Source: a virus. Taken from it: a DNA stretch of 64,000 nucleotides. The position numbers were made by a program, and so were the translations under genes. The notes beneath the pieces were generated by a model. The model was not told where the DNA came from. It saw only the letters and a list, made by a program, of their open reading frames with translations, and did no database searches. Position 1 is the first letter of the stretch; each line of letters begins with the position of its first letter. The stretch spans positions 1-64,000 of the IMG/VR virus record IMGVR_UViG_3300008451_000421, one strand, 5' to 3'. This document shows positions 1 to 64,000 of the stretch, piece by piece.

Positions 1-93
1 GCTCAGCGCCCCCGCGGCAGGCCCACCCAGGCAGGAGGGACCCGAAGCCATTGTATTTGTTGAACTTTTCCCCAAGCACGCCCGTTCGCCCTT

Positions 94-187
94 GCTTAGG
101 TTTGCTTAGGTGATAGTTTGCTTAGGTTTGCTTAGGTGATAGTGTGACCCGATAGCCCGGACGCTCACCTAAGCGCCCCTAAGCAAA
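94..187. repeat. GCTTAGG tandem and inverted repeats
   Basis: A 26-bp unit containing two GCTTAGG motifs occurs twice in tandem (94-119 and 120-145). Two inverted copies, CCTAAGC, follow at 168-174 and 178-184. Bases 1-93 show no gene. The cluster ends about 25 bases before the first gene, so it could be an iteron-type origin or an operator. I infer a protein-binding array; its function is unknown. Confidence 0.6.
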
Positions 188-209
188 TGACCCTTAGAAG
201 GCCGCCCCT

Positions 210-680
210 ATGACCCGAAAGCCCGCCCCCACGTTCGCCGGTAAGCCTTGCCGACTAGGTCATGACGGCACGCGCTACCTATCGACGCGCGCTTGTGTCG
301 CTTGCACCGTGAGCCGGGATGCGACGCGCAACGCCCGCCCCTATGTGAGGAAAGCCGAACGCGCCCCCGGCTTGCGTACCGTGAGACAAGGCGAGGAAAA
401 GCGGGCGGCCGTTGTGCAGCTCGCATCGTCTGGCCCTGGCCCTGGCCCTGGCCGCGCCCCTCTCGCATGTGAGTCACTAGCAAGCGCCATGCGCGACGCC
501 GGACTCCACCATGTGGCCTTGACCTACCTCGAGGCCTCGAGGCTTTGGCAATGCGTGACCCTACAGCCCGGCTATACGGGCCAAGTGACTCGGACTGGCG
601 CGACCATGGAAGAGGCTTTGACGCGCGCCCTAGGGGCTAGGCGTGCCCCCATGGATGATCTTCTAGACGTTATCGGGTAA
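210..680 (+). CDS. Small phage protein with N-terminal Cys/His zinc-binding-like motif
   Basis: 156 aa from ATG 210, shortly after a weak purine-rich stretch at 196-201. Residues 14-33 have the pattern C-x3-H ... C-x2-C (CRLGH, then CVAC), as in the zinc-ribbon heads of many phage HNH-type and hypothetical proteins. No HNH catalytic core follows. The middle has a Gly-Pro dipeptide run from a short CCTGGC repeat near 433-455. It is the first gene of the left early cluster and lies just before an operator. Function unknown. Confidence 0.65.
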   Translation: MTRKPAPTFAGKPCRLGHDGTRYLSTRACVACTVSRDATRNARPYVRKAERAPGLRTVRQGEEKRAAVVQLASSGPGPGPGRAPLACESLASAMRDAGLHHVALTYLEASRLWQCVTLQPGYTGQVTRTGATMEEALTRALGARRAPMDDLLDVIG

Positions 681-737
681 GCCCGGCCTCACGCATAAGG
701 GCGCGACCACGCTAAAACCCTTATTCGCTATAGGCGT

Positions 738-777
738 TCAACATGATGTTGACGGCTCGCGCTAGTCGTGAGATACC
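738..777 (+). promoter_or_regulatory. Operator TCAACATGATGTTGA with overlapping promoter
   Basis: The 15-mer at 738-752 is a perfect 7+1+7 inverted repeat of the genome-wide operator. Its right arm forms a -35-like TTGACG (749-754), followed after 17 bases by GATACC (772-777) in the -10 place. This would start transcripts about 40 bases before the ATG at 821, so an ATG at 743 lies inside the operator and is not the gene start. Confidence 0.65.
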
Positions 778-820
778 AAATCGCCGGGCGGCAACGCCCC
801 CACAATTTGGAAGCCGAACA

Positions 821-1774
821 ATGACCCGCAACCGCTTTGAAAACATGACCACGGCTCAACTGGAAGCATGGCGCGACAACCTGATTCACTCGCCTGACTT
901 CCGCGTCGCCAGTGGTTCGCGCCGTGGTCTGCAAACGCTGAAAGCCCTTCGCGCCGCCGACTTGATCCAAGCTGAAATTGACGCTCGCCGCGATGCTCGC
1001 CACGTCGAACAATTGGCCGCCTGCAATGGCGACAAGGTCGCTATAAAGACGCTCTATCTGGAAACCGGCGCGACCATCTTTTCAGACGCCCTAGATGTGA
1101 TCGAAGCCGAAACCCCCGCCCCCGCTAAGACTGAGTTTTTCGGCATATGGTGGAAGGGCGACTCGGTTGAGGCCGCCCAATTCTGCGAAACCTATCGGCA
1201 GGACGGTAAGACGGTTTGCTACGATGCGTATTCAGACCGCGCCAAGGCTGAAGCGCATTGCGCCGCCCTCACGCCTAAGGGCCCTTACGAAGTCCGCGCC
1301 CTGCCTGCCGGTTTCACGGTTTACGAAGTCGGGGCCCCGGATGGTACGCCGCCCGTGGTGAGCACGGCTCACGAAGAATCCAAAATCCCCGCCTATTCGA
1401 TCCCGGTTTGGGAAAACGGCCGAGTCGTGAACAAAAGCGAGACTCCGTTCTGGTCCGGCATGGGCGCGCCCCCGGCCATCGGCTCCGAAGTCGTCTGCAA
1501 TGACCGCGTCAAAACCCGCGTCATGGTTACCGGTTACGAGATCGAACACGGATGGTTGATGCTGCAGGGTTACCGCGTCGCCGATCCTTCGCACCGTGGC
1601 AATCTGGCCGGTGCGGAAATTCTGTATCCCACGCCTAAAAGCCTCGCCGACGTCGAACGCTACGCCATGGCCCTTGATGAATTGGAATTGGCCCCAAACG
1701 GCGACGACTTTAACGAGGTCCTTAGGATCGCCAGGGGCGGCCACTACAAGGCCCCCACGGCCACCGGACGCTAA
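821..1774 (+). CDS. Hypothetical phage protein, 317 aa
   Basis: 317 aa starting at ATG 821 with GGAAG at 809-813. An upstream in-frame ATG (743) is rejected because it lies in the operator and before the predicted transcription start. The first 80 residues are helical and charged, beginning MTRNRFENMTTAQLEAWR. A later part around residues 90-150 is rich in aromatic residues (FFGIWWKGDS), and about residues 200-290 look like a small beta domain. No family recognised. First gene of the operator-controlled left operon. Confidence 0.7.
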   Translation: MTRNRFENMTTAQLEAWRDNLIHSPDFRVASGSRRGLQTLKALRAADLIQAEIDARRDARHVEQLAACNGDKVAIKTLYLETGATIFSDALDVIEAETPAPAKTEFFGIWWKGDSVEAAQFCETYRQDGKTVCYDAYSDRAKAEAHCAALTPKGPYEVRALPAGFTVYEVGAPDGTPPVVSTAHEESKIPAYSIPVWENGRVVNKSETPFWSGMGAPPAIGSEVVCNDRVKTRVMVTGYEIEHGWLMLQGYRVADPSHRGNLAGAEILYPTPKSLADVERYAMALDELELAPNGDDFNEVLRIARGGHYKAPTATGR

Positions 1775-1777
1775 CCC

Positions 1778-1972
1778 ATGGCCCGCCCCCTCGCCCCCGC
1801 CACACAGCAAGACGTAAGTGACGTGAATCACGCGCTCGCCTTGCTTCGATCCGCCCGGGCACGTCTCGCCAGCTCGCCGCAAGCCCTTGCCAAGGTGCAA
1901 GCCGCCATAAAGTCGACGGAAGGCGCGTTGCGCCACGTACAAAGGCGCGCCGCCGTCACGGCCGCCCGTTAA
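1778..1972 (+). CDS. Small helical hypothetical protein
   Basis: 64 aa, ATG three bases after the preceding stop, which suggests translational coupling. It is Ala/Arg-rich and predicted almost entirely helical, with no Cys or membrane segment. Codon use matches its neighbours. Function unknown. Confidence 0.5.
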   Translation: MARPLAPATQQDVSDVNHALALLRSARARLASSPQALAKVQAAIKSTEGALRHVQRRAAVTAAR

Positions 1973-1997
1973 CCCTAGATCACAAGGATTGCTGAAA

Positions 1998-2483
1998 ATG
2001 CCACGCACCATTGAAACGCAAATCTATTCGTTCGCCGAATTGAGCGAGGCGGCAAAGGAAACCGCCCGCGAATGGTTCCGGGGTCTGGAGTCGCAAGATT
2101 TCGATTCTGAATTCGTCCTTGAAGACGCGGACACTATCGCATCGCTAATGGGTATCGAGATTGACCGCGTTCGCGTTAATCTTATGGGCGGGGGCGTTCG
2201 CACAAAGCCGGAAATCTATTATTCGGGATTTTGTTCGCAAGGTGACGGCGCTTGTTTTGTGGGCCGCTACAAATACGCAAAAGGTAGCGTTGCGGCAGTC
2301 AAGGCTCACGCTCCGCTAGACTCAACACTTGCTCGGATTGTTCAAGGGCTTGCGAATGCGCAAAAGCGCCACTTCTATAAGATAGAAGCGCGCGTTACTC
2401 ATAATAGCCGCTCACGAATTGGCCCTTTGGGCTGTCAACGATGGCGAGATTTATCAGAACTTCGCCAAGCCCGCTTTGAATAG
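1998..2483 (+). CDS. Conserved phage hypothetical, C-terminally altered
   Basis: 161 aa from ATG 1998 with AAGGA at 1984-1988; the TTG at 1989 is not needed. The body (start ETQIYSFAELSEAAKETARE; core YYSGFCSQGDGACFVG near residue 75) resembles a widespread phage and plasmid family often labelled, with little evidence, as antitoxin of a stability system. Family members, as I recall them, continue for about 60 residues after the '...THxGRY' segment. Here the frame runs into an unrelated Arg-rich end after THNSR and stops inside the next gene. A deletion or frameshift near 2400 is likely. Confidence 0.6.
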   Translation: MPRTIETQIYSFAELSEAAKETAREWFRGLESQDFDSEFVLEDADTIASLMGIEIDRVRVNLMGGGVRTKPEIYYSGFCSQGDGACFVGRYKYAKGSVAAVKAHAPLDSTLARIVQGLANAQKRHFYKIEARVTHNSRSRIGPLGCQRWRDLSELRQARFE

Positions 2484-2892
2484 CCTCGCCCGCAAAATCT
2501 TGTTCGGGACCTATGACGCGGACAAGGCTCCGGGGATTTGGGCATACGCGGCCGACGCGGCTGCAAAAACCTATACCAAGGCGCACGGGACGCGGGACCA
2601 ATCCGCATTTGAAATGTTCGACAAGGCGACGCGCCAACTCGCGGCCGTTGAGATTGGCGAGCACTACGCGGAAGAGCTGGAATTTATCGTCGCTGACTTG
2701 GCCCGGGCGCGCGAGGCCCGTAAGCCCGCCAAGCGCACCTATCGCGGCCAAGTCATAAAGGCGGGCGACCGTTTCAAACACAAGGGCGCGGAATGCTTGA
2801 TCATCCGCACCACGGATGGCGGCGCGACCGTTCACGCGCTCAAAGAGGGCGTTTGCTTTACCGCTCACGCTTCCATGTTCGCCCCGCTCTAA
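2419..2892 (+). CDS. Hypothetical protein with missing start, overlaps upstream gene
   Basis: 157 aa if read from TTG 2419. The open frame extends back to 2386 without ATG or GTG, and the residues before the TTG (RALLIIAAHE) look like part of the protein. It overlaps the upstream gene in the +1 frame. The N-terminal 110 residues are helical (GEIYQNFAKPALNSLARK start); the last 50 form a small basic and beta-type module. Either the TTG is used, or this is the 3' part of a gene fused by deletion to the preceding one. Function unknown. Confidence 0.55.
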   Translation: MALWAVNDGEIYQNFAKPALNSLARKILFGTYDADKAPGIWAYAADAAAKTYTKAHGTRDQSAFEMFDKATRQLAAVEIGEHYAEELEFIVADLARAREARKPAKRTYRGQVIKAGDRFKHKGAECLIIRTTDGGATVHALKEGVCFTAHASMFAPL

Positions 2893-2907
2893 GCCGCGCC
2901 CGCCCGT

Positions 2908-2922
2908 TCAACATTCGATTGA
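2908..2922. promoter_or_regulatory. Operator-like repeat TCAACATTCGATTGA
   Basis: One mismatch in the right arm of the TCAAC-N5-GTTGA repeat. It sits alone in the 41-base gap between two operon genes with no clear promoter, so it is stoperator-like. A GATTC (GANTC, the CcrM target) begins at 2924. Confidence 0.5.
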
Positions 2923-2933
2923 GGATTCACGAC

Positions 2934-3416
2934 ATGCCCGAATTTATCCTAAACACTCCGCAGCAACGTAAGCCGCCCCATGCGTTCTACAGCCTTGACG
3001 AATTCACCAAAGGCTATGTGGAAGCCATGTTCTTTACGAACGGTGACACGTGCGAAGAACGCGAGAACATTCTAAACGACTTGGGAGTCGAGCGTCTGAC
3101 GCGAAAGAGCGTCGCGGCGATCAAGGCCTATTGTAGCGATTTTCAAAGCCGCATCATGCCCGATGGCTGCTTTGCCCGGCAATGGATCAACCGACTCCAA
3201 GAAGGCGAGCCGGGCACGTATGGCGACGGCGTTACAGACGATCGCCGGGCCGGTCATATGCTGTGGTATGCGAGCCAAGGTCACGGCGTCGCATGGGGTG
3301 ATGATTATTCGTCAGACCAGCCGGAGAACGCCACGGCCGAAGGACTCCAAGAAGCATCGCGAAAACACGGCGAGTCTTACGTCGAAATTTCGCGCGGCTG
3401 GATCTACTACCAATGA
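2934..3416 (+). CDS. Conserved hypothetical phage protein
   Basis: 160 aa from ATG 2934 with GAGGA at 2921-2925. Upstream in-frame codons would run through the preceding gene and the operator, so this start is preferred. Residues 15-45 (AFYSLDEFTKGYVEAMFF, then an EER turn) and the end (ESYVEISRGWIYYQ) look like a compact alpha/beta phage accessory protein. No catalytic motif is evident. It overlaps the next tiny gene by 4 nt. Confidence 0.65.
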   Translation: MPEFILNTPQQRKPPHAFYSLDEFTKGYVEAMFFTNGDTCEERENILNDLGVERLTRKSVAAIKAYCSDFQSRIMPDGCFARQWINRLQEGEPGTYGDGVTDDRRAGHMLWYASQGHGVAWGDDYSSDQPENATAEGLQEASRKHGESYVEISRGWIYYQ

Positions 3417-3505
3417 CCCGTCCGCCCGCAAACCCTTGGACACTGGCGCGCATATGCTTTGCCGCCGTGGTCGTTTTCCTGATTTTGGAGCAAGTCGCCC
3501 GATGA
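3413..3505 (+). CDS. Tiny single-span membrane protein, 30 aa
   Basis: ATGA overlap with the stop of the preceding gene (ATG 3413, TGA 3414-3416) and again with the next gene (ATG 3502). The sequence MTRPPANPWTLARICF is followed by a hydrophobic helix AAVVVFLILEQV and a short Arg end. The 4-nt overlaps on both sides are the main evidence for translation. One transmembrane helix is predicted; function unknown. Confidence 0.5.
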   Translation: MTRPPANPWTLARICFAAVVVFLILEQVAR

Positions 3506-3666
3506 ACGCGCCCATGATCGCTAGACTTCCCATTTCAAGACAGTCGGTTTTGTTAGGTCGCATGGCGCGCGCTTTCCGGAATTGGACGCGCGGGCGTTTG
3601 AGTGATTTCGCGTTTGACGCAATATCGGACCGGATTCTGAACGAAATAGAGGGCTCAAACGCATGA
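3502..3666 (+). CDS. Small basic hypothetical protein, 54 aa
   Basis: Starts at ATG 3502 in an ATGA overlap and ends in another ATGA overlap with the gene at 3663. The N-terminal half is basic and amphipathic (RLPISRQSVLLGRMARAFRN); the C-terminal half is an acidic helix ending EIEGSNA. A longer in-frame reading would overlap two genes and is not supported. Function unknown. Confidence 0.5.
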   Translation: MNAPMIARLPISRQSVLLGRMARAFRNWTRGRLSDFAFDAISDRILNEIEGSNA

Positions 3667-3863
3667 CACTAGAGGAAGCCCGACTCCTCGCCTGCCCTCC
3701 TATCCCCCCAAAGCCGCCCCCGGATATGCGCGGCGTCTATGTCGCGGCGGCCCTAGCCTTCGCCCTTTTCGCCACATGGTCGCCCTTGCTATCGGCCGCC
3801 CTGTTTCTCGTTTGCCTAGCCTTGTCATGGCTCATAAGCCGGGCATTCAGGCGACGACACTAG
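3663..3863 (+). CDS. Small two-helix membrane protein
   Basis: 66 aa, ATGA overlap with the preceding stop. A Pro-rich start (PPIPPKPPPDM) is followed by two hydrophobic segments, about residues 25-40 and 43-59, and a positively charged tail SRAFRRRH. This is the topology of a small inner-membrane protein. It closes the left operon, just before an intrinsic terminator. Function unknown; it is far from the lysis cassette, so a holin call is not warranted. Confidence 0.6.
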   Translation: MTLEEARLLACPPIPPKPPPDMRGVYVAAALAFALFATWSPLLSAALFLVCLALSWLISRAFRRRH

Positions 3864-3887
3864 CCCGCCCCATATCTCCCAAAACTT

Positions 3888-3920
3888 GCCCGCCCGGCTC
3901 CGGCCCGGCGGGCTTTTCTT
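3888..3920 (+). terminator. Intrinsic terminator after left operon
   Basis: GCCCGCC (3888-3894) pairs with GGCGGGC (3907-3913) and is followed by TTTTCTTT. It lies 25 bases after the last gene of the operon. Confidence 0.75.
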
Positions 3921-4122
3921 TGGCCGGTGTATCGCCCTGGGCGAGCTGCTAGGGGGCTTGTCGCCAGTGTGGCGCGCGTGTAAGGCTCAAGGTCCGAGCG
4001 TGTCCCTTCACTGACTATTTCGGATTGACCTTGATTGGCTTCAGGTCACGTAAGCCCGCCTCCACTGCCATGGGGGCGGGCTTTTCGTTTGCCCGGTGCA
4101 TCGCCCTGGCGAGCTGCTAGGG
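3908..4122. repeat. Duplicated terminator-downstream segment, two copies of about 47 bp
   Basis: Bases 3908-3954 and 4075-4122 match closely: both run from the GCGGGCTTTTC of a terminator through CCGGTG, ATCGCCCTGG and GAGCTGCTAGGG. The copies differ at a few bases, and each begins with the right arm of its own terminator. The segment between them (3955-4050) holds no gene I can support. Confidence 0.65.
4052..4089 (+). terminator. Second intrinsic terminator
   Basis: AGCCCGCC (4053-4060) pairs with GGCGGGCT (4075-4082), followed by TTTCGTTT. It shares its right arm with the first terminator through the local duplication. Confidence 0.65.
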
Positions 4123-4138
4123 CCGCCCATGGCCCATG

Positions 4139-4174
4139 AAAAAGGCCCGCCCCGTGAACCAATGGGCGGGCCTT
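4139..4174 (-). terminator. Strong hairpin with T-tract on minus strand
   Basis: AAGGCCCGCCC (4142-4152) pairs with GGGCGGGCCTT (4164-4174). Read on the minus strand the stem is followed by TTTTTC, so it would stop leftward transcription; on the plus strand only a short CTT follows. Confidence 0.6.
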
Positions 4175-4627
4175 CTAGGGCGGTGCGTGCTCGCGTCCCT
4201 TCGCGGCTTTAGGGTGACCTGTTACACGGCGAGTCCTCCGATCCATTGGCGTCCGGTCACCGTCAATCGACGTTGCGGGCCTTGCGGTAAGCCCCGAGTA
4301 AGCGCCCGCCCGGCTAACTTGTCAACGGCATGTTGAGGCGTCACGCTCGCTTTGTTTTTAAAAGTGCATTGGACTGAAAACCACTTTGAGCTGAAAACCG
4401 CTCAAAGCCGCAAAGCCGCGACGCCAGGCGACCGGCCTGCCCGACCACCGGGCCCAGGGCTGCACCTGGTCGATTCTGATGTCGGAGAAATCTGAGGCTC
4501 GGGGAATCGTTAAGGCTCGGCCGGAGTCGGGCCAAAAGAAATAGAGATTTTAGTCCAGTCTTTTTACTTTCGACGTACAGAGAAATTGCAATCAGATATT
4601 GGTTTGATCGGAGAAATGGAGAGCGAA
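4175..4627. other. Non-coding gap before the HNH gene
   Basis: About 450 bases with no ORF I can support. It contains an operator copy at 4322-4336 and then turns AT-rich from about 4545. A GC-rich region with scattered short repeats (GAAAACC, TGAGGCTCGG, AAGGCTCGG) lies between 4370 and 4530. The base-composition change marks the left edge of the HNH insertion. Confidence 0.5.
4322..4336. promoter_or_regulatory. Operator-like repeat TCAACGGCATGTTGA
   Basis: Both TCAAC and GTTGA arms are exact with a 5-base centre. It is intergenic and followed by GGCGTCACG, with no recognisable -10. It may act as a stoperator or control the HNH gene. Confidence 0.55.
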
Positions 4628-5209
4628 ATGCAAATCGTCGAAGCGCTGATGGGTAAGACTGAGCCTGAGTTAAATACAGGTTGTATGCTTTGGGTAGGCG
4701 CAATAAATGAAAAAAATTACGGGAGGGCAATAATATTAGGTAGAGCGTTTTTTGCTCACAGAGTGTCTTGGGAGTTGCATAACGGCAAAATACCTGATGG
4801 ACTTTGGGTTTTGCACAAATGCGACACTCCATCGTGTATTAATCCAAACCATTTGTTTTTAGGGACGCATCAAGATAACGTCGATGATCTTTGGAAAAAA
4901 GTAGGATGCGACCCTGTAAGTAGAAGGGAACGAGACTATATCTTTGTAAAACCAAAGCGGTCCTATTGTAGAAAAAATCCGCACAATAAACCTTCTGAAT
5001 ACATACACCCGGAAGGCGCTGAATTAAAGATCAGCAACCGCGGCAAAGTTAAAACCTACCATCGAAACGACGCCCTGACCGTGACGCAGGTGCGGGAGAT
5101 ACGCGCCTCCACCGCCCGCGGCGTAGACCTGGCGCGTCAATATGGCGTGGCAACGGGCACGATCAGCAAGATCCGCAACCGACGACTCTGGGTAAGCCTG
5201 CCTGACTAA
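4628..5209 (+). CDS. HNH homing-type endonuclease with C-terminal HTH
   Basis: 193 aa from ATG 4628, with GGAG at 4618-4621; an in-frame ATG at 4616 is possible but its Shine-Dalgarno is only 2 bases away. The HNH core (HNH_3 type) reads AHRVSWELHNGKIP, then VLHKCDTPSCINPNHLFLG, with the metal and catalytic His residues and the Asn of the ββα fold. The last 45 residues (VTQVREIRAS...VDLARQYGVATGTISKIRN) form a helix-turn-helix for target binding. The first 140 codons are AT-rich and the last 55 GC-rich, so the gene looks chimeric. It is a free-standing mobile endonuclease in a non-coding gap. Confidence 0.85.
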   Translation: MQIVEALMGKTEPELNTGCMLWVGAINEKNYGRAIILGRAFFAHRVSWELHNGKIPDGLWVLHKCDTPSCINPNHLFLGTHQDNVDDLWKKVGCDPVSRRERDYIFVKPKRSYCRKNPHNKPSEYIHPEGAELKISNRGKVKTYHRNDALTVTQVREIRASTARGVDLARQYGVATGTISKIRNRRLWVSLPD

Positions 5210-5215
5210 ATAATT

Positions 5216-5255
5216 TCAACACCGAGTTGACAGATCACGCGGAATCCGGTCCTAT
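5216..5255 (+). promoter_or_regulatory. Promoter with overlapping operator TCAACACCGAGTTGA
   Basis: Operator at 5216-5230. Its right arm makes TTGACA (5227-5232), followed after 17 bases by TCCTAT (5250-5255). A GAATC (GANTC) lies in the spacer at 5242-5246. It drives the plus-strand operon starting at 5289. Confidence 0.65.
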
Positions 5256-5288
5256 CGACTCAACAGCACCAACGGAGAAATCGGACCC

Positions 5289-6152
5289 ATGTTCAAGCCC
5301 GGAACAGCTATCAAACTCAGGACCGACCGACCTGTCCCGTATGGCCTACAATTGGGCCAGATCTACGAGGTCGCTGAATACATGAACGGGTCGGTCCGGC
5401 TCGGCGAACTCTGTCGCATCTGGTATTCGGCTGACCAGTTTCGCGAGGTCACATACGCCGATGTCGCATCCAAGCGCATTGATGTCGCAACCAAGCGCAT
5501 TCTCAACAAGCTGAAGCCCCCGCCCGAGCCAGAGCCCCAGTTCGACGTCGGCGACAAGGTCACCCCGATCGCCCTGTATGTGGGCGAGGCGGCCACCCTG
5601 ACGCCAGGAGTGGCCTACAAGGTCAACGCCTACAGCAACTTCGCCGAAGGTGGGAGACTGCAAATCCGACTGGAAGGCTGCTACGAGTTTTTCGACGCCC
5701 GCATGTTCCGCAAGTACAAGGCCCCGGCGATCGGCGGCGTCTACAGCGACCATCTTGATGCTTACGGCCTCGCCACCGGCACTGCCTGGGCAAAGCACAT
5801 ACCCTTTTTGCCCCCCGGCAACGAAATCCATCTCAACAAGGAATCCCCCATGTCGATCATCCCGCCCCTCGAAATCCCGACCGCCCCGCAGCCCGAGCCT
5901 CTGCGGCCCGAGTCGGCGTCGGTCCAGATGCTCCGCAAACTGGTCGAGGCCCGACGCACGGACCTGCAGATCGCCATCGACAAGAAGGCCTGGCGGGAGA
6001 AGGAACTGGCCGTGGTCGAAGATCGGGCCAACCAGTTGCGCAGCAAGATCGACGACGACAACGCCAAGATCTGCGCCGCCGATGCCGCCATCGCCGAGGC
6101 CCTGGCCGACATCGAGAAGCTGGGCGGCCGGCCGGAAGAGGTGGTGTCGTGA
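5289..6152 (+). CDS. Hypothetical protein with SH3-like repeats and C-terminal coiled coil
   Basis: 287 aa from ATG 5289, with GGAG at 5274-5277. The first 60 residues (FKPGTAIKLR...GQIYEVAEY) and residues 80-150 (FDVGDKVTPI...GVAYKVNAY) look like two related small beta domains. After a Pro-rich link at about residues 190-210 comes a charged coiled coil to the end. A 21-bp tandem repeat at 5460-5501 encodes DVASKRI/DVATKRI. An internal ATG at 5850 with AAGGA upstream could start a separate 100-aa coiled-coil protein. It is the first gene of the operon that ends in the tailspike. Function unknown. Confidence 0.65.
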   Translation: MFKPGTAIKLRTDRPVPYGLQLGQIYEVAEYMNGSVRLGELCRIWYSADQFREVTYADVASKRIDVATKRILNKLKPPPEPEPQFDVGDKVTPIALYVGEAATLTPGVAYKVNAYSNFAEGGRLQIRLEGCYEFFDARMFRKYKAPAIGGVYSDHLDAYGLATGTAWAKHIPFLPPGNEIHLNKESPMSIIPPLEIPTAPQPEPLRPESASVQMLRKLVEARRTDLQIAIDKKAWREKELAVVEDRANQLRSKIDDDNAKICAADAAIAEALADIEKLGGRPEEVVS

Positions 6153-6535
6153 CCCAAGGCCCGACCGAGAACCAACTCTACATCAACGTCACAGGCCCCA
6201 AGAGTTCGCAACGCATTTGGGCCGATCGTCTCATTGACCTTGTTCTGCACGAGCCGAGATCTGGCCTACCTTTGCCGGTGATCATCGAGAGCGGCCCGAG
6301 CGTCGAGGAGGACGTTATCTGGGACTTCCCGAGCGCCCCGCATGGCCCTGCACGCCGAACTCCGCCAGTCGCCATGCCGCCTGGTACCAAGGTCAGGTTT
6401 AGAAGCATAGTCGGTACCGTTGTTGAGACCCGAAACGACGGCGGCGTGAGACTCGTGGAAGTCAAGCTCGACACCCCTTCCGTACAAGGGGCCTACGGAA
6501 TGGTCGTTGACGCCAACCAGCTTGAGTTTGTCTAG
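6149..6535 (+). CDS. Hypothetical protein, 128 aa
   Basis: GTG start in a GTGA overlap with the preceding stop. The N-terminal half includes WADRLIDLVLHEPRSGLPLPV and an acidic EEDVIWDFP stretch. The C-terminal half (GTKVRFRSIVGTVVETRNDG) resembles a small SH3-like beta barrel as in the preceding gene. No family recognised. Confidence 0.6.
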   Translation: MTQGPTENQLYINVTGPKSSQRIWADRLIDLVLHEPRSGLPLPVIIESGPSVEEDVIWDFPSAPHGPARRTPPVAMPPGTKVRFRSIVGTVVETRNDGGVRLVEVKLDTPSVQGAYGMVVDANQLEFV

Positions 6536-6553
6536 CTCACCGAGGAAATCCAG

Positions 6554-6787
6554 ATGACCAAAGTCTTCGGACTCACCGACCACCAGCACGACCTGACTGC
6601 CGAGATCCTCACGTCCAAGGATACGCCCGTACCGTTCATCAGGCTCGGCGACGCGGTCACCGGGGGACAGGTGTTGATCTCGGCCAACATCTTCTCGCAA
6701 CTCGTGGACGCCATCTATCACGTCCTGGAGGCGGTCGAGGAAATGGAGCCCGAGGACGACGACAGCCCGCCAGCGCGGGTGAACTAG
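6554..6787 (+). CDS. Small acidic hypothetical protein
   Basis: 77 aa, ATG 6554 with GAGGA 8-9 bases upstream. The chain is acidic, ending EEMEPEDDDSPPARVN, with one amphipathic helix (residues 40-62). Function unknown. The stop is 24 bases before a long regulatory hairpin. Confidence 0.6.
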   Translation: MTKVFGLTDHQHDLTAEILTSKDTPVPFIRLGDAVTGGQVLISANIFSQLVDAIYHVLEAVEEMEPEDDDSPPARVN

Positions 6788-6811
6788 ACCACCCCAACAA
6801 AATCAAAAGCC

Positions 6812-6877
6812 CCGTAGCCGCGCTTTCAACATTCTGGTAGATGTCAACCACAATGTTGAAATTTGCGGCTACGGAGG
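6812..6877 (+). promoter_or_regulatory. Long hairpin with operator-type inner arms overlapping the RBS of the fibre operon
   Basis: Outer arms CCGTAGCCGC (6812-6821) and GCGGCTACGG (6865-6874) are perfectly complementary. Inner arms TTTCAACATT (6824-6833) and AATGTTGAAA (6852-6861) also pair and carry operator half-sites. A 16-base variant TCAACCACAATGTTGA spans 6844-6859. The outer right arm overlaps the first two bases of GGAGG (6873-6877), the Shine-Dalgarno for ATG 6887. It could work as RNA (RBS masking, attenuation) or as a DNA operator. Confidence 0.65.
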
Positions 6878-6886
6878 CCCCCGACC

Positions 6887-7453
6887 ATGGCTTGGAAAGC
6901 GCGTATCGAGTGGGTCCTTGAAGGCGTCGCATCTGACGGCGTCTCGGCCATCATGGCTTCGGAGACGCTCAGCGGCAACGGCCCCACGGTGGTCCAAAGC
7001 AAGCCCGCCCCCGACTTCCGCAAGCTCGGCCGCGGCGTCGCCCGCATCACGGTGCTCTCAGGCGCAGTCCTCGTCTCGATCAACGACCCGACGCCCACCG
7101 AGAGCGACAGCCTCCGACTCGCCTCGGCACCCGGCGCTCCCCACCCCATCTCGGCCCTCACCGACCAGATCCTCTACTTCGCCGAGGCCGCCGACCCTCG
7201 CGTCACGATGCCCGTCACCAGCTCGCCGGCTTCCGGCCTGGTCGACGTCACGCCTGGCGCGGCCGACCTGCCGGGCGGTGCCTGCCGTAGCCTGTTGGTC
7301 ACGGTCGACGGGATGCTCGACATCACCTGCGCTGACGGCAGCACGCCCGCCGCCTTCCCGGTCGTCGCCGGCCAGATCATCCCGGTCAGCGTGATCAAGG
7401 TCGAGGCCGGCACCACGGCCACTGTGAAGGCGTTCTACGGGTTCGCTGGCTAA
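6887..7453 (+). CDS. Putative virion or fibre-associated protein
   Basis: 188 aa from ATG 6887 with GGAGG at 6873-6877; an in-frame TTG at 6863 lies inside the hairpin arm and is rejected. It is rich in small residues and beta-type segments, with no membrane span and no recognised family. It overlaps the next gene by one base (TAATG). Its place at the head of the fibre and tailspike genes suggests a structural or adaptor role, by inference only. Confidence 0.6.
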   Translation: MAWKARIEWVLEGVASDGVSAIMASETLSGNGPTVVQSKPAPDFRKLGRGVARITVLSGAVLVSINDPTPTESDSLRLASAPGAPHPISALTDQILYFAEAADPRVTMPVTSSPASGLVDVTPGAADLPGGACRSLLVTVDGMLDITCADGSTPAAFPVVAGQIIPVSVIKVEAGTTATVKAFYGFAG

Positions 7454-9897
7454 TGACCGCGCTCGGTCTCAACATCGCCATGTCAGGTGGCGGCTCGGGC
7501 CTGCTCGCCCCCACGATCCCCGTCGCCTTGGACTTTCAGAACAAGAGGTTCTGGCTGGGCTCGGCCTCGACCAAAGTGCTGACCGAGGTCGCTGGGTTCA
7601 GTTACGCGCGGCCGGGCTACAACCTGATCCCGTATTCGACCGATCCGTCGAACGCTGGCTGGCTTGCCAGCAACGTCGTGAAGACGCCGGGCCTTACTGA
7701 CCGCTTCGGCGGATCAACAGCCGTTCGCGTTACGGGTGATGGTAATAGCGCGCCCCACTTCCTTGCCGTCGGAAACAACCTAGTTCCTTTTGTGGCCGGG
7801 GTTACTTATAACCTCGCAATAGACTTCTACGCTGAAACTCAGTCTTTTGTGCAGATCACCGGGACCAGCGGTGTTTTTGGGACTGGCCAATACGCAAACT
7901 TCGATCTTTCCACGGGACTGGTAACTGCGTCTGCTGGCGTAGTCGGCACGCCAGTGCTGGAAGACTTGGGCGATGGGTGGTTCCGAGCCTCGATGGCCGT
8001 GACCGCAACCACAAGCGCCACCGGAACCGGCTTGGCTGTGGGGATTATTGCCAGCGGAACCGCCACGCGCCTGCTGCCAAACACCCTCACCACCAGCTTC
8101 CTCGTCGCCCGCCCCCAGGCCGAACCCGGCACCGTCGCCAACGTCTATCAACCGACCGGCGCGACCGCGCTCACCTTTGCGCCCATCGCTACGGCTGACG
8201 GCCTGATCGATGACGTGGCGACTAACCAAGTCACGATCTTCAACGCCAACCCGACGAACCTGACCGGCGTCGCTGTCGCGGTCGGGGCTGGCGTTCTGTC
8301 TCTTGTCTCTGATGCGGCGGAACTGGCTGCGGCTGACCTGTCGGACGAATGCACGCTCGGCAACGTTTTCAAGCTCGACAACAGCGCCAGCGGCGCAAAC
8401 TCCGAAGTCACGATTGCGAAGGCCAGCGCCAACCTGAACAATCACGCCGCCGTCATCTGGGCGCGTGGGACGGGGCAATTCGCGTTCGGCCTGAACCAGG
8501 GCGGCACTCTCGGGATCGACCCGTGGCTTAACCCAACCTCCGGCTACTCGCGCATCGTGAAGCTCGGTCAACCGGCCACCTCGACCGTCACTCTGCGTGT
8601 TCGCGCTGCGCCGGGCGCTGTCGTCTACTTCATTCTTCCCGGCCTCTACGAGCGCCCGACCGCGCCCGCCGTTGACGTCGTGACGCTTGGCGCATCGGCC
8701 AGCGGCGTCGTCGGCCAAGTTCAGGGCGTCATCAGCTTCCCGGCCAACGAACCCCGCCTGACCTCGCGCGGACTGCTGGTTGAAGAGGCCCGCACCGAGG
8801 CCACCCTGAACAACGTCTGGGACGGGTGGGAGATCGGCGAGAGCATCACGTCTGACGTCCAGGGCGGATCGGTAGCGAATGGGGCGCTGTTCGGATGGGC
8901 TTCTGGCCTTACGGTGACCCTCGTGGGCAAAGGTGTCGATAAGGGGCTCCCGTACCTCGACCTCCGCGTTCAGGGCACACCCGCCACCTCGCCGCACTTT
9001 CGGGCCCAGTTCACGGTATCGGCAAACGCGCCAGCTGCCGTTGCTGGCGAAGCCTGGGTCGGCACTTGTGACCTTGCTTTGGTCAGTGGTTCGCTGACGA
9101 ACGTGACCGGCACGGCGCTACGGATCGACGAGCTGAATTCTTCAAACGCCGTGCTGGCAACTCGCGCCGGTGGCAGCATCGTTCCGACTTCCACCCTGAC
9201 CCGGTTCTCTCATCAGTTTTCACTGTCTGACGCCGCCTGCGCGAAAGCGCGGAGCTATCTCGCCTTCTCGGGTTCTGGTGCAGCCGTTGACTATACGATC
9301 CGCATCGCCGCCCCGAACTGCCACAAGGGCACGGGTGTCACGAGCCGTATTCTGACAGGCCAGGTGCCGCTCACCCGCGCCGCCGACCCGTCATGGATCA
9401 CGGGGCTGGGGGCGTACTTGTCCGCCCCCTTCACGCTGTCGGTTGAGGCCGATTTTACGCCGCTCAATGCCGTAAGTCAGCGTCTCGTTGGGGTGTCCGA
9501 CGGCACCGCAAACACCGTTGCGCAGGTTGCCAAGTCGGCAGGTAATCAACTGGTCTCGCAAACGGTAGTCGGTGGCACCATCACCACGCCAGCGGGCCCG
9601 ACCGCCACGGCTGCTGGCGTTTACAAAGCGGCGATGCGTGTTCGTCCCGGAGACGTCAAGCACGCCGTCAACGCGGCCTTGCAAACCGGACTGACCGCAT
9701 CAGCGCCGACCGGCCTCCACACGCTCGACATTGGTCATCTGCGCAGTGGCTCGCACATCAACGGCGCGATCCGCCGCATCCAGATCGCCAAGAACACGAC
9801 CGACGCGCAGCTCAAGCGCTTCACGACGTCGGGCTACGCGATCCCTGAGCCGCCCGAAAACTCCTCGCTCCTCCGTCTCCTCCTTTTGGGGTTCTAA
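7453..9897 (+). CDS. Large tail-fibre or receptor-binding protein with LamG-like domains
   Basis: 814 aa. The sequence is dominated by Gly/Thr/Ala-rich beta strands. A segment near residues 115-220 (FDLSTGLVTASAGVVG, then GDGWFRASMAVTAT) and another near 430-580 (GLLVEEARTEATLNNVW onward) look like carbohydrate-binding jelly-roll modules typical of phage fibres. The last 150 residues (SLRLLLLGF end; earlier VSDGTANTVAQVAK) are LamG-like, and the gene is coupled to the one before. It probably binds cell-surface glycan. Specific receptor unknown. Confidence 0.65.
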   Translation: MTALGLNIAMSGGGSGLLAPTIPVALDFQNKRFWLGSASTKVLTEVAGFSYARPGYNLIPYSTDPSNAGWLASNVVKTPGLTDRFGGSTAVRVTGDGNSAPHFLAVGNNLVPFVAGVTYNLAIDFYAETQSFVQITGTSGVFGTGQYANFDLSTGLVTASAGVVGTPVLEDLGDGWFRASMAVTATTSATGTGLAVGIIASGTATRLLPNTLTTSFLVARPQAEPGTVANVYQPTGATALTFAPIATADGLIDDVATNQVTIFNANPTNLTGVAVAVGAGVLSLVSDAAELAAADLSDECTLGNVFKLDNSASGANSEVTIAKASANLNNHAAVIWARGTGQFAFGLNQGGTLGIDPWLNPTSGYSRIVKLGQPATSTVTLRVRAAPGAVVYFILPGLYERPTAPAVDVVTLGASASGVVGQVQGVISFPANEPRLTSRGLLVEEARTEATLNNVWDGWEIGESITSDVQGGSVANGALFGWASGLTVTLVGKGVDKGLPYLDLRVQGTPATSPHFRAQFTVSANAPAAVAGEAWVGTCDLALVSGSLTNVTGTALRIDELNSSNAVLATRAGGSIVPTSTLTRFSHQFSLSDAACAKARSYLAFSGSGAAVDYTIRIAAPNCHKGTGVTSRILTGQVPLTRAADPSWITGLGAYLSAPFTLSVEADFTPLNAVSQRLVGVSDGTANTVAQVAKSAGNQLVSQTVVGGTITTPAGPTATAAGVYKAAMRVRPGDVKHAVNAALQTGLTASAPTGLHTLDIGHLRSGSHINGAIRRIQIAKNTTDAQLKRFTTSGYAIPEPPENSSLLRLLLLGF

Positions 9898-9900
9898 ACC

Positions 9901-10653
9901 ATGGCCATCACCACGGGCGGGTTCACCGTCGAAACCAACGAGTCGGGCGGCGTCCACACCGTCGTCCATGCCGAAAGCGCAGCGCAGCGCACGGCCCTGC
10001 TGGCGGCGATCAACGCTCTCGGCAGCCAGACGACGCTCGCCGCCGTGCTGGCCAAGCTGTCCGCCGACCCGGCAACCCAGACGACTCTAGCCGCCGTGCT
10101 GGCCAAGCTGTCCGCTGACCCGGCAACCCAGACCACCCTGGCTGCCGTGCTGGCCAAGCTCTCGGCCGACCCGGCAACCCAGACCACGAGCGCCGCGATC
10201 CTCGCCAAGCTGTCCGCCGACCCGGCCACCCAGACGACCCTGGCCCTAGTCAAGACGGCGATCGACCTGATCAACAGCAACCTGGGCGTCGTCACGGCCT
10301 CGCCTGCTGCCAACACCGTGCTGGGCCGCCTCAAGGACATCGACACCTCAGTCAAGGCCGGACCGGTGCTGCCTGCGCCTTCGAGCCTGTTGGCTGCCGC
10401 CGTGGCGACCGGCGACTGGGTGGGCCCGTTCACGGGTGGCGAGTACATCTGGACCGCCCGGGGCGTCTGGAACAGCACGGTCGCCACGCTCGAGGTTCGA
10501 CTCGACGACGGCAGCACGGCCATGTCGACGGGTGCCGTACTGTCGGCCAACGGTGGCAAGCTGATCAAGGTCGGCAACGGCAGCTACCTGCGCGTGGCCC
10601 TGGCCGGCGGCACGACGACGGGCATCACCTCAACCCTCTCGAAGGTGCAGTAA
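9901..10653 (+). CDS. Fibre-associated protein with 17-residue tandem repeats
   Basis: 250 aa from ATG 9901. Four near-identical 17-residue repeats (QTTLAAVLAKLSADPAT) occupy residues 43-110, followed by a degenerate fifth. They are predicted amphipathic helices, likely a coiled coil or helical stalk. The C-terminal 90 residues (TGDWVGPFTGGEYIWTARG onward) are beta-rich and end in a small globular domain. It sits between two fibre genes, so a trimeric stalk or connector is plausible. Confidence 0.65.
   Translation: MAITTGGFTVETNESGGVHTVVHAESAAQRTALLAAINALGSQTTLAAVLAKLSADPATQTTLAAVLAKLSADPATQTTLAAVLAKLSADPATQTTSAAILAKLSADPATQTTLALVKTAIDLINSNLGVVTASPAANTVLGRLKDIDTSVKAGPVLPAPSSLLAAAVATGDWVGPFTGGEYIWTARGVWNSTVATLEVRLDDGSTAMSTGAVLSANGGKLIKVGNGSYLRVALAGGTTTGITSTLSKVQ
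10027..10230 (+). repeat. 51-bp tandem repeat, four copies
   Basis: Four consecutive in-frame 51-bp units (10027, 10078, 10129, 10180) encode the 17-residue repeat of the stalk protein. A partial fifth copy follows from 10231. DNA identity is high between units 1-3, indicating recent expansion. Confidence 0.85.
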
Positions 10654-11406
10654 ATGACCGCGCTCTACTCCCCCGACAACTTCGAGGATCTCGCGCAGAC
10701 CCCCGTGGTCACGCTCGCCGACACCGACTACGCCCTGATCAGCGACACGTCCGACAGCGGTAAGATCAAGCGAGTCCTCAAGACCGACTTCGGCAGCGGC
10801 GGCAGCGCCTCCAAGCTGATCGAGCCCGTCATCCTGGCGGCCGGCGACCTGCTGCTGCCGATGACCATGGGCAACGACAACCAGGCTGGCGAGACGGTCA
10901 CCGCCAACATGCGCTACCTCTACCCGTTCAACTACGCGGCCCTGTGTGACGCCCTGGCGTTCCATACCGGCGCGACGGGTGTGGTGGGCAACGCGATGAC
11001 GGCGATCTACCGGGGCGACGGCGAGTACGTGGCCGGCCGCGGTGGCTCGCTGCCCAAGACCCGCCTGCGACTGGGTACCGAGGTCTCGACCGCCGGCAAC
11101 GACGCCCTGGTCATCTCCAACCTGCTCAGCGACCTCGACACGCGCGCCGAGACCGAGATCTATTGGTGCGGGATCATCTTCAGCGCTGCCGCCTCAATCC
11201 GCCCCGGCCTGGCCGGTCGCGCGGGCTTGGCGTTCATGGGCGCGGGCCCGGCGATCAAGCAGAACAACACCTTCGTCGGGTTGCAGCAGTCGTTCACCTA
11301 TGACGTGGGTACGCCCGCCAACAACTGGCCGGCCACCCTCGATCTCACGGGTGCCGTCCGCATGACCGACTCGTCGCCGCCGATGCTCGCACTGAGGGCC
11401 GAATAA
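10654..11406 (+). CDS. Putative virion protein in the fibre operon
   Basis: 250 aa. The N-terminus reads FEDLAQTPVVTLADTDYALI, a pattern seen at the start of phage fibre and adaptor proteins. The rest is Gly/Ala-rich and beta-type with no membrane span. It follows directly after the repeat protein and precedes the tailspike. Role inferred from context only. Confidence 0.6.
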   Translation: MTALYSPDNFEDLAQTPVVTLADTDYALISDTSDSGKIKRVLKTDFGSGGSASKLIEPVILAAGDLLLPMTMGNDNQAGETVTANMRYLYPFNYAALCDALAFHTGATGVVGNAMTAIYRGDGEYVAGRGGSLPKTRLRLGTEVSTAGNDALVISNLLSDLDTRAETEIYWCGIIFSAAASIRPGLAGRAGLAFMGAGPAIKQNNTFVGLQQSFTYDVGTPANNWPATLDLTGAVRMTDSSPPMLALRAE

Positions 11407-11408
11407 CC

Positions 11409-14102
11409 ATGGGTGCCGTTGTCCGTTCGCTGCGCGGTGCGTTCCTGGCCGGGGCCTCGGTCCTGGCCATCACGCCCCCACCCGTCACCCCCTCGGGGAC
11501 TCTGGGGCTCAACTACACCCCGACCTACGTGCCCACCTGGAGCCTGCCGGCCACACTGGCAGCGGGCAAGGCGGACGGGCGGATTCCCAGCGACGCGATC
11601 GACTACATGAGCGGCAACGGCGGCTCGCCATTCGCCAGCCTCAACGACTGGATCGCCGCCTGCACGGCTGCGGGGAAATCCGGGTCGATCGGGCAGGACA
11701 ACAACCAGCTCGTGCTGGCACCGACCACCTTGGCTCGGACCTACATCGACTTCCCGATCTACGGCTACGGCTCGTCGGCTCCAAAGATCACGTTCCCGAG
11801 CCCGTCCAACCGCAAGGACGGCAACTGCTGGCTGCTGGGCAACCGGTTTGACGTCAAGATCTACGGCATTGAGTTTGCCAACTTCGAGGCCGTGTTCGGC
11901 ATGGCCGGCGAGAACCTCTACCTCTACCGCCCCGATCGTGTGACGTTCACCGCGAGCATCAGCGGCACGACCATGACGGTCACCTCGCGCGTTGGCACGT
12001 TTATCGCCGGCCAGACGATCCGCGGGCCCGGCATCGCGCCCGGCACGACGATCCTGGCGTTCGGCACCAACGGCACCACGGGGACCGGCAGCAACAACGG
12101 CACCTATGCCGTGTCGATCTCGCAGACGGTCGCCTCGACCTCGGGCCTGCTGGCCGGCGCGTTCTTCACGGGGGCCTACAACACCTCGGGCGACCCGGGC
12201 TGGGCCGAGTGCGACGCCAGCCGGGCGGCGGGATTCGTCATGCGTCGGTGCGCCAGCATCAGTGTCAGCGGCTCGCCCACGGTCAGCGGCATCCAGGTCG
12301 TCCGGCAGGCTGCCGGCGTGGACTACGCCTGGGCCGACAACAGCTACTACGACGAGACGACCACGGGCAACGCGGCGTTCGCGGCCAGCCTCGACGGCAC
12401 CGCGCCCGACCTGCTGCTGGGCACCGCCGTCACCTCGGCGACCAACACCTCCTTGGCTGCCGCGATCAACGCCAACACCGCGACCACGGGCTTCAGCGCC
12501 GTGGTTGATCCCAACACGGGCCGCTGCGTGATCCTGGTGCCGTCTGCGGGCGGTGTCGGTCGGCCGCTGGACCTGACCATCACCAAGACGGGCGGCACGC
12601 TCGACTACGACTGCCGGGGGGTCAGCGTCGACCTGAGCTATTGCAAGCTGACCGACTGCAACAACGTCATCATCGGCGCGATGGACGTCACCGAGGCGGG
12701 CCGAGTCGACAACCACAAGAACGTCGCTCGCGGCACCTGGTCGATGGTCTACGTCACGACCACTCGCTGGTCGGATCTGTGGGCCGCCAACAACGACGTC
12801 GGCGACTGCATGGCCACCAGGCCCAACGCGCCCGGCCGCCCGGCCGGCGACGGCTACACCAGCCAGATGCCGGCTGGATCCAGCCTCAGCGCCTGGAACA
12901 CGCTCTGGATGATCGGCAACAACAACTGGGTCCACATGCGCTACCAGAAGGTGCGCGGGACCGTCTGCATGATCGAGAACAACAAGGTCGAGAACGTCGA
13001 GAGCCTCAACGCCACCGACACCGTCAACGCCGCTGTGATGGCCGACGTCCGCCTGACCAACGACTCGCGCACGATCGGCGCGCAGACCGGCGGCTGGGTG
13101 AGCTTCAGCAACAACGACGTGAAGCACCTGGTGGCGATCAACGGCGCGATCGACAGCAACGTGTTCTACCTCAAAGGGACGGACGCGGTTTACCGGGGCA
13201 ACCGGGTTGTCGAGTTCGGTGCCAAGCGAGTCAGCGGGCCCCGCCCCAACGCCGGTAGCGGCAGCGAGGCGGCCTTCCTGGTCACCAAGGAAAACGGCAG
13301 CTACGTTCGCTCATCGTCCAGCAAGATCATCGTTGACCGCAACACCCTGGTCGACGGGCCCAACGGGCTGCCGTGGATCAAGTACGAGGGTAAGCCGTTC
13401 GGGTTCGAGGTCACGCAAAACCGGCTGCTGCGGTGGAAGAACCAGATGGACGACGCGGTCCTGGGCGACGCGATCGGCCGGGCAGACGTGCTTTGTTCGG
13501 GCGACGCCACCGCCAGTGGCACGACCCTGACCATCAACAGCATCGCCGCCGGCCAACTGCGGACGGGGATGCGGGTCGTGATCGGCTCCGACGTGCGCTA
13601 CCTCAAGAGCGGCTCGGGCACCTCGTGGACGATGAACGCCAGCCTCACGGCCAGTGGGGCCTTCACGGCCGACCTGTCCAACACGGTCGACGGCGGTCTG
13701 ATCCGGTTCTACGGGACCACGGGCCGGCCGAAGATCATCGGCAACCTGTTCGAGGACGTGGACGACAACGGCCTGGGCAACGTGATCATCATGCACGGGA
13801 TCATCACCACCGGGTTCACGGCGGCCGACTGGGAGATCAGCAACAACATCTTCCGCAAGACCGGGTCCTCGGCGTTCCCGCAATGGTCGGCGGGCCTGCA
13901 GTTGATGACCGTCGCGATCGACACCGGCCAGTTCAGCAACCTGACCGCCAGTCTGATCGGTCGCAACGAGGTGCAGGACGCCTCGGGCACCAAGGTTGGC
14001 GACATGACCGTCCGCTACCTGAGTAAGTCGCTCAGCTACACGGACAACGGCAACACCACGGCCCAACCGTTCCTCAACGAGTGTCCGGCCCTGGCGGCGT
14101 GA
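11409..14102 (+). CDS. Putative tailspike with right-handed beta-helix
   Basis: 897 aa. The N-terminal 40 residues are hydrophobic and Pro-rich (LAGASVLAITPPPV). From about residue 150 the protein is full of Asn/Asp/Gly-ended short strands (e.g. IENNKVENVES, FSNNDVKHLVAIN, ISNNIFRKTG) typical of pectate-lyase-like parallel beta-helices. Other segments (MTVTSRVGTFIAGQTIRGPG near residue 195; a similar one near 710) are inserted Ig-like or phage adhesion modules. It is probably the receptor-binding or polysaccharide-degrading spike; no catalytic residues can be named. No good Shine-Dalgarno precedes ATG 11409. Confidence 0.65.
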   Translation: MGAVVRSLRGAFLAGASVLAITPPPVTPSGTLGLNYTPTYVPTWSLPATLAAGKADGRIPSDAIDYMSGNGGSPFASLNDWIAACTAAGKSGSIGQDNNQLVLAPTTLARTYIDFPIYGYGSSAPKITFPSPSNRKDGNCWLLGNRFDVKIYGIEFANFEAVFGMAGENLYLYRPDRVTFTASISGTTMTVTSRVGTFIAGQTIRGPGIAPGTTILAFGTNGTTGTGSNNGTYAVSISQTVASTSGLLAGAFFTGAYNTSGDPGWAECDASRAAGFVMRRCASISVSGSPTVSGIQVVRQAAGVDYAWADNSYYDETTTGNAAFAASLDGTAPDLLLGTAVTSATNTSLAAAINANTATTGFSAVVDPNTGRCVILVPSAGGVGRPLDLTITKTGGTLDYDCRGVSVDLSYCKLTDCNNVIIGAMDVTEAGRVDNHKNVARGTWSMVYVTTTRWSDLWAANNDVGDCMATRPNAPGRPAGDGYTSQMPAGSSLSAWNTLWMIGNNNWVHMRYQKVRGTVCMIENNKVENVESLNATDTVNAAVMADVRLTNDSRTIGAQTGGWVSFSNNDVKHLVAINGAIDSNVFYLKGTDAVYRGNRVVEFGAKRVSGPRPNAGSGSEAAFLVTKENGSYVRSSSSKIIVDRNTLVDGPNGLPWIKYEGKPFGFEVTQNRLLRWKNQMDDAVLGDAIGRADVLCSGDATASGTTLTINSIAAGQLRTGMRVVIGSDVRYLKSGSGTSWTMNASLTASGAFTADLSNTVDGGLIRFYGTTGRPKIIGNLFEDVDDNGLGNVIIMHGIITTGFTAADWEISNNIFRKTGSSAFPQWSAGLQLMTVAIDTGQFSNLTASLIGRNEVQDASGTKVGDMTVRYLSKSLSYTDNGNTTAQPFLNECPALAA

Positions 14103-14109
14103 TTTAATT

Positions 14110-14149
14110 TCAACACCGTGTTGACACGTCTCACGAACGATGGTCCTCT
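14110..14149 (+). promoter_or_regulatory. Promoter with overlapping operator TCAACACCGTGTTGA
   Basis: Operator at 14110-14124, close to perfect. TTGACA at 14121-14126 is followed after 17 bases by TCCTCT (14144-14149), the same layout as the site at 5216. A transcript would begin near 14156, so the ATG at 14140 cannot be the start of the next gene. Confidence 0.7.
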
Positions 14150-14184
14150 CTGATTGTCAAACAACGCCAGTCAGAGAGGCACCC

Positions 14185-14361
14185 GTGAAGCAACCCGACA
14201 TGAGCCACCCGCAATCAGGGGAGCCGCACTTCCGGCGAGCCTGGTTCGCGGTGCCGCCCTACGCCACGCTTGAAGAGTTCGTTGAGCACGCCGACCACCT
14301 GGTGGTCACCTACCGGGTCGACGGCGCTGCCAAGCCCATCAGCTACAAGGTGCCGCTATGA
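14185..14361 (+). CDS. Small hypothetical protein
   Basis: 58 aa from GTG 14185, with AGAGAGG ending at 14179. The longer reading from ATG 14140 overlaps the promoter -10 and is rejected. It contains FRRAWFAVPPYATLEEF and ends in a short beta hairpin (SYKVPL). It overlaps the next gene by 4 nt (ATGA). Function unknown. Confidence 0.55.
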   Translation: MKQPDMSHPQSGEPHFRRAWFAVPPYATLEEFVEHADHLVVTYRVDGAAKPISYKVPL

Positions 14362-14618
14362 GCCGCGCCATGAACCTCATCGTCGCTCCGATCCCCTCGG
14401 CCGCCGAGCGCAGCGCTGCCATGGCGCAGCAGGCCAAAGACCTCGCCCGGGAAGCCCTGGTTGAGACCATGGGTCGGATCGAGGAACTTCAGGCTGAGAC
14501 CCGGGCACTGGCCGCGCTTGAGCCGCTGCCGGCCGGCGTGCGTGAGCAGCTTCGGCAGATCGCCGACAACCTGACCGACCGCAAGCAGACCATCGCAGCG
14601 CTCTGGGGGCGTCGATGA
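14358..14618 (+). CDS. Small coiled-coil protein
   Basis: 86 aa, ATGA overlap at both ends. Residues 18-80 are predicted helical with heptad-like spacing (AKDLAREALVETMGRIEEL). No Cys, no membrane segment. Function unknown. Confidence 0.6.
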   Translation: MSRAMNLIVAPIPSAAERSAAMAQQAKDLAREALVETMGRIEELQAETRALAALEPLPAGVREQLRQIADNLTDRKQTIAALWGRR

Positions 14619-14860
14619 GCGAGTCAGACGACTACAAAACCTGGATGAACATCCTCAAGGACATTGACTCCATGGCCGAAAGCCGTGTCGTCGAGCCCAA
14701 GCTCGAGCCCGAGCGCTCGCGGGAACGTCTGCGCGACGACTTCGCTATGGCGGCGTTGCCTGCTTGTCTTTCCGGGTCGCACCTCGGCATCTCGGATTCG
14801 GTGAGACGGGCATATCGAATTGCTGACGACATGCTGCTCGCTCGTGAGGGGAAGCTATGA
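14615..14860 (+). CDS. Small hypothetical protein
   Basis: 81 aa, ATGA overlap at both ends. It is charged and helical, starting SESDDYKTWMNILKDIDSMA. The 3' end carries the GAGGGGAAG junction sequence that recurs before other starts in this operon. Function unknown. Confidence 0.55.
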   Translation: MSESDDYKTWMNILKDIDSMAESRVVEPKLEPERSRERLRDDFAMAALPACLSGSHLGISDSVRRAYRIADDMLLAREGKL

Positions 14861-15084
14861 GCCTGGAAAACACCCTGACCGTCGTCTGGTTTAGCGTGGC
14901 GATGTTGCTGTGGATCGCTGGGGCGATCTACGAGAGCCGCAGCGACAAACGCGCCTTTGACGGCCAACTTGAAATTGCGTGCTGGTGCTGGCCACTGGTG
15001 CTGCTGATGCTGCTCATCTTTGTGCCGCTTTACCTGCAGAAGGTCGCCGCCAAGTGGCTCGGCAAGAAGGCGGGTGGGCGATGA
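14857..15084 (+). CDS. Small two-span membrane protein
   Basis: 75 aa. Hydrophobic helices at about residues 7-25 (VVWFSVAMLLWIAGAIY) and 43-62 (CWCWPLVLLMLLIFVPLYL), with a basic tail. ATGA overlaps on both sides. Probably inner membrane; function unknown. Confidence 0.6.
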   Translation: MSLENTLTVVWFSVAMLLWIAGAIYESRSDKRAFDGQLEIACWCWPLVLLMLLIFVPLYLQKVAAKWLGKKAGGR

Positions 15085-15245
15085 AACTACCCACGAAGAT
15101 CCTCCTGACGAGCCTGCTCTGGATGTGGGTCGCCGTCGTCATCGGTGCCGTGTTCAACATGCCGACCTGGTGGATGGTCCCTACGTTCCTGCCGGCTACC
15201 TTGGCAGCGATACTATGGATCTGGACTTGGGAGTGGGACGAATGA
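15081..15245 (+). CDS. Small membrane protein, 54 aa
   Basis: Start at ATG 15081 in an ATGA overlap; a longer in-frame reading would lie inside the preceding gene. Two hydrophobic segments (ILLTSLLWMWVAVVIGAVF and MVPTFLPATLAAILWIW) make it a second small membrane protein in a row. Function unknown. Confidence 0.55.
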   Translation: MKLPTKILLTSLLWMWVAVVIGAVFNMPTWWMVPTFLPATLAAILWIWTWEWDE

Positions 15246-15445
15246 GCCGTCACCTCCACAGAGCCCGCGAGCACGAGCACGACATGCTCTCGAACCTACG
15301 GATGCGGGACGACGTGTTGCGACCGAGAACCCCGAGTTCGGCAGCTTGGACCTCGGCTGACCGGTTCCTGGCTGCCGCCGCGTATCACGCCGCAATCGCC
15401 ACCGCGCTGCGGAACATGCACGTCGAAGACGGAGTCGAGCCGTGA
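15242..15445 (+). CDS. Small basic hypothetical protein
   Basis: 67 aa from ATG 15242 (ATGA overlap). His/Arg-rich start (SRHLHRAREHEHDML) and a helical Ala-rich second half. Function unknown. Confidence 0.5.
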   Translation: MSRHLHRAREHEHDMLSNLRMRDDVLRPRTPSSAAWTSADRFLAAAAYHAAIATALRNMHVEDGVEP

Positions 15446-15543
15446 AAACCCTCGCCATCCTGACGCTCCTCGTCGTCCCTGGGGCCGTGCTGCTCGGCCT
15501 CTACAGTCTCTGGGCCTACTTCACAGGGAAGGATCTGTCGTGA
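15442..15543 (+). CDS. Tiny single-span membrane protein, 33 aa
   Basis: GTG start in a GTGA overlap with the preceding stop, and its own stop overlaps the next GTG start at 15540 in the same way. The sequence is a short basic start (KTLA) plus one hydrophobic helix (ILTLLVVPGAVLLGLYSLW) and a polar end. The interlocked overlaps argue that it is translated. Confidence 0.5.
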   Translation: MKTLAILTLLVVPGAVLLGLYSLWAYFTGKDLS

Positions 15544-15779
15544 AGGACATGGACTGGGACGCCAAACGCGAGAGCTTCGAAAGTCACCGCCAACGCAGCG
15601 GCGCACTGCGCGACCCGCCTGTGTTCGACCGTGGCCATGGTTACGAGGGGAAGTCCCGCGGCCTGCACGTCGTCGAGTTCAAGCGCACCGAGGCCGACCG
15701 CCGGCCGGCAGCCAAGTCCGTGACTCGCAAGCTCATGGGCGACCCGGCACCTGGCCGCACGCCTTGGGCGCAGGAATAA
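15540..15779 (+). CDS. Small charged hypothetical protein
   Basis: 79 aa, GTGA overlap. It is rich in Arg, Lys and Asp with little hydrophobic core (e.g. DWDAKRESFESHRQRSGALR), so probably disordered or nucleic-acid-binding. Last gene before the promoter at 15782. Confidence 0.55.
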   Translation: MKDMDWDAKRESFESHRQRSGALRDPPVFDRGHGYEGKSRGLHVVEFKRTEADRRPAAKSVTRKLMGDPAPGRTPWAQE

Positions 15780-15781
15780 TT

Positions 15782-15821
15782 TCAACACAGCGTTGACACG
15801 GCAACAGGATTGCCGGAAGGT
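15782..15821 (+). promoter_or_regulatory. Promoter with overlapping operator TCAACACAGCGTTGA
   Basis: Operator at 15782-15796; TTGACA 15793-15798; 17-base spacer that is itself a hairpin (CGGCAA/TTGCCG); GAAGGT at 15816-15821 in the -10 place. The GAnGGT element recurs at the promoters at 51778 and 56795. Confidence 0.65.
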
Positions 15822-15856
15822 CGCGCTCAACCACAAACCCCTTGGACCTGAGACCC

Positions 15857-16438
15857 ATGAGCAAACTGAATATCCAGCATATCCGCAACCGGATCGTTAA
15901 CATCCACGCCCGCAACGTTGCCGCCGGCTGGTGGACCGATCCCGAGACCCGCGAGAGCCTGAAGGGTAAGCGGCCGGCGCTGCAACTGCTGGCACTGGTC
16001 CACAGCGAGGTCAGCGAGGGCCTCGAGGGTCTGCGCAAGAACCTGATGGACGACAAGATTCCGACGCGGCCCATGATCGAGGTCGAACTGGCCGACGCGG
16101 AAATCCGCACCTACGACTTCATGGGCGGCTTCGACCTGGAGCCTGTGATGGACACCGGCTACTGCGGCAGGGAGTTCCACCAGCTCAATCTTGTGTCTTC
16201 ACCGGCCGAGGCCCTGGGGCTGCTGCACATCGTGATTGGCAACGCCTCGATCGAGATGATCGAAGGCAATCCCGAAGCCGGCAATGCCGCGACGATGATC
16301 ATCGTGTTCATCCACGCCATCGGCGACAAGTTCGGCTACGACATCGACGGGGCCCGCGAGGAGAAACTGGCCTACAACCTGACCCGCGAGGACCACAAGA
16401 TCGAGAACCGGGTAAAGGCCGGCGGGAAGGTGATCTGA
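15857..16438 (+). CDS. MazG-like nucleoside triphosphate pyrophosphohydrolase
   Basis: 193 aa from ATG 15857. The all-alpha NTP-PPase signature is visible: LVHSEVSEGLEGLRK around residues 51-65 (the first metal-binding ExxE/E pair) and VELADAEIRTYDFMG around 82-96 (ExxD). MazG-like enzymes hydrolyse noncanonical or alarmone-related NTPs in the cytoplasm; phage versions may adjust nucleotide pools. It is first in its operon, behind an operator-controlled promoter. Confidence 0.8.
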   Translation: MSKLNIQHIRNRIVNIHARNVAAGWWTDPETRESLKGKRPALQLLALVHSEVSEGLEGLRKNLMDDKIPTRPMIEVELADAEIRTYDFMGGFDLEPVMDTGYCGREFHQLNLVSSPAEALGLLHIVIGNASIEMIEGNPEAGNAATMIIVFIHAIGDKFGYDIDGAREEKLAYNLTREDHKIENRVKAGGKVI

Positions 16439-16707
16439 TGACCGAGAAGCTCACCATCACAATCACCGGGCCGCAAGGCTCGGGCAAGACCCGCTGGGCG
16501 GAAGCCATTCGGGCCATGAGCGCCTCTAACGGCGACCTACCTAACCCGGTCATCGTTGACCCAGAGTCCGCTGCCACTGGTCGTCAATTCGAGCCTCGTC
16601 GGGACCACGACCTCGTTGAGCGCATGATGATCTTGGTCGGCGGGTCGGCCGCCGCCAAATTGCGCTGGCACGCCCGGCAACTGGCTAGTCGGCGAGGTCG
16701 CACATGA
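16438..16707 (+). CDS. Small P-loop protein
   Basis: 89 aa, TGATG overlap with the MazG-like gene. A Walker A motif GPQGSGKT lies at residues 11-18 in a beta-loop-alpha context. No clear Walker B, and the chain is far shorter than a normal P-loop kinase, so it may be a truncated NTPase or nucleotide sensor. The short C-terminus is basic. Confidence 0.65.
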   Translation: MTEKLTITITGPQGSGKTRWAEAIRAMSASNGDLPNPVIVDPESAATGRQFEPRRDHDLVERMMILVGGSAAAKLRWHARQLASRRGRT

Positions 16708-16964
16708 CCAACCCCCTCACCAGCAACGAAGCCTTTTGCAAGGTTTTTGAGGAGGAGCTTGAGGCCGTTCGAGTTCTCCTCGAAGCCCCCGAGCGCCGCG
16801 TGTTCGTCCTCGGGGTCGTCATCGACGCCACGGGCAACCGAGACGACGGCTTCCCGGTGGCCATGAGCCGGGCGGCCAGCGACAACGTCACCCGCAACGT
16901 GGCCTGCGCCTACTTGATTTCGCTGCAACGTGAGATCGACCGCGTGGAGGCGCTGCTGCGATGA
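16704..16964 (+). CDS. Small hypothetical protein
   Basis: 86 aa, ATGA overlaps at both ends. Helical N-terminus (FEEELEAVRVLLEAPERR) and a central beta segment (VFVLGVVIDATG). No family recognised. Confidence 0.55.
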   Translation: MTNPLTSNEAFCKVFEEELEAVRVLLEAPERRVFVLGVVIDATGNRDDGFPVAMSRAASDNVTRNVACAYLISLQREIDRVEALLR

Positions 16965-17152
16965 CCGACACCTACACCCCGGGCCTCGGCTGCGGCTGCC
17001 CGCGCTGCCGTGAGCCCCTGCCGACCTTCGAGCCCATGGGTCCCGCTGAGGCCGCGGCCAAGCAGGCCCAGTACGAGCAGGATCGCCGGGACTTCCAGAT
17101 CGCCAACGGCCGGACGATGTCGCAGCTCGGGCGTGGAGGGAAGGCGGGATGA
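16961..17152 (+). CDS. Small Cys-containing protein
   Basis: 63 aa, ATGA overlaps. The N-terminal GCGCPRCREPLP gives a CxCxxC cluster that could bind one metal with another partner. The rest is a helical, Gln/Arg-rich tail. The gene end GGGAAGGCGGGATGA is repeated at the end of the next gene. Confidence 0.55.
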   Translation: MTDTYTPGLGCGCPRCREPLPTFEPMGPAEAAAKQAQYEQDRRDFQIANGRTMSQLGRGGKAG

Positions 17153-17394
17153 CGCACGCCCACGAAAAGAGAACCGCCGTTGTCCGCATCCGTCGCGACC
17201 TTGGCCGGGACGTGAGGTCAGAAGCCGAAGAGCTTGAAGGTCAAACGATCGAGGTTCAGGCCGCGTGGATTATGGAGGGCAGCGACCCCTACCCGGGCGA
17301 ATGGGCGTGGATGACGCCGCGTGATTGTCCGATCACATGGATGGCCGAAGGCGACCTTGAGTTCACCTCCGAGACTGAGGGGAAGGCGGGATGA
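17149..17394 (+). CDS. Small hypothetical protein
   Basis: 81 aa, ATGA overlaps. Beta-type N-terminus (TAVVRIRRDLG) and several Trp residues (EWAWMTPRDCPITWMAEG). It ends EGKAG through the same 3' junction sequence as the preceding gene. Function unknown. Confidence 0.55.
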   Translation: MTHAHEKRTAVVRIRRDLGRDVRSEAEELEGQTIEVQAAWIMEGSDPYPGEWAWMTPRDCPITWMAEGDLEFTSETEGKAG

Positions 17395-17582
17395 TGTGCC
17401 CGGAGTGTCGGGAGAAGACGCGCGTCTACAACACGATCCCGCAGAACCCCACGCCTGGCGACAACCATCGCTTCTACCTCTCGATTCCCGAGGGTATCGT
17501 TCGCCAGCGGCGCTGCGCCCAGGGCCACACCTTTCGGACAGTCGAGGTGCCCCAGGCTCTCTATGACGAGATCTCACCATGA
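17391..17582 (+). CDS. NrdR-type zinc-ribbon small protein
   Basis: 63 aa. CPEC at residues 3-6, then RRCAQGHTF near residue 41, gives the C-x2-C ... C-x2-H/GHxF pattern of the NrdR N-terminal zinc ribbon. The ATP-cone domain of true NrdR is absent. It may be a small nucleic-acid or protein adaptor. ATGA overlaps on both sides. Confidence 0.6.
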   Translation: MMCPECREKTRVYNTIPQNPTPGDNHRFYLSIPEGIVRQRRCAQGHTFRTVEVPQALYDEISP

Positions 17583-17824
17583 CCCGGGTCACCAGCGTCA
17601 ACGATGTCCGCGTCCTTGAGACGTCCGAGCCTGAGGGCTTCGGTTGGGGGCGCATGGGTGACAACAAGCGCGTCACGTCACGCGCGATCCTGTTCGACTA
17701 CCATGGCCGCGAGCTGTGGATCGCCAAGAAGAACCTGGTGATCGCGGGCGGCTACTACTGGGCAAAAACGTGGGCGATCGAGTCCGCGAAAGCATGGGCC
17801 GATGGTCAGAAGGACACACAATGA
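17579..17824 (+). CDS. Small hypothetical protein
   Basis: 81 aa with ATGA overlaps. Beta-rich core (AILFDYHGRELWIAKKNLVI) followed by an aromatic helix (YYWAKTWAIESAKAWADGQ). Function unknown. Confidence 0.55.
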   Translation: MTRVTSVNDVRVLETSEPEGFGWGRMGDNKRVTSRAILFDYHGRELWIAKKNLVIAGGYYWAKTWAIESAKAWADGQKDTQ

Positions 17825-18216
17825 GCGACGCACTCAGCCAGCAACATGGCGGAACGCACTACAAGAAGCTCAAGATCCAACCGGTCGAGTTCGCGATACG
17901 CAACCGCTGGGACTTCCCGCTCGGCTCGAGCCTCAAGTACCTGACTCGTTGGCGCGACAAGGCCGGTGTGCTCGACCTTGGGAAGTGTAAGCACTTCATC
18001 GAACTGCGCGAGGCTGTGATGCCCGAGCAGCCGTGGCCGAGCGTCCTCCGCTTTGAGATCGCCATGGAAACCTACATCGACGCCAACGGCATCCCCAGCG
18101 GCCCGGAAGCCGCCGCTCACTTGGCACTGGAGTCCTACGCCTTCCGGCCGTCCGACAGCCACCGCGACGTCTTGTTCGCCATCATCGACCAAATCATTTC
18201 TGCCGAAAGCGCTTGA
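17821..18216 (+). CDS. DUF3310 family protein
   Basis: 131 aa from ATG 17821 (ATGA overlap; the longer frame lies inside the preceding gene). The first 70 residues carry the DUF3310 pattern: GGTHYKKLKIQPVEFAIRN, then GSSLKYLTRWRDKAGVLDL, ending KHFIEL. This family is frequent in phages, alone or fused to nucleotide kinases, and is thought to act in nucleotide metabolism. The C-terminal half is helical. Last gene of the MazG-led operon, consistent with that role. Confidence 0.75.
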   Translation: MSDALSQQHGGTHYKKLKIQPVEFAIRNRWDFPLGSSLKYLTRWRDKAGVLDLGKCKHFIELREAVMPEQPWPSVLRFEIAMETYIDANGIPSGPEAAAHLALESYAFRPSDSHRDVLFAIIDQIISAESA

Positions 18217-18230
18217 CCGCGAATCGCCTT

Positions 18231-18245
18231 TCAACATAGTGTTGA
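18231..18245. promoter_or_regulatory. Operator TCAACATAGTGTTGA
   Basis: Near-perfect inverted repeat in the gap before the regulator operon. The -35-like TTGAGA would put a -10 on top of the start codon, so the promoter is not clear. A GAATC (GANTC) lies just upstream at 18221-18225. Confidence 0.6.
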
Positions 18246-18270
18246 GACATCAACAAACGGAGAGACCTCT

Positions 18271-18555
18271 ATGATCGTGAACGCAGTGGCTGCCATGGGT
18301 GCCGCAATGCTCGGCAGCGTCGGTACGCCCCGGGCCCGCACCGGCTACACCGCCCCCCCTATCCTGCGCGACAACGTTGCCCACAAGGAGGCTGCCGAGC
18401 GCGAGCGTGCCCGCAAGGCCCACAAGCGCACCATCGCGGCTGCCAACAGCCAGGCCAACTACCACCCGATCGCCCGGGCCGCTGCCGCCGCCAGCGCCGA
18501 CACCCTCGTCAAGCCGAAGCGCGTCCGCAAGCCGGCCGCCACGAAGGCCGCGTGA
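18271..18555 (+). CDS. Small Ala/Arg-rich basic protein
   Basis: 94 aa from ATG 18271 with GGAGAG at 18259-18264. Hydrophobic start, then a highly basic Ala-rich chain (AAERERARKAHKRTIAAAN; end KPKRVRKPAATKAA) like a histone-tail or other DNA-binding tail. First gene of the operon that encodes the GapR- and GcrA-like proteins, so DNA binding is plausible but inferred. Confidence 0.6.
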   Translation: MIVNAVAAMGAAMLGSVGTPRARTGYTAPPILRDNVAHKEAAERERARKAHKRTIAAANSQANYHPIARAAAAASADTLVKPKRVRKPAATKAA

Positions 18556-18755
18556 CCGTGACGCCGTTCAAGAAGTTCCTGCTCAACCAGCAATTCAGCG
18601 GCCTGACGCTGTTGCAGCTTGTGCCGCCGACCAAGGAGCCAACGGGAGCCGAGGACGCTGACGGGTTTATCGGCAACATCATTGGCTACGACCTCGGTAG
18701 TTCGCCAGTGCGCCTTGAGCAGGCCCAAACCAACATGGAGCCAACCAATGGCTGA
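18552..18755 (+). CDS. Small hypothetical protein
   Basis: 67 aa, GTG start in a GTGA overlap. Starts TPFKKFLLNQQFSGLTLLQL; the end overlaps the GapR-like gene by 8 bases. Function unknown. Confidence 0.5.
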   Translation: MTVTPFKKFLLNQQFSGLTLLQLVPPTKEPTGAEDADGFIGNIIGYDLGSSPVRLEQAQTNMEPTNG

Positions 18756-19029
18756 CGAAGACGACCTCTATGGTCACAACAGCGGCGACGTCCTCAACTC
18801 AACTGCCCAAGGTCAACTCAAGTCGATCATTGACCGGGTGGAACGTCTCGAAGTCGAGAAGGCCGAGGTCGCCGAGCAAGTGAAAGAAGTAATGCAGGAG
18901 GCAAAGTCAAATGGCTTTGACACCAAGATCATCCGCAAGGTGATCCGCATCCGCAAACTTGATCGCGCCAAGCGGCAAGAAGAAGATGCTCTGATGGACC
19001 TGTATCTCCACGCCATCGGTGAAATCTGA
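18748..19029 (+). CDS. GapR-like (DUF2312) nucleoid-associated protein
   Basis: 93 aa from ATG 18748. The whole chain fits DUF2312: QLKSIIDRVERLEVEKAEV (first coiled-coil helix), then EAKSNGFDTKIIRKVIRIRK and a final helix ending LYLHAIGEI. GapR of Caulobacter binds over-twisted AT-rich DNA ahead of forks and polymerases and stimulates topoisomerases. A phage copy could organise phage DNA or compete with the host protein. The longer in-frame reading from 18619 lies inside the preceding gene. Followed by other regulators in the same operon. Confidence 0.85.
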   Translation: MADEDDLYGHNSGDVLNSTAQGQLKSIIDRVERLEVEKAEVAEQVKEVMQEAKSNGFDTKIIRKVIRIRKLDRAKRQEEDALMDLYLHAIGEI

Positions 19030-19124
19030 TGTGGCGGCCCAACTACCGGCGTATCGCGGTGATGATCGTGAACTTGGGTGCTTGGGTCGCAATCTTCCAC
19101 CTCGCAAAGGTTCTCATGCGATGA
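19029..19124 (+). CDS. Tiny single-span membrane protein, 31 aa
   Basis: TGATG overlap with the GapR-like stop and ATGA overlap with the next gene at 19121. Basic start MWRPNYRRI followed by a hydrophobic helix (AVMIVNLGAWVAIFHLA). Third tiny membrane protein of this build in the genome. Confidence 0.5.
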   Translation: MWRPNYRRIAVMIVNLGAWVAIFHLAKVLMR

Positions 19125-19372
19125 CCCTGAAAGAGCGCGCCAGCGCCGCCCTGCTGACCTCGCTGGGCAAGATGGCAAAAGCTGCGGCTGACCGGCGGCT
19201 CGATCGCTCGGCAGCCACCCTGGGCAAGATCGGCCCGATGGTCCCGTCCAACCCCCGCCGGATCGCGCTCGAAGACCGGGCCATCCGCGACCTCGACGAG
19301 TCGCTGAAGCTGCAGGATGCATCTCGCCAGGCTTTCGCAGCCGCCAGTCTCATTCGAGGTGGTGGGCTGTGA
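19121..19372 (+). CDS. Small basic hypothetical protein
   Basis: 83 aa from ATG 19121 (ATGA overlap). Lys/Arg-rich helical N-terminus (TLKERASAALLTSLGKMAK) and a charged middle. No membrane segment. Function unknown. Confidence 0.55.
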   Translation: MTLKERASAALLTSLGKMAKAAADRRLDRSAATLGKIGPMVPSNPRRIALEDRAIRDLDESLKLQDASRQAFAAASLIRGGGL

Positions 19373-19767
19373 GTTGTCCCTGCTGCACCGAGAAGGCCGA
19401 GCTGCGCAACCGGATCAGAAACTTGGAGGCCACCGTCCGGTCTCTGAGCCGCAACGATGACCTCGACCCCCTGATGGCCATCCGCCAAGGGCTTCAACTG
19501 TCCGAGGCTCAGGGCCTCGTGCTGCTGACGCTGTTCTATGCCACGGGCTTCGTGACGTCCCTCGAACTGGACGCCGTGCTGCCGGTGAACACGAACGTCG
19601 CAAACCGCACGGACAACGAGCACCGGACGCTCCAGGTCGTCGCCCAAAACGTCAAACGCATCCGCGCCCGGCTGGGTTACGAGGCGATCGAGAGCCGGTT
19701 GAAGCTGGGCTATCGCATCACCGACGCCACCCGCGCCCGGATCAACAATCTGCTGAGGAAGCCATGA
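19369..19767 (+). CDS. Winged-helix (OmpR/CtrA-type) DNA-binding protein with N-terminal CxxC
   Basis: 132 aa, GTG start in a GTGA overlap. Starts SCPCCTEKAELRNRIRNLE (possible metal site plus short coiled coil). Residues 45-125 resemble the Trans_reg_C winged helix: LSEAQGLVLLTLFYATG, a recognition-helix region VAQNVKRIRARLG, and the C-terminal hairpin LKLGYRITDATRARI. No receiver domain is present, so it cannot be phosphorylated like CtrA. Probably a transcription regulator; targets unknown. Confidence 0.65.
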   Translation: MSCPCCTEKAELRNRIRNLEATVRSLSRNDDLDPLMAIRQGLQLSEAQGLVLLTLFYATGFVTSLELDAVLPVNTNVANRTDNEHRTLQVVAQNVKRIRARLGYEAIESRLKLGYRITDATRARINNLLRKP

Positions 19768-20069
19768 GTTCGCCACTCGGCCCTTGGGGCGACGAGGGTC
19801 GCACGGAAGAGTTGCTGAGCCTGTGGAAAGCCGGCAAGTCCGGCGGAAAGATCGCGCAGATGATGGGGCTGACCCGTAGCAGCGTGATGGGGAAGCTCAA
19901 TCGCCTCGGCGTCCTGAATGCCGATAGGGCCGTGGTCGACCGCTTCCCGCCGAACACCAAGGTGCAGGGTAAAAACAAGAGCCCCAAAACCTGGTCAGAC
20001 CAAGCGCTCACCGAGACGTGGGCCGAAAGAAAGAAACGGAGAGCCAATGAGCAACGACATCAACGCTGA
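19764..20069 (+). CDS. GcrA-like cell-cycle regulator
   Basis: 101 aa, ATGA overlap. The N-terminal 50 residues match the GcrA DNA-binding head: WGDEGRTEELLSLWKAGKSG, then KIAQMMGLTRSSVMGKLNRL with the GK-x-RLG ending of the recognition helix. Host GcrA (about 170 aa) binds sigma-70 and activates promoters with methylated GANTC. The sigma-binding C-terminal region is replaced by a short basic tail, so this version may bind DNA without recruiting sigma. Next to a DNA methyltransferase two genes on. Confidence 0.8.
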   Translation: MSSPLGPWGDEGRTEELLSLWKAGKSGGKIAQMMGLTRSSVMGKLNRLGVLNADRAVVDRFPPNTKVQGKNKSPKTWSDQALTETWAERKKRRANEQRHQR

Positions 20070-20529
20070 CGTGCCCGACCTGCTGCGGCAGATCCGGGAA
20101 GGCGGTTTCAAGATCAACAACCTCTTCCACAGGGTCGACGGCATGAGCCAGTGCAATCTGCGCGCTGTGAACGTACCCATGACCTTCGCGTTCGCCTACG
20201 GACCCTGCTTCTCGGATGCGCTGCGCAATGCCCTGGAGAAGGCTCGGAAGGGCATCGTCGCGCCGGTCTCGACGTTCGGTGACGACGCCCGCGATCCCCG
20301 GCAGATCGGCGGCACCAAGGAGGTGACGCGCCCCATCCACCCGGGTGAGCTGCTGCCGGGCCAGGAAGGCACCGTACCGACCGATCCGAACTTCGCTGCG
20401 CCCGAGGCACCAGCCAAGACCAAGCGGGGCTCGAAGGTCGCCCCGAAGCCCGTCGAGCCCGAGGATGACGACGACATGCTCGGTGCTCCCGTAGCGGCCG
20501 ACGACGATGACGACGATCTGCTCGGATGA
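20047..20529 (+). CDS. Hypothetical protein with acidic DDDLLG tail
   Basis: 160 aa from ATG 20047, overlapping the GcrA-like gene by 23 bases; longer readings lie inside that gene. An alpha/beta head of about 75 residues (PDLLRQIREGGFKINNLFH onward) is followed by a Pro/Lys linker. It ends in a doubled acidic tag: EDDDDMLG then DDDDDDLLG at the very C-terminus. The same tag ends the next two proteins. Head function unknown. Confidence 0.65.
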   Translation: MSNDINADVPDLLRQIREGGFKINNLFHRVDGMSQCNLRAVNVPMTFAFAYGPCFSDALRNALEKARKGIVAPVSTFGDDARDPRQIGGTKEVTRPIHPGELLPGQEGTVPTDPNFAAPEAPAKTKRGSKVAPKPVEPEDDDDMLGAPVAADDDDDDLLG

Positions 20530-20798
20530 CCACGCCGTTCGAGGACTTCTTTGCCGGCGAGTTCCAGCGCCGCCTGCAGACCGTCAAGGGTGAGCCCGGG
20601 CTGTTCTCGAACGGCGGGCGGCTCGAGGACGCAAGCTGGGACCGCAAGGCGGCCTACCTGCTGTGGGTGAAGCTGAACCCCATCAGAGGGCCGCTGTCGC
20701 CCCGGGCGCTGTCGATTGCGGCGACTCTCGAAGATGAAGACGACGACCTCCTGGGCGGCCCGGCCGTCGATGACGATGAAGAAGACCTTCTCGGATGA
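20526..20798 (+). CDS. Small hypothetical protein with acidic DDDLLG tail
   Basis: 90 aa, ATGA overlaps on both sides. The head starts TTPFEDFFAGEFQRRLQ and includes DRKAAYLLWVKLNPI. The end carries two acidic tags, EDEDDDLLG and DDDEEDLLG, the second exactly C-terminal. Function unknown. Confidence 0.65.
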   Translation: MTTPFEDFFAGEFQRRLQTVKGEPGLFSNGGRLEDASWDRKAAYLLWVKLNPIRGPLSPRALSIAATLEDEDDDLLGGPAVDDDEEDLLG

Positions 20799-21481
20799 CT
20801 CTGATTGATAGCGGCCCGTTCGCCGGCCTGCAAAAGAACGGCTACGGACTGATCGAGGCCGACCCGGCGTGGGGGTGGACCAGCTTTGCCGGCAAGGCCA
20901 GCGCGCCGCACCGCACCGAGGTTGCGCCCTACGAGGTCATGACGATCGACGAGTTGCGGGCCCTGCCCGTGGCCGACCTGGCTGCCAAGGACTGCCTGCT
21001 GAACATGTGGGTGATCGGCAGCCACCTCGACCAGGCCATCGAACTTGGCAAGCACTGGGGCTTCACGTTCAAGAGCGACGGGTTTGTCTGGGTGAAGACC
21101 GGCAAGCACGACCCGAACGTCCGGCCGATTGGTATGGGGAAGTGGGTTCGCAAGCAGGTCGAATACAGCTTGCTGTTCTCTCGCGGCAAACCCTCACGCC
21201 TGGAGGCTGGCGTCCGCCAACTCATGGAGACCGGGGACAACGTCATCTACGCCCCGAAGCGCGAGCATAGCCGCAAGCCCGACGAGCGGATCGAACGACT
21301 CGAGCGGCTTGCTGCCGGCCCCTACCTCGAGATGTTCGCCCGCCAGCAGCGGCCCGGGTGGTCGTCGTGGGGCAACCAGGTGAACCACTTCAATCCGCTG
21401 ACTCAGCAACCACTGCCTGATGAAATTATGGACCTGTTGGGCAACATTTGTGCAGACGAATATGAAGACTTGTTAGGGTGA
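20795..21481 (+). CDS. MT-A70 family DNA adenine methyltransferase
   Basis: 228 aa, ATGA overlap. Motif IV reads DPAW (residues about 21-24, EADPAWGW) instead of the usual DPPW. The family core follows: LLNMWVIGSHLDQAIELG, the EYSLLFSRGKP strand, then KREHSRKPDERIERLERL and YLEMFARQQRPGWSSWGNQ. These are the MT-A70 SAM-binding and catalytic signatures for N6-adenine methylation. The C-terminus is an acidic DEYEDLLG tag. Likely role: protection against host restriction or marking of GcrA-type promoters; the target site cannot be read from sequence. Confidence 0.85.
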   Translation: MTLIDSGPFAGLQKNGYGLIEADPAWGWTSFAGKASAPHRTEVAPYEVMTIDELRALPVADLAAKDCLLNMWVIGSHLDQAIELGKHWGFTFKSDGFVWVKTGKHDPNVRPIGMGKWVRKQVEYSLLFSRGKPSRLEAGVRQLMETGDNVIYAPKREHSRKPDERIERLERLAAGPYLEMFARQQRPGWSSWGNQVNHFNPLTQQPLPDEIMDLLGNICADEYEDLLG

Positions 21482-21502
21482 TCTTTGATTAACGCTACCC
21501 AT

Positions 21503-21537
21503 AGCCTCGTATTGCGAAACCGTAATGCGAGGCTTTA
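21503..21537 (+). terminator. Hairpin after the methyltransferase gene
   Basis: AGCCTCG (21503-21509) pairs with CGAGGCT (21528-21534), with additional ATT/AAT pairing inside. Only TTTAGC follows, so a weak intrinsic terminator. The remaining 21538-21631 shows nothing else clear. Confidence 0.5.
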
Positions 21538-21631
21538 GCTTGTCAGCAGGCAAAGAGATCCGATCCAATAACAAAAGATGCCCGTGCCATAACTGATCTC
21601 GCTGGGCAGCTTAAACCTGACAAGAGATACT

Positions 21632-21928
21632 ATGTCCCCCACAAATCTCAGGACTATTCTGCTCGAACTTCCGTTTGTCTCAATACTGGACCACCCGCAA
21701 GCCAACGGGATGCACATGGACTTGTGGTCGGTGACGCCCGTAGGGGACTGGGCAGCCAACAATGCGCTGGGCAGGATCTACGCCCGGGAGACCCTGGCCG
21801 TGATCAAAGCCACGGGCGCAGCCAATCTGCTGTCGGAGGTCGCGAAAGCCCAGATGGCCGGGCACACCGGCTCTGGACTAGAGACAGGCTTCGCGCAGTT
21901 CTTCGGCGAACTGGCCCTGAAGTCGTGA
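21632..21928 (+). CDS. Hypothetical protein, 98 aa
   Basis: ATG 21632 with an AGAGA stretch upstream. Contains FVSILDHPQANGMHMDLWSV and a helical Ala-rich second half. Its TGA (21926-21928) abuts the TAG of the convergent holin-like gene with no gap. Function unknown. Confidence 0.55.
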   Translation: MSPTNLRTILLELPFVSILDHPQANGMHMDLWSVTPVGDWAANNALGRIYARETLAVIKATGAANLLSEVAKAQMAGHTGSGLETGFAQFFGELALKS

Positions 21929-22288
21929 CTACTTCTTGAACTGAAGGGCTGCGGCGGCGGCAGCGGCCAGGGCCATCATCCACGGGAAGTTCTTCCCGGC
22001 CCATGACCAAAACGTCGCCGCACCCACCACTTTGTCCCGCTGGGACTGCAGGTCGTCGATTTGCCGCTTGGCGGTCTCGAGGTCGACCTTCAAGGCTTTC
22101 AGCCGATCGTCGTATCCGCTCATTTCCAACGCAATCACTCGCTCGCGAACGTCGTCAACCTTGTCGGTCAGCTTCTCGATCTGCCTGGTCTGGGCGGACA
22201 ACAGGTCGCTGATCTGCCTCAGTGCGTGGATCTCAGCCATCTGGACGATGTCGGGCTTGTGGTGCGGCGATGTGCTTTCGTCGGACAT
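21929..22288 (-). CDS. Coiled-coil membrane protein, possible second holin
   Basis: 119 aa. Long charged coiled coil (residues 15-85, e.g. RQIEKLTDKVDDVRERVIAL) then a C-terminal hydrophobic span (FPWMMALAAAAAAAL) and LysLys end. This build is seen in class III holins and XhlA-like hemolysins. It is the last gene of the minus-strand late operon, after the spanin genes. Holin role is an inference. Confidence 0.55.
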   Translation of the reverse strand: MSDESTSPHHKPDIVQMAEIHALRQISDLLSAQTRQIEKLTDKVDDVRERVIALEMSGYDDRLKALKVDLETAKRQIDDLQSQRDKVVGAATFWSWAGKNFPWMMALAAAAAAALQFKK

Positions 22289-22296
22289 GCGGGACT

Positions 22297-22578
22297 CTAC
22301 TTCGTGCGGCAGTTGGTGATGACGGGCTCGACCTCACCGAGGCGCGCGATCCGCTGCTCCCGGCCGGCAGCGAGAAGCTGGTAGCGATCTTCGGGTCCGG
22401 GCGCGGCCAGCAGGGCCTCTTTGGAGTCCGCGTACTTGGGCGGCGGGCCCAGGGTCTTCGGCACGCAGTCCATGGCGACCGGCACAAGGACTTCCTTCGT
22501 GATGATCACAGGCTCGGGCGGCGTGGTCGTTGCGCAGCCGGCCAGTGCCAGCGCGGCGCAGATGATGAGAAGTCTCAC
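22297..22578 (-). CDS. Rz1-like outer-membrane lipoprotein spanin
   Basis: 93 aa from GTG 22578, overlapping the Rz-like stop by 4 nt. Lipobox ALAGC with Cys15 after a short hydrophobic signal, then a Pro-rich stretch. O-spanins are attached to the outer membrane and pair with an inner-membrane Rz to fuse membranes at lysis. Order and overlap fit a separate Rz/Rz1 pair, though the mature part is longer than lambda Rz1. Confidence 0.65.
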   Translation of the reverse strand: MRLLIICAALALAGCATTTPPEPVIITKEVLVPVAMDCVPKTLGPPPKYADSKEALLAAPGPEDRYQLLAAGREQRIARLGEVEPVITNCRTK

Positions 22579-23006
22579 TTCAGGCTCTCCAGCAGGCGGG
22601 CGTCCATCTCGATCACCCGGGCGCAGGAGTCCGCGGCGGCCAGCGGGCGCAGCAGCACGCCGATCCGACGCTCGGCCGCAGCGGTGGCAGCCCGGGCGGT
22701 GATCAGGGACTTCTCGGACTCGACCAGTGCGGCCTTGCTGTCGGCGGCCAGGCGGTCAATGGCGTCGCTCTGACGGTCCAGCGAGCCGCTGCACGTCGCG
22801 AGATTGGTCGTCAGTTGCGTGTTGCGGGCCAGATAGCCGGTGCCGGGCGTGTAGACCTGGTCGTACAGCCCGGCCCGAGCATGTTCGGTGCGAGCGTGGT
22901 CGATCTTCTCGGCAACCAGGGCGCTGCCCAGTGCAATGGCCACGGCGCACGCGGCGATCGTGCCGAGTTGCCAGGCGCGGGCTTCGAGCCATGCGATCAT
23001 GCCCAT
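22575..23006 (-). CDS. Rz-like inner-membrane spanin
   Basis: 143 aa. N-terminal membrane anchor (LGTIAACAVAIALGSALVAEK, about residues 14-34) followed by a long periplasmic helical region with coiled-coil character. Overlaps the endolysin stop by 10 bases and the lipoprotein start by 4, the classic spanin position. Confidence 0.7.
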   Translation of the reverse strand: MGMIAWLEARAWQLGTIAACAVAIALGSALVAEKIDHARTEHARAGLYDQVYTPGTGYLARNTQLTTNLATCSGSLDRQSDAIDRLAADSKAALVESEKSLITARAATAAAERRIGVLLRPLAAADSCARVIEMDARLLESLK

Positions 23007-23629
23007 TCCCCAGCGGCCAGAGCGTCTTGGAATACGAGCGCAAAGCCCGCGATGTCATCGGCTCGATCGCTGCCGTTGACGATCTTCCGCGCCGGCCGGA
23101 ACTGCCCGATGGTCGCCTTGCTGGCGATCGGCAGATAGTCGGCGAGCTTTCGGCCGGTGAACCAGCCGAACTGCATCCCGCGCACCATAATCTTGGCCGC
23201 GATGTCCGGCCGCATCGCGAGATCCGGGTTGCGCAGCAGCGCGCCACCAAGCCCCAGTTGGGTGTCGGCCTTGGCGTAGTTTGTTCGGCCGGTCAGTTGA
23301 GGGTAGCCTCGGCCGGCGAACAGCACACCGTCGCCAGGCTGGGTGTTGCCGAGCGCTGCGGCGACCTTGGGGCGGGTGCCGGTGATGTCGTACATCCGCC
23401 GGAAGTACGCCTCGCCGCCCATCTCCTTGATCGGGAGCATGGTATGCGCAGTTTCTAAATATGCTGTAGCCAGGCCGTAGGCGGCGAAGGCGATCGGCCA
23501 GTCGGCTTCGGCGAACGCGCCGGTCAGGGCATTGAGGCCGGTCACCTCATCGGTGCTGAGCGTCGGGCCCAGCAGGTCGTTGCGGCGCAGGAAGTCGAAG
23601 AACTTCGGGGCGGCGTTCAGCTTCGACAT
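22997..23629 (-). CDS. Glycoside hydrolase family 19 endolysin
   Basis: 210 aa from ATG 23629 (TGATG overlap with the holin stop; an upstream extension would lie in the holin gene). Chitinase-class lysozyme features: YLETAHTMLPIKE with the catalytic Glu near residue 60, and GVLFAGRGYPQLTGRTNYAK, the substrate-cleft signature. It hydrolyses the glycan of peptidoglycan at lysis. No signal peptide, so it depends on a holin. Confidence 0.85.
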   Translation of the reverse strand: MSKLNAAPKFFDFLRRNDLLGPTLSTDEVTGLNALTGAFAEADWPIAFAAYGLATAYLETAHTMLPIKEMGGEAYFRRMYDITGTRPKVAAALGNTQPGDGVLFAGRGYPQLTGRTNYAKADTQLGLGGALLRNPDLAMRPDIAAKIMVRGMQFGWFTGRKLADYLPIASKATIGQFRPARKIVNGSDRADDIAGFALVFQDALAAGEWA

Positions 23630-24006
23630 CAAACGGAGTCCTTGGATTCGCCGCTGTCGATGATCACCGATCCGGGGCCGGCCTTGACCTCCATGCGGCT
23701 GGGACGCCCGACGAGCTGCACCCACAGGGCGACACCAAGCATGATGGAGAGGGCAATGCCGATCATGCCGACATAGGTGGCCCGGGTGTCTTCGGAGGCG
23801 TTCGTCCAGAAGCCGAACTTGATGCCCCAAGACAGGATCGCGACCACGGCCGACACCATCAGCGAGATGGCCGGTCCAGCGAGGTTGCGCATGATGTTGG
23901 TGAGGGCGCTGTCTCGTGAGACGGCTTTGATGGCCTCAGGGGTGCCCGGGCCCGAGACGGCAGCGGAAAGCGACGCCAGTGTGTCGGTCAGCTTTTCCGG
24001 CTGCAT
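23629..24006 (-). CDS. Putative holin
   Basis: 125 aa with two hydrophobic helices (ISLMVSAVVAILSWGIKFG, about 47-65, and YVGMIGIALSIMLGVALWV, about 78-96). Short acidic C-terminus ending GESKDSV. It lies directly upstream of the endolysin and overlaps its start. It would form the membrane pores that release endolysin. Confidence 0.7.
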   Translation of the reverse strand: MQPEKLTDTLASLSAAVSGPGTPEAIKAVSRDSALTNIMRNLAGPAISLMVSAVVAILSWGIKFGFWTNASEDTRATYVGMIGIALSIMLGVALWVQLVGRPSRMEVKAGPGSVIIDSGESKDSV

Positions 24007-24021
24007 GGTGAACCCCGGGTT

Positions 24022-24036
24022 TCAACCTAGTGGTGA
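24022..24036. promoter_or_regulatory. Stoperator-like repeat TCAACCTAGTGGTGA
   Basis: Right arm GGTGA differs by one base from GTTGA. In the gap between the holin and the upstream small gene. The sites at 30984 and 57607 share the CCTAGTG centre. Confidence 0.55.
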
Positions 24037-24074
24037 AGCGCTACCACGAAGTTGAGCCCGGGGCTAGAGCGAAG

Positions 24075-24401
24075 TCAGAGTTCTTCCGGCGGGGAGATGG
24101 CGGCAGGTTCGGCGGTCAGCGCCATCAGGCGCTCTTTCTCGGCCGCAAAGAACGTGCCGACGTCGCGGACAACCGACACGACGTGGCCGAGTTGTTGCTT
24201 GGCCATGCCGTCAGCGAGCTTGTCCTGGAACAGATTGACGGCCACCAGCAAATCGTGGGTCTCGGTGCTGGTCAGGCGCTCGATGATGTCGCCGTAAAGC
24301 GGCACCAGAAGCGCGGCGGCCTGGCGTTCGAGGATAGCCTTCTGCGCGAGCAGTTCGGCCATCTGGGTGTCCACGTCGTGGAGCGTGAGGGTCTTCGGCA
24401 T
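24075..24401 (-). CDS. Hypothetical helical protein
   Basis: 108 aa. Helical throughout (DTQMAELLAQKAILERQAAA; KERLMALTAEPAA near the end). No membrane segment or Cys. It lies between tail-tip and lysis genes; function unknown. Confidence 0.6.
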   Translation of the reverse strand: MPKTLTLHDVDTQMAELLAQKAILERQAAALLVPLYGDIIERLTSTETHDLLVAVNLFQDKLADGMAKQQLGHVVSVVRDVGTFFAAEKERLMALTAEPAAISPPEEL

Positions 24402-24411
24402 GGGGGTCCTT

Positions 24412-24717
24412 TCAGGGGAAGGTCAGAAGAACGGGGAAGCTGCCGGCGACCAGGGCGGCACCCACGGCAGCGCCGGCCAACGGCCCTGCGACCAGGAAGA
24501 TGGCTGTGGCGGGCTTCTTGGGGTCGAAGGTGGTCGGGTTGCGCAGGCCGCGCTCGTACTCGATCTTGAGGCGGTCGGGCCGCTCGGGCGTGCCGGGCTT
24601 AACCCACATGTCAGGCGTGTCGCCAGCGACAACGGGCGGCCGGGTGGGCGTGTCGGCCGCATGGGCTGCGCCGGCAGTCAGCATCAGCGCTGCGGCAAGG
24701 ATCAGGATCTTACGCAT
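24412..24717 (-). CDS. Secreted or membrane protein with signal peptide
   Basis: 101 aa. Signal peptide MRKILILAAALMLTAGAAHA with an AHA-A cleavage site. The mature region is Pro-rich and polar, followed by a C-terminal Gly/Ala hydrophobic helix (FLVAGPLAGAAVGAALVAG). Could be a superinfection-exclusion or envelope protein; that is a guess from topology. Confidence 0.6.
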   Translation of the reverse strand: MRKILILAAALMLTAGAAHAADTPTRPPVVAGDTPDMWVKPGTPERPDRLKIEYERGLRNPTTFDPKKPATAIFLVAGPLAGAAVGAALVAGSFPVLLTFP

Positions 24718-24967
24718 CTTGGGGCTCCGAGGTTATCTCTTGAACGGGGGTGTTTTCCCCCTGCACCGAGACACTGACACCTTCTTTCACAACAATCAAC
24801 ATATTGTTGAAATCAACCTTCAAGGTTGCCGTGTCGAGGAAGCCGATGTCGTCCATGACGAAGACCCGCTCGCCGCCGGCCGCCTGGATGTACGCGCCGC
24901 GAAGCGACGCTGCAAAGCCGCTGCGCAGGATCTCACCGAGGCTGTCGCATACGAGGAATCGGATCAC
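24710..24967 (-). CDS. Small hypothetical protein downstream of tail-tip gene
   Basis: 85 aa, overlaps the tail-tip gene stop by 4 bases and the next gene start by 8. Mixed beta protein (RGAYIQAAGGERVFVMDDIG). An operator-type repeat lies in its coding region. Probably a minor tail-tip or late accessory protein. Confidence 0.55.
   Translation of the reverse strand: MIRFLVCDSLGEILRSGFAASLRGAYIQAAGGERVFVMDDIGFLDTATLKVDFNNMLIVVKEGVSVSVQGENTPVQEITSEPQDA
24796..24810. promoter_or_regulatory. Operator-like repeat TCAACATATTGTTGA inside a gene
   Basis: A near-perfect copy (TCAACA/TGTTGA) that lies within codons for FNNML of the 85-aa protein. A second half-site TCAACC follows at 24813-24818. It could bind repressor as an intragenic block. 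Confidence 0.5.
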
Positions 24968-27900
24968 CGCTTGATCTCCGTGGCCATGAGGTAGTTGTAA
25001 AGCGTCTCGACAGCACCGCCGCCGCTGGCGACGCGGTTCAGACGCACCTGGTAGGTGTGGGTTCCCGGGCCAGGGTAGTCCGTCAACGGGAGCGTCATAG
25101 GTACAGGTTGGCCCGCCGTCGAGATCGTCACATTGGAGCCCAAGGCCGAGCCACTGGTCACGAGCCCACTGCCGTCTGCATAGGTCGAAAAACCGCCGGC
25201 CATCTGGAAGATCATGTTGCCGTCGCGGTAGACCCGCACGTCATACCTGGCCCCACCGCCGCCGTTTGATTTCGCCGTGACGTTGGCCAGCAGTTCGACC
25301 CGGCCGCCCGACGTCTCGATCGAGACCGTGTTCAGGGTCTGCTCGCCGGCCGTGTTGATGTTGCTGTTCAGCGACGACGAGACGCTGACGCTGTTGGTCA
25401 CCGCGTTGTTCTGGATCTTGTCGGTCGTGACAGCCAGGCCGTTCAGCTTCAGCGTCGTGACAGCCAGGTCGCCGATGTTGGCCGACTGGGCGACCACGTC
25501 GTTGAGCACCAGCTTGCCGAGCGCGGCGTCATAGACGAACGGGAACTTGGTGGCCGACTCGTCAGCGGCAACCACGGCGAAGGTGTCGGCCCGCAGCTTG
25601 ATAGCCGAGATCGGCGTGCCGGCCTCGCCCATGCTCGACACCAGATAGATGCCGGTGATCACGCCAGCCGCGTTGGCCTCGACCATGTAGCGCGAGTAGG
25701 ACTTGCCGGTCAGGTCCGCCAGCACGCCGCCCTGGGTGGTGAGCGAGGCGGTGTTGTCGTTGACCGTGGCTTGTAGGTTCGTGTTCGTCGTCGCCTGCGC
25801 GGCGTTGATCGTCGCCTGGGTGGCCGCGTTGGCGGCGATCGTGGCGTTCGCGCTGGCGACGCCCGCCTTGGCCTGAGCGCCGTCGATCTCAGCTTGCGAC
25901 GCCGGCCGGATGCCGGAACGGAACCAGTTGATGGTCTTGGCCGCCCGGGTGCCCAGTCCGTCCCAGTTACTCATCGTGTAGAACGTGACGGTTTCGGCGA
26001 CCGGGTAGTAGACCAGCTTCCGCCAGCGTCGAATCCCCAACCCACCGGCACCCTGGTAGCCGCTGAGGTCGGCGTCGGAGGTGAAGTTCAAGGCCATGAA
26101 GTTGGAGCTTGGGCCGCTCACCAACATGCCGCCGCCCTGCGAAGATCCGGCTTCAATCCAGACGTCGGCCTCGAACACGTACCAGCCCGAAGTCAGGTAG
26201 ATGGCGCGCGAGATGCCTTGGTTGACGCCTGCTCCGACAACCACGCGATAGGCGTTCGACCCGGCCTCACCGGTCGCCCTGGTGCCGATCCCACCGTCCG
26301 CCCAGTCCGACCACGATGCCGGGATGCCCGGGCTTGTCGGGTAGTTGGCGAACATCGGATTGGGGTTCAGCGTTCCGCCGCCGATGCTGGCCGACAGGGT
26401 CGCACTGGAGGACGCTGCCGCCGCGCTTGCCGAGGCTGCGGCTGCACTGGACGACGCCGAGGTGGCGGCCGTCGTGGCGTTGCCGGCAGAGACCGTGGCG
26501 GTGTTGGCGGACGTGGTCGCCGAGGTCGCGCTGATGTTGGCCTGGTTGGCACTGGACGACGCCTCGCCGGCCTTGGTCGTTGCGACAGACGCCGAGGTGG
26601 CGGCTGCCGAGGCGCTGCCGGCCGAGGCCACCTGACTCGTGACGTCCTCGAAGGTCGTCCCGCCCAACTGGAACACGGCGTTGGCGATGCTCGAGCCTGT
26701 CCCGTTATCCCAGTTGACGTGGAACCGGGGCCGGGCCCAAGACGACGGGTCCGTGATCGTCACGTCCGCCGACAGCGTTTGCCATTCGCTCAGCGGCCAC
26801 GAGTTGCCGTCGAAGCCGGTGCTGGGATCGCTCGTATAGATGCCCGAAGTCGACTTCCGGCCCAGCCCGACCCAGATGTAGGCCGGCCTGCCGTTTGTCG
26901 TGTTCTGGATCCGGCGGGCCCGCAGCGTGACCCGATAGGTGCGCCCGACGATCGGCGCGAACGACGCGGTCGGTGCCACGACTCGCGTGACCCCGGCGAC
27001 GCTGGACCAAACCGGAGTCCCGTCGCCCAGGATGCTGAAGTCGCTGCTGGCCAGAGTCGCCGTGAGGTTCAGAGCGTCATACTCATCCGACCACTGTTTC
27101 GTGTCGCGGAACTGAGTCGGGAAGATCCCCTGTACCGATTGCAGCGCGGCGGCCTGATAGTTCGAGGCCAACACCGCCTGGCTCGCCGCCGTCGAGGCCG
27201 ACCCTGCGGCATTGGTGGCCGAGGTGCTGGCATTGGTGGCCGAGGTGCTGGCGTTGCTCGCCGACGTCGCAGCCTGGGTCGCAGCCGTGTTCGCCGCCGA
27301 GGCGTTGCTGCCGGCCGCCGTGTTGGACGCCGCCGCCGAACTGGCCGACGTCGCCGCTGCCGAGGCGTTGGCGATGGCCGTGTCCCGGGCAGCTTCAGCG
27401 GCCACGCGAGCGGTGTTGGCCGCCGAGGCGTTGCTGCCGGCCAAAGAACTCGACGACGCTGCCGAGGTGGCCGACGTCGCCGCAGCACCCGCGCTCGTCG
27501 CAGCTTCAGACGCCTTCGTGCTGGCGGTGTTGGCGAACCCGGACGCCGAGGTGGCCGATGTGCCGGCCTCGGTCGCCTTGGTCGTCGCGGTCGAGGCCGA
27601 CCCGGCTGCCGAGGTGGCGCTGTTGGCCGCAGCCGTCGCGCTGCTGGCCGCAAGGTTCTTGGCGTCCACCGCAAGGCCACGGGCGGCATCCGCAGCGGTG
27701 TAGGCGCTCTGGGCCTGGTTGCGGGCCGTCTCGGCAGCCGCCTGCGCCGCCTGGGCCGCATCCCGGGCAGCGTTGGCCGAGGCGATGGCTGCCGAGAGGT
27801 CGGCGGCATCTTGACCAGTTGCGGCCAAGGCTGACGCCGCGTCGGCGAGCGCCTGGTCGACTTGCGCCAGCAGCGTGACCGCCGTTCGGGTGCCGACCGC

Positions 27901-30537
27901 CACGGCGTTGTCTGACACGAACGCACCGGTCGTCACGGGGCTCGGCAGCACCGATCGCCAGCCACCGAGCGGCTGGTTGCCGACCTCGTAGGCGACCTCG
28001 AACAGGTAGTCGGTCAGGGCGGCCAGCGGGGCGATGGCGACGCGCACCTGCACGCCCGCCCGCAGATCGACGGTGGGGTGGAAGGTGTAGTCGCTGGAGC
28101 CGCTCTTGCGGTAGCGGATCACCAGTCCGGTCGCGTCGGCGTTGTCAGGTGTGCCCACGATCAGCACGGTAGGCGTCGAGGCTCCGCTGGCGCTGCTCAC
28201 CGCCGTCCCGGTCGCCGTGAAGACGCCCGCGCCCGGCGCACTGGTCGTCGGAGGCGGCGTGGTGGCGGCCGGCGGCGAGGGCGGCAGCGCGGCGGCCGGG
28301 TTGTTGGCGAGGCCCGTGACCTGCACCGAGTGGCCTTGCAGCGACCACAGCCCGTCGCGACGCGAGCGGACCAGCACGGTGATCGACGAGTAGCGGTCGA
28401 AGTTGGTCTTCGGCAGGACCAGCGAGGTCTCAGTCCAGAGCGAGCCCTGCTCATAGACCAGCGTGCCGGACTGGTTGTAGATCGAGACGACCGTCTCCTG
28501 GCCGTACTCGGGCGAGACCGACCCGGCATCCCAGCGGACGACCTGGCCGTCCTCCAGCAGGCGGTTGCGCGTGCCCCAGGTGATCGTGACGTTGGTCGAG
28601 CCACCGATGGCGATGCTGCCGAACGCCTGCCCGTTGACCTTGACGTTGCCGGGGCGCAGCGGCAGGTGCGGCCGGGCCGTCATGGTGCCGGTGATGACCG
28701 GGGCGTCGGCCTGCGGCAGGATGCCCAGCGAGGTGCGCGACAGCAGCTTGTAGTCGGGCGACTCGCCGACAGCCCGGATGTCCTGATCGTCGGTGATCCG
28801 AGCGCCGCTGTTGACGAACCACAGCGGAGTCCCCGCCGGCCATGCGCGCGGGATGGTGTCGAGCACGCCCCGGGCCAGCGTCCAGTCGAGCCCGTCGTAG
28901 GAGTCGACCAGTGCCACTTCCATCTCGGCTTCGGTGCCGTCGCCGATGAACACGAACCCGCCGACCTGCGGCCCGATCAGCACCCCGGCCACGTCCTCGC
29001 CCGGCAGGACAGTGGTCGCGCCGACCACCATGCTGTTCGACAGCGTGACGCGATCGAGCGCGGTCTTGGTCCCGATCGACTGGTAGCCGATGTCCCCGTT
29101 GGCGAGCGTCTGTTCGCTCAGCAGCTCGTAGGTGGGCGTGTCGTAGCCGGTCTGGTGCGCGAGCACGGCCGCGGCGACTTCGGGATATTCCAAGTCCAGC
29201 GTGCCGGCCTGCAGATCGGTCGAGGTGACGAAAAACTGCGGCAGCGTGATGACCTTGGTGTGGGCCATCGGTGCCGGCGTCTCGCCCGGCCGCACCCAGT
29301 TCGTGTCGGGCTGCGTGGGCGTGGTCGGCTTCTCCAGCGAGAAGACGTCCTCCATCAGCGTCGCTTTGATGGTCGGGTCGCCGATCTTGCCGTAGTCGAC
29401 CGTGCCGACGCGCATGACCAGGTCGTAGAGTTCGTATTCCGGCCAGGTGACCTTGACCACCTCGCCGGGCAGCAGGTCCCAAGCGGTGCGGTTGAGTTCG
29501 ACTTCCATCGTCGCCAGCGGGGCCGACGACACGCGCAGATCCCGGGCAGCCAGGCGCGAGGCAAGCTCGCTGTTGCGGACGCCATAGTAGTTGCGGCTGT
29601 CCGGCACCGGGGCACCCTGGGCAGACACGGCCGCCAGGTTCTGGAGGGTGACGGTCTCTTCCTGCTCGTTGACCGGGTTGGTCCAGGTGACGGCGATCTC
29701 GTTGATCGTCTCGCCCCACATCTTCCGCTGGAAGTTCGACAGGTCAGCGTTGTCGGGGTTCATCACCCGCAGGTCGGCCGGGTCGTAGTCGTCGCGGATC
29801 AGCTTCAGCGTATAGAGGCCGGTGCGCGGGTTGATGTAGAAGTTGGCTTGGATGTGGTCGATGATCTCGCCGATGAAGTCCTCGACCTTGGCCTGCTTGG
29901 TCCAGATCATCGAGAGGCCGAACGACTCCTCGTACAGGATGTCGCCACAGGCCGAGAAGGATGCGCCGTCGATCAGCGACGACGACAGGCCCAGCCCCCA
30001 GTCGGTGTTGGTCAGGCACTCGAAGATCATGTGCGCCGGGTTGGCGTCGGTGCCGATCATCGCCTTGGTCGGGTCGAGGCCCTTGGGCGATCGGCGAACG
30101 GTTGCCCACAGCGACTGCGCGATGATCGGGTTGTTCGACGACCACAGGAAACCTTGGCCACCATAGCCCGACGCCGGGTCGAAGGCGTTGTAGTCGGTCG
30201 TCGCGCCGTGGAAGAACACCGAGGCGATCCCACGGTAGGCCGGGCAGGTTGCCGTGGTGCGCCCCATCTTGGACGCCAGGTGCTCGGGCATGACCTGGGT
30301 GGATCCGCCCGGCAGGAAGTGTGCCGTGCCGGCAACGCCACCTTCCTTCTTCGCCCCACCGAACAGGTCGGGGTTGTAGATCGGGATCGCAGTCTCGGTC
30401 GCCGCCGAGCCCTCCCACATGATCTTCTCGTTGACGGTCAGCGCCGTGAGCGCGTCAATGGGGCCGCACGCGATGCCGAAGTGCAGCGACATGTAGTAGT
30501 TGGTGACTTCGACCTTGGCGGACTTTGACTTACCCAT
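24964..30537 (-). CDS. Tail tip/host-specificity protein (gpJ-like)
   Basis: 1857 aa, the position and size of lambda gpJ. Residues 1-430 form the hub head (VTNYYMSLHFGIACGPIDAL start; FSACGDILYEESFGLSMIW; WGETINEIAVTWTNPV). Residues about 640-880 contain fibronectin-like modules. Residues about 920-1120 are an Ala/Ser/Thr-rich coiled coil of short repeats such as SATSAASSSS. From about 1530 the chain resembles DUF1983 (tail tip central helix; SYSRYMVEANAAGVITGIY). It is the likely central tip fibre that contacts the host. Confidence 0.85.
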   Translation of the reverse strand: MGKSKSAKVEVTNYYMSLHFGIACGPIDALTALTVNEKIMWEGSAATETAIPIYNPDLFGGAKKEGGVAGTAHFLPGGSTQVMPEHLASKMGRTTATCPAYRGIASVFFHGATTDYNAFDPASGYGGQGFLWSSNNPIIAQSLWATVRRSPKGLDPTKAMIGTDANPAHMIFECLTNTDWGLGLSSSLIDGASFSACGDILYEESFGLSMIWTKQAKVEDFIGEIIDHIQANFYINPRTGLYTLKLIRDDYDPADLRVMNPDNADLSNFQRKMWGETINEIAVTWTNPVNEQEETVTLQNLAAVSAQGAPVPDSRNYYGVRNSELASRLAARDLRVSSAPLATMEVELNRTAWDLLPGEVVKVTWPEYELYDLVMRVGTVDYGKIGDPTIKATLMEDVFSLEKPTTPTQPDTNWVRPGETPAPMAHTKVITLPQFFVTSTDLQAGTLDLEYPEVAAAVLAHQTGYDTPTYELLSEQTLANGDIGYQSIGTKTALDRVTLSNSMVVGATTVLPGEDVAGVLIGPQVGGFVFIGDGTEAEMEVALVDSYDGLDWTLARGVLDTIPRAWPAGTPLWFVNSGARITDDQDIRAVGESPDYKLLSRTSLGILPQADAPVITGTMTARPHLPLRPGNVKVNGQAFGSIAIGGSTNVTITWGTRNRLLEDGQVVRWDAGSVSPEYGQETVVSIYNQSGTLVYEQGSLWTETSLVLPKTNFDRYSSITVLVRSRRDGLWSLQGHSVQVTGLANNPAAALPPSPPAATTPPPTTSAPGAGVFTATGTAVSSASGASTPTVLIVGTPDNADATGLVIRYRKSGSSDYTFHPTVDLRAGVQVRVAIAPLAALTDYLFEVAYEVGNQPLGGWRSVLPSPVTTGAFVSDNAVAVGTRTAVTLLAQVDQALADAASALAATGQDAADLSAAIASANAARDAAQAAQAAAETARNQAQSAYTAADAARGLAVDAKNLAASSATAAANSATSAAGSASTATTKATEAGTSATSASGFANTASTKASEAATSAGAAATSATSAASSSSLAGSNASAANTARVAAEAARDTAIANASAAATSASSAAASNTAAGSNASAANTAATQAATSASNASTSATNASTSATNAAGSASTAASQAVLASNYQAAALQSVQGIFPTQFRDTKQWSDEYDALNLTATLASSDFSILGDGTPVWSSVAGVTRVVAPTASFAPIVGRTYRVTLRARRIQNTTNGRPAYIWVGLGRKSTSGIYTSDPSTGFDGNSWPLSEWQTLSADVTITDPSSWARPRFHVNWDNGTGSSIANAVFQLGGTTFEDVTSQVASAGSASAAATSASVATTKAGEASSSANQANISATSATTSANTATVSAGNATTAATSASSSAAAASASAAAASSSATLSASIGGGTLNPNPMFANYPTSPGIPASWSDWADGGIGTRATGEAGSNAYRVVVGAGVNQGISRAIYLTSGWYVFEADVWIEAGSSQGGGMLVSGPSSNFMALNFTSDADLSGYQGAGGLGIRRWRKLVYYPVAETVTFYTMSNWDGLGTRAAKTINWFRSGIRPASQAEIDGAQAKAGVASANATIAANAATQATINAAQATTNTNLQATVNDNTASLTTQGGVLADLTGKSYSRYMVEANAAGVITGIYLVSSMGEAGTPISAIKLRADTFAVVAADESATKFPFVYDAALGKLVLNDVVAQSANIGDLAVTTLKLNGLAVTTDKIQNNAVTNSVSVSSSLNSNINTAGEQTLNTVSIETSGGRVELLANVTAKSNGGGGARYDVRVYRDGNMIFQMAGGFSTYADGSGLVTSGSALGSNVTISTAGQPVPMTLPLTDYPGPGTHTYQVRLNRVASGGGAVETLYNYLMATEIKR

Positions 30538-30733
30538 CAGAGCTTCGCCCTTTGATCTTGCTGACGACCTCTAGGGCCAGTTGATCGCCGGTCTCCAGAA
30601 GCGCAGATGCCGGGATGCCGGCTTCAATGAACTTGCGGAAGTCGAGGTTGTGGGCCTCGAACCAGCGACGAATACCTTTGACGCAATGGCCGGTCTTGCG
30701 GATGTCGTCGATCGTGACGATCAGTTCTTCCAT
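30530..30733 (-). CDS. Small tail-module protein
   Basis: 67 aa from ATG 30733 (TGATG overlap; an upstream frame lies in the next gene). Conserved-looking HCVKGIRRWFEAHNLDFRKF and ALLETGDQLALEV, a pattern I have seen next to tail-tip genes in proteobacterial phages. Function unknown. Confidence 0.65.
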   Translation of the reverse strand: MEELIVTIDDIRKTGHCVKGIRRWFEAHNLDFRKFIEAGIPASALLETGDQLALEVVSKIKGRSSDG

Positions 30734-30963
30734 CACGCACGAGCCTGGTAGGTGAACATCGTCTGGTCGCCATACCACATGACGTTCACCTCTTTGACCG
30801 TGACCGTGCCGAACACGACAGGTACGGGCTTGCCGGCGTCGGCGGTCGGGACCTCGGACTGCTTCGCCGCCTCAGGCTTGGCCTGCTTCGGTTTGGGCAT
30901 GATGAGGTAGGCGACGATGTTGATCGCCAGACTGATCAGCAGCGGTACGAGCCAAGCGACCAT
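30733..30963 (-). CDS. Small membrane-anchored tail-tip assembly protein
   Basis: 76 aa. N-terminal hydrophobic segment (WLVPLLISLAINIVAYLIM), a Lys/Pro link, then DAGKPVPVVFGTVTVKEVNV, a segment also found at the N-terminus of tail-tip proteins. It lies where lambda has gpI/gpK, between the hub and tip genes. Confidence 0.6.
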   Translation of the reverse strand: MVAWLVPLLISLAINIVAYLIMPKPKQAKPEAAKQSEVPTADAGKPVPVVFGTVTVKEVNVMWYGDQTMFTYQARA

Positions 30964-30983
30964 TTCACGTCCCTGTTGCGGTT

Positions 30984-30998
30984 ACGACCTAGTGGTGA
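30984..30998. promoter_or_regulatory. Degenerate stoperator-like repeat ACGACCTAGTGGTGA
   Basis: Matches the site at 24022-24036 at 13 of 15 bases, in the 48-base gap upstream of gene 30733-30963. Weak match, supported by position. Confidence 0.4.
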
Positions 30999-31011
30999 AC
31001 ACGGGGCCGCG

Positions 31012-31866
31012 TCAATAGTAGGTGTTCTTGATCCCGATCGGGTTCTTGGTCGGGATCCACGGCTGGCCCCCGAAATTCTGGATGTTGTTGTGCAGGGCCA
31101 CGCAGTCGTCCTCGAGTCCCGCCTCGTGATTGCAGCCCAGGATCACGTTGGCGGACATGCCCGGCTGCAGACCCTTGGGTGCGCTGTCGAGCAGCAGTTG
31201 GTTGGAGTCGAGCCCCTTGATCTTCAGGATGCTGCGAGCCTCTTTCAGGCCGTCGAGGGTCGTCCATTCCACCAGCCCGAAGACGTACTTGGGCTTCAGC
31301 GCGTCGGCCGCCCAGGTGGTCGACAGCGTGATGGTGGCCCCGTTGACCGCGAGCACCGTCTTCGCCACCGTGGCGGCGGCCTTGCTGGCCTTGCACTGGG
31401 GCCCGTAAAGGGCGTGCGGGCAGCCGAGCATGTAGTGCCGGCGCAGGATGGCGCGGCGCATGGACGTGGCCACCGACTCGACCGTGTAGATCGCCTCGTT
31501 GCGCTGACGCTTGTGGCCGAGCACCCGGCCGGTCCAGGTCACGAGGAACTGGCTGTCCGGGTCTCCGATGTGACCCTGCTTCACAACCAGGGTGACCACC
31601 TGAGACGGCGGCGTCAGGCGGAACAGCTCGGCAAGGTCCGCGTTCTGCGGCGTGCGAACCTCGATCGACTGGCGGTCGAGCGTGCCTGATGAACGCACCG
31701 CGCCCATGGTGATGGGGAGCGGCACATAGAGCTTGCCGGCGTTCGTGATCGGCACCTCGGCATCGGTGTAGCCGAAGAACTTGTCGGACGCCTCGCCGTA
31801 CTGGAAGTGGTAGAGGGCTACCGGTTCACCCTTCGTCCGGCTCTCTTCGATCGCGGCGAAAGTCAT
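31012..31866 (-). CDS. DUF2163-type tail hub/assembly protein
   Basis: 284 aa. Beta-rich N-terminus, then a Cys cluster: LGCPHALYGPQCK near residue 145 and GCNHEAGLEDDCVALHNNIQ near 245, ending QPWIPTKNPIG. This Cys pattern is characteristic of lambda gpL/DUF2163 family hub proteins, which can hold an iron-sulphur cluster. Precedes the tip gene as in lambda. Confidence 0.75.
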   Translation of the reverse strand: MTFAAIEESRTKGEPVALYHFQYGEASDKFFGYTDAEVPITNAGKLYVPLPITMGAVRSSGTLDRQSIEVRTPQNADLAELFRLTPPSQVVTLVVKQGHIGDPDSQFLVTWTGRVLGHKRQRNEAIYTVESVATSMRRAILRRHYMLGCPHALYGPQCKASKAAATVAKTVLAVNGATITLSTTWAADALKPKYVFGLVEWTTLDGLKEARSILKIKGLDSNQLLLDSAPKGLQPGMSANVILGCNHEAGLEDDCVALHNNIQNFGGQPWIPTKNPIGIKNTYY

Positions 31867-31869
31867 GGG

Positions 31870-33555
31870 CTACTCCACAGCCAGGTCTTCGAGGGTCTGG
31901 ATGGCCAGTTGCGTTTGGCCGACCTCGTCAGTCAAATAGTCGATCGTCATCTCGTCGCTCGCGAACCGGGCGGCCGGCAGCCAGGAGATGCGCGACACAC
32001 TGGCGGGCGTGATCGTCACCGGCAGGGCCCCGGTCAGTTGGATCATCGTGTCGTCACCGTCCACGTCGCTGACGGTCGTGATCGGGGTCGTGCCGACCAG
32101 CTTCCGATAGAACCGGCTGCCGTCGTTCAGCACGACCTCGATCGCCCGGTGGACGGTGTCATTGGCGAACGCGCTGAAGACCTCTTGCCCGGCCACCCGG
32201 ATGAAGAAGTTGCCGACCAGTGCCGTGGCGGCCAGCACCAGGTCCGGCATCCCTGTCGAGATGTGGAACTCACCCCGGCGGCCCTTGGCGCGCTCGAACA
32301 CCTGCTGGATGGCCTGCAGGTTCTCGGGGTCGCGACCGACGTAGGACGCCTTGAAGATCTGGGTGCTGAAGCTGATCGGCCGGAAGCGCGAGATCACGCC
32401 GCGGCCGTAGTCCACGGTCTCGCTCGGAAACTGGTAGCTGACGTCGATCCCGTCCCGCCAGTTGGGCTTGCGGGTGAACACCTCGCGGCCCTCGAGCGTT
32501 GCGACCGGCGAGCCCTGGCTGCGCGGGGGCTCTGAGGCCGGGTCCACCTCGAACCGCACGTTGACCGTGGCGATGGAGTCGGTGAGTTGCCGGGCCGAGA
32601 GGTCGCCGGCCAAAACACCTTGCAGGCCCGGATACACTTTCGACCCGGCCGGCCACGCGCCGCTGCTGGCGGTGAAGACGACGACCTGATCTGCGAGGTG
32701 GTCGATCTTGCGGATCTCCCGGCGATCCCCGTCTACCATGACCACGGTCGCACCGGCCGCCAGCCAGTCGGGAACGGCGTCCACGGTGACACTGGTCGTC
32801 CCACCGGCACTGGCGGCGCTGGCGAGCACCCGCCGCGTCACGTCGGGCATGATCATGACCTTGTTCTGCCAGGACGCCATGAGCGCGCGGAAGGTCCGCA
32901 GCTTGACGCCCGACGTGATCGAGGAGAACTCGACCGTCTTGCGAGGCGTGGTCCGCAGGGCCCGGCGCTGCTCTTTGCCCGAGCGGCTGGTCCAGATGTC
33001 GGTCTTGAAACTCAGGTTGACCCGGAAGCCCGACTTCCAGTCGACAGCGAACGGCCACACCTTGGCGCGGGATCCCGAGGTGGTGACGATGGGCGCGTCA
33101 CCGGAGTCGAACTCGAAGGTGTAGCGACCCTCGATGTTGGGCGGGCCGTCGAGCAGCGCCGTGACCGCGTAGGTGGCCAGTTCCAGCGGCGCGAAGATCT
33201 TGGGCGAGACGCCAAAGAGTTCGAGGCCCTCCGTGCCGTTCTCGGTGACCTGGTCGAGGTCGATCGAGACCAGCCAGGCGCTCCAGACATCGACGTACTG
33301 GGTGGCTTGGCTGGACAGCGCGCCGAAGTCGATGTGCGACGGCAGCGCATAGACCCGGTTGTAGAAGTCCCAGAAGAATTGCGCCGGCAGCGCAGCGTTA
33401 CCAGTCAGCCCGACGTCGTGGCTTGGGTTCGGCACCGAGCCACTGGTCGCTGAGTAAGTCAGCGCGTAGGTGCCGCCGGGCCCGGCCACCCAGACGACAG
33501 GCAGCGTCATGCCCGACACGTCGGCGGCAAACACGGTGCCCAGTGCGTCGGCCAC
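31870..33555 (-). CDS. Minor tail/distal tail protein
   Basis: 561 aa. Beta-rich throughout. About residues 140-230 (TYAVTALLDGPPNIEG, then FRVNLSFKTDIWTSRSG) resemble distal tail or baseplate modules; residues 330-410 repeat similar strand patterns (GIDVSYQFPSETVDYGRG). It lies between the hub and two paralogous tail proteins. Family not certain. Confidence 0.65.
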   Translation of the reverse strand: MADALGTVFAADVSGMTLPVVWVAGPGGTYALTYSATSGSVPNPSHDVGLTGNAALPAQFFWDFYNRVYALPSHIDFGALSSQATQYVDVWSAWLVSIDLDQVTENGTEGLELFGVSPKIFAPLELATYAVTALLDGPPNIEGRYTFEFDSGDAPIVTTSGSRAKVWPFAVDWKSGFRVNLSFKTDIWTSRSGKEQRRALRTTPRKTVEFSSITSGVKLRTFRALMASWQNKVMIMPDVTRRVLASAASAGGTTSVTVDAVPDWLAAGATVVMVDGDRREIRKIDHLADQVVVFTASSGAWPAGSKVYPGLQGVLAGDLSARQLTDSIATVNVRFEVDPASEPPRSQGSPVATLEGREVFTRKPNWRDGIDVSYQFPSETVDYGRGVISRFRPISFSTQIFKASYVGRDPENLQAIQQVFERAKGRRGEFHISTGMPDLVLAATALVGNFFIRVAGQEVFSAFANDTVHRAIEVVLNDGSRFYRKLVGTTPITTVSDVDGDDTMIQLTGALPVTITPASVSRISWLPAARFASDEMTIDYLTDEVGQTQLAIQTLEDLAVE

Positions 33556-33558
33556 GGG

Positions 33559-34641
33559 CTAGGTGACCTTCTTGTAGGCGAGCGCGTACTGGCCGCTCGT
33601 CGCGCCGTCGAACCCGGCCGTGCGGTCGAGCCCCCACGCGCGCTGCGTCATCGACGGGAAGACCTTCCACGTCTCGCTGCCGTAGGTGATCTCCTGGCCC
33701 GGGCCCATACCTTCCATGTTCAGCATCCGCACGTTCGGATAGTCGCCGACGTAGCAGAGTTGCGAAGTGGCCGGGTTGATGATGATCACGGGCAGCGGCC
33801 ACAGCACGGCGTTGCCCGACCACTGGGACACGGCCGACACGACCACGTTGGACAGCAAGGCGTTCGCGCTGCTGCCGACTCCGTAGTTGGCCGGGCGCAT
33901 GGAGCGGTTGACCAGCGGGAGCGACATGGCCGTGCCGGCCAGGGTGTAGTTGCCGAGGATCACGCCGGCCGACCAGGAGACCGGCAGCGCGTCCGGGATG
34001 TGGTGCTGCGCGGTCGCGCTGCCGATGACCGTGGTGGTGTTGTTCCCGTCGAAGATGGTCGGGTGCCGGGTCGGATCGTTGAAGATCATCGACGCACTGG
34101 TGAGGTCCGTGCCGGCGGTGTTGCGATACCAGTAGCGGTTCGCGCCGACCGCGTAGCCGACGCCCGCGTGGCTCAGGCCCTTCTTGTCGAGGTTACCGAT
34201 GCTGAAGTGCTGGTAGCGGTCGCTGGCCGTCTGGATCACGACGTGGATGTAAGCCGGGTCGCCCGCACCCTCGTTGCCGCTGAAGAAGTGGTAGGCGGCG
34301 AACGGCCCGATCAGGTCGTTGACCTCGACGCGGTCGTTGTCGGTGGCCGTGGTGACGATCGACCCGGGGTGCGAGTTGTAGGTCGTCAGCGAGGTGGTGA
34401 TCGAGGTCGACAGGGCGATGCGAAGCACCGTGTCGGTGACAGCCGTCGAGACGCCGCCCGGGTAGGTCGTCAGCGCCTGTGTCGCGCCCTGCATGGCAAC
34501 GAAACACTGCCCCTTGCGCATGAACAGCAGGTTGCTACCCGACGTCCACTTGTCGATCGTCCACCCTTGAGCGGCGGCGAAGGTTTGCAGGGCGGCCAGG
34601 ATCTCGTTGAGGTTGGCGGCGCTACCGGTCGCATAGGCCAC
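33559..34641 (-). CDS. Tail-associated protein, paralogue of the next gene
   Basis: 360 aa. N-terminus AYATGSAANLNEILAALQTF then AAQGWTIDKWT; the neighbouring protein starts with the same pattern. Central beta-rich region includes NDLIGPFAAYHFFSGNEGAG. It lacks a membrane segment. Likely a tail-surface or fibre-adaptor protein from context. Confidence 0.6.
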   Translation of the reverse strand: MAYATGSAANLNEILAALQTFAAAQGWTIDKWTSGSNLLFMRKGQCFVAMQGATQALTTYPGGVSTAVTDTVLRIALSTSITTSLTTYNSHPGSIVTTATDNDRVEVNDLIGPFAAYHFFSGNEGAGDPAYIHVVIQTASDRYQHFSIGNLDKKGLSHAGVGYAVGANRYWYRNTAGTDLTSASMIFNDPTRHPTIFDGNNTTTVIGSATAQHHIPDALPVSWSAGVILGNYTLAGTAMSLPLVNRSMRPANYGVGSSANALLSNVVVSAVSQWSGNAVLWPLPVIIINPATSQLCYVGDYPNVRMLNMEGMGPGQEITYGSETWKVFPSMTQRAWGLDRTAGFDGATSGQYALAYKKVT

Positions 34642-34643
34642 GG

Positions 34644-35621
34644 TCAGACCTCCTTGATGACGAAGAAGTCGTTGCCGGATGCCCGGGAGATGTTCTGGAA
34701 CGCCTTGTGGGTTGCCCCGCCGGCCGTGATCACCTGCTCGGCAGCCATGCCGACTCCGGGCACGGCGAAGACGCCGTCGAGCACACCGGGCGGGGCCTCA
34801 TCGGCCTTGATGATCTGGACCGGCCACAGCCACCGCTCGCCCTGGCGCGTGGCCACGAAGTTGTCGAGCGCCCGGCCGGACGCCGCGCCGGCCAGAGACG
34901 CGCCGAACTCGTAGTAGGTCGAGTTGGTCGAGACGAAGTGGTCGCCTGAGTACGGCCACATCCGGGCCTGCCCGTTCGTGAAGCTCTGGCCGTAGTCGTT
35001 GCTGGCGCTGGCGTCGTGATTGACGATGCCCTGCCACGAGCCACCGGGCGTCCGGTAGTAGGCGTTGCTGTCTTGGCCGCTTGCAAGGTCGCCGCCGGGA
35101 TCGCAGAACATGCGGCGGGCGCTGTTGACCTGCGACCAGGGGGCGACCTTACCGTAGTCCGCGCCGATAAACAGCGGGAACGGATACTGGGTCGGCGTGC
35201 CGAACGGCAGGAAGAGTCCGGCGTAGAGGCTCATGTAGGCGGTCGAGCACTTGGCCACGACGATGAAGCGCCGGTTGCTCACGTAGAACCAGTAGGTGAT
35301 CGAGTTCTGCCACAGGTTCAGATAGACGTCGTTTTGCAGCTCGCCCGGGTTACCACCCTCGGTCGCGCCGGCCGTGTAGCCGGTCGCCCCGCGCACCCGC
35401 CACGAGTAGTAGCCGGCGGTCGCGTCGGCCACGGTCTTGATGTTGACGTAGATCTCGCGGCCGGTGCCCGAGCCGGGGGCCATCATTTGCAGGGAGGCTT
35501 GGGCGGTGATCGAGCCGGGGGCGGTCCAAGCCTTCTGAGTCCAGCCCTGAGCGACCAGGTAGAGCCGCAGTTTGTCCAGCAGATCGTGGTAGCTGGTCGC
35601 AGTCCCCGTTGTCAGCGCCAC
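34644..35621 (-). CDS. Tail-associated protein, paralogue of the downstream gene
   Basis: 325 aa. Begins ALTTGTATSYHDLLDKLRLY then VAQGWTQKAWT, aligning with the downstream protein over about 30 residues; both continue with Gly/Tyr-rich beta regions of similar length. The pair probably arose by duplication. First gene after the tape measure in transcription order. Confidence 0.6.
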   Translation of the reverse strand: MALTTGTATSYHDLLDKLRLYLVAQGWTQKAWTAPGSITAQASLQMMAPGSGTGREIYVNIKTVADATAGYYSWRVRGATGYTAGATEGGNPGELQNDVYLNLWQNSITYWFYVSNRRFIVVAKCSTAYMSLYAGLFLPFGTPTQYPFPLFIGADYGKVAPWSQVNSARRMFCDPGGDLASGQDSNAYYRTPGGSWQGIVNHDASASNDYGQSFTNGQARMWPYSGDHFVSTNSTYYEFGASLAGAASGRALDNFVATRQGERWLWPVQIIKADEAPPGVLDGVFAVPGVGMAAEQVITAGGATHKAFQNISRASGNDFFVIKEV

Positions 35622-35670
35622 TTTCAGTCCCTCGCGTTCATGTCGGTCATATCAACAGCAGGGCCCGGCT

Positions 35671-35685
35671 TCAATCAAATGTTGA
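35671..35685. promoter_or_regulatory. Stoperator-like repeat TCAATCAAATGTTGA
   Basis: Left arm TCAAT has one mismatch; right arm exact. It occupies the 68-base gap between the tape measure and the next tail gene and has no clear promoter. Confidence 0.5.
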
Positions 35686-35689
35686 AGCT

Positions 35690-38600
35690 CTAGCCGCCCA
35701 TGGCCTGCTTGAACGCCCCCGGGTTGTTGCGAACCAGGTTCAGGATCGCCTTCTCGCCGACGCTCGTATTGAGGCCCTGCTGCACCATGTCCCCGGCGTC
35801 GATCGCGTTGACGATCTTGATCTGGGGTGCCGGAACAACCGTGCCGCCCATGCCGCCACCGTTGAACTGGTGGCGCGGATCGGACTCGGTCAGCACCTCC
35901 TCGTTCTTCTGGAGCACGGCCGGCACCTCGTTGGGCTTGAGGCCGACGATGCCGCCAGTGTGGTAGCGAGCGGCGTTCGCGAACCAGGACGGCGAGACGG
36001 CGCGCGCCTGCCCGCCTTGGCCGACGATGCCACCTTCGTGGAACAGCCCGGCCACCGTACTTGCGATGACGCCGCCCACGCCACCGCCGCCTCCCGCGCC
36101 CGCGCCGAGCATGTTGAGGATGGCCTGCTTCAGGATCATCTGAGCGATCTGGCGCAGGAAGTCCGCAGCGAACTGGCGGAAGGCGTCGCCGGCCGCATCG
36201 AAGGCGTTCTCGCCATTGGCCACCGCCTTGGCGAAGCTGTCGAACGCCCCTGCCAGACCGGTCGCGATCATCTCGTTGGCCTGCTGGCCGGTGATGACCA
36301 CCTTGTCCCCGACAGCCTTGACTTCAGCTTTGGCACCTTGGAGCTTCAGGATCGCGTTGTCGGCCTCGGGTCCGCCGATCGCCTTCCACATGGCGATGGC
36401 CCGGTCGATCGCGGTCTGCAGTTCAGCGTTGACGCCGGTCAGTTGAGCCTTCAGCCGCTCAGCAGTCCCGTTGTCGCCCTGCTGCTGGGCGAACGTGATC
36501 TGCTCTTGCAGCAGACGGCGACGCTCCATCAGATCGTTGACAGGCTGCTCGGCGGCAGCTTGCTGTTGCGCCAGCAGGCGCTCCTGATTACCGAGGTCGT
36601 AGGAGGCCGTGGCCGTGGCCCGGATCGCCACGATCTGAGCCTCGCTCAGGGTCAGCTTTTGTTTGGCGGCCGAAGCGATCTGCTCCTGGACCTCCTTCTC
36701 GATCGTGAGTTCGCGGACCAGCGCTTCGTTCTTCGCCAGGCGCGCGGCAGCGATGGCGTTGTCAGTCTCACCCTTTGCGACAAACTCGCTGATCGAGAGG
36801 TTGAGCGCCGCCTGCTTGGCGGCCAGTTCGTCGGCGTCCTTGGCGGCCTGCTTGTAGACGTCGGCCGGCGTCGGGGCCCGGCGATAGGACAGCACGTCGG
36901 AGGCCGGGAAGGTGTCTGTCCCGACCTTGTCGCCTTGGTTGCCGCCGAGAACCTTGACGTTCCCCTTGTCGTCGAAGCCCTGGAAGAAGCCGACGTGACC
37001 TTGGTCGGGGTTGCTGCCACGCTTCAGGACGACGATGTCGCCCGCCTGCGGCGTGGACGCCTCCTTGCCGTAGTCCAAGAATGACCGGGCATTCAGTTTG
37101 CCGGTGCCGGGCAGGTTGTTCGTCGCAAGCACCGCGTTCACGAAGGCCGCGCACCAGGCGGTCATCTTCGGGTCGACGTCTTGGCCGGCCTGCTTGAAGA
37201 GGTTCTGCAGGACGTTGTTGTCGACCGCGTTGTTCTCGCTGCGACCGTTGAATCGCATGGCTGTGGCAAGGAACGCCTGCCCCTGGATCTTGTCGAGGTC
37301 GGTGGCGTCCTTAAGCTGCTTGGCGGACTCCTTGCTGTTTTCCTTCTCGATTTTCAGACGCTCGGTGGCGGCGGCCAGTCGGCCGACCTCCGCAGCAGCG
37401 GTCTTACTCGCCCCGTCATTGGACGCGGCCAGGGACGCCTCGTCGTAGGCGGCCTTGATGCGCGCCTCGTCGCTCAGACCCTTCGCCAGTTCGAGCTTCT
37501 TGCGTGCAGCTTCCAGCGCCCGGAGGTCGGCCTTCCCGGTGTCTTCGCGATCCTCGGCCCGGATGCCGTTGAGTTTGGCGGCCTCTTCCAGTCGCTTCTT
37601 GGCGATCTGAGCGTCCAGTTCGGCCAGTTGCTTGGCGGCAATCTGGGCTGGAGAAGACCTGCCAAACGGACTCGTCTGAATGTTGCCGAGGAACGAACCT
37701 TGAAGTTCCGTGGTCTGCGCCTGAAGTTTGGCTCGTTGCGCCAGCAGTTCGGGCAAAGACTCGCCGCCCGGCAGCAGGTCGGTCGCCCGCTTGATCAGCT
37801 TCAGTAGTTCAGACAGGGCGCTGATCGCCGCAGTGATCGGCTTCGAGTTGCCGATGGAGCCCAAGAACCCGTCCCAGGCCCGACCCAGGTTCCGGGTGGC
37901 CTCCGACCATGGGCCGCGCATCTTCTGGGCCGCGTCAGACTGCCGGCGTTCGAGAAGCGCGTAGGCTTCGATCAGTGCCTCAGCGGTTTGGCCGCTCTCG
38001 GCCATGCTTTTCAGGTGCGCGTATTCGCTGGCGGTCAGGAAGTTCAGACTCTTGTCGAGTTCGTCCACCTGCTTCCAGCCGCCCGAGAAGCCCTCGGCCA
38101 GCTTCTTCGCAGCCTCGGGCAGGGCGATGCCGGTGACATCTGCCAGGTCTTGGGCCGTCTTGCCGAAGCGAACAAACTGCGACTGGTCGATACCGGCGGC
38201 GTTGAACGCCTTGACGGCCTTGCGTGCATCTTCGAGCGAGCCGCCGTAGACGTCGATCTGATGGGCGGCATCAGCCATGGTCTTGGCGTTGTACTTCGCA
38301 CCGTCAGCCGACGCCGCCAGGGCCGCGCCGAACTGCTTCACCGACGACGCTTCGTCAGCCACGTTCTTGAGCGCCGCGGCCACGGTGCCAATGGCAGCGG
38401 CAATGACGACCAGGAAAGGCGACACGGCGGCCAGTGCCGGCCCGACGCGGGAGATCGCCGGGACCAACTGACGCTGGAAGACCTGGAAGACTTGACCACC
38501 CTGCTGCGCGAGCACCTGCATCACAGGTGTGCCGCTACCCAGTTGCGTGAAGACGTCGTTCACCTGGTAGCTGAGCGAGTGCAGCTCGTAGGGCTTGAGG

Positions 38601-39838
38601 CCGAACAGCGTCCCCTTGCCGCCCGCGATGTCGACCTTCCCGAGGTTCTGAGCGGCCTCGTTGGCCCGCTGTCCGACGAGCTTGCTGGCCTGGGCGTACT
38701 CGGTGGCCGAGATCCTGCCGGACTTGTAGAGACCCTCGATCTCGCGAAGCTCTTGCGACAGCTTGTCGTTGACGGCGGCCAGGGGGTCGAGTTCACGGCG
38801 AAGGCGCGCAGCCGCAGCCGCCATCTGGTCCTCGGCCCGGGCGGCCTCCTCGAACACCGCAGCCGAATCGCGGGCCGACTTACCTGAGCCGCCGACGCCC
38901 AGTGCGGCGTTGATGCGCTGATATTGCTGCTCAGCCTCGGCAGCGTTGCGGGCGGCCACGGCGATGTCCCGGAACTTCTGGACCTCGGCGTCGGCCGCGC
39001 CGGTTGCACGTTCGGCCGCCTCTTTGCGACCAAGGGCTTGGGTCCAGAAGTCCACGTACTCGGCAGCGTCGCGCAGACGCTTGGCCTCAGCGGCCTCGCG
39101 GGTGAAGTCGATCGCGCCCTTGGCGAGGTTCAGCTTCTCGGCGGCCCGGTCGGCCGCGCGAGCGATCTCTTCTTGACTGGCGGCCACGCCGCCGAGCGAC
39201 GTGCCGACACGCTGCGATGCGGTGTAGAGTTCCTGCCAGGCCGTGGATGCGGCGGCGAGCGAGATCTTCTGGTTCTCCAGGTCGCTCGACACGCTGTTCA
39301 TGGCGGCCTGAAGTTTGCGCTCCTCGGCCGCAGCGCGCGTCACGGTTTGGTTGGCAACTGCCCGGGCTTCCCGAGCGGCGTCCAGTGCGACCTTCTCGGC
39401 CTTGTAGGCGTCGGCTGTCGCGCCGACCTCCTTGCGAACCTCAGCGGCCTTCTTGCTCTGCTGGTCAAACGCTGCGGCGGCCTGCTCGGCGGCAGCCTTG
39501 GCCTGCAGCGTCGCAGCGGCGGCGGCCTGCTGCTTGGCCACGAGTTGCGACAGTTCGCCGTTCATCTGGGCGACTCGGCTGTCAAGCCGGTCAACGGCGG
39601 CGGCAGCCTTGTCCATGTCGGACACGACGCGGCCGAAAGCCTTCAGCCCTTGGACTTGCGTGTTGAGGGTGGTGAACTCAGCGCCCAGGCGTGAGAGGAC
39701 GTTGTCGATCTTGCCGGCGCTCTTGGACATATCGTCCTGAACGCCGACAAGATCCCGCAGCCCGGCGGTGAAGTTCTTGACGACCTTGTTGGCTTCGTCG
39801 CGAGCGCGGATTACGAGTTCAACGTCGCGCTCGGCCAT
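35690..39838 (-). CDS. Tape measure protein with embedded cysteine peptidase domain
   Basis: 1382 aa. Residues 1-400 are long coiled coils (Ala/Lys/Glu-rich). A hydrophobic span near residues 460-500 (VGPALAAVSPFLVVIAAAIG) follows. Residues about 850-985 form a CHAP/NlpC-type module of the TIGR02594 kind: TAWCAAFVNAVL with the catalytic Cys and QGHVGFFQG with the His. It probably cuts peptidoglycan during DNA entry. Coiled coil resumes and ends with Gly-rich segments (GAGAGGGGGVGGV). Length sets the tail length, about 200 nm if 1.5 A per residue holds. Confidence 0.9.
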   Translation of the reverse strand: MAERDVELVIRARDEANKVVKNFTAGLRDLVGVQDDMSKSAGKIDNVLSRLGAEFTTLNTQVQGLKAFGRVVSDMDKAAAAVDRLDSRVAQMNGELSQLVAKQQAAAAATLQAKAAAEQAAAAFDQQSKKAAEVRKEVGATADAYKAEKVALDAAREARAVANQTVTRAAAEERKLQAAMNSVSSDLENQKISLAAASTAWQELYTASQRVGTSLGGVAASQEEIARAADRAAEKLNLAKGAIDFTREAAEAKRLRDAAEYVDFWTQALGRKEAAERATGAADAEVQKFRDIAVAARNAAEAEQQYQRINAALGVGGSGKSARDSAAVFEEAARAEDQMAAAAARLRRELDPLAAVNDKLSQELREIEGLYKSGRISATEYAQASKLVGQRANEAAQNLGKVDIAGGKGTLFGLKPYELHSLSYQVNDVFTQLGSGTPVMQVLAQQGGQVFQVFQRQLVPAISRVGPALAAVSPFLVVIAAAIGTVAAALKNVADEASSVKQFGAALAASADGAKYNAKTMADAAHQIDVYGGSLEDARKAVKAFNAAGIDQSQFVRFGKTAQDLADVTGIALPEAAKKLAEGFSGGWKQVDELDKSLNFLTASEYAHLKSMAESGQTAEALIEAYALLERRQSDAAQKMRGPWSEATRNLGRAWDGFLGSIGNSKPITAAISALSELLKLIKRATDLLPGGESLPELLAQRAKLQAQTTELQGSFLGNIQTSPFGRSSPAQIAAKQLAELDAQIAKKRLEEAAKLNGIRAEDREDTGKADLRALEAARKKLELAKGLSDEARIKAAYDEASLAASNDGASKTAAAEVGRLAAATERLKIEKENSKESAKQLKDATDLDKIQGQAFLATAMRFNGRSENNAVDNNVLQNLFKQAGQDVDPKMTAWCAAFVNAVLATNNLPGTGKLNARSFLDYGKEASTPQAGDIVVLKRGSNPDQGHVGFFQGFDDKGNVKVLGGNQGDKVGTDTFPASDVLSYRRAPTPADVYKQAAKDADELAAKQAALNLSISEFVAKGETDNAIAAARLAKNEALVRELTIEKEVQEQIASAAKQKLTLSEAQIVAIRATATASYDLGNQERLLAQQQAAAEQPVNDLMERRRLLQEQITFAQQQGDNGTAERLKAQLTGVNAELQTAIDRAIAMWKAIGGPEADNAILKLQGAKAEVKAVGDKVVITGQQANEMIATGLAGAFDSFAKAVANGENAFDAAGDAFRQFAADFLRQIAQMILKQAILNMLGAGAGGGGGVGGVIASTVAGLFHEGGIVGQGGQARAVSPSWFANAARYHTGGIVGLKPNEVPAVLQKNEEVLTESDPRHQFNGGGMGGTVVPAPQIKIVNAIDAGDMVQQGLNTSVGEKAILNLVRNNPGAFKQAMGG

Positions 39839-39839
39839 C

Positions 39840-40067
39840 TCAGTCTCCAGTCATCCGCTTAATCATTTTGTCGAACTGCTTGCCGCCCTCTTTCGACAGG
39901 ACGGAGGAGACGGCCATCTTGAGAAGGATCGCCCTGGTCGCCTCTTGGCTGTTGTGCCTTTTGACGATCAAGTTGCTTTCATCCCAAACCCGGCCGATCG
40001 GGTAGTGCCAGGCGTGGGGGTGGCCGCATTCCAGCAAAAGATTGACCTGCCGGCGCAGCCCCCACAC
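39840..40067 (-). CDS. Tail assembly chaperone C-terminal part (gpT-like), probably a frameshift extension
   Basis: 75 aa if read from GTG 40067. The frame stays open upstream into the end of the preceding gene (-1 relative to it). It has the short tail-chaperone T-domain size and place (LECGHPHAWHYPIGRVWDES). No good Shine-Dalgarno fits the GTG. Most likely made as a gpGT-type fusion by -1 slippage near the CCGGGGA run at the end of the 40076-40507 gene. Confidence 0.6.
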   Translation of the reverse strand: MWGLRRQVNLLLECGHPHAWHYPIGRVWDESNLIVKRHNSQEATRAILLKMAVSSVLSKEGGKQFDKMIKRMTGD

Positions 40068-40075
40068 CCACTCAT

Positions 40076-40507
40076 TCAGACTCCCCGGACGCTCTCGATC
40101 AGCCGGTTTGTTCCCTGAAGCACCTTGACCACCGTCTCCACGACTTTTCCCACATGTTCGTCCGACGTGAAGGTCTGAGCGCCCACGGCTTCGAGGATCT
40201 CAAGCTGCAGGCCAAACGGCAGCCGCTCGAACACCTCGATCTTGTCGGGCTCGTCGGCGGCCAGTGCCATGGCCTCGGCTGCGGCTTGCGGCGCAACCTC
40301 GATCAGAGCGACCGCCAGCGAGGTCATGTCACCCAGGTCGGTGGCGACGCCCTTGTTGGTCAGAACGTTGAAGAACGACCCCAGCACGATGGCGTGCTTG
40401 TGGGTCAGCGTGACCACATCTTGGAGGCTGAGCCCCCGGACGGTAACGTCGCCGCCCGGGAACTCGACCTTCTTGGTCATCAAGGCTGGTGTGAAGTTGA
40501 GGCCCAC
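40076..40507 (-). CDS. Tail assembly chaperone (gpG-like)
   Basis: 143 aa. Starts LNFTPALMTKKVEFPGGDVT and is largely helical from residue 25 on. Located between the major tail protein and the tape measure, where lambda has G and T. It would coat the tape measure during tail assembly. Confidence 0.75.
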   Translation of the reverse strand: MGLNFTPALMTKKVEFPGGDVTVRGLSLQDVVTLTHKHAIVLGSFFNVLTNKGVATDLGDMTSLAVALIEVAPQAAAEAMALAADEPDKIEVFERLPFGLQLEILEAVGAQTFTSDEHVGKVVETVVKVLQGTNRLIESVRGV

Positions 40508-40521
40508 GATCCTCGACTCCC

Positions 40522-41316
40522 TTAAGCCGTCACAGCACGGCCATCGGCGTAGATCGCCTCATAGCCGGTCTTGCGCAGGGCCTCGATGTTGAACGGCAGT
40601 TGCTGCCACTCTTCGCCGATGAAGCTGATCTCGCCGTTCGGCGTCAGCTTGACCCAGGGCATGAACACGTCGCGCTTCACGCCCTTGGGGGCGTAGGAGA
40701 TGAAGCGCAGCGAGCCTTCCAGAGCCGACGAACCCGAGATCACGCGGCTGCGCGTCTGGGTCTTGGTCTTGTAGTCCACCGTGATGTCGTCGCCCTCGAC
40801 CAGGGTGCCGCCGGCCAGGATCGTCAGACGAGCCAGGTCCATGTCGATGGTGTAGTCGACACCCTCGACCATTTCGGTGGAGGCCTTCTTGACGATGACC
40901 TTCTTGGCGGGCGGACCAACGGTGTGGATGTCCAGGGCGCGAGCGCCGGACGGCAGAGCGAGGGTCGCGCCGAGCTGGTAGGTGTTGCCCAGTTCGACGT
41001 CGGCGATGGCTTCAGCGGTGACGGTCGCGCCCGTGATCGACAGGTTCTCGGACGTGCCGAAGAAGAACAGGGCGATGTTCTCGGGGACGATGTTGTCGGT
41101 GATCAGCGAGCCGGTGCGGGTCACTTCCAGCGTCATCGAGTCATCCTTTTCGCGGATGCCCTTTTCCGAAGAGAAGTGGTCCAGTTCTTCCGACTCGATG
41201 GTCATGTTGAACTCGGGGCTGTTCCCGATCTTGCGCTCGCCGCGCGGGATCTGGGTGCCGGGCTTGAACGGGGCGAAGTACATCTCGCCCTTACTGACGA
41301 CGTAGTTATTGGCCAT
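40522..41316 (-). CDS. Major tail protein
   Basis: 264 aa from ATG 41316 with AAGGAG at 41326-41331; the TTG at 41325 is rejected by spacing. Beta-rich tube protein: NNYVVSKGEMYFAPFKPGT start, then NSPEFNMTIESEELDHFSSE and SGSSALEGSLRFIS. Place between tail terminator and tail chaperone supports gpV function. There is no obvious C-terminal Ig domain as in lambda gpV. Confidence 0.8.
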   Translation of the reverse strand: MANNYVVSKGEMYFAPFKPGTQIPRGERKIGNSPEFNMTIESEELDHFSSEKGIREKDDSMTLEVTRTGSLITDNIVPENIALFFFGTSENLSITGATVTAEAIADVELGNTYQLGATLALPSGARALDIHTVGPPAKKVIVKKASTEMVEGVDYTIDMDLARLTILAGGTLVEGDDITVDYKTKTQTRSRVISGSSALEGSLRFISYAPKGVKRDVFMPWVKLTPNGEISFIGEEWQQLPFNIEALRKTGYEAIYADGRAVTA

Positions 41317-41340
41317 GGGGGTCAACTCCTTGGGGTTGGA

Positions 41341-41355
41341 TCACGTATATGTTGA
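41341..41355. promoter_or_regulatory. Stoperator-like repeat TCACGTATATGTTGA
   Basis: Right arm exact, left arm TCACG. Located in the 47-base gap before the major tail gene, upstream of its Shine-Dalgarno. Confidence 0.45.
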
Positions 41356-41363
41356 AAGTTCCA

Positions 41364-41873
41364 CTACGCAAAGGGTTCTTCAGGGTCCTCCGCAATGCGC
41401 AGCGTCAGCGGCAGGTAGAAGTAAGCCTTGGCTGACACCTCATCGGCCGGGCGCACGATGCCGCGACCGATCGACTTGATCTCCACGCGGCCGTCCTCAA
41501 TGCCCAGGCAGTTGTAGCTCCCGTTCTTCCGCTTCTCCTTGGCCAGGGCGCGCTTGACGTCGGCCAGCAGGAAGTGGGCGGGATCGGTGGGGTTCTTCGG
41601 GTTGGTCGGGTCGCTGTCCACGAAGCCTTGTAGCAGCAGGTCCCACTCGCCGTAGCCGCCCGTGGAGTCGCGCGGGCTGGTCAGTTCTTCGGGCGCAACA
41701 GGTGGCTCGAGGATGGCGACCATCGGCAGCGGGTCGCTGTCGCCGAAGATGTCGCGCCCACGGAACACCGCACCTTCCAGGTCGAAGGTGTAGCCGCCGG
41801 CCGGCTTGACCGTCTCAATGCAAGCGACGAGCGCTTTCTGAACGCGCAGCAAGAACGGCTCGGTGAAGGCCAT
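41364..41873 (-). CDS. Tail terminator (gpU-like)
   Basis: 169 aa. Alpha/beta layout: FLLRVQKALVACIETVKP, beta strands with EWDLLLQGFVDSD, then FLLADVKRALAKEKR, and a final strand KAYFYLPLTLRIAED. This matches the lambda gpU/HK97 tail terminator build. One-base overlap with the previous gene. Confidence 0.7.
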   Translation of the reverse strand: MAFTEPFLLRVQKALVACIETVKPAGGYTFDLEGAVFRGRDIFGDSDPLPMVAILEPPVAPEELTSPRDSTGGYGEWDLLLQGFVDSDPTNPKNPTDPAHFLLADVKRALAKEKRKNGSYNCLGIEDGRVEIKSIGRGIVRPADEVSAKAYFYLPLTLRIAEDPEEPFA

Positions 41874-42481
41874 CAGATGTTCTCCAGCTTCAGCAGGCGG
41901 CGGAACTCGGCCTCCAGGAAGTCCTCGGCATCAGGGCGCACGTCCTCGCGGACGGCCTTGAACACCTGAGCCACCGAGGGGCCGTAGAGCAGCCACAGGT
42001 TCTCGCCGATCTGCTTGGGCTTGTAGGCCCCGCGCGGCTTCTCACCGTTGGCGGTGCGGACGGCCAGGCCGAGGTTGGACTTGGTGTCCAGTGCCGCCGT
42101 GCCGGCGCGCAGCCGGATGGCGAAGGCGCGCGGGAGAAAGCGGGCCCCGCCGCCGGTCTTGACCTGCACCCTGACACCCGCCTGCCCAGGTTCGGCGTTC
42201 GAGGTGAACCGCGCCAGCGACGTAGCCCGATGGCGGCCGGTGATGCGGGCCTCCAGGTTCGAGTTGGTGGCTCGCTGCGACACCTCGAGTCGCCCGCCGG
42301 CCGGGTCCAGGTAGCGAGCCGGCAGGTTCACCTGCTGACGGATCTGGCGGGCCGAGGCGGTGCGGGTGCGGTCGGTCGTGCGGTTCACGGCGGCGCGGGC
42401 GGCGCGCAGCATCTTCTCGGGCACCTCATCCAGTTCGGACAAGGCGTCGAGACCGTCGATCATGACCACGTAGGCGCTCAT
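41873..42481 (-). CDS. Tail completion protein (gpZ-like)
   Basis: 202 aa. Helical N-terminal half with many Arg (LRAARAAVNRTTDRTRTASA) typical of phage tail protein Z; middle beta strands (ARFLPRAFAIRLRAGT) and helical end. ATGA overlap with the preceding gene. Joins tail to head. Confidence 0.7.
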   Translation of the reverse strand: MSAYVVMIDGLDALSELDEVPEKMLRAARAAVNRTTDRTRTASARQIRQQVNLPARYLDPAGGRLEVSQRATNSNLEARITGRHRATSLARFTSNAEPGQAGVRVQVKTGGGARFLPRAFAIRLRAGTAALDTKSNLGLAVRTANGEKPRGAYKPKQIGENLWLLYGPSVAQVFKAVREDVRPDAEDFLEAEFRRLLKLENI

Positions 42482-42861
42482 TCGGGCACCGGCTGGCCGG
42501 AAGGGAACACCTTGGCGATCTGCCCTTCGGACAGTCGGGTGACCTCGGCCGTGACGAACTCGTCGTCGGCCGGGCGCACGTTGTTGACCTGGTAGACCTC
42601 GCCAAGCTCGACGCAGACGAACGCGCCATTGGCGGGTTGCATCTCGGAGCGCTGGAACACCAGCCGCGGGGTCACGTCCTGCATCTCGGCCCAGCCAGGG
42701 CCACCGCCCTTGAGTTCGCCGAGAGCGTTGAATTTCGTGTGGTCGCGAACGCCGACCGGGACAGGAGTCCCGGCCGACGACGCAAGGTAAAGCGCCGGGA
42801 TCTTCATCTTCTCATGAAGGGCCCGGCGCGCGGGGCGCTTGATGTCGTCCCGGAAGGACAT
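42478..42861 (-). CDS. Head-tail joining protein (gpFII-like)
   Basis: 127 aa. N-terminal helical segment (IKRPARRALHEKMKIPALYL) then a beta barrel (VPVGVRDHTKFNALGEL; VCVELGEVYQVNNVRP). Position after the gpFI-like gene and before gpZ fits FII. Confidence 0.7.
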   Translation of the reverse strand: MSFRDDIKRPARRALHEKMKIPALYLASSAGTPVPVGVRDHTKFNALGELKGGGPGWAEMQDVTPRLVFQRSEMQPANGAFVCVELGEVYQVNNVRPADDEFVTAEVTRLSEGQIAKVFPSGQPVPE

Positions 42862-42863
42862 GG

Positions 42864-43196
42864 TTACAGACCCATGTCTTCGTCTTCGGCCTTGGCCGCA
42901 GCCTTGCCCTTCTTGGGGGCGGGCTCGGCGGCAGGCTCAGCGGCGACTTCCGGCTCGGGGGCCGGGGCGGGCTCGTCTTCCAGGTCCTCGTCGTCGCCGA
43001 CCAGTGCCAGGTCCGACTTGGTCGGGGCACGGACAGCGCCGAGCTTTTCGAGCTGCACGAAATCCTTGGACGACAGGCCCGAGAACACGCCGTGGTGCGT
43101 CTTGCCTTCCACCACCGAGCCTTTGGCGACAGCGACCAGGCGCTCGCCCGAGTTCTCGTGATTGTAGTGGACGGTGCTCAGAGCAACAGCTTGCAT
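42864..43196 (-). CDS. Head accessory protein (gpFI position) with acidic DEDMGL tail
   Basis: 110 aa. Head of about 65 residues (TVHYNHENSGERLVAVAKGS, then FSGLSSKDFVQLEKLG) resembles other small phage head proteins that precede the joining proteins. It is followed by an Ala/Glu/Pro low-complexity linker and a C-terminal AEDEDMGL tag, the same type as on the ssDNA-binding protein (DDDDDLGL). Confidence 0.65.
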   Translation of the reverse strand: MQAVALSTVHYNHENSGERLVAVAKGSVVEGKTHHGVFSGLSSKDFVQLEKLGAVRAPTKSDLALVGDDEDLEDEPAPAPEPEVAAEPAAEPAPKKGKAAAKAEDEDMGL

Positions 43197-43205
43197 ATTG
43201 AATCT

Positions 43206-43242
43206 TCCTCACGAAGTTGAACGGCGGCCACCACGGCCGCCG
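43206..43242 (-). promoter_or_regulatory. Hairpin plus weak stoperator-like repeat after capsid gene
   Basis: CGGCGGCC (43222-43229) pairs with GGCCGCCG (43235-43242), a tight stem just after the capsid gene on the minus strand. Next to it, TCCTCACGAAGTTGA (43206-43220) has one good arm. No T-tract follows, so the stem may be an attenuator rather than a terminator. Confidence 0.4.
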
Positions 43243-43257
43243 CTCTGGGGTTTGGGG

Positions 43258-44346
43258 TTAGGCCAGAACCTTGGCCTTCAGGGTGCGGTTCGGGTACAGC
43301 ATGATCGGCAGCGGGGCCGACTGGTTCATGATGTACAGTTCGCCCGGGTCGTCGGTCTTGAACATCTTCGGGAAGATGTCGATCGCCTCGGCCTGGCCCG
43401 ACTGCATGGCGTCCACGTCGTAGATCGCGCCGTAGGCTTCCACACCCGTAGCGCCCGGGGCGATCAGAACGATCTCCTTCGGGTTCAGGATGTCGACCAT
43501 GGTGCCGTTGTCGTTCTCGACCTGGTCGTTGTAGCACCAGATCTCGAGGTTGACACCGATGCCGCTGAGCGTGGCGATCTTGCTCAGGGGGTTGGTCGTC
43601 AGGAACAGGCCGCGCTCCATGGTGGTGGACTCGCCGCCACGGATCTGGGTGCTCAGGAGAGCAAGGATGCCCTTGTTCTTCTGAATGTACGGCGCGACCG
43701 ACTTGCCCACCAGCATCATCGCCGGGGTGCCGCCGAACTTGGCAGCCTGCATGGTAGCAGTCCAGGCGTTGAGGTCGCCGATGATGTCGTAGTCCGGGTC
43801 GCTCCAGAAGGAGCTGGCCAGAACCACGGTGTGGCCGGCGTCACGACCGAAGTCGATGGTCACCTCGGGGAAGGTCGAGCCCGAGTCGCGATCGTACTTC
43901 ACCGTCACCTTGCCGTCGATGAAGGCGCGGGCGGCCATCCAGGCGATCTGCATCCGAATGGCGCGACGATGGAAGTCCATGACCTCCACGGCGCGAGCAT
44001 CGAAACGCTCCTGCAGGCTGGGGACGGCGTTGCGCAGCAGTTGGCTCGGACGGATCGTCCGGGCGTCCGTGGGGCGAACGGCGTCCTTCGGCTTGATGTA
44101 GGGCGGGGTGAAGGACTTCACCTTCTCGCCCTTCGCGCCGAAGATCGGCTTGCCCTGCTCGGTCGGCAGGACGAACGGAGCCAGCTTGCGACCAGCCACC
44201 GGCAGTTCGGAGAAGATGATCTCCTTGTCCGACGAGTAGTGCGTCTGGTTGAAGTAGGTGTCCAGGAAGTAGGACGGGATCGGATCCAGACGATCGTCAC
44301 GGAGGACGTCGTACAGGTCCGCATTGGTCCAGAGTTCGAGAGCCAT
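43258..44346 (-). CDS. Major capsid protein (gpE family)
   Basis: 362 aa. N-terminus ELWTNADLYDVLRDDR then SYFLDTYFNQTHYSSDKEII, and a conserved core SLQERFDARAVEVMDFHRR and RMQIAWMAARAFIDGK, all typical of the lambda E family. The C-terminal part (AIDIFPKMFKTDDPGELYI) matches the family P domain. Sits between the decoration gene and the small head genes. Confidence 0.9.
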   Translation of the reverse strand: MALELWTNADLYDVLRDDRLDPIPSYFLDTYFNQTHYSSDKEIIFSELPVAGRKLAPFVLPTEQGKPIFGAKGEKVKSFTPPYIKPKDAVRPTDARTIRPSQLLRNAVPSLQERFDARAVEVMDFHRRAIRMQIAWMAARAFIDGKVTVKYDRDSGSTFPEVTIDFGRDAGHTVVLASSFWSDPDYDIIGDLNAWTATMQAAKFGGTPAMMLVGKSVAPYIQKNKGILALLSTQIRGGESTTMERGLFLTTNPLSKIATLSGIGVNLEIWCYNDQVENDNGTMVDILNPKEIVLIAPGATGVEAYGAIYDVDAMQSGQAEAIDIFPKMFKTDDPGELYIMNQSAPLPIMLYPNRTLKAKVLA

Positions 44347-44375
44347 CGGTTTTTACCTTTCCTGATTTTCGCGGC

Positions 44376-45173
44376 TTAGACCGAGGCGGTCTTCGGACGA
44401 CGGATGATGATGGAAGTCGGCGACGGAGCACCGCGGAAGGCCGAGAACTTCTCCAGGTCGGTGGAGAAGGAGGCACCCCAGGTCAGGGCGTCGGGGTTGA
44501 AGCAGCCGGCCCGATAGACCGGAGCACCCTTCTTGGTGCCGCTCGGGCCCGTGGTCACGTCGGTCAGCAGGATGCCGATCGCGCGGGTGACGGGAAGGGC
44601 GGTACCGCCGGTCAGGGTGGACGCGCCGAACGACGCCACGGTGCTGGTCTCGGTCGTGGCGATCGAGTTGCCGGCCGTGCCGCCGACCTTGGCGACCAGG
44701 TTGACCACGCCAGCAGCGCCGGCCGAGGCCACCACGTCCGCGTGCGAGTCGGTCAGGCTACCGTAGAGGCTGCCGGCACCAGCGCCGCCGTTGATGGCCG
44801 CGATCAGGTTGGCCGCCGTTTCAGTGGCGGTCGCGCCGATCTTGACTTCGTTGGCGACGGTCGTGGGCGCAGCGCGCAGGGTGTAGACCTTCGAGCCGAT
44901 GGTGATCGTCTCGGCAGCGACACCGACGTTGGTGAACGTCAGAGCGCCCGAGGCTTCCACGGTCGAGGTGGCCGCGACGATGTCGCCATCGGCGTTCTGG
45001 CCAACCACGGTCAGGGCGGCCAGGGTCTGGTTCAGAGCCACCAGCATGTCCTCGACGAGGATGGGCGGTTCGTGACCAGTGATCAGCGCGACGTCGGCCG
45101 CCGCGATGGTGTCATCCCACTGGGTCGGGATGCCGGCCGACTGGGACTTGTTCGGGATAGTGATCGCAACCAT
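44376..45173 (-). CDS. Head decoration protein (gpD-like) with an inserted domain
   Basis: 265 aa, more than twice lambda gpD (110 aa). The ends fit gpD (residues 1-70: PPILVEDMLVALNQTLAALT region; end KGAPVYRAGCFNPDALTW). Residues about 70-190 hold an extra Ala/Thr/Gly-rich beta domain (ETITIGSKVYTLRAAPT; AGVVNLVAKVGGTAG) of a kind seen in other phage surface proteins. It would be displayed on the capsid exterior. Confidence 0.75.
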   Translation of the reverse strand: MVAITIPNKSQSAGIPTQWDDTIAAADVALITGHEPPILVEDMLVALNQTLAALTVVGQNADGDIVAATSTVEASGALTFTNVGVAAETITIGSKVYTLRAAPTTVANEVKIGATATETAANLIAAINGGAGAGSLYGSLTDSHADVVASAGAAGVVNLVAKVGGTAGNSIATTETSTVASFGASTLTGGTALPVTRAIGILLTDVTTGPSGTKKGAPVYRAGCFNPDALTWGASFSTDLEKFSAFRGAPSPTSIIIRRPKTASV

Positions 45174-45209
45174 TGCGTTGCCCTTTCAGAGCTTGAGGAT
45201 TCCGAGAAC

Positions 45210-45632
45210 TTAGGCCGCGCTGCGGGGCTTCTTGCCCATCAGAGCGAAAGCACGATCGGCGCGCGACGTTTGAGCGCCGTCACCCGAGCCACCCACGTTC
45301 GGGTTGCCGGTGGCTTCCATGGCCGCGTCGAACGCATTGCCGACGCCGCCGGCCGAGGTGCCCTGGTTGGCGGGCTCCTGAGCGACTTCAGCCTTGGCTT
45401 CGGTCGGCAGCTTGGACAGGAACGCGGCGGCTTGGTCGGCGCTCATGTCGGTGTCCAGAGCAGCGGCCAGGGCAGCCGTGGGGCGGTCCTTGGCGGATTC
45501 GCTGCCGAGGATGGCGACGATGCGCGACTTCTCGCTGGTGCGACCTTCGGCAACGCCTTCAGCGCGGGCGCTGGCGACGGCGGCGGTGTGGGCGGCCTGA
45601 TCGACCGCCGTGGTGTTAGCCTCAACGGCCAT
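45210..45632 (-). CDS. Nested capsid scaffold protein (Nu3-like)
   Basis: 140 aa from the in-frame internal ATG 45632 (AVEANTTAVDQAAHTA), preceded by AAGGAG (45641-45646) at an 8-base distance, the best ribosome site in the region. Predicted helical and Ala-rich, ending MGKKPRSAA. This repeats the lambda C/Nu3 arrangement, in which the scaffold is the C-terminal third of the protease. Confidence 0.75.
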   Translation of the reverse strand: MAVEANTTAVDQAAHTAAVASARAEGVAEGRTSEKSRIVAILGSESAKDRPTAALAAALDTDMSADQAAAFLSKLPTEAKAEVAQEPANQGTSAGGVGNAFDAAMEATGNPNVGGSGDGAQTSRADRAFALMGKKPRSAA

Positions 45633-46526
45633 CTTCTCTTCTCCTTCGTCCGGGGACATATCCGCCGCAAATGCGGCCACAGCGTCGTCGAGCGAGCCGA
45701 TGGAGTCGGCCAGACCGATAGACACAGCTTGAGGGGCGTTGAAGGTCGCGGCCTCGGTGTCCCGGACAGCCTGCTCCTCCATGCCTCGATTTCGCGCTAC
45801 GCTGGCGACGAAGATGTCCATCAGGGCGTCGATACGCTCCTGGATGCGCGCCTTCACGGCCTTGGGCAGCGGCTCGTAGGGGTTCCCGTCGACCTTGTGC
45901 TTGCCGGCGTGAATGTAGGTGATCTTGACACCGCGCTGGCTCATGGCCTCGCTCATGTCCATGTGCATGGTGACCACGCCGATGCTGCCGACGCCGCCCG
46001 TGCGAGACACGGTGATCTTGTCGGCGACCGAGGCGATCGAGTAGGCGGCCGAGTAGGCGGCCTCGTGGGCAAACGCCTGCACCGGCTTGGTGCCGCGATA
46101 GGCGAACATCTTGTCGACCAGGTCGAAGTTGCCGGCCACCTCGCCGCCCGGGCTGTGGCACATCAGGGCGATGCGCTTCACCTCGGGATCGGTCATGCCA
46201 CGCTCGAACGCCTTGGCGATGTAGACGTAGCCGGTAAGCCAGTCGCCCACGGCCCAGCCGAAGTCGTGCAGCAGCACACCCTTGACCGGGATGAACAGCG
46301 TGCCGTCCTTGACGACATAGGGGCGGTAGCTCGAACGCCAGTCGTCCGGGGCGAACCAGAAGTCGTCGGCCATCTGAGGCTGATCAACCTGGGCCGCCAT
46401 GCGCTGCTCGAACGCGGTGACAGCGACCAGGCCCTGGTTCAGGCACGACTCGAACGTGGCATGCGCCTCTTCGGCCACCAGCGACTCAGCGCCCGAGAAG
46501 CGCGCGAGGAAGTGGTTCGTGATCAT
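45210..46526 (-). CDS. S49 family capsid maturation protease
   Basis: 438 aa. SppA/S49 fold: ALMCHSPGGEVAG near residue 125, YSAAYSIASVADKI with the nucleophile Ser near 158, and SRTGGVGSIGVVTMHMD near 175. As in lambda gpC, the protease half (to about residue 295) is followed by a helical Ala-rich scaffold half that is also made on its own from an internal start. It cleaves scaffold and processes the procapsid. Confidence 0.85.
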   Translation of the reverse strand: MITNHFLARFSGAESLVAEEAHATFESCLNQGLVAVTAFEQRMAAQVDQPQMADDFWFAPDDWRSSYRPYVVKDGTLFIPVKGVLLHDFGWAVGDWLTGYVYIAKAFERGMTDPEVKRIALMCHSPGGEVAGNFDLVDKMFAYRGTKPVQAFAHEAAYSAAYSIASVADKITVSRTGGVGSIGVVTMHMDMSEAMSQRGVKITYIHAGKHKVDGNPYEPLPKAVKARIQERIDALMDIFVASVARNRGMEEQAVRDTEAATFNAPQAVSIGLADSIGSLDDAVAAFAADMSPDEGEEKMAVEANTTAVDQAAHTAAVASARAEGVAEGRTSEKSRIVAILGSESAKDRPTAALAAALDTDMSADQAAAFLSKLPTEAKAEVAQEPANQGTSAGGVGNAFDAAMEATGNPNVGGSGDGAQTSRADRAFALMGKKPRSAA

Positions 46527-48271
46527 TTCGCCGTCTCCTCGATCGCGGTAAGGCGATCATCAAGATCAGCCAGTTGGGACTGCGCAACCGAAGCCTTGGT
46601 GCCGCGGCTGCCGCTGGCGGCGTTCATCTGGTTGGTCGTGTCGGTCGGGTCGGGCAGCACGTCGTAGCGCTCTTTGGCCTTCTTCTCGCGAGACAGTTGG
46701 CGCAGAACCTTGCGGTAGTCCTGACCCAGGCGGGCCAGTTCGTACTCCAGCGTCGACAGGCCGTTGTTGATCCGCAGGACAGCCGCCTGCGTCTCTTTCA
46801 ACTCGTCGATCTGGCCGCGCGAGGCACCGATCCAGTCGCACACCGCCAGGGCGTCGAGGTTCATGCCCTCGTACAGCCAGCCGCGCGGACGGCGGGGCAT
46901 CGACGAGATCCGACCCTTGTTCAGCGCCTCTTCCAGCCACAGCCGGTAGATGATCGAGGCGAAGCGGTCGGCCACGGCCTTCTTGCGCGCCTGCATGAAC
47001 TTCCAGGTCTCGGCCATGGAAGCCCGGGCCGAGCTGTAGTTCGTCTGGGTGTAGTCGCGCGAAAGCTGCTCGTAGGAGACGCCGAGGTTGGCGGCCAGGT
47101 AGCGCAGCATCGACTGCTCGAGGTCCGACCCGATCGGGCCGCCCGAGCCGGCCGGCTGCAGCTTCATCTTGGTGCCGGGGAAGAAGTGCGGGATCTTCAC
47201 CCCGTCGATCTGCATCGCCTTGGAACTGCCGACGTACTCGCCGATCGCGCCCAGGTAGCCCTCGGCGTAGTTGGTGATCGCCTCTTGGATGGAGTCGGCG
47301 TCGAGGTTGCCACCGCCAAGCGACTGGAACACCGCCTCGGACGGCAGATCGGACTCGATGGACGCGGCGTAGGTCGCGTTGACCACGGCGTTCTGGAGCG
47401 AGACGCTGCGCAGGCTCTTGATCATCCGCGACTCTTTGAGCGCCGACACCATTTCCGAGATGCCCCGGCTCTGGTCGATCCGGTTGGGCTCGAAGATGTG
47501 GATCATCTGCATCCGACCCCAGGGCTTGCGGATGGGGATGCGCTTCCACTGCCAGGCGTCGGGGTTGCCGTAGTCGCTCGGGTGGGCCTTGCGGATGTGG
47601 TAGGCGATCGGGGCGTTGCGAGCGTCAAGCTCCACGCCGCCACGGATGCGGTCGTTCAGGCTCATCGACGGGGGGTTCGACAGACGATCGGTGTCGATCA
47701 TCTGGATCGCGGTCGTAAACGGACGGTCGGAGTCCTTCAGGAACTCGACGGAGGCCAGCACCTCGCCGGCCGACACGTAGACGCCGACGACCAGACGGAT
47801 CATGGCCGTCAGGCTGAACCGGCGGCTGGCGTCGATCCAGTTGTCGAGGCTCTCGGCGGCGAGGGTGAACTTCTCCTCGACCTCCTCCTGGAACTCTTCC
47901 TCCCAGGTCTCGTCGAAGCCTTTGCCCAGGGCCCGCAGTGCAGGCTTGGCGTTCAGCGTGAACGACGCACCAACGATGTTGTCGCGGTGCAGGTTCGCGC
48001 CGCCGGCCACGTAGGCGTCGTTGCGCAGCGTGTCGCGCGTCCGGGCGTCCACGGTGCGTTTTTCCGGCAGCATCTCGGCGTCGGCCGAGCGCAGCGGGGG
48101 CGACCACAGGGCCATCGTGTTGTCGTGACGGCTCGCGCCCTCGTAGGCCCCGCCGATCGCTTGCTCGCCGCCCACCCCGGTCGTGTGAACTTGCGGGGCG
48201 GGCGGGACTGCGGGGCTGGCGTCGTGGGCCACCGTGCCGAGCAGGTCTTGGATTTCAGGGTCGAGGTTCAA
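46523..48271 (-). CDS. Portal protein (lambda gpB family)
   Basis: 582 aa. Core signatures of the lambda portal family: VDARTRDTLRNDAYVAGGAN near 72, GVYVSAGEVLASVEF near 160, HIFEPNRIDQSRGISEMVSA near 250, and LAANLGVSYEQLSRDYTQTN near 395. It forms the dodecameric DNA channel. ATGA overlaps with gpW upstream and the protease downstream. Confidence 0.9.
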   Translation of the reverse strand: MNLDPEIQDLLGTVAHDASPAVPPAPQVHTTGVGGEQAIGGAYEGASRHDNTMALWSPPLRSADAEMLPEKRTVDARTRDTLRNDAYVAGGANLHRDNIVGASFTLNAKPALRALGKGFDETWEEEFQEEVEEKFTLAAESLDNWIDASRRFSLTAMIRLVVGVYVSAGEVLASVEFLKDSDRPFTTAIQMIDTDRLSNPPSMSLNDRIRGGVELDARNAPIAYHIRKAHPSDYGNPDAWQWKRIPIRKPWGRMQMIHIFEPNRIDQSRGISEMVSALKESRMIKSLRSVSLQNAVVNATYAASIESDLPSEAVFQSLGGGNLDADSIQEAITNYAEGYLGAIGEYVGSSKAMQIDGVKIPHFFPGTKMKLQPAGSGGPIGSDLEQSMLRYLAANLGVSYEQLSRDYTQTNYSSARASMAETWKFMQARKKAVADRFASIIYRLWLEEALNKGRISSMPRRPRGWLYEGMNLDALAVCDWIGASRGQIDELKETQAAVLRINNGLSTLEYELARLGQDYRKVLRQLSREKKAKERYDVLPDPTDTTNQMNAASGSRGTKASVAQSQLADLDDRLTAIEETAK

Positions 48272-48477
48272 AAGAACACACGCATCGGACCGCTCGGCGT
48301 CCCGCCTGCGGTCTGACCCTTCAAGCCGTTGATGTAGGAGAGGAGCTTGCTGGCGCTTGCGGCCGTGTACTGGACCTCTTCGCCGTTCTGGTCTTTGAAG
48401 CGCGCGACGGCCTGTCCGGTCATCAGCTTGTGATACGCGGCCTCGGCATCGCTGAGAAGTTCGGCTGTGGTCGCCAT
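48268..48477 (-). CDS. Head-tail adaptor gpW
   Basis: 69 aa, the usual gpW size. Helical start (AELLSDAEAAYHKLMTGQAV), a short strand pair (ARFKDQNGEEVQYTAA) and a C-terminal helix (KLLSYINGLK). Located between terminase large subunit and portal as in lambda. Confidence 0.85.
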   Translation of the reverse strand: MATTAELLSDAEAAYHKLMTGQAVARFKDQNGEEVQYTAASASKLLSYINGLKGQTAGGTPSGPMRVFF

Positions 48478-48520
48478 AGTTCCTTACGCGGTCAGAACGG
48501 CCAGTGTCAGAAAGTCATAA

Positions 48521-48535
48521 TCACAAATAGGTTGA
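48521..48535. promoter_or_regulatory. Stoperator-like repeat TCACAAATAGGTTGA
   Basis: Right arm GGTTGA, left arm TCACA. In the 78-base gap between the terminase and gpW genes; an additional half-site GTTGAA lies at about 48549. No promoter seen. Confidence 0.45.
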
Positions 48536-48555
48536 AACGCCAAGCGGAAGTTGAA

Positions 48556-50670
48556 CTATGCCAACTGCTCGGCCAGTTTCGACAAGTCGCGAACACGCTT
48601 GGGCTTTGCCGAAAACGGCAGCACCTCTTCACCGCCGAACACCAGGTCGTTCTCGTGCCAGTCGGCCGCCCAGGTCGGCGGGTTCATCCAGTCGATGTGC
48701 TCGATGCGGATCGTCGTGTGCAGGCAGATCGCCAGGCAGTAGTAGAGAAGGTCGAAAGCCTCATTTCGTTTTGAGACCGTCCCGCCGTTGACATTGACCC
48801 ATCCTTTCTCGGTGCGGATTTCCGTGGTGAGTTGTCGGTACAGCCAGTCCTCGGCCCAGTGCGGGAAATGGACCATGCCCACGGCCCTGATCGGCGCACC
48901 ATCGGCAGTGTCGTCGCGGCCGAGCATCGCAGCCACCTGATCCTTGAGCGTCGTCGAGTTGATGAACAGCACCGGCACGTCGCCGCGAGCGCCCGAGTGG
49001 CGGTCCTTGCGCTGGGCATCCGGGTAGCCCAGGCGGATCCGTGGGGCGGACTTGCTCGGCTCGCCCTTGACCAGCAGGAAGCGCTTGTAGAGGTCGTTGC
49101 GCTCGGTGCGCAGGTAGCGCGAGAAGTTGTAGGCGTTGGGCGTCACGCCCTCCTGGCCGCCCGAGTCGCTCGCCGTCATCTTGATCATCATGCGCCGGCC
49201 GCTGCCGTCGCCGAGCGGGTAGGTCTTCAACATCACCTCGTCGATGATCGTCAGCCAGTCCTCAGGGTAGGCGGCCGGGTCGATCGGCATCGGGTCGTTG
49301 TCTTCGTCGAGGCGCTTGGACTTCCTGATCTTGAACATGTCGACCAGGTAGATGTCGCCACCGGGGCCGATGCCGTGGACCTGCACGACAAAGCTGCGGG
49401 CCTGCACGTCAATCGTCGCGACCAGGAAGCGTGCGCCGGCCGGCACAACAGGCTCGGCCGCCGTGCCGCCCCAGTCCTCGGCGCGGTTCTTGAGCGTCTC
49501 GGGCAGGCGATCAGACAGGCGGGACTTCGAGATGTAGTAGTCGCCCTGGTCGGTCGTGATCGTCTTGCGCAGCGGCATCTCGTCGCCGGTCGCCTCGTAG
49601 GCGGCCTCGGCGCGCAGATAGTTCAGCACGATCTTGTCCCAGTCCTGGAACGCGGCTGCAGGACCCTTCATCCAGAACGACGCGATGTCCGACCGGATCA
49701 CCCGGTGACCGTTGCGCTGGACGATGTCGCCTTCCGGCCGCCAGATCATCCCGTCCTTCACCCACCGGCCGGCGACGTTCAGCTCCTCCTTGAACTCCGG
49801 GCCCATGGGGAACCCGTCGTGCGGACAGACGAGCGTGACTTGCTCGGCCGCCTCCATCATGTCCTCGCTCTTGGGGTAGCTGAACAGCTTGAACGACGGC
49901 TCGAAGGCGCTGTGGCATTGCGGGCAGCGCCAGTTCCAGCGCCGCCGGTCGCCTCGATTGTAGAACTCGAAGATGCCGCGAATCGGTGGAGCCTCGTGCG
50001 GGGTGCGTGGCGTCCACTTCGGGTCGGCGATCTCCTTGTCCGGGTTGGGCGAGGACTCGACGGCGGTCATGCCGAAGCGCTTGAAGGTCTCGGCGCGCTT
50101 GGAGGTCAGGCCGTAGACATCGCCTTCGCCGTCGATGTCGTCGGAGATCCGGTCGGCGTCCATGATGAAGTTGCGCCGGATCGTCTTGCCCGACAGGTTG
50201 GTGGCGGTCGGCCAGGTGACCAGCAGCCGCATCCCCGACAGGAACTCCTTGTCGAAGGTGTTGTCGTTCTGGCGGCCCGGGCGCAGCAGCTTTTTGATCT
50301 CGGGGCTGTCGCGCAGCATCTTGTCCAGGTCGCGCTTGGACCAGTCGCGCGCGGTGTGCTGGGTCATGTGGACGACCATCATGTCCGATGGGTCGGTCTT
50401 GGCGGTGTGCGCCACCCAGTTCAGGGCCAGTTGCGACTTGCCGGTACGCGCCGGCCCGACGAACGCCATGCCGGTGTAGTCGAGGCTGGTCAGCACCTCC
50501 TGCGGCTCGACCAGGTAGGGTGCTTTGCGCTCGGACCAGAAGCCCACGTAGGAGCCCGGCTGCCGGATGAAGACGTACTTCTTGGCGGCCTCGACCACGG
50601 TCAGTTGCTCGGGCGGCGAGAGCGCTGTGAAGGTCTGGGCGACCATGTCCTCCAGCGAGATGAACGCCAC
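48556..50670 (-). CDS. Terminase large subunit (lambda gpA family)
   Basis: 704 aa. Walker A-type GPARTGKSQ near residue 72, MMVVHMTQHTARDWSKRDLD near 100, and a Cys pair WRCPQCHS near 250 (zinc-like element). The nuclease half has FLVATIDVQARSFVVQVHG (first catalytic Asp) and DSGGQEGVTPNAYNFSR. It packages DNA and cuts cos. One-base overlap with the small subunit gene. Confidence 0.9.
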   Translation of the reverse strand: MAFISLEDMVAQTFTALSPPEQLTVVEAAKKYVFIRQPGSYVGFWSERKAPYLVEPQEVLTSLDYTGMAFVGPARTGKSQLALNWVAHTAKTDPSDMMVVHMTQHTARDWSKRDLDKMLRDSPEIKKLLRPGRQNDNTFDKEFLSGMRLLVTWPTATNLSGKTIRRNFIMDADRISDDIDGEGDVYGLTSKRAETFKRFGMTAVESSPNPDKEIADPKWTPRTPHEAPPIRGIFEFYNRGDRRRWNWRCPQCHSAFEPSFKLFSYPKSEDMMEAAEQVTLVCPHDGFPMGPEFKEELNVAGRWVKDGMIWRPEGDIVQRNGHRVIRSDIASFWMKGPAAAFQDWDKIVLNYLRAEAAYEATGDEMPLRKTITTDQGDYYISKSRLSDRLPETLKNRAEDWGGTAAEPVVPAGARFLVATIDVQARSFVVQVHGIGPGGDIYLVDMFKIRKSKRLDEDNDPMPIDPAAYPEDWLTIIDEVMLKTYPLGDGSGRRMMIKMTASDSGGQEGVTPNAYNFSRYLRTERNDLYKRFLLVKGEPSKSAPRIRLGYPDAQRKDRHSGARGDVPVLFINSTTLKDQVAAMLGRDDTADGAPIRAVGMVHFPHWAEDWLYRQLTTEIRTEKGWVNVNGGTVSKRNEAFDLLYYCLAICLHTTIRIEHIDWMNPPTWAADWHENDLVFGGEEVLPFSAKPKRVRDLSKLAEQLA

Positions 50671-51404
50671 TACTCTTCGTCCTCGTAATCGTCAAAGTCA
50701 GCCAGGGCCGCGGCGTCCTGCTGCGCCATCTCCTGATCCAAGGCCCGCACCATGCTCTCGGTGCGCCGCATCTTGGGCATCTCGCAGAGCTTGGCCCTGA
50801 CCTCATCCAGCAGGTCGGTGACACTTTGGCGCAGGGCGTTGTAGTCCTCGGTCGAGATGTTGACCTTGCCCGGCAGATCCTCGATCCACAGCAGGCTCAC
50901 GTCGCGGATCATCATCGCCGTGGAGCCGAGCACCTCGAGCACGTCTTCGTCGCGCCAGGTCTGCTTGGCCTCCTTCTCCCACGCCTGCTTGGACCGCATC
51001 GCCTTCCAGAACTGGTCGTTGATGTGGTGCGGCAGATCCTGGGCCCGCTGGCTCTTGATCCACGACTCGATGTCGATCTTCGGATCCACGAGATGCTGGG
51101 CGGCCACGACGAAGTCCCAGCGCGGGACCTGCTTACCTTTGTGCTCGGCATACTCGGCCACGGGAGCCTTCATCATCTTCTTGAGCACCGTGCGCTGCTC
51201 GATGCGGAAGACGTCGGCCAGGAACTTCACGCCCACCGGGCGGTAGAACATCGCGAGGTCGGGTAGCAGGATCTTGCCGCCTGCGGTGCCGGCAGCCTCA
51301 GCCGCCAAGCGGGCAGCTCGCTCCTCGTTGGTCTTGCGCCCGGGCTTTCCCTTCGGCCGGGCGGGCGTGACGTCGCCCAACAGGTCGTCATCATCGTCGA
51401 TCAT
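50670..51404 (-). CDS. Terminase small subunit with N-terminal acidic DDDLLG tag
   Basis: 244 aa. Begins MIDDDDDLLGDV, the acidic tag seen at the C-terminus of several replication-block proteins, here at the N-terminus. A basic linker (KGKPGRKTNEERAARLA) leads to a Nu1-type winged-helix core (FLADVFRIEQRTVLKKMMKA). Helical end is acidic (DFDDYEDEE). It would recognise cos with gpA. Confidence 0.75.
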   Translation of the reverse strand: MIDDDDDLLGDVTPARPKGKPGRKTNEERAARLAAEAAGTAGGKILLPDLAMFYRPVGVKFLADVFRIEQRTVLKKMMKAPVAEYAEHKGKQVPRWDFVVAAQHLVDPKIDIESWIKSQRAQDLPHHINDQFWKAMRSKQAWEKEAKQTWRDEDVLEVLGSTAMMIRDVSLLWIEDLPGKVNISTEDYNALRQSVTDLLDEVRAKLCEMPKMRRTESMVRALDQEMAQQDAAALADFDDYEDEE

Positions 51405-51604
51405 CGGGCGTCACGCTTTTGCTGCTGCCACTCGTCGACCTCGTCGCTGGGCCAGTATACGATCGCGCCGTCCTTGCGGCCCTGCGGGAACAGGCCGGCG
51501 TCCATGCGCCGATAGAGCGTGGCGCGGGAATAGCCGGTGCGCTTGAGCACCTCGGGAAGCCGAAGATGTCGGACGTCCGGGGGTGTCGGGATCGGGTCGA
51601 TCAC
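51401..51604 (-). CDS. AlpA/excisionase-type HTH regulator
   Basis: 67 aa from GTG 51604, with AAGGAGG at 51611-51617 and 6 bases spacing; this decides against the upstream ATG at 51649, which would place coding sequence across the operator. MerR-like HTH: VLKRTGYSRATLYRRMDAGLFP and a wing with IVYWPSDEVDEWQQQK. Such proteins act as excisionases or activators. First gene of the late operon, ATGA overlap with the terminase small subunit. Confidence 0.75.
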   Translation of the reverse strand: MIDPIPTPPDVRHLRLPEVLKRTGYSRATLYRRMDAGLFPQGRKDGAIVYWPSDEVDEWQQQKRDAR

Positions 51605-51642
51605 TATGGCCCTCCTTGAGACCGCGTGAGATTTGACCTTAA

Positions 51643-51657
51643 TCACCACGAGGTTGA
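51643..51657. promoter_or_regulatory. Operator-like repeat TCACCACGAGGTTGA
   Basis: Sits 39 bases before the start of the late operon's first gene. On the plus strand it lies between a TTGACC (51633-51638) and GAAATC (51656-51661), 17 bases apart. Probable control point of the late operon. Confidence 0.5.
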
Positions 51658-51741
51658 AATCGCAACCCCTTGTCTTCTCACAAGTCGCGTGCGAGGTTCA
51701 AGCGTCCAAGCCCTGCGGCGACGACATGGGTCTCCCCGACT

Positions 51742-51775
51742 GGCCCCGGTAGCTTCGGTTGCCGGGGCCTTTTTT
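51742..51775 (+). terminator. Strong intrinsic terminator
   Basis: GGCCCCGG (51742-51749) pairs with CCGGGGCC (51762-51769) and is followed by TTTTTTATT. It terminates plus-strand transcription although no plus-strand gene lies just before it; see the small-RNA finding. Confidence 0.85.
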
Positions 51776-51777
51776 AT

Positions 51778-51817
51778 TCAACATCGTGTTGACATTTATC
51801 AATCGCGGTGAGACGGT
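51778..51817 (+). promoter_or_regulatory. Promoter with overlapping operator TCAACATCGTGTTGA
   Basis: Operator 51778-51792; TTGACA 51789-51794; 17-base spacer; GACGGT 51812-51817. Start of transcription expected near 51824, before GTG 51857. Confidence 0.7.
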
Positions 51818-51856
51818 CACATTCAACGGGGATCAGCCCCGATTGGAGATCTCATC

Positions 51857-52258
51857 GTGGGAATGTACACTGAATTGGTTCTGTCGACTTCCGTGAAGGA
51901 TGACCCTGCGGTCGTTGAAGTCATCAAATTTATGGGCAGCGACAGCCGCGCCGCCCCCTTAACGCCGCCGGATCACCCGCTATTCGCCACCGACCGCTGG
52001 CGGTGGATGCTGCGCTCTTGCAGCCACTACTTCACGCCGATGACCGTTTTCTGCTTCGAGCGCAACGACATTGCAAAGTCTTGGTCGTTGATCGTTCGGT
52101 GCGACCTGAAAAACTACGACAACGAGATCGAAAAGTTCATCGACTGGCTGTCGCCGCACCTTGATGACCACTTCGGTCAGATGATCGGCTACAGCCGTTA
52201 CGAGGAGTCTCGCGAGCCGACGATCATCTATGCGCCGGATGCAGAGGTGGCGTCGTGA
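51857..52258 (+). CDS. Hypothetical protein, 133 aa
   Basis: GTG 51857 with GGAG at 51845-51848; ATG 51863 is an alternative. An alpha/beta protein with several aromatic residues (DRWRWMLRSCSHYFTPMTVF) and a helical part (DNEIEKFIDWLSPHLDDHFG). No family recognised. First gene of a two-gene operon next to attP, so expressed from a repressor-controlled promoter. Confidence 0.65.
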   Translation: MGMYTELVLSTSVKDDPAVVEVIKFMGSDSRAAPLTPPDHPLFATDRWRWMLRSCSHYFTPMTVFCFERNDIAKSWSLIVRCDLKNYDNEIEKFIDWLSPHLDDHFGQMIGYSRYEESREPTIIYAPDAEVAS

Positions 52259-52479
52259 ACTTCTTCGCCCCGATCCCCGTCACTATCCGGCCAGGTATGA
52301 CCGACGACGAGAAGCTGCTGTCGGCCTGGGCGGACGTGCCCACCGAAAAGATCCGCGACAGCGTCCCGTATGTTCGTGGGGCCGAGCCTTCAATCAAACG
52401 TTTCGACGCCAGACACCCAAAGCCGACCATCTCAGATGCCGCGCGTCGGCGCGTGGTCGAACTGCGGAAAGGGGTGTAG
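52255..52479 (+). CDS. Small hypothetical protein next to attP
   Basis: 74 aa, GTG start in a GTGA overlap. Contains PVTIRPGMTDDEKLLSAWAD and a basic end (AARRRVVELRKGV). It could be lysogeny-related by position; no motif supports that. Confidence 0.55.
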   Translation: MNFFAPIPVTIRPGMTDDEKLLSAWADVPTEKIRDSVPYVRGAEPSIKRFDARHPKPTISDAARRRVVELRKGV

Positions 52480-52487
52480 AAGTTTTA

Positions 52488-52680
52488 CAGACCCCTGAAA
52501 TACCCTAGAGACTTCAGCGACCCGTTTTACACCCCAAGTTGCTGTGATCCCACGCAGAACGACAGCTTCCCAAGCTGTGAACGCGGGTTCGATTCCCGCC
52601 GCCCGCTCCAAAATCTGCTAGATTTCCCAAACACTTGGCCCCGGACTCGTTCCGGGGCCGAAACGTATTTTACCGGCGTT
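52488..52680. other. attP region: tRNA-Gly(CCC) 3' end core and arm-type repeats
   Basis: Bases 52556-52610 are the 3' two-thirds of a tRNA-Gly: anticodon stem ACAGC/GCTGT with loop TTCCCAA (anticodon CCC 52569-52571), T-stem GCGGG/CCCGC with TTCGATT loop, acceptor CGCCCGC and T-CCA. The D-arm and 5' acceptor are absent, so the segment is not a tRNA gene but would rebuild the host gene on integration. GTTTTACA-type repeats flank it (52494-52501, 52524-52531, and related copies near 52668 and 52677) and are candidate integrase arm sites. Confidence 0.8.
52637..52659 (+). terminator. GC-rich hairpin between attP core and integrase
   Basis: GGCCCCGGA (52637-52645) pairs with TCCGGGGCC (52651-52659). 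Only weak T-runs follow on either strand; probably bidirectional termination or insulation between integrase and the plus-strand genes. Confidence 0.5.
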
Positions 52681-53679
52681 TTACGCCGAACCCGCATCCA
52701 AGCGCGCGATCTTCGCCCGCAGCAGCGCGTCCCGGCGGACGTAGCGATTGATGATTCGCTCGACCTTGTCCTTCTCCCAGCCCAGGATCTCGGCGACCTC
52801 TTCGGCGCTGAATCCAGCCAGGTAGAACTTGGTCGCCGCGGTGCCGCGCGCGTCGTGGAAGTGCAGCGTCTTCTCCCCGGCCGCGATCCGCGCCTTGTTC
52901 CACGAGGATCCGAAGCCGCCCGCCCAGGGCCTGCCCTTGGTCGTGGTGAGCACGAAGACCGATCGCTTGGGGATCGTCGCCAACAGCGCCCGCAGCTCGC
53001 TGTAGAGCGGCACGACCACGCCCCGCTTCCCGCCGCTCTTGCCGGTCTTGATCTCGATCGCGAGGTCGCCGACGTGCCCCCATTGTAGCTTGAGCAGGTC
53101 GCCCTGCCGCATCCCGGTCAGCGCGGCCAGGCGCAGGGCCAGCATGACCTCGACCGGCGACGTGGCGGCGAACCGGCTCAGGTCTTCCTCGGTCCAGATG
53201 ATCTCGGATCGGTCGGCGCTGTAGAGGTTGGAGATCCCGAAGCACGGATTCGAGCCCAGCAGACCCTCCTCCACGGCGTAGGACAGCATCGCCGAGAGCA
53301 CCTGCTTGCCGTTGTCGGCCGCCCGGGGAGCGTGCGCCCACTTGCCGCGCCACCGCTTGATCACCTTGCGGACCTCGGGCCGGTCGAACGTCTTGATGGA
53401 CAGCTTGCCCAGGTCGTCACGGATGCGGTCGAGCCAGGGTGCCCAGTTCTTCCGGGTCGAGACGGCGAGGCCGCTGTAGGCCGGGCTGCCCTTGTAGGCG
53501 GTCACCAGTCCGTTGATGCGCGAGGACTCGTCCGACTTGGCGCTGGCGGCGACCAGGGCTTCGAGGAACTCACGGGAGCCGGGCTCGCCGGGCAGGCGCG
53601 GGCCGCCGCGCCATGCGTAATAGTAGGTCCGACCCTTAGCGCGAACCTTGTGGACGCCCTTCAGTGCGACGTCGGTCAT
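52681..53679 (-). CDS. int: Tyrosine-family integrase
   Basis: 332 aa from ATG 53679. N-terminal arm-binding part begins TDVALKGVHKVRAKGRTYYY; SAM-like core-binding domain about residues 60-150. Catalytic domain: TGMRQGDLLKLQW (Arg I), a Lys turn KTGKSGGKRG, HFHDARGTAATKF (His-x-x-Arg), LGWEKDKVERIINRY with Trp and the nucleophile Tyr. Catalyses integration at tRNA-Gly. The gene ends at the attP arm sites. A longer reading would overlap the small upstream gene further. Confidence 0.9.
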   Translation of the reverse strand: MTDVALKGVHKVRAKGRTYYYAWRGGPRLPGEPGSREFLEALVAASAKSDESSRINGLVTAYKGSPAYSGLAVSTRKNWAPWLDRIRDDLGKLSIKTFDRPEVRKVIKRWRGKWAHAPRAADNGKQVLSAMLSYAVEEGLLGSNPCFGISNLYSADRSEIIWTEEDLSRFAATSPVEVMLALRLAALTGMRQGDLLKLQWGHVGDLAIEIKTGKSGGKRGVVVPLYSELRALLATIPKRSVFVLTTTKGRPWAGGFGSSWNKARIAAGEKTLHFHDARGTAATKFYLAGFSAEEVAEILGWEKDKVERIINRYVRRDALLRAKIARLDAGSA

Positions 53680-53857
53680 CTTCAAGCCACCCGGCAATCT
53701 CGTCAGTTGCGGATGCCGGCGGGGCCTCTCCAGCGGCGTATAGCGAAATTCGGCCGGTCTTGCGGTCGATGTCAATCCGGCCGATTTCAAAGCCCGCGCT
53801 GGTCGCGCCGCTCACCGCCTTCTGGACATCTCGGTCGGTGAACTTCGGCGCGCTCAT
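53636..53857 (-). CDS. Small protein overlapping integrase start
   Basis: 73 aa; its 3' end overlaps the integrase start by 44 bases in another frame. Sequence DRDVQKAVSGATSAGFEIGR then IDRKTGRISLYAAG and a basic end. Similar small genes sit before integrases in alphaproteobacterial prophages, as far as I recall. It may couple integrase translation; function unknown. Confidence 0.65.
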   Translation of the reverse strand: MSAPKFTDRDVQKAVSGATSAGFEIGRIDIDRKTGRISLYAAGEAPPASATDEIAGWLEDDRRRTEGRPQGSR

Positions 53858-53916
53858 GGTCGGGTCTCTGGGGCCTGCTGGCGACGGGCCAACTTATGCA
53901 CGTCTGAATTGGAAAA

Positions 53917-53931
53917 TCAACACTAGGTTGA
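53917..53931. promoter_or_regulatory. Operator-like repeat TCAACACTAGGTTGA
   Basis: Both arms fit (TCAAC/GTTGA). In the 76-base gap upstream of the small pre-integrase gene and just after the SLOG gene. It probably controls integrase expression. Confidence 0.6.
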
Positions 53932-53933
53932 AG

Positions 53934-54443
53934 TTAACCCAGCATCCCCCGGATCTCCTCGTCGAGGGACCACTTGTCCCACAGGTTGTCGAACGGCACG
54001 CCTTTCTTTTCGGCGTAGGCCAGGCAGTTGCAGGTCCCGCCGAACGACCCGTCCCAGAGAGCGAGCATCCGGTCAGCGCGATCGACCATCCACCGGTTGC
54101 GCATCTCAAGGGCTCGGGCCGCATCGAACATATGCAGCGGGTTCCTCGGGTTGACGATTTCCACGGATTCGGCGGCCAAGATGAGCCGATTGAACCGGTC
54201 GCGAGAGGCTTGCGGCCACCGCCGGTCCTGTCCCTCAAACGCCACCGCCGCGATGAACGGGATGCCCAGGGCCACGCACGCCGAGGCGACGGCCTGGTCC
54301 CAACCGAGCGCCATGCCGCTGATCACCTTCTCGGGGCGATTGAGGCTCAGGTGCTCGACCGCGAGCGCGCCCAGGGCCCGGCGGGTCTTCTGGTCGTATC
54401 CGCCGAGCTTGTGGGGCCGGTGGCCGGTGGCGGCGACGATCAT
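53934..54443 (-). CDS. SLOG-family (YpsA/DUF1273-like) nucleotide-binding protein
   Basis: 169 aa. N-terminal ATGHRPHKLGGY is the SLOG GHR signature, followed by VISGMALGWDQAVASACVAL (Rossmann helix) and a C-terminal LWDGSFGGTCNCLAYAEKKG. SLOG proteins bind nucleotides or derivatives and occur in phages and in conflict systems. Its partner is not evident. Last gene of the leftward operon before integrase. Confidence 0.75.
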   Translation of the reverse strand: MIVAATGHRPHKLGGYDQKTRRALGALAVEHLSLNRPEKVISGMALGWDQAVASACVALGIPFIAAVAFEGQDRRWPQASRDRFNRLILAAESVEIVNPRNPLHMFDAARALEMRNRWMVDRADRMLALWDGSFGGTCNCLAYAEKKGVPFDNLWDKWSLDEEIRGMLG

Positions 54444-54661
54444 TTACGACCCCACGGCAAAGCGGGAAAGTCTTTGTCGCGGCGATACTCTTTCGAGCCC
54501 TCGGCTTGGTTTCCGTGGTAGTCGAGATAGACAAGCGCCTTGTCTCGGAATCGATCCGCCGATTGCCAGTCGGGCTTCTGGGTCACGAGCATTCGGATGA
54601 TCACCCAGAGCGCGTGTAGGACTGTGGACTCAAAATAAAGCCGGCGTTCGGGACCTGTCAT
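54440..54661 (-). CDS. Small hypothetical protein
   Basis: 73 aa, ATGA overlaps on both sides. Contains FESTVLHALWVIIRMLVTQK and a charged end (YRRDKDFPALPWGRK). The hydrophobic part is too short and polar for a clear membrane helix. Function unknown. Confidence 0.55.
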   Translation of the reverse strand: MTGPERRLYFESTVLHALWVIIRMLVTQKPDWQSADRFRDKALVYLDYHGNQAEGSKEYRRDKDFPALPWGRK

Positions 54662-54972
54662 CGTGCAACCTCAATGCGTTCACCCTTGGCGATGTAGCGA
54701 TCAAAACCCTTGGGCAGCCGGGCGCGGGTGTTGGAGAGTCGAGCCTTGTCGTGAGGCTTCAGGACGCCGGCCGGGAACCAGGTGTAGGCGTCGGCAATAT
54801 GCCACGGGGTGACTTTGCTGACCGGCCTCCTGTGGCGCATGTCTTGCCGGTAAAGGCGACGCCACAGACGCCCGTCCTCGTCGTAGGCGAAGTCGGCTTT
54901 GTAGGCCCCCTCGCGGGCGAGTTCGGGCATCTGGTTGGCCCAGACCTGCCACTTTGCGGTGAGATCTTTCAT
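54658..54972 (-). CDS. Basic hypothetical protein
   Basis: 104 aa, ATGA overlaps. Arg/Lys-rich with many aromatic residues (DGRLWRRLYRQDMRHRRP; HIADAYTWFPAGVLKP). Possibly nucleic-acid-binding; no family recognised. Confidence 0.55.
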   Translation of the reverse strand: MKDLTAKWQVWANQMPELAREGAYKADFAYDEDGRLWRRLYRQDMRHRRPVSKVTPWHIADAYTWFPAGVLKPHDKARLSNTRARLPKGFDRYIAKGERIEVAR

Positions 54973-55199
54973 TTGCGGTCGTGCCTTTCTCCAGCGATGT
55001 AGACCACAAGGCTGCCGTGAGGCGCGGCCTTGTAATCACCGCCCCATTGACCCTCTGGCGCGTCGTCACCCTGCAAATGGCAGGCTGTGATGCTCTGAGG
55101 CTCCTGCGCCAAGGTCAGGTCGTACTCGTATGCCGAGACGAGAACCGTCGCGGTCGGATCGCACCACTGCAGATGTTCGATCAGTTCGGCGACGGTCAT
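54969..55199 (-). CDS. Small hypothetical protein
   Basis: 76 aa, ATGA overlaps. Starts TVAELIEHLQWCDPTATVLV, a common short phage pattern with an N-terminal helix and following strand. Ends on a beta hairpin and HDRK. Function unknown. Confidence 0.6.
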   Translation of the reverse strand: MTVAELIEHLQWCDPTATVLVSAYEYDLTLAQEPQSITACHLQGDDAPEGQWGGDYKAAPHGSLVVYIAGERHDRK

Positions 55200-55369
55200 C
55201 GCGGGCCGCTCCTATCGGCGAGATCCTGGCACACCGTCACGAGCATCCGGTGCCCGTGCAGCCGGACATACAGGTCGTGCAGGAGCGCTTGTTCTTCGGG
55301 CGTCTGGGGCGGCCGGCCTTCGAGCAGGTCGAGCAGCACGGTGACGTCGGTGGTGGAGAGGACGATCAT
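55196..55369 (-). CDS. Small helical protein, 57 aa
   Basis: ATG 55369 in an ATGA overlap; a longer frame would run into the upstream gene. Helical (TDVTVLLDLLEGRPPQTPEE; HDLYVRLHGHRMLVT). Function unknown. Confidence 0.5.
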   Translation of the reverse strand: MIVLSTTDVTVLLDLLEGRPPQTPEEQALLHDLYVRLHGHRMLVTVCQDLADRSGPR

Positions 55370-55677
55370 TGGCTGAACCCCTGCTCCTTGAGGAACGCGC
55401 GGGTTCGCCCCTCGATGGTGTTCGACCCAGACATTTCTGAGCGGCACATATCCCAATCGTCCAACAGCGCGAGTGCAGTTTTAAGGGCGATCTCCGTGGC
55501 GTCAGGTGGAGAGGTCGACTTTGGTGCGGCTGTGCGCATCGCTCGGTCAAGCCCGTCGAAGTGGTTGATCAGGTCCGCCAGGTCGCGGGTGCGCACGACC
55601 GTCTTGTCAGGACGCATCCCTCGGTGGCCGAGGACGGCGGTGCGCAGGCGCGCGAGGGTGTCGGCGAAAGTGCTCAT
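55366..55677 (-). CDS. Small hypothetical protein
   Basis: 103 aa from ATG 55677 (ATGA overlap). Begins MSTFADTLARLRTAV; the start region ATGAGCACTTTCGCCGA is nearly the same as that of genes 55966 and 56190. Remainder helical and charged, ending LKEQGFSQ. Function unknown. Confidence 0.55.
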   Translation of the reverse strand: MSTFADTLARLRTAVLGHRGMRPDKTVVRTRDLADLINHFDGLDRAMRTAAPKSTSPPDATEIALKTALALLDDWDMCRSEMSGSNTIEGRTRAFLKEQGFSQ

Positions 55678-55961
55678 ACCCACACCTCCGAGATGTCGAT
55701 CATGCTGTCGGGTCCGAAGTTCTCGGGCCAGTTGATCCGGTCGATGATTGCCTGGCGGCCAATATCCACGCGCACCCGGTCGCGGACGCCGCCCATCATC
55801 GCGACGGCGGTGATGGCGAGAACATCGGGGTTCGCCGGCTGCGTCGCGGCTGTGACGACCACTGAAACGTCAAGCGGCCAGCGGACATCAAACTCGGCAG
55901 CCAGTTCTTCGCGGATGGATCGGGCAACCACAGCCTTGCGGTCGTCGGGATGGATGCTCAT
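55674..55961 (-). CDS. Small hypothetical protein
   Basis: 95 aa from ATG 55961; the longer frame would cross the neighbouring gene. Contains REELAAEFDVRWPLDVSVVV and GRQAIIDRINWPENFG. The beta core suggests a small alpha/beta fold. Function unknown. Confidence 0.55.
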   Translation of the reverse strand: MSIHPDDRKAVVARSIREELAAEFDVRWPLDVSVVVTAATQPANPDVLAITAVAMMGGVRDRVRVDIGRQAIIDRINWPENFGPDSMIDISEVWV

Positions 55962-55965
55962 CGAC

Positions 55966-56193
55966 TCAGAACCCATACACGTCGAAGCGGGCTTGAAGGT
56001 AATCGCCGTGAGGCAACGACCAGAGATCAAAGGGCACTTTTCCGGCCACCTCGCGACGATAAATGCGCGAGCCATCCTCCGCTTGGATGTAGTCACGTCC
56101 GCGCTTAAGCAGCCGGCCAATCAGACCGATGGGCCGCCACCACGAAGGCGGAACGTCTCTGTATTTGTGCCTTGAGGCGAAGAAAGTGCTCAT
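55966..56193 (-). CDS. Small basic hypothetical protein
   Basis: 75 aa from ATG 56193 (ATGA overlap). Begins MSTFFASRHKYRD, with the shared ATGAGCACTTTC start. Trp/Arg-rich middle (PPSWWRPIGLIGRLLKRGRD). Function unknown. Confidence 0.5.
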   Translation of the reverse strand: MSTFFASRHKYRDVPPSWWRPIGLIGRLLKRGRDYIQAEDGSRIYRREVAGKVPFDLWSLPHGDYLQARFDVYGF

Positions 56194-56555
56194 GACGGCA
56201 TCTCGCACGCGCTGAAGGCGTTGGACGCCTTGATTTCAAATCCACCGGCTGTGTAGCGGGCCCGGTCCGTCCGGCAGACCTCGACGAGCTTCGCGACGAT
56301 TGCCTCGATGTCGCTGCCCCGGTGAACGAAGAAGCTCACGCTGCCGCAGGGATAGACGCGACCCTGCACGAAGTGTCCGGTGCGATACGCTTCGGCGCGC
56401 TGCTCGGGCGACACCCAGTCGTCAGCATGATCGGCTAAGCCGAAGTTGAAATAATCGGCAATCGTGTCGTGGCAGCCGGCGTGCGGGTTGACGCTCAGGC
56501 TGAACTCGAAAGCGTTCTGACGCAGGTATTCGAGGTTCTCGGCGAGGGTGCTCAT
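56190..56555 (-). CDS. Hypothetical protein, 121 aa
   Basis: ATG 56555 (ATGA overlap). Begins MSTLAENLEYLRQNAFEFSL. Contains HAGCHDTIADYFNFGLADHA and a beta segment GRVYPCGSVSFFVHRGS. Two His/Cys-containing loops might bind metal; not sufficient for a call. Confidence 0.55.
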   Translation of the reverse strand: MSTLAENLEYLRQNAFEFSLSVNPHAGCHDTIADYFNFGLADHADDWVSPEQRAEAYRTGHFVQGRVYPCGSVSFFVHRGSDIEAIVAKLVEVCRTDRARYTAGGFEIKASNAFSACEMPS

Positions 56556-56767
56556 GACGGCTGCCCGCAGGCTTCGCAGAAGCGCTTCCACGCGCCGTGG
56601 TCGGCGATCTCGATCCTGGCGAGCGGCTTGTGATCCTTCTGAAGCTCGATCACGCCGCGGCCGGTGATCATGACGCCGTTGGCTTCCTGCATCAACCGGG
56701 CGAGTGCGTCGTGGGCAGTCGCCATCGGGCGGCCGGTGACGATAAAGGGGTGAGGGGTCAAGGACAT
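56552..56767 (-). CDS. Small hypothetical protein, first of leftward operon
   Basis: 71 aa from ATG 56767 with GGAGAA upstream. Contains TAHDALARLMQEANGVMITG and ends RFCEACGQPS with a CxxC. First gene after the operator-promoter at 56795-56834, ATGA overlap with the next gene. Confidence 0.6.
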   Translation of the reverse strand: MSLTPHPFIVTGRPMATAHDALARLMQEANGVMITGRGVIELQKDHKPLARIEIADHGAWKRFCEACGQPS

Positions 56768-56794
56768 GGGGTTCTCCGTCTTTCGTTGACGTGA

Positions 56795-56834
56795 CCCTCT
56801 CACCCGACTTGTCTTATGTCAACACGGTGTTGAA
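56795..56834 (-). promoter_or_regulatory. Leftward promoter with overlapping operator TCAACACGGTGTTGA
   Basis: Operator 56820-56834. On the minus strand TTGACA (56818-56823) is followed after 17 bases by GAGGGT (56795-56800). It drives the leftward small-gene operon toward integrase. It is adjacent to the 3' end of the candidate repressor gene. Confidence 0.7.
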
Positions 56835-56850
56835 ATTATTTTGCCCCGCC

Positions 56851-57579
56851 TCACAGCCGCTCGCGGAAGCTGGTGATCCGCTTCAGGTCCGACAGGGCTG
56901 CCGTGATCTCGATCGTCCCGCCCTTACGCACGCCGGCCGCGATAGTCTCCTCGGTCAACTCGACGAACTGGAACTTCACCGAGTCCTCGTGGATCACGCC
57001 GAGTTGGAACGCGCCGTCCCACTTGGCCGGGAGCACGAACTTCCACGTCTTCGGGCCCGCGCCCTGGGCCAGGCTGACGTGGAACGCATACTGCGCGCCC
57101 TTGATGATCGCGTAGAGGTCGATGTGCTCCTTGGCCGCCCGTTTGTCGGTGCTATCCGGGAAGGCCGGGTTGCCGCCGTTCATCTGGATCACGCCCGCCA
57201 GCAGGTTCACCGCCCCGTCAGCCATGGCGTTGCGGGCGCGCTGCTCCCGGGGCTCAAGGTCCGGCGCGATGCCCAGCGACAGCCAGCCCTCGTCGACCTC
57301 GAACAACTCGGCCAGCAGCTTCAGCTTGTCCGGGCGCGGCTTCACCTCGCCGCCGAACCACTTGCGCACGGTCTCGACGCTCACCGACTCGCCGAAGCGC
57401 TCCATCATCTGGTTCTTGACCCAGGTCAGGCGGCCACGGTTGTAGGGCGGGACCATCGGGTTGCCGTCGCCGGCCAGTTCGAGGCGCTGCCCGAACGCCT
57501 TGTCGCGGATGATCTTGACCTTGGCGACCTCGACGGGCTCGGCAGGTATGAGGGTTTTCGACTTCTTGGCGACGGCCAC
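56851..57579 (-). CDS. Candidate lysogeny repressor (HTH protein)
   Basis: 242 aa from GTG 57579. Residues about 45-105 form an XRE-like helix-turn-helix (RLTWVKNQMMERFGESVS, then VETVRKWFGGEVKPRPDKLK and LAELFEVDEGWLSLG). The C-terminal 130 residues are mixed alpha/beta with no LexA-type Ser/Lys catalytic pair that I can see. It is flanked by operators at 56820 and 57607. By position it is the best candidate to bind the genome-wide repeats; this is inference. Confidence 0.75.
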   Translation of the reverse strand: MAVAKKSKTLIPAEPVEVAKVKIIRDKAFGQRLELAGDGNPMVPPYNRGRLTWVKNQMMERFGESVSVETVRKWFGGEVKPRPDKLKLLAELFEVDEGWLSLGIAPDLEPREQRARNAMADGAVNLLAGVIQMNGGNPAFPDSTDKRAAKEHIDLYAIIKGAQYAFHVSLAQGAGPKTWKFVLPAKWDGAFQLGVIHEDSVKFQFVELTEETIAAGVRKGGTIEITAALSDLKRITSFRERL

Positions 57580-57606
57580 AGTGGCCCCCTGGGGTTCGAG
57601 TACGAG

Positions 57607-57621
57607 TCAACCTAGTGTTGA
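57607..57621. promoter_or_regulatory. Operator TCAACCTAGTGTTGA between repressor and helicase
   Basis: Both arms exact. It lies 28 bases before the repressor GTG and 61 bases after the helicase stop. A TTGACT on the minus strand (57605-57610) may be a -35, but no matching -10 is visible. Candidate autoregulatory site. Confidence 0.65.
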
Positions 57622-57681
57622 CACGCTATGTCGAACGTGACGCCGCGTCAACTTCGTATCTCATGCCGTCTCAACAAGCGG

Positions 57682-59190
57682 TTAATCGCCGTTGAGCACC
57701 CGGACGCGGACAGCCTGGGTGATCTGGTTCTGGGTGGCGTCCTTGGTGTTCATGACCCGGTAAACGGACTCGTCGACCGTGCCGCGGGCGAGGATGTGGT
57801 AGATGAACACGCGGTCGTTGGCCTGGCCCGGGCGCGCGAGGCGCTGGTTGAACTGCTGGTAAAGTTCGAGCGACCACGTCAGGCCGAACCAGACCTGGAT
57901 GTGCCCGCCGTGTTGCAAATTCAGGCCGTGCCCGATCGACGCGGGGTGCGCCAGCCCGAGTTGGATCTTACCGTCGTTCCAGTTCCTCACGAAGTTGGGG
58001 TCGTCGTCGAACACCACGGCCTTCGGGAAACGCTTCTTGATGCGCTCCAGGTCGAATTTGAAGCTGTAGGCAACGAGGATGTTCTGGCCGGCCGACTCCT
58101 CAATGATGCGTTCGAGCGCCTCGATCTTGGCGTCGTGAACGTGTACGACCTCGCGCTCGACCGGGTAGGTCCCCTCGATCGGCCGGTACATCGACCCGTT
58201 TGACATTTGTAAAAGCTTATTGGTCAGGACGCCCTTCGACACCGCCTCGACGTCGTAGACCTCGCTGACCAGGGTGCGCTCGAAGCGCTTGTATTCCTTC
58301 ATCTGGGCCGGCGTCAGGTCGACGTAGACCTTGCTCATTACCTTGGGCGGCAGCGCGATGTAGTCCTCGGCCCGCAGGCCGATCATCACGTCCTTCAGCA
58401 GGCCCATGATCTCGGCCTCAGCGTGGGGCTTGGGCTCCATGTTCCAGCCCATGTAGTCCTTGTCGAACCAGCGGTTCTCGAACGCCCGCATCGTCGCGCC
58501 CAGGCGGTGGCCGAAGTCGAGCACGTAGGCTTGACCCCACAGGTCGTGGATGCCGTTGGGCGCTGGCGTGCCGGTCAGCAGGACGATGCGCTTGACGAAC
58601 TTGCGGATCGAGCAGATCGCCCCGAACTCGGACAGTTTCGGCGGGCGTTTCTTGCCGGTCTTCGGGTCGGGCTTCTTGCTGCCGGCGCTGCGCTTTTTCC
58701 CAGCCTTGAACCGGCTGGACTCGTCCCAGACGACCATGTCGTAGGGCCACGCCTCGCCCCAGAACGCCACCAGCCAGGTGATCAGTTCGCGGTTGATGAT
58801 GTGGATCCGGCTGTCGTCACGGACCTTCGCCTCGCGCTTGGCCGGGTCGCCCAGCAGCACCGTGAAGTCAAGGTCCCGGGTGTGCTCCCATACCGCGATT
58901 TCGTCTGGCCAAGTAGAGCGGGCTACTTCAAGTGGAGCTACAATAAGAACCCGCTTGATCGTGCCGTTATCAAGCAATCGCCGGACAGCCGTAAGTGTAG
59001 ATGCGGACTTTCCTAATGACATTTCGACTGCCATAAGCACAGCAGGCAATTCTACTATCTTGTCGGCAATGTAGACTTGGTAAGGTCGCAACATGGACTC
59101 CGGCCGAACCTTGACGGTCGAGCCGAGAAGCTGCATCCGCAGGCTGGGCGGATGCAGTTCCAGTGCGATCCTGAGAAGGTCGTTAAGCAC
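57682..59190 (-). CDS. SNF2-type DNA helicase
   Basis: 502 aa from GTG 59190, overlapping the VRR-NUC stop. Helicase motifs: I is EMSLGKS (usually GxGKT; Lys61), Ia RVLIVAPLEVARSTWPDEIA, II VWDESSRFK (DEAH-like DESS), III LLTGTPAPN, VI FNQRLARPGQANDRVFIYH. The GLGKT to SLGKS change is in the Walker loop but keeps Gly-Lys-Ser. Superfamily 2 phage helicases of this group work with VRR-NUC nucleases and the polymerase in replication or recombination. Confidence 0.85.
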   Translation of the reverse strand: MLNDLLRIALELHPPSLRMQLLGSTVKVRPESMLRPYQVYIADKIVELPAVLMAVEMSLGKSASTLTAVRRLLDNGTIKRVLIVAPLEVARSTWPDEIAVWEHTRDLDFTVLLGDPAKREAKVRDDSRIHIINRELITWLVAFWGEAWPYDMVVWDESSRFKAGKKRSAGSKKPDPKTGKKRPPKLSEFGAICSIRKFVKRIVLLTGTPAPNGIHDLWGQAYVLDFGHRLGATMRAFENRWFDKDYMGWNMEPKPHAEAEIMGLLKDVMIGLRAEDYIALPPKVMSKVYVDLTPAQMKEYKRFERTLVSEVYDVEAVSKGVLTNKLLQMSNGSMYRPIEGTYPVEREVVHVHDAKIEALERIIEESAGQNILVAYSFKFDLERIKKRFPKAVVFDDDPNFVRNWNDGKIQLGLAHPASIGHGLNLQHGGHIQVWFGLTWSLELYQQFNQRLARPGQANDRVFIYHILARGTVDESVYRVMNTKDATQNQITQAVRVRVLNGD

Positions 59191-59479
59191 GAGCGGCGAT
59201 CTTGGCCTCGTATTCCGCCAGCAGCGCCACGAAGTCCTCGAAGTTGTCGATGACGTGGACCGTGAAGCCGGCAGCGGACAGTTCGCGGGCCCGGCGAACC
59301 TGGTGCCCGTCGAGATCCTTGCCGCGCTTCTTGAACTCGACGATCATCAGGACGCCGGCCTTGTAGAAGTGCCGGTCGGGGGCACCTTTCTTGCCGACGT
59401 ACATCATCTTCTCGGACAGCCACCCCTGGCGGCGGGCGAGATCTACGGAGGCTTCTTCGGTAACGATTTCACGGGACAC
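59183..59479 (-). CDS. VRR-NUC domain nuclease
   Basis: 98 aa from GTG 59479; the longer frame would begin inside the Mom-like gene and cross an operator. The VRR-NUC fold shows: KKGAPDRHFYKAG (PD), MIVEFKKRGKD (E-x-K) and the QVRRARELSAAGF helix ending HVIDNFEDF. These small phage nucleases cut branched DNA. Overlaps the helicase start. Confidence 0.8.
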   Translation of the reverse strand: MSREIVTEEASVDLARRQGWLSEKMMYVGKKGAPDRHFYKAGVLMIVEFKKRGKDLDGHQVRRARELSAAGFTVHVIDNFEDFVALLAEYEAKIAARA

Positions 59480-59487
59480 GTTGCAGT

Positions 59488-59502
59488 TCACCTTTCTGTT
59501 GA
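59488..59502. promoter_or_regulatory. Stoperator-like repeat TCACCTTTCTGTTGA
   Basis: Right arm exact, left arm TCACC. It exactly fills the 26-base gap between the Mom-like stop and the VRR-NUC start. Confidence 0.45.
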
Positions 59503-59504
59503 AG

Positions 59505-60187
59505 ATCAGTCCATGATCGCAGCGATCAGGAGCCAAGCCAGAGGATTCTGGTATCGGCCCGCATTTTGGATTTTCAGATGCGTGACGAACTTGTGTTTGC
59601 GGTATGCGCCCACCATCCGATAACCCAAAGCCTGCATCTCGGCGTTGGTCCGGGTCCTGGTCGCCTTCTTGGCCACCTGCCTACCATCGGCGTCTTCCCA
59701 ACGCGGCTGCGGCTTCATCTCGCCGATGTAGGTCCAGTTTGCCGCCCGGTATATCGCCCCGGTGTGCTGCATGAACTCATCGGCGTAAGTGACGAGGGTG
59801 ACGAACCGAGCGTCTGCGCGGATCAGCCTCATTCCTCGGGACATCAGAAACGATGCCGCGTTTGCCGGCACATCCGCGCGGACAGCAAGCCTGGTCAGCG
59901 ACAAGACCTTCCGCCAGTCGTCACTGTTCACCGACTGAGCGGCGACCTTGGTGGGCGGAAGCCACATGGCCACGCCAAGGAGATCCTCAGACCCTCTCAA
60001 AAACAGGCCATGCACGTAGACAGCGGTGTTTGAGCATCCACCGCTGTAGTGATGATCCGACACGAACTTGCGAGCTTGCTGAAAGGCTTCGCCACGACTC
60101 GGCAGCAACCGAACCTCGTAATCTGCCGCCCTAAGTTTCTGCCTCTCTTGCGGCATATCAGTCCATCACCGCAGCGACCAGCAGCCA
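59505..60187. repeat. 31-bp imperfect direct repeats flanking the Mom-like gene
   Basis: Bases 59505-59535 and 60157-60187 match at 27 of 31 positions (both begin ATCAGTCCAT). Each encodes the same protein end, WLLxAAxMD, for the Mom-like protein and the polymerase respectively. It looks like the scar of insertion of the Mom-like gene behind the polymerase by recombination between short homologous ends. Confidence 0.75.
59506..60156 (-). CDS. Mom-like (GNAT-fold) DNA modification protein
   Basis: 216 aa. Core: HHYSGGCSNTAVYVHGLF near residue 34, GVAMWLPPTKVAAQ, LSLTRLAVRADVPANAASFL and LVTYADEFMQHTGAIYRAAN. This is the pattern of Mu Mom and related phage acyltransferase-like enzymes that modify adenine to resist restriction. 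The gene starts directly after the polymerase stop (TGATATG) and ends with the polymerase-like tail. The substrate and the modification are not known from sequence. Confidence 0.75.
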   Translation of the reverse strand: MPQERQKLRAADYEVRLLPSRGEAFQQARKFVSDHHYSGGCSNTAVYVHGLFLRGSEDLLGVAMWLPPTKVAAQSVNSDDWRKVLSLTRLAVRADVPANAASFLMSRGMRLIRADARFVTLVTYADEFMQHTGAIYRAANWTYIGEMKPQPRWEDADGRQVAKKATRTRTNAEMQALGYRMVGAYRKHKFVTHLKIQNAGRYQNPLAWLLIAAIMD

Positions 60188-62047
60188 CTTGAGCGCCTGC
60201 TTGCGGCCGCGCACGGTCACTTTCGGAGGCGGCGGCGGACGATCGGCCGCGCCCAGGTCCATCAGGATCTCCTGGGCCTCGGCGATGTAGCGGTCGTAGT
60301 CAAGATCGTCCGGCAGGGCGTCAGGGAGGTCCATCAGCGGCCGGCAGCCGTTGGTCTTGGCCACGGTCTTCCAGTTGCCCGTTCGCGGGTCGAGCTTCTT
60401 GGTGCGGATCAGGCCGTCAGACCCCTCGGCGAGATACCAGCGGACGACCTTGCCCAGGTAGTGGCTCTCGCCGCCGCTCTCGAAGTAGGAGCCACCCTGC
60501 ACGGTGCGGGCGCTCACGAACTGGCGGATGTCGTTGCAGCCGAAGATCGTCCGCTCCAGCGGCACGTCCTTGGTGAGGTATTCCAATACCGCTTTGACGC
60601 AGATCTCGTTGGCCGGGTTCTTCTGCGGCCCGGTGTCGGCGTAGGCCCCCTTTGTCTTGATGCCGCCGTCCGTCTTGATCGCGATGTAGTTGTTCACGTC
60701 GCGCGAGAACAGGCGGTCGTATCGGGTCTCCTCGGTCTTCAGCTTGGTGTCGACCTCCCACTGGGCGATGATCGCGTTCCAGGTGTCGAGTTGCTCGGGC
60801 CGGATCTTGACGACGATGCCGTCCGTGTTGGCGCTGATGACGTTGATGCCGGCCAGGTAGGCGCTCTCGATCAGGCGCAGCAGCGCGAGCTGCCCGGTCA
60901 CCGTGACCTGGATCATCACCTTGGGGTCGTAGAGGAAGGAATACTTGCTGCCGGTCATGCCGAAGGTTGAGTTCACGACGATCTTCAGGCTGTCGGCGAC
61001 GACCTTGTTGCCGGTGTGCTTGGCGTGCAGACGAGTCTTGAGGATGCCGCCGAACGCCGTCAGGAACGACTTGCCCAGGTGCCTCGGCGCGAGTTCGAGC
61101 GTCAGCATCAGGTTCGGGTAGTAGCTCTCCACGTCCCGGTCGATCAGCAGCGTCTCGTCGTCCGAGTAGTGCGCCACGCCGCTCTCTTGCGAGTGCAGGC
61201 CGCCAATCCCCATCCGATAGACGCTGCCGCCGATCATCACGTCCCGGCCTTCCAGGGCCTTCGGCAGCAGCGTCTTGCCGCTGGCGAGCACCTCGAACTC
61301 GGCGTCGCAGACGGCCTTCAGCACCGACTGCATCTCGGGCGTCTTGAAGGTCAGGTAGGCCGGCGGGTCGTAGCGGAACTTGGTGCCCGGTCGGATGATC
61401 GGCTTCTCGGGATCCTTGCCGTCGATCTTGTTGATCTGGTGCTTCAGGACGGCCGCGGCCACCTGAGCGTCCTTCTTGGAGCGCAGGTCGATGCCGGCCT
61501 GGTCGCGCATCCGCTCGCGCAACTCGATCTGCTTCAGCAGGGCCTGATACAGCAGCCAGGTCGTGCGGAGGTCGTTGATGTTGTAGGCGACGACCTCCTC
61601 GATCTGCTCGGGCGTCAGAACGGCGTCAGGTTCGTAGGGGAGATCCTGCAGCTTCGGAGCGTGCAGCCGGCCGCCGTAGAGCTTGAGGCTGACCATGCCC
61701 GGCGCGACTTCGATGATGTCGATGTGATCGAGGCGCGGGATCCGCAGCTTGTATTCGCGCTCGAAGATCCACGGCTTCACCTGCTCGGTGATGATGTAGT
61801 CCGAGGCGCGCTTGAGCTTGGCGTTGTCCGCGCCCGAGATCGCCAGGAAGATCATCGGCACGTCGTAGTTGATGCCGTTGAAGCTGATCAGCCGGTTGCG
61901 CGTCATCAGCCGGCGCAGGCGCTCGACGTCGAGAGGTGGCCCGCCCGGCGTCAGCCTGAACGTCGCGATCTGGCCCGACTCGGGATCCCAGAACGTGACG
62001 CACCAAAGCCCAGAGTAGCATTCGACGTCGTAGACTAGGGTCCGCAT
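60158..62047 (-). CDS. Family B DNA polymerase
   Basis: 629 aa, small for a B polymerase. 3'-5' exonuclease motifs: DVE at 7-9, SFNGINYD at 55-62, YNINDLRTT at 155-163. Polymerase motifs: A IDRDVESYYPNLM near 300, B KIVVNSTFGMTGSKY near 355, C SANTDGIVV near 407 (DTDG with D to N at the first position: NTDG). It replicates phage DNA. The terminal protein-binding inserts of phi29-type enzymes are not obvious. The C-terminus WLLVAAVMD is duplicated in the next gene. Confidence 0.85.
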   Translation of the reverse strand: MRTLVYDVECYSGLWCVTFWDPESGQIATFRLTPGGPPLDVERLRRLMTRNRLISFNGINYDVPMIFLAISGADNAKLKRASDYIITEQVKPWIFEREYKLRIPRLDHIDIIEVAPGMVSLKLYGGRLHAPKLQDLPYEPDAVLTPEQIEEVVAYNINDLRTTWLLYQALLKQIELRERMRDQAGIDLRSKKDAQVAAAVLKHQINKIDGKDPEKPIIRPGTKFRYDPPAYLTFKTPEMQSVLKAVCDAEFEVLASGKTLLPKALEGRDVMIGGSVYRMGIGGLHSQESGVAHYSDDETLLIDRDVESYYPNLMLTLELAPRHLGKSFLTAFGGILKTRLHAKHTGNKVVADSLKIVVNSTFGMTGSKYSFLYDPKVMIQVTVTGQLALLRLIESAYLAGINVISANTDGIVVKIRPEQLDTWNAIIAQWEVDTKLKTEETRYDRLFSRDVNNYIAIKTDGGIKTKGAYADTGPQKNPANEICVKAVLEYLTKDVPLERTIFGCNDIRQFVSARTVQGGSYFESGGESHYLGKVVRWYLAEGSDGLIRTKKLDPRTGNWKTVAKTNGCRPLMDLPDALPDDLDYDRYIAEAQEILMDLGAADRPPPPPKVTVRGRKQALKWLLVAAVMD

Positions 62048-62073
62048 CAGGCAATTTTCGATCTGAAGGTGAA

Positions 62074-62097
62074 ACCCCCGACCCGAAGGCCGGGGGT
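62074..62097 (-). promoter_or_regulatory. Hairpin between ssDNA-binding gene and polymerase
   Basis: ACCCCCG (62074-62080 region) pairs with CGGGGGT around a GAAGG loop. It is in the 60-base gap after the ssDNA-binding protein; on the minus strand only TTTCA follows, so partial terminator or RNA-stability element. Confidence 0.45.
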
Positions 62098-62107
62098 CCG
62101 AGCCAGG

Positions 62108-62854
62108 CTACAGGCCCAGGTCGTCGTCATCGTCCGCCGTGGCGGCAGCAGCCGCGCCGGGCGAGACCATGTCGTCGTCACCATCGTCGTCCTGGTCGTC
62201 GTCGAGCAGGCTGTTCGCGTCGACCGGCTTGGCACCGAACGCCTGGCCGTGCTTCTTGAACTTCACGACCTCGAGCGAGCAGTTCACCCGGTGAGGGTTG
62301 CCGTGCTTAGTACCGTTATAAGGGTACACGCGCACGATAACGGTAACATACGCGCCAGAGTAGAGCAGCCCTTCCGAGCCGTTCAGGATCGGGAAGCGCG
62401 CCTTGCCGGTGACGGGGTCCTTGTCGGTCTTCTTCGGGCCCAGGAGTTGGACCGGATTCGGAACGATCAGCTTGCCGGTCGCCGGGTCGACGTCACCATC
62501 CTTCAGCCGGCGGCGAGCGCTGAGAACGATCTTGTTCTCGTAGCCCTCGTAGCGAGCGATCTTCTCGTTGGTGTCGGGATCGACGATCTCGCCAGGCCGC
62601 GCGCAGCGGTTTTCCGGCGGGATGATCGGCGGGTTGCTCGGCCACTCGTTGGCAATGGCCTGCTTCTGCGCCGCCTGGATCTGCTTGATGTATTCGACGT
62701 GGTCGGACCGCCCCTTGTCGAACAGCAGAGCCGCTTCGATGGTGTAGCTTTCGACCTCGCCGGTCTTCTTGTTCTTGTTCGCCTTGGGAACGAACAGGTT
62801 CGCGAAGGACAGTTGCACATCCTTGAACACAAGTTCGATGTCTTTACTCGCCAT
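62108..62854 (-). CDS. DUF2815-type single-stranded DNA-binding protein with acidic tail
   Basis: 248 aa. DUF2815 features: ELVFKDVQLSFANLFVPKAN start, ALLFDKGRSDHVEYIKQIQA, GLLYSGAYVTVIVRVYPYN and RVNCSLEVVKFKKHGQAFG. Such proteins are OB-fold ssDNA-binding proteins linked to phage replication. The C-terminal 40 residues are Asp/Ala-rich and end DDDDDLGL, comparable in principle to the SSB acidic tip that recruits partners. Between polymerase and DUF2800 nuclease. Confidence 0.8.
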   Translation of the reverse strand: MASKDIELVFKDVQLSFANLFVPKANKNKKTGEVESYTIEAALLFDKGRSDHVEYIKQIQAAQKQAIANEWPSNPPIIPPENRCARPGEIVDPDTNEKIARYEGYENKIVLSARRRLKDGDVDPATGKLIVPNPVQLLGPKKTDKDPVTGKARFPILNGSEGLLYSGAYVTVIVRVYPYNGTKHGNPHRVNCSLEVVKFKKHGQAFGAKPVDANSLLDDDQDDDGDDDMVSPGAAAAATADDDDDLGL

Positions 62855-62866
62855 ATTCAGATCTTT

Positions 62867-64000
62867 CTATGCCAAAAGGTCAAAGTCATCAGTGTCGTCA
62901 TCTTCATCGTCTGACAGCTTGTCGTGGACATTCATCAGAGCTTCACGTTCGTCGCTTTCCGGGACGAGTACCGGTTTTCCGTCATCTTGGGTGATGAGGG
63001 ATGTCAGCCGCTCCCAGGCGTCGGGGTTTCCCGGTGTGCCTCGGCGCGGACGAAGGAGCTTCTCAGCTTGTGCGGGAGATTTCAACTTTTTATTGAACGC
63101 ATCATCCGACAAAGCGTCGACCAGATAGAACTCGGCCGGCGAGCCCAGCAGGTCGTCCTTAGGCTCGACCCATTTGCGGTCACCCTTCTGGCCCAGGACG
63201 GCCTTCAGGCCCGGCGTCGGGTTGCCGATCAGGGCGTCGGTGAGCGTGTCGGCGTGCAGCCGGGCCAGCCATTTCTCGAAGATCTTGGCGTGCTGGACGA
63301 TATAGCTGCGGCGCTCGGCGGATAGCTGATTCGTCGTCGGCAGCCGCGGCTCCTCGCCGAACGTGACGCCGTCGTCCACGTCGTCGAGCTTCTGTTCGAT
63401 GATGTCGAGCATCCAGGCGTCGTGCGTGGCGCAGCCGCTCAGGCTCCCGTCTTTCGGCGGCAGGTTCTTCACCCGGCACCAGCGGCAGCCCTTCTCGGAT
63501 GCGCAGAACTCGGCGTCGGGCTCATCCACCCGCTTGCCGGCCACCCGGACTTCCTCACCGAACGCCAGCAGCTCGTCGAGCGTCAGTTCCCACTCGGACC
63601 ACCCGCCCGCGCGAGGCTGGTCGATCGAGAGGATGAACCGTGTCGCGCTCGTCTCATGCCGCGCCACGTTGTCCCAGAAGCCCAAGGCGTAGATCATCAT
63701 CTGCCGGTTGCGCACCGGGCTGACCTTCTCACCCTGGCCGTACTTCAGGTCGTTGATGCGGATGACGTCGGGCGCGATGATGCCGCAGTCGAGCGTCCCG
63801 AACTGACCGGGCAACCAGCGGCCCAGATCCACGCGGTACTCGACGACCATACGGCCAGTCATCTCGCGCAGCTTGTCGATGCCGGGCGTCAGGTAGGCCG
63901 CGTCCTCCTCGGACCAGACGAACTCGAAGCCGTCCGCCCGGAGCGTCGAGCCGACGAAATCGTAGGGATCCTCGTCGTCCTCCAGGCACTTGGCCCGGAC
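62867..64000 (-). CDS. DUF2800 (RecB/Cas4-like) nuclease, 5' end beyond the window
   Basis: At least 378 codons; the frame is open to base 64000 and the N-terminus lies outside. DUF2800 signature: EYRVDLGRWLPGQFGTLDCG, then VIRINDLKYGQGEKVSP (D-x-K of the PD-(D/E)xK core), RNRQMMIYALGFWDN (Q-x3-Y). A Cys cluster (FCASEKGCRWCRVKNLPP) may bind an iron-sulphur or zinc centre as in Cas4/AddB. It ends DDDTDDFDLLA, the acidic tag family. Likely recombination/replication exonuclease. Confidence 0.8.
   Translation of the reverse strand, partial: VRAKCLEDDEDPYDFVGSTLRADGFEFVWSEEDAAYLTPGIDKLREMTGRMVVEYRVDLGRWLPGQFGTLDCGIIAPDVIRINDLKYGQGEKVSPVRNRQMMIYALGFWDNVARHETSATRFILSIDQPRAGGWSEWELTLDELLAFGEEVRVAGKRVDEPDAEFCASEKGCRWCRVKNLPPKDGSLSGCATHDAWMLDIIEQKLDDVDDGVTFGEEPRLPTTNQLSAERRSYIVQHAKIFEKWLARLHADTLTDALIGNPTPGLKAVLGQKGDRKWVEPKDDLLGSPAEFYLVDALSDDAFNKKLKSPAQAEKLLRPRRGTPGNPDAWERLTSLITQDDGKPVLVPESDEREALMNVHDKLSDDEDDDTDDFDLLA
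63082..63096. promoter_or_regulatory. Operator-like repeat TCAACTTTTTATTGA inside DUF2800 gene
   Basis: Left arm exact, right arm ATTGA. It is a short AT-rich patch in a GC-rich gene. Weak candidate; may be chance. Confidence 0.3.

Follow-up and report, generated by a model that had tools for sequence, protein, structure and literature searches.

A hydrophobic C-terminal peptide shared by a phage family-B polymerase and a neighbouring Mom-like protein: a candidate docking tag for DNA-modification enzymes

Introduction

Why should a viral DNA polymerase and the modification protein encoded immediately behind it end in nearly the same nine residues? The locus that raises this question lies in a viral record of 68,561 bases, within its first 64,000 nucleotides, which is the whole stretch of DNA analysed here and is hereafter called the window. 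The first-pass annotation had read the gene behind the polymerase as a Mom-like cassette whose arrival regenerated the polymerase 3′ end, and had asked whether the shared tail has a function; the latter was the right question to ask. Where the modifying enzyme works on finished DNA, little is known of how a phage has its own DNA modified in time to escape host restriction. If such a tag is indeed common to polymerase and modifiers, it would explain this timing directly; it would also represent a portable recruitment peptide, and replisome partners could be found from sequence alone, via proteins that end alike in one genome.

Results

A Mom homologue between the polymerase and endonuclease genes

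The gene lies in a minus-strand replication module with the order exonuclease (DUF2800), Enc34-type SSB, family-B polymerase, Mom-like open reading frame (ORF), endonuclease and SNF2 helicase (Table 1). The Casjensviridae modules of phages AH2 and AchV4 have the same order of exonuclease, SSB, family-B polymerase, endonuclease and helicase, with the endonuclease gene directly 3′ of the polymerase; unlike the window, they lack both a Mom gene at the polymerase–endonuclease junction and a polymerase tail of this kind. The insert between these two genes in the window consists of the Mom ORF only, with no recombinase, and an integrase is found ~6 kb from it. This integrase (52681–53790) adjoins a gene of the YspA family with a SLOG domain (53934–54443).

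By profile and by fold, the ORF between the repeats is a true Mom homologue, and its product is a putative enzyme. In a profile search it scored 99.1 bits against the Pfam Mom family (PF25680), for which the curated cut-off is 27.1, and its AF2 model (mean pLDDT 91) had as top Foldseek matches the Mu Mom structure 8bv8, a GNAT-like fold (E = 2.3e-11, TM 0.65). Residue S102 is nearly invariant among 20 homologues, and the profile Ser falls opposite the Ala of the mutated 8bv8 chain, the correspondence to Mu S124 numbering being derived from the alignment; the Mu Mom mutant S124A is inactive (chain 8bv8). The fold, the family profile (Pfam Mom and phrog_1384) and the S124-equivalent serine are as in Mu Mom, and the earlier naming of the gene as Mom-like is borne out by the Pfam match (E = 3.5e-28) and by phage Mu Mom as best structural match. 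The window protein differs from Mu Mom in having ~20 extra C-terminal residues, which end in the polymerase tail.

Table 1 Features of the polymerase–Mom locus and its replication module (window coordinates unless stated)
Feature	Position	Strand	Basis
SNF2-type helicase, same replication module	57682..59190	-	PF00176 E 1.2e-16, phrog_62
Endonuclease gene (VRR-NUC / resolvase type by homology), start codon uncertain	59183..59509	-	phrog_93 E 3.1e-15
Repeat copy 2	59505..59535	-	Codons for WLLIAAIMD + stop + one base
Mom-like DNA modification protein (putative), 216 aa	59506..60156	-	PF25680 E 3.5e-28, phrog_1384 E 1.4e-34; fold of Mu Mom 8bv8
Mom residues 205-215, predicted C-terminal helix with WLLIAAIM	59512..59544	-	AF2/DSSP H205-215
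Mom residues 194-204, linker after end of Mom fold	59545..59577	-	Homologue ends; pLDDT
Repeat copy 1	60157..60187	-	Codons for WLLVAAVMD + stop + one base
Family-B DNA polymerase, 629 aa	60158..62047	-	phrog_1252 E 1.7e-200; Foldseek matches family-B polymerases
Polymerase residues 615-628, predicted detached C-terminal helix with WLLVAAVM	60164..60205	-	AF2/DSSP H615-628
Polymerase residues 601-614, proline-rich low-confidence linker beyond family core	60206..60247	-	Homologue ends; AF2 pLDDT
Acidic-tailed replication-region proteins (exonuclease, SSB, 212-aa protein)	62108-62854, 62867-64000; record 64591-65229 (L045:6592-7230)		

The shared tail follows complete protein folds

The 31-bp direct repeats annotated at first pass, at 59505–59535 and 60157–60187, flank the Mom-like insert exactly. 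They are identical at 27 of 31 positions (87% in DNA) and unique in the window, where an IUPAC pattern covering both copies has these two sites only, with 0 expected by chance. Both repeats are in frame, each spanning the last nine codons and the stop, and they give the polymerase and the Mom-like ORF the common tail already recognized by the annotation (WLLVAAVMD and WLLIAAIMD, respectively); the four base differences translate into one synonymous codon and two V-to-I changes. Protein similarity is also present upstream of the repeat, where GRKQ-ALKW in the polymerase is matched by GRYQNPLAW in Mom with a one-codon gap. When ORF ends were compared across the 68.5-kb record (1184 stop-to-stop ORFs of >=30 codons), the polymerase and Mom tails scored 43 and the next best ORF end 16. 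The window pair, with its four base changes, does not by itself tell whether it is the peptide or the DNA that is conserved (P = 0.37).

In both proteins, the tail is an add-on after a complete protein fold. Of the 629 polymerase residues, those up to about 602 are covered by relatives from viral contigs and public phages, most of which end at or close to that point; most aligned Mom homologues end at KHxxxxxL, ~20 residues short of the window Mom end, and the Mom-like homologues in phages Samy and Min1 are without the tail. The AF2 models of both proteins consist of a confident core, a low-confidence linker and a short, low-confidence terminal helix, with pLDDT dropping from about 95 to 54–70 in the polymerase linker and to <50 at residues 200–203 of the Mom linker. 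This confidence profile suggests that the terminal helices would not be packed on the cores.

In a relative, the tail is conserved as peptide rather than DNA

The nearest relative (L002), whose polymerase is 66% identical to that of the window, has three successive tailed genes, one small ORF apart: the polymerase (RWLALSLAA), an N6/N4 methyltransferase (RWLALSLAA) and a Mom-like protein (RWLALALAA; phrog_1384, E = 8e-37). Homologues of the methyltransferase align only up to residue 415–418 of its 438. The polymerase and methyltransferase tails are only 2 of 27 bases apart, which makes recent DNA copying or conversion likely. Between the Mom-like and polymerase tails, by comparison, 12 of 27 bases and 8 of 9 codons are different but only 1 of 9 residues, whereas 12 random substitutions changed a mean of 6.4 residues and left no more than one residue changed in 0 of 200,000 trials (P < 5e-6). 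Judged from these sequences, the tail in L002 is conserved as a peptide rather than as DNA, and the peptide is under selection, or else arose independently, which would likewise need selection. The 12 bases that separate the Mom-like tail (L002:3849–3875) from the polymerase tail (1769–1795) are also more than the mean of 7.2 given by independent codon choice (P = 0.002); this excess perhaps reflects selection against keeping a direct repeat across which genes would be deleted.

Tails, empty sites and inserts in other relatives

The annotation had read Mom as a gene inserted behind the polymerase, and expected relatives lacking it to have a single repeat and an intact polymerase tail. That Mom is an addition ahead of the following replication gene is supported by a relative of this kind, G002, in which the polymerase (59% identical) has the tail KWSAPLFWALAV in a single copy and the endonuclease gene follows directly, with no insert. 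From this genome and from a decayed prophage polymerase that ends in HLLLAAVI, it follows that the polymerase tail exists without the insert. In relatives, the polymerase–endonuclease junction is an insertion hot spot, with different extra genes in L013, L023 and L029 (GIY-YIG-like and methyltransferase-like by eye). The polymerases of these three relatives are tailless, and the genes inserted behind them have not copied the polymerase end, contrary to what is expected if insertion simply duplicates that end.

A tailed Mom was also found in L072, a 9.2-kb contig with tape-measure and other structural genes homologous to those of the window phage (27–46% identity for the main matches). This Mom is 66% identical to the window Mom and lies among structural genes with no polymerase beside it, in a comparison that covers the 9.2-kb contig only, the polymerase of this phage falling outside the contig seen. 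Its tail, DNDNWLLFFAVAV (NWLLFFAVAV), has an ending that resembles the G002 polymerase tail SAPLFWALAV, and G002 and L072 come from the same metagenome. The more distant Moms of L073 (48%), L074 and L076 have no tail.

Scans of viral contigs with tail patterns yielded no additional polymerase/modifier pairs: a WLLxAAxMD-type pattern had no matches, and RWLALxLAA matched L002 and four others, those four not being the ends of credible genes. Searching ~1200 bacterial genomes with the polymerase returned few prophages, comprising the one decayed tailed polymerase and others that were tailless or had unrelated ends, and no close relative to take further came from searching 385 genomes of a single class and 196 of a single genus with Mom. 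Mom genes of Polaribacter and Corynebacterium phages have no such tail. In the unrelated Salmonella phage SP-031, Mom is directly upstream of the polymerase, in the same replication operon, with no shared tail. Tail sharing between a polymerase and a modifier was directly seen in two genomes only, and no report of a tail common to a phage polymerase and DNA-modification enzymes was found in the literature searched.

Discussion

A putative docking peptide for the replication fork

Our preferred reading, to which we assign a probability of roughly 0.58, treats the common C-terminus as a short docking peptide that takes the polymerase and DNA-modifying enzymes to the same replication-fork partner. 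The docking peptide would consist of a small, hydrophobic, aromatic-led helix attached through a flexible linker, and with it the polymerase and DNA-modifying enzymes of this phage group would bind one hub, either a processivity factor or another hub protein, encoded by the phage or its host. Newly made phage DNA would thereby receive Mom and, in relatives, a methyltransferase together with a second Mom-like enzyme; a shared tag is thus probably what docks the modifying enzymes of this virus onto its copying machinery. Tail sequences differ between phages and match within a phage, and, judged by homology, the tail carriers found other than polymerases are all DNA-modification enzymes. A canonical clamp motif was considered and the tails do not fit it: by inspection, the bacterial beta-clamp motif Q-x-x-L-x-F is absent from WLLVAAVMD, RWLALSLAA and LFWALAV, and the hub may therefore be a protein other than the host clamp. 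A non-exhaustive scan identified no sliding-clamp gene among the proteins scanned.

A comparable arrangement is known from phage T4, in which gp43, gp55 and gp33 have highly similar, freely interchangeable C-termini that bind the gp45 clamp, the gp55 linker being divergent (PMC2988020). There, as here, a short hydrophobic peptide forms the C-terminus both of the polymerase and of other proteins in the same phage; however, the other carriers in T4 are transcription factors rather than DNA-modification enzymes, and the T4 peptide is hydrophobic and acidic with gp45 as its partner, whereas the peptide described here is Trp/Leu/Ala-rich and its partner is putative. It is by analogy with this system that the tails would be binding elements, with the polymerase's partner as their target and replication-coupled modification as their purpose. 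In phage T7, gp2.5 and gp4 have similar acidic C-terminal tails, both used on the polymerase. Those tails are unlike the hydrophobic ones here in being acidic and in belonging to a DNA-binding protein and a helicase; T7-like acidic tails in this phage group are separate, on the SSB, the exonuclease and others.

Alternative explanations

One rival, which builds on the cassette read at first pass, is that the tail is a functionless by-product of DNA-level duplication, left when Mom recombined in as a cassette at the polymerase 3′ end and copied that end. It accommodates the exact flanking of the insert by repeats of 87% DNA identity, the two-base distance between the L002 polymerase and methyltransferase tails, the extra genes that relatives often have at the polymerase–endonuclease site and the empty site with one tail copy in G002. 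As the main explanation it nevertheless gives way to four observations and is in our view unlikely: in the third L002 copy 8 of 9 codons have changed and the peptide is kept, the tailed Mom of L072 has no polymerase beside it, inserts behind tailless polymerases (L013, L023 and L029) copy nothing, and there is no recombinase in the insert. Part of the first-pass idea is retained, in that the spread of the tail was probably helped by DNA copying between neighbours. Because carriers adjoin wherever both polymerase and modifier were seen, gene conversion would contribute, and DNA-level copying may be the route by which the tail first reached a new gene.

Slightly less likely again is a membrane or compartment tether that holds the polymerase and modifiers against the host membrane, or at some other phage structure, instead of on a replisome protein; the tails are hydrophobic, mostly Trp-led and sometimes preceded by basic residues, but about nine hydrophobic residues are too short for a membrane span, the helical moment is low and the window tails end in Met-Asp. 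Direct contact between tails, with Mom binding the polymerase (or each protein its own kind) by helix–helix pairing, is improbable for peptides that are very short and have no coiled-coil pattern by inspection, even if like tails on both partners would permit pairing and tails match within each genome. The most doubtful of the four is a degradation tag, whereby an exposed hydrophobic C-terminus marks replication-stage proteins for a host protease in the manner of the ssrA LAA end. L002 tails do end in LAA and that of G002 in LAV, but the VMD and IMD ends of the window do not fit an ssrA-type terminus, and early in infection a polymerase is not a protein one would expect to be degraded; an ssrA-like degron was rejected because an LAA-type end is not found in all carriers.

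Returning to the docking peptide, we tentatively entertain, at a little under even odds, a tag code in which modification enzymes of unrelated fold gain the docking helix of the polymerase or, in sister genomes, an acidic SSB-type tail. Such a code would physically couple base modification to replication, with the tag copied from the polymerase gene.

Acidic and other shared tails

Acidic tails form a second shared-tail class beside the hydrophobic one. The exonuclease ends in DDDTDDFDLLA, the SSB in DDDDDLGL and an unknown 212-aa protein in DEDEDDDLGL, and a plus-strand primase-helicase (record 65599–68067; L045:7600–10068) has the internal acidic motifs DDLLGEAD, DDLLGTPK and DDLLGDPK, which are like the acidic tails. 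DNA methyltransferases with acidic ends are encoded in G002 (L049:10855–11511, SNFDALFG) and in L072 (L072:1–507, ADDFDALL); both ends resemble the SSB and helicase tails of G002, and so modifiers may carry either tail class. In the Acidovorax phage ACF1 (L062), a different terminal peptide, DLF, is common to the exonuclease, SSB and polymerase.
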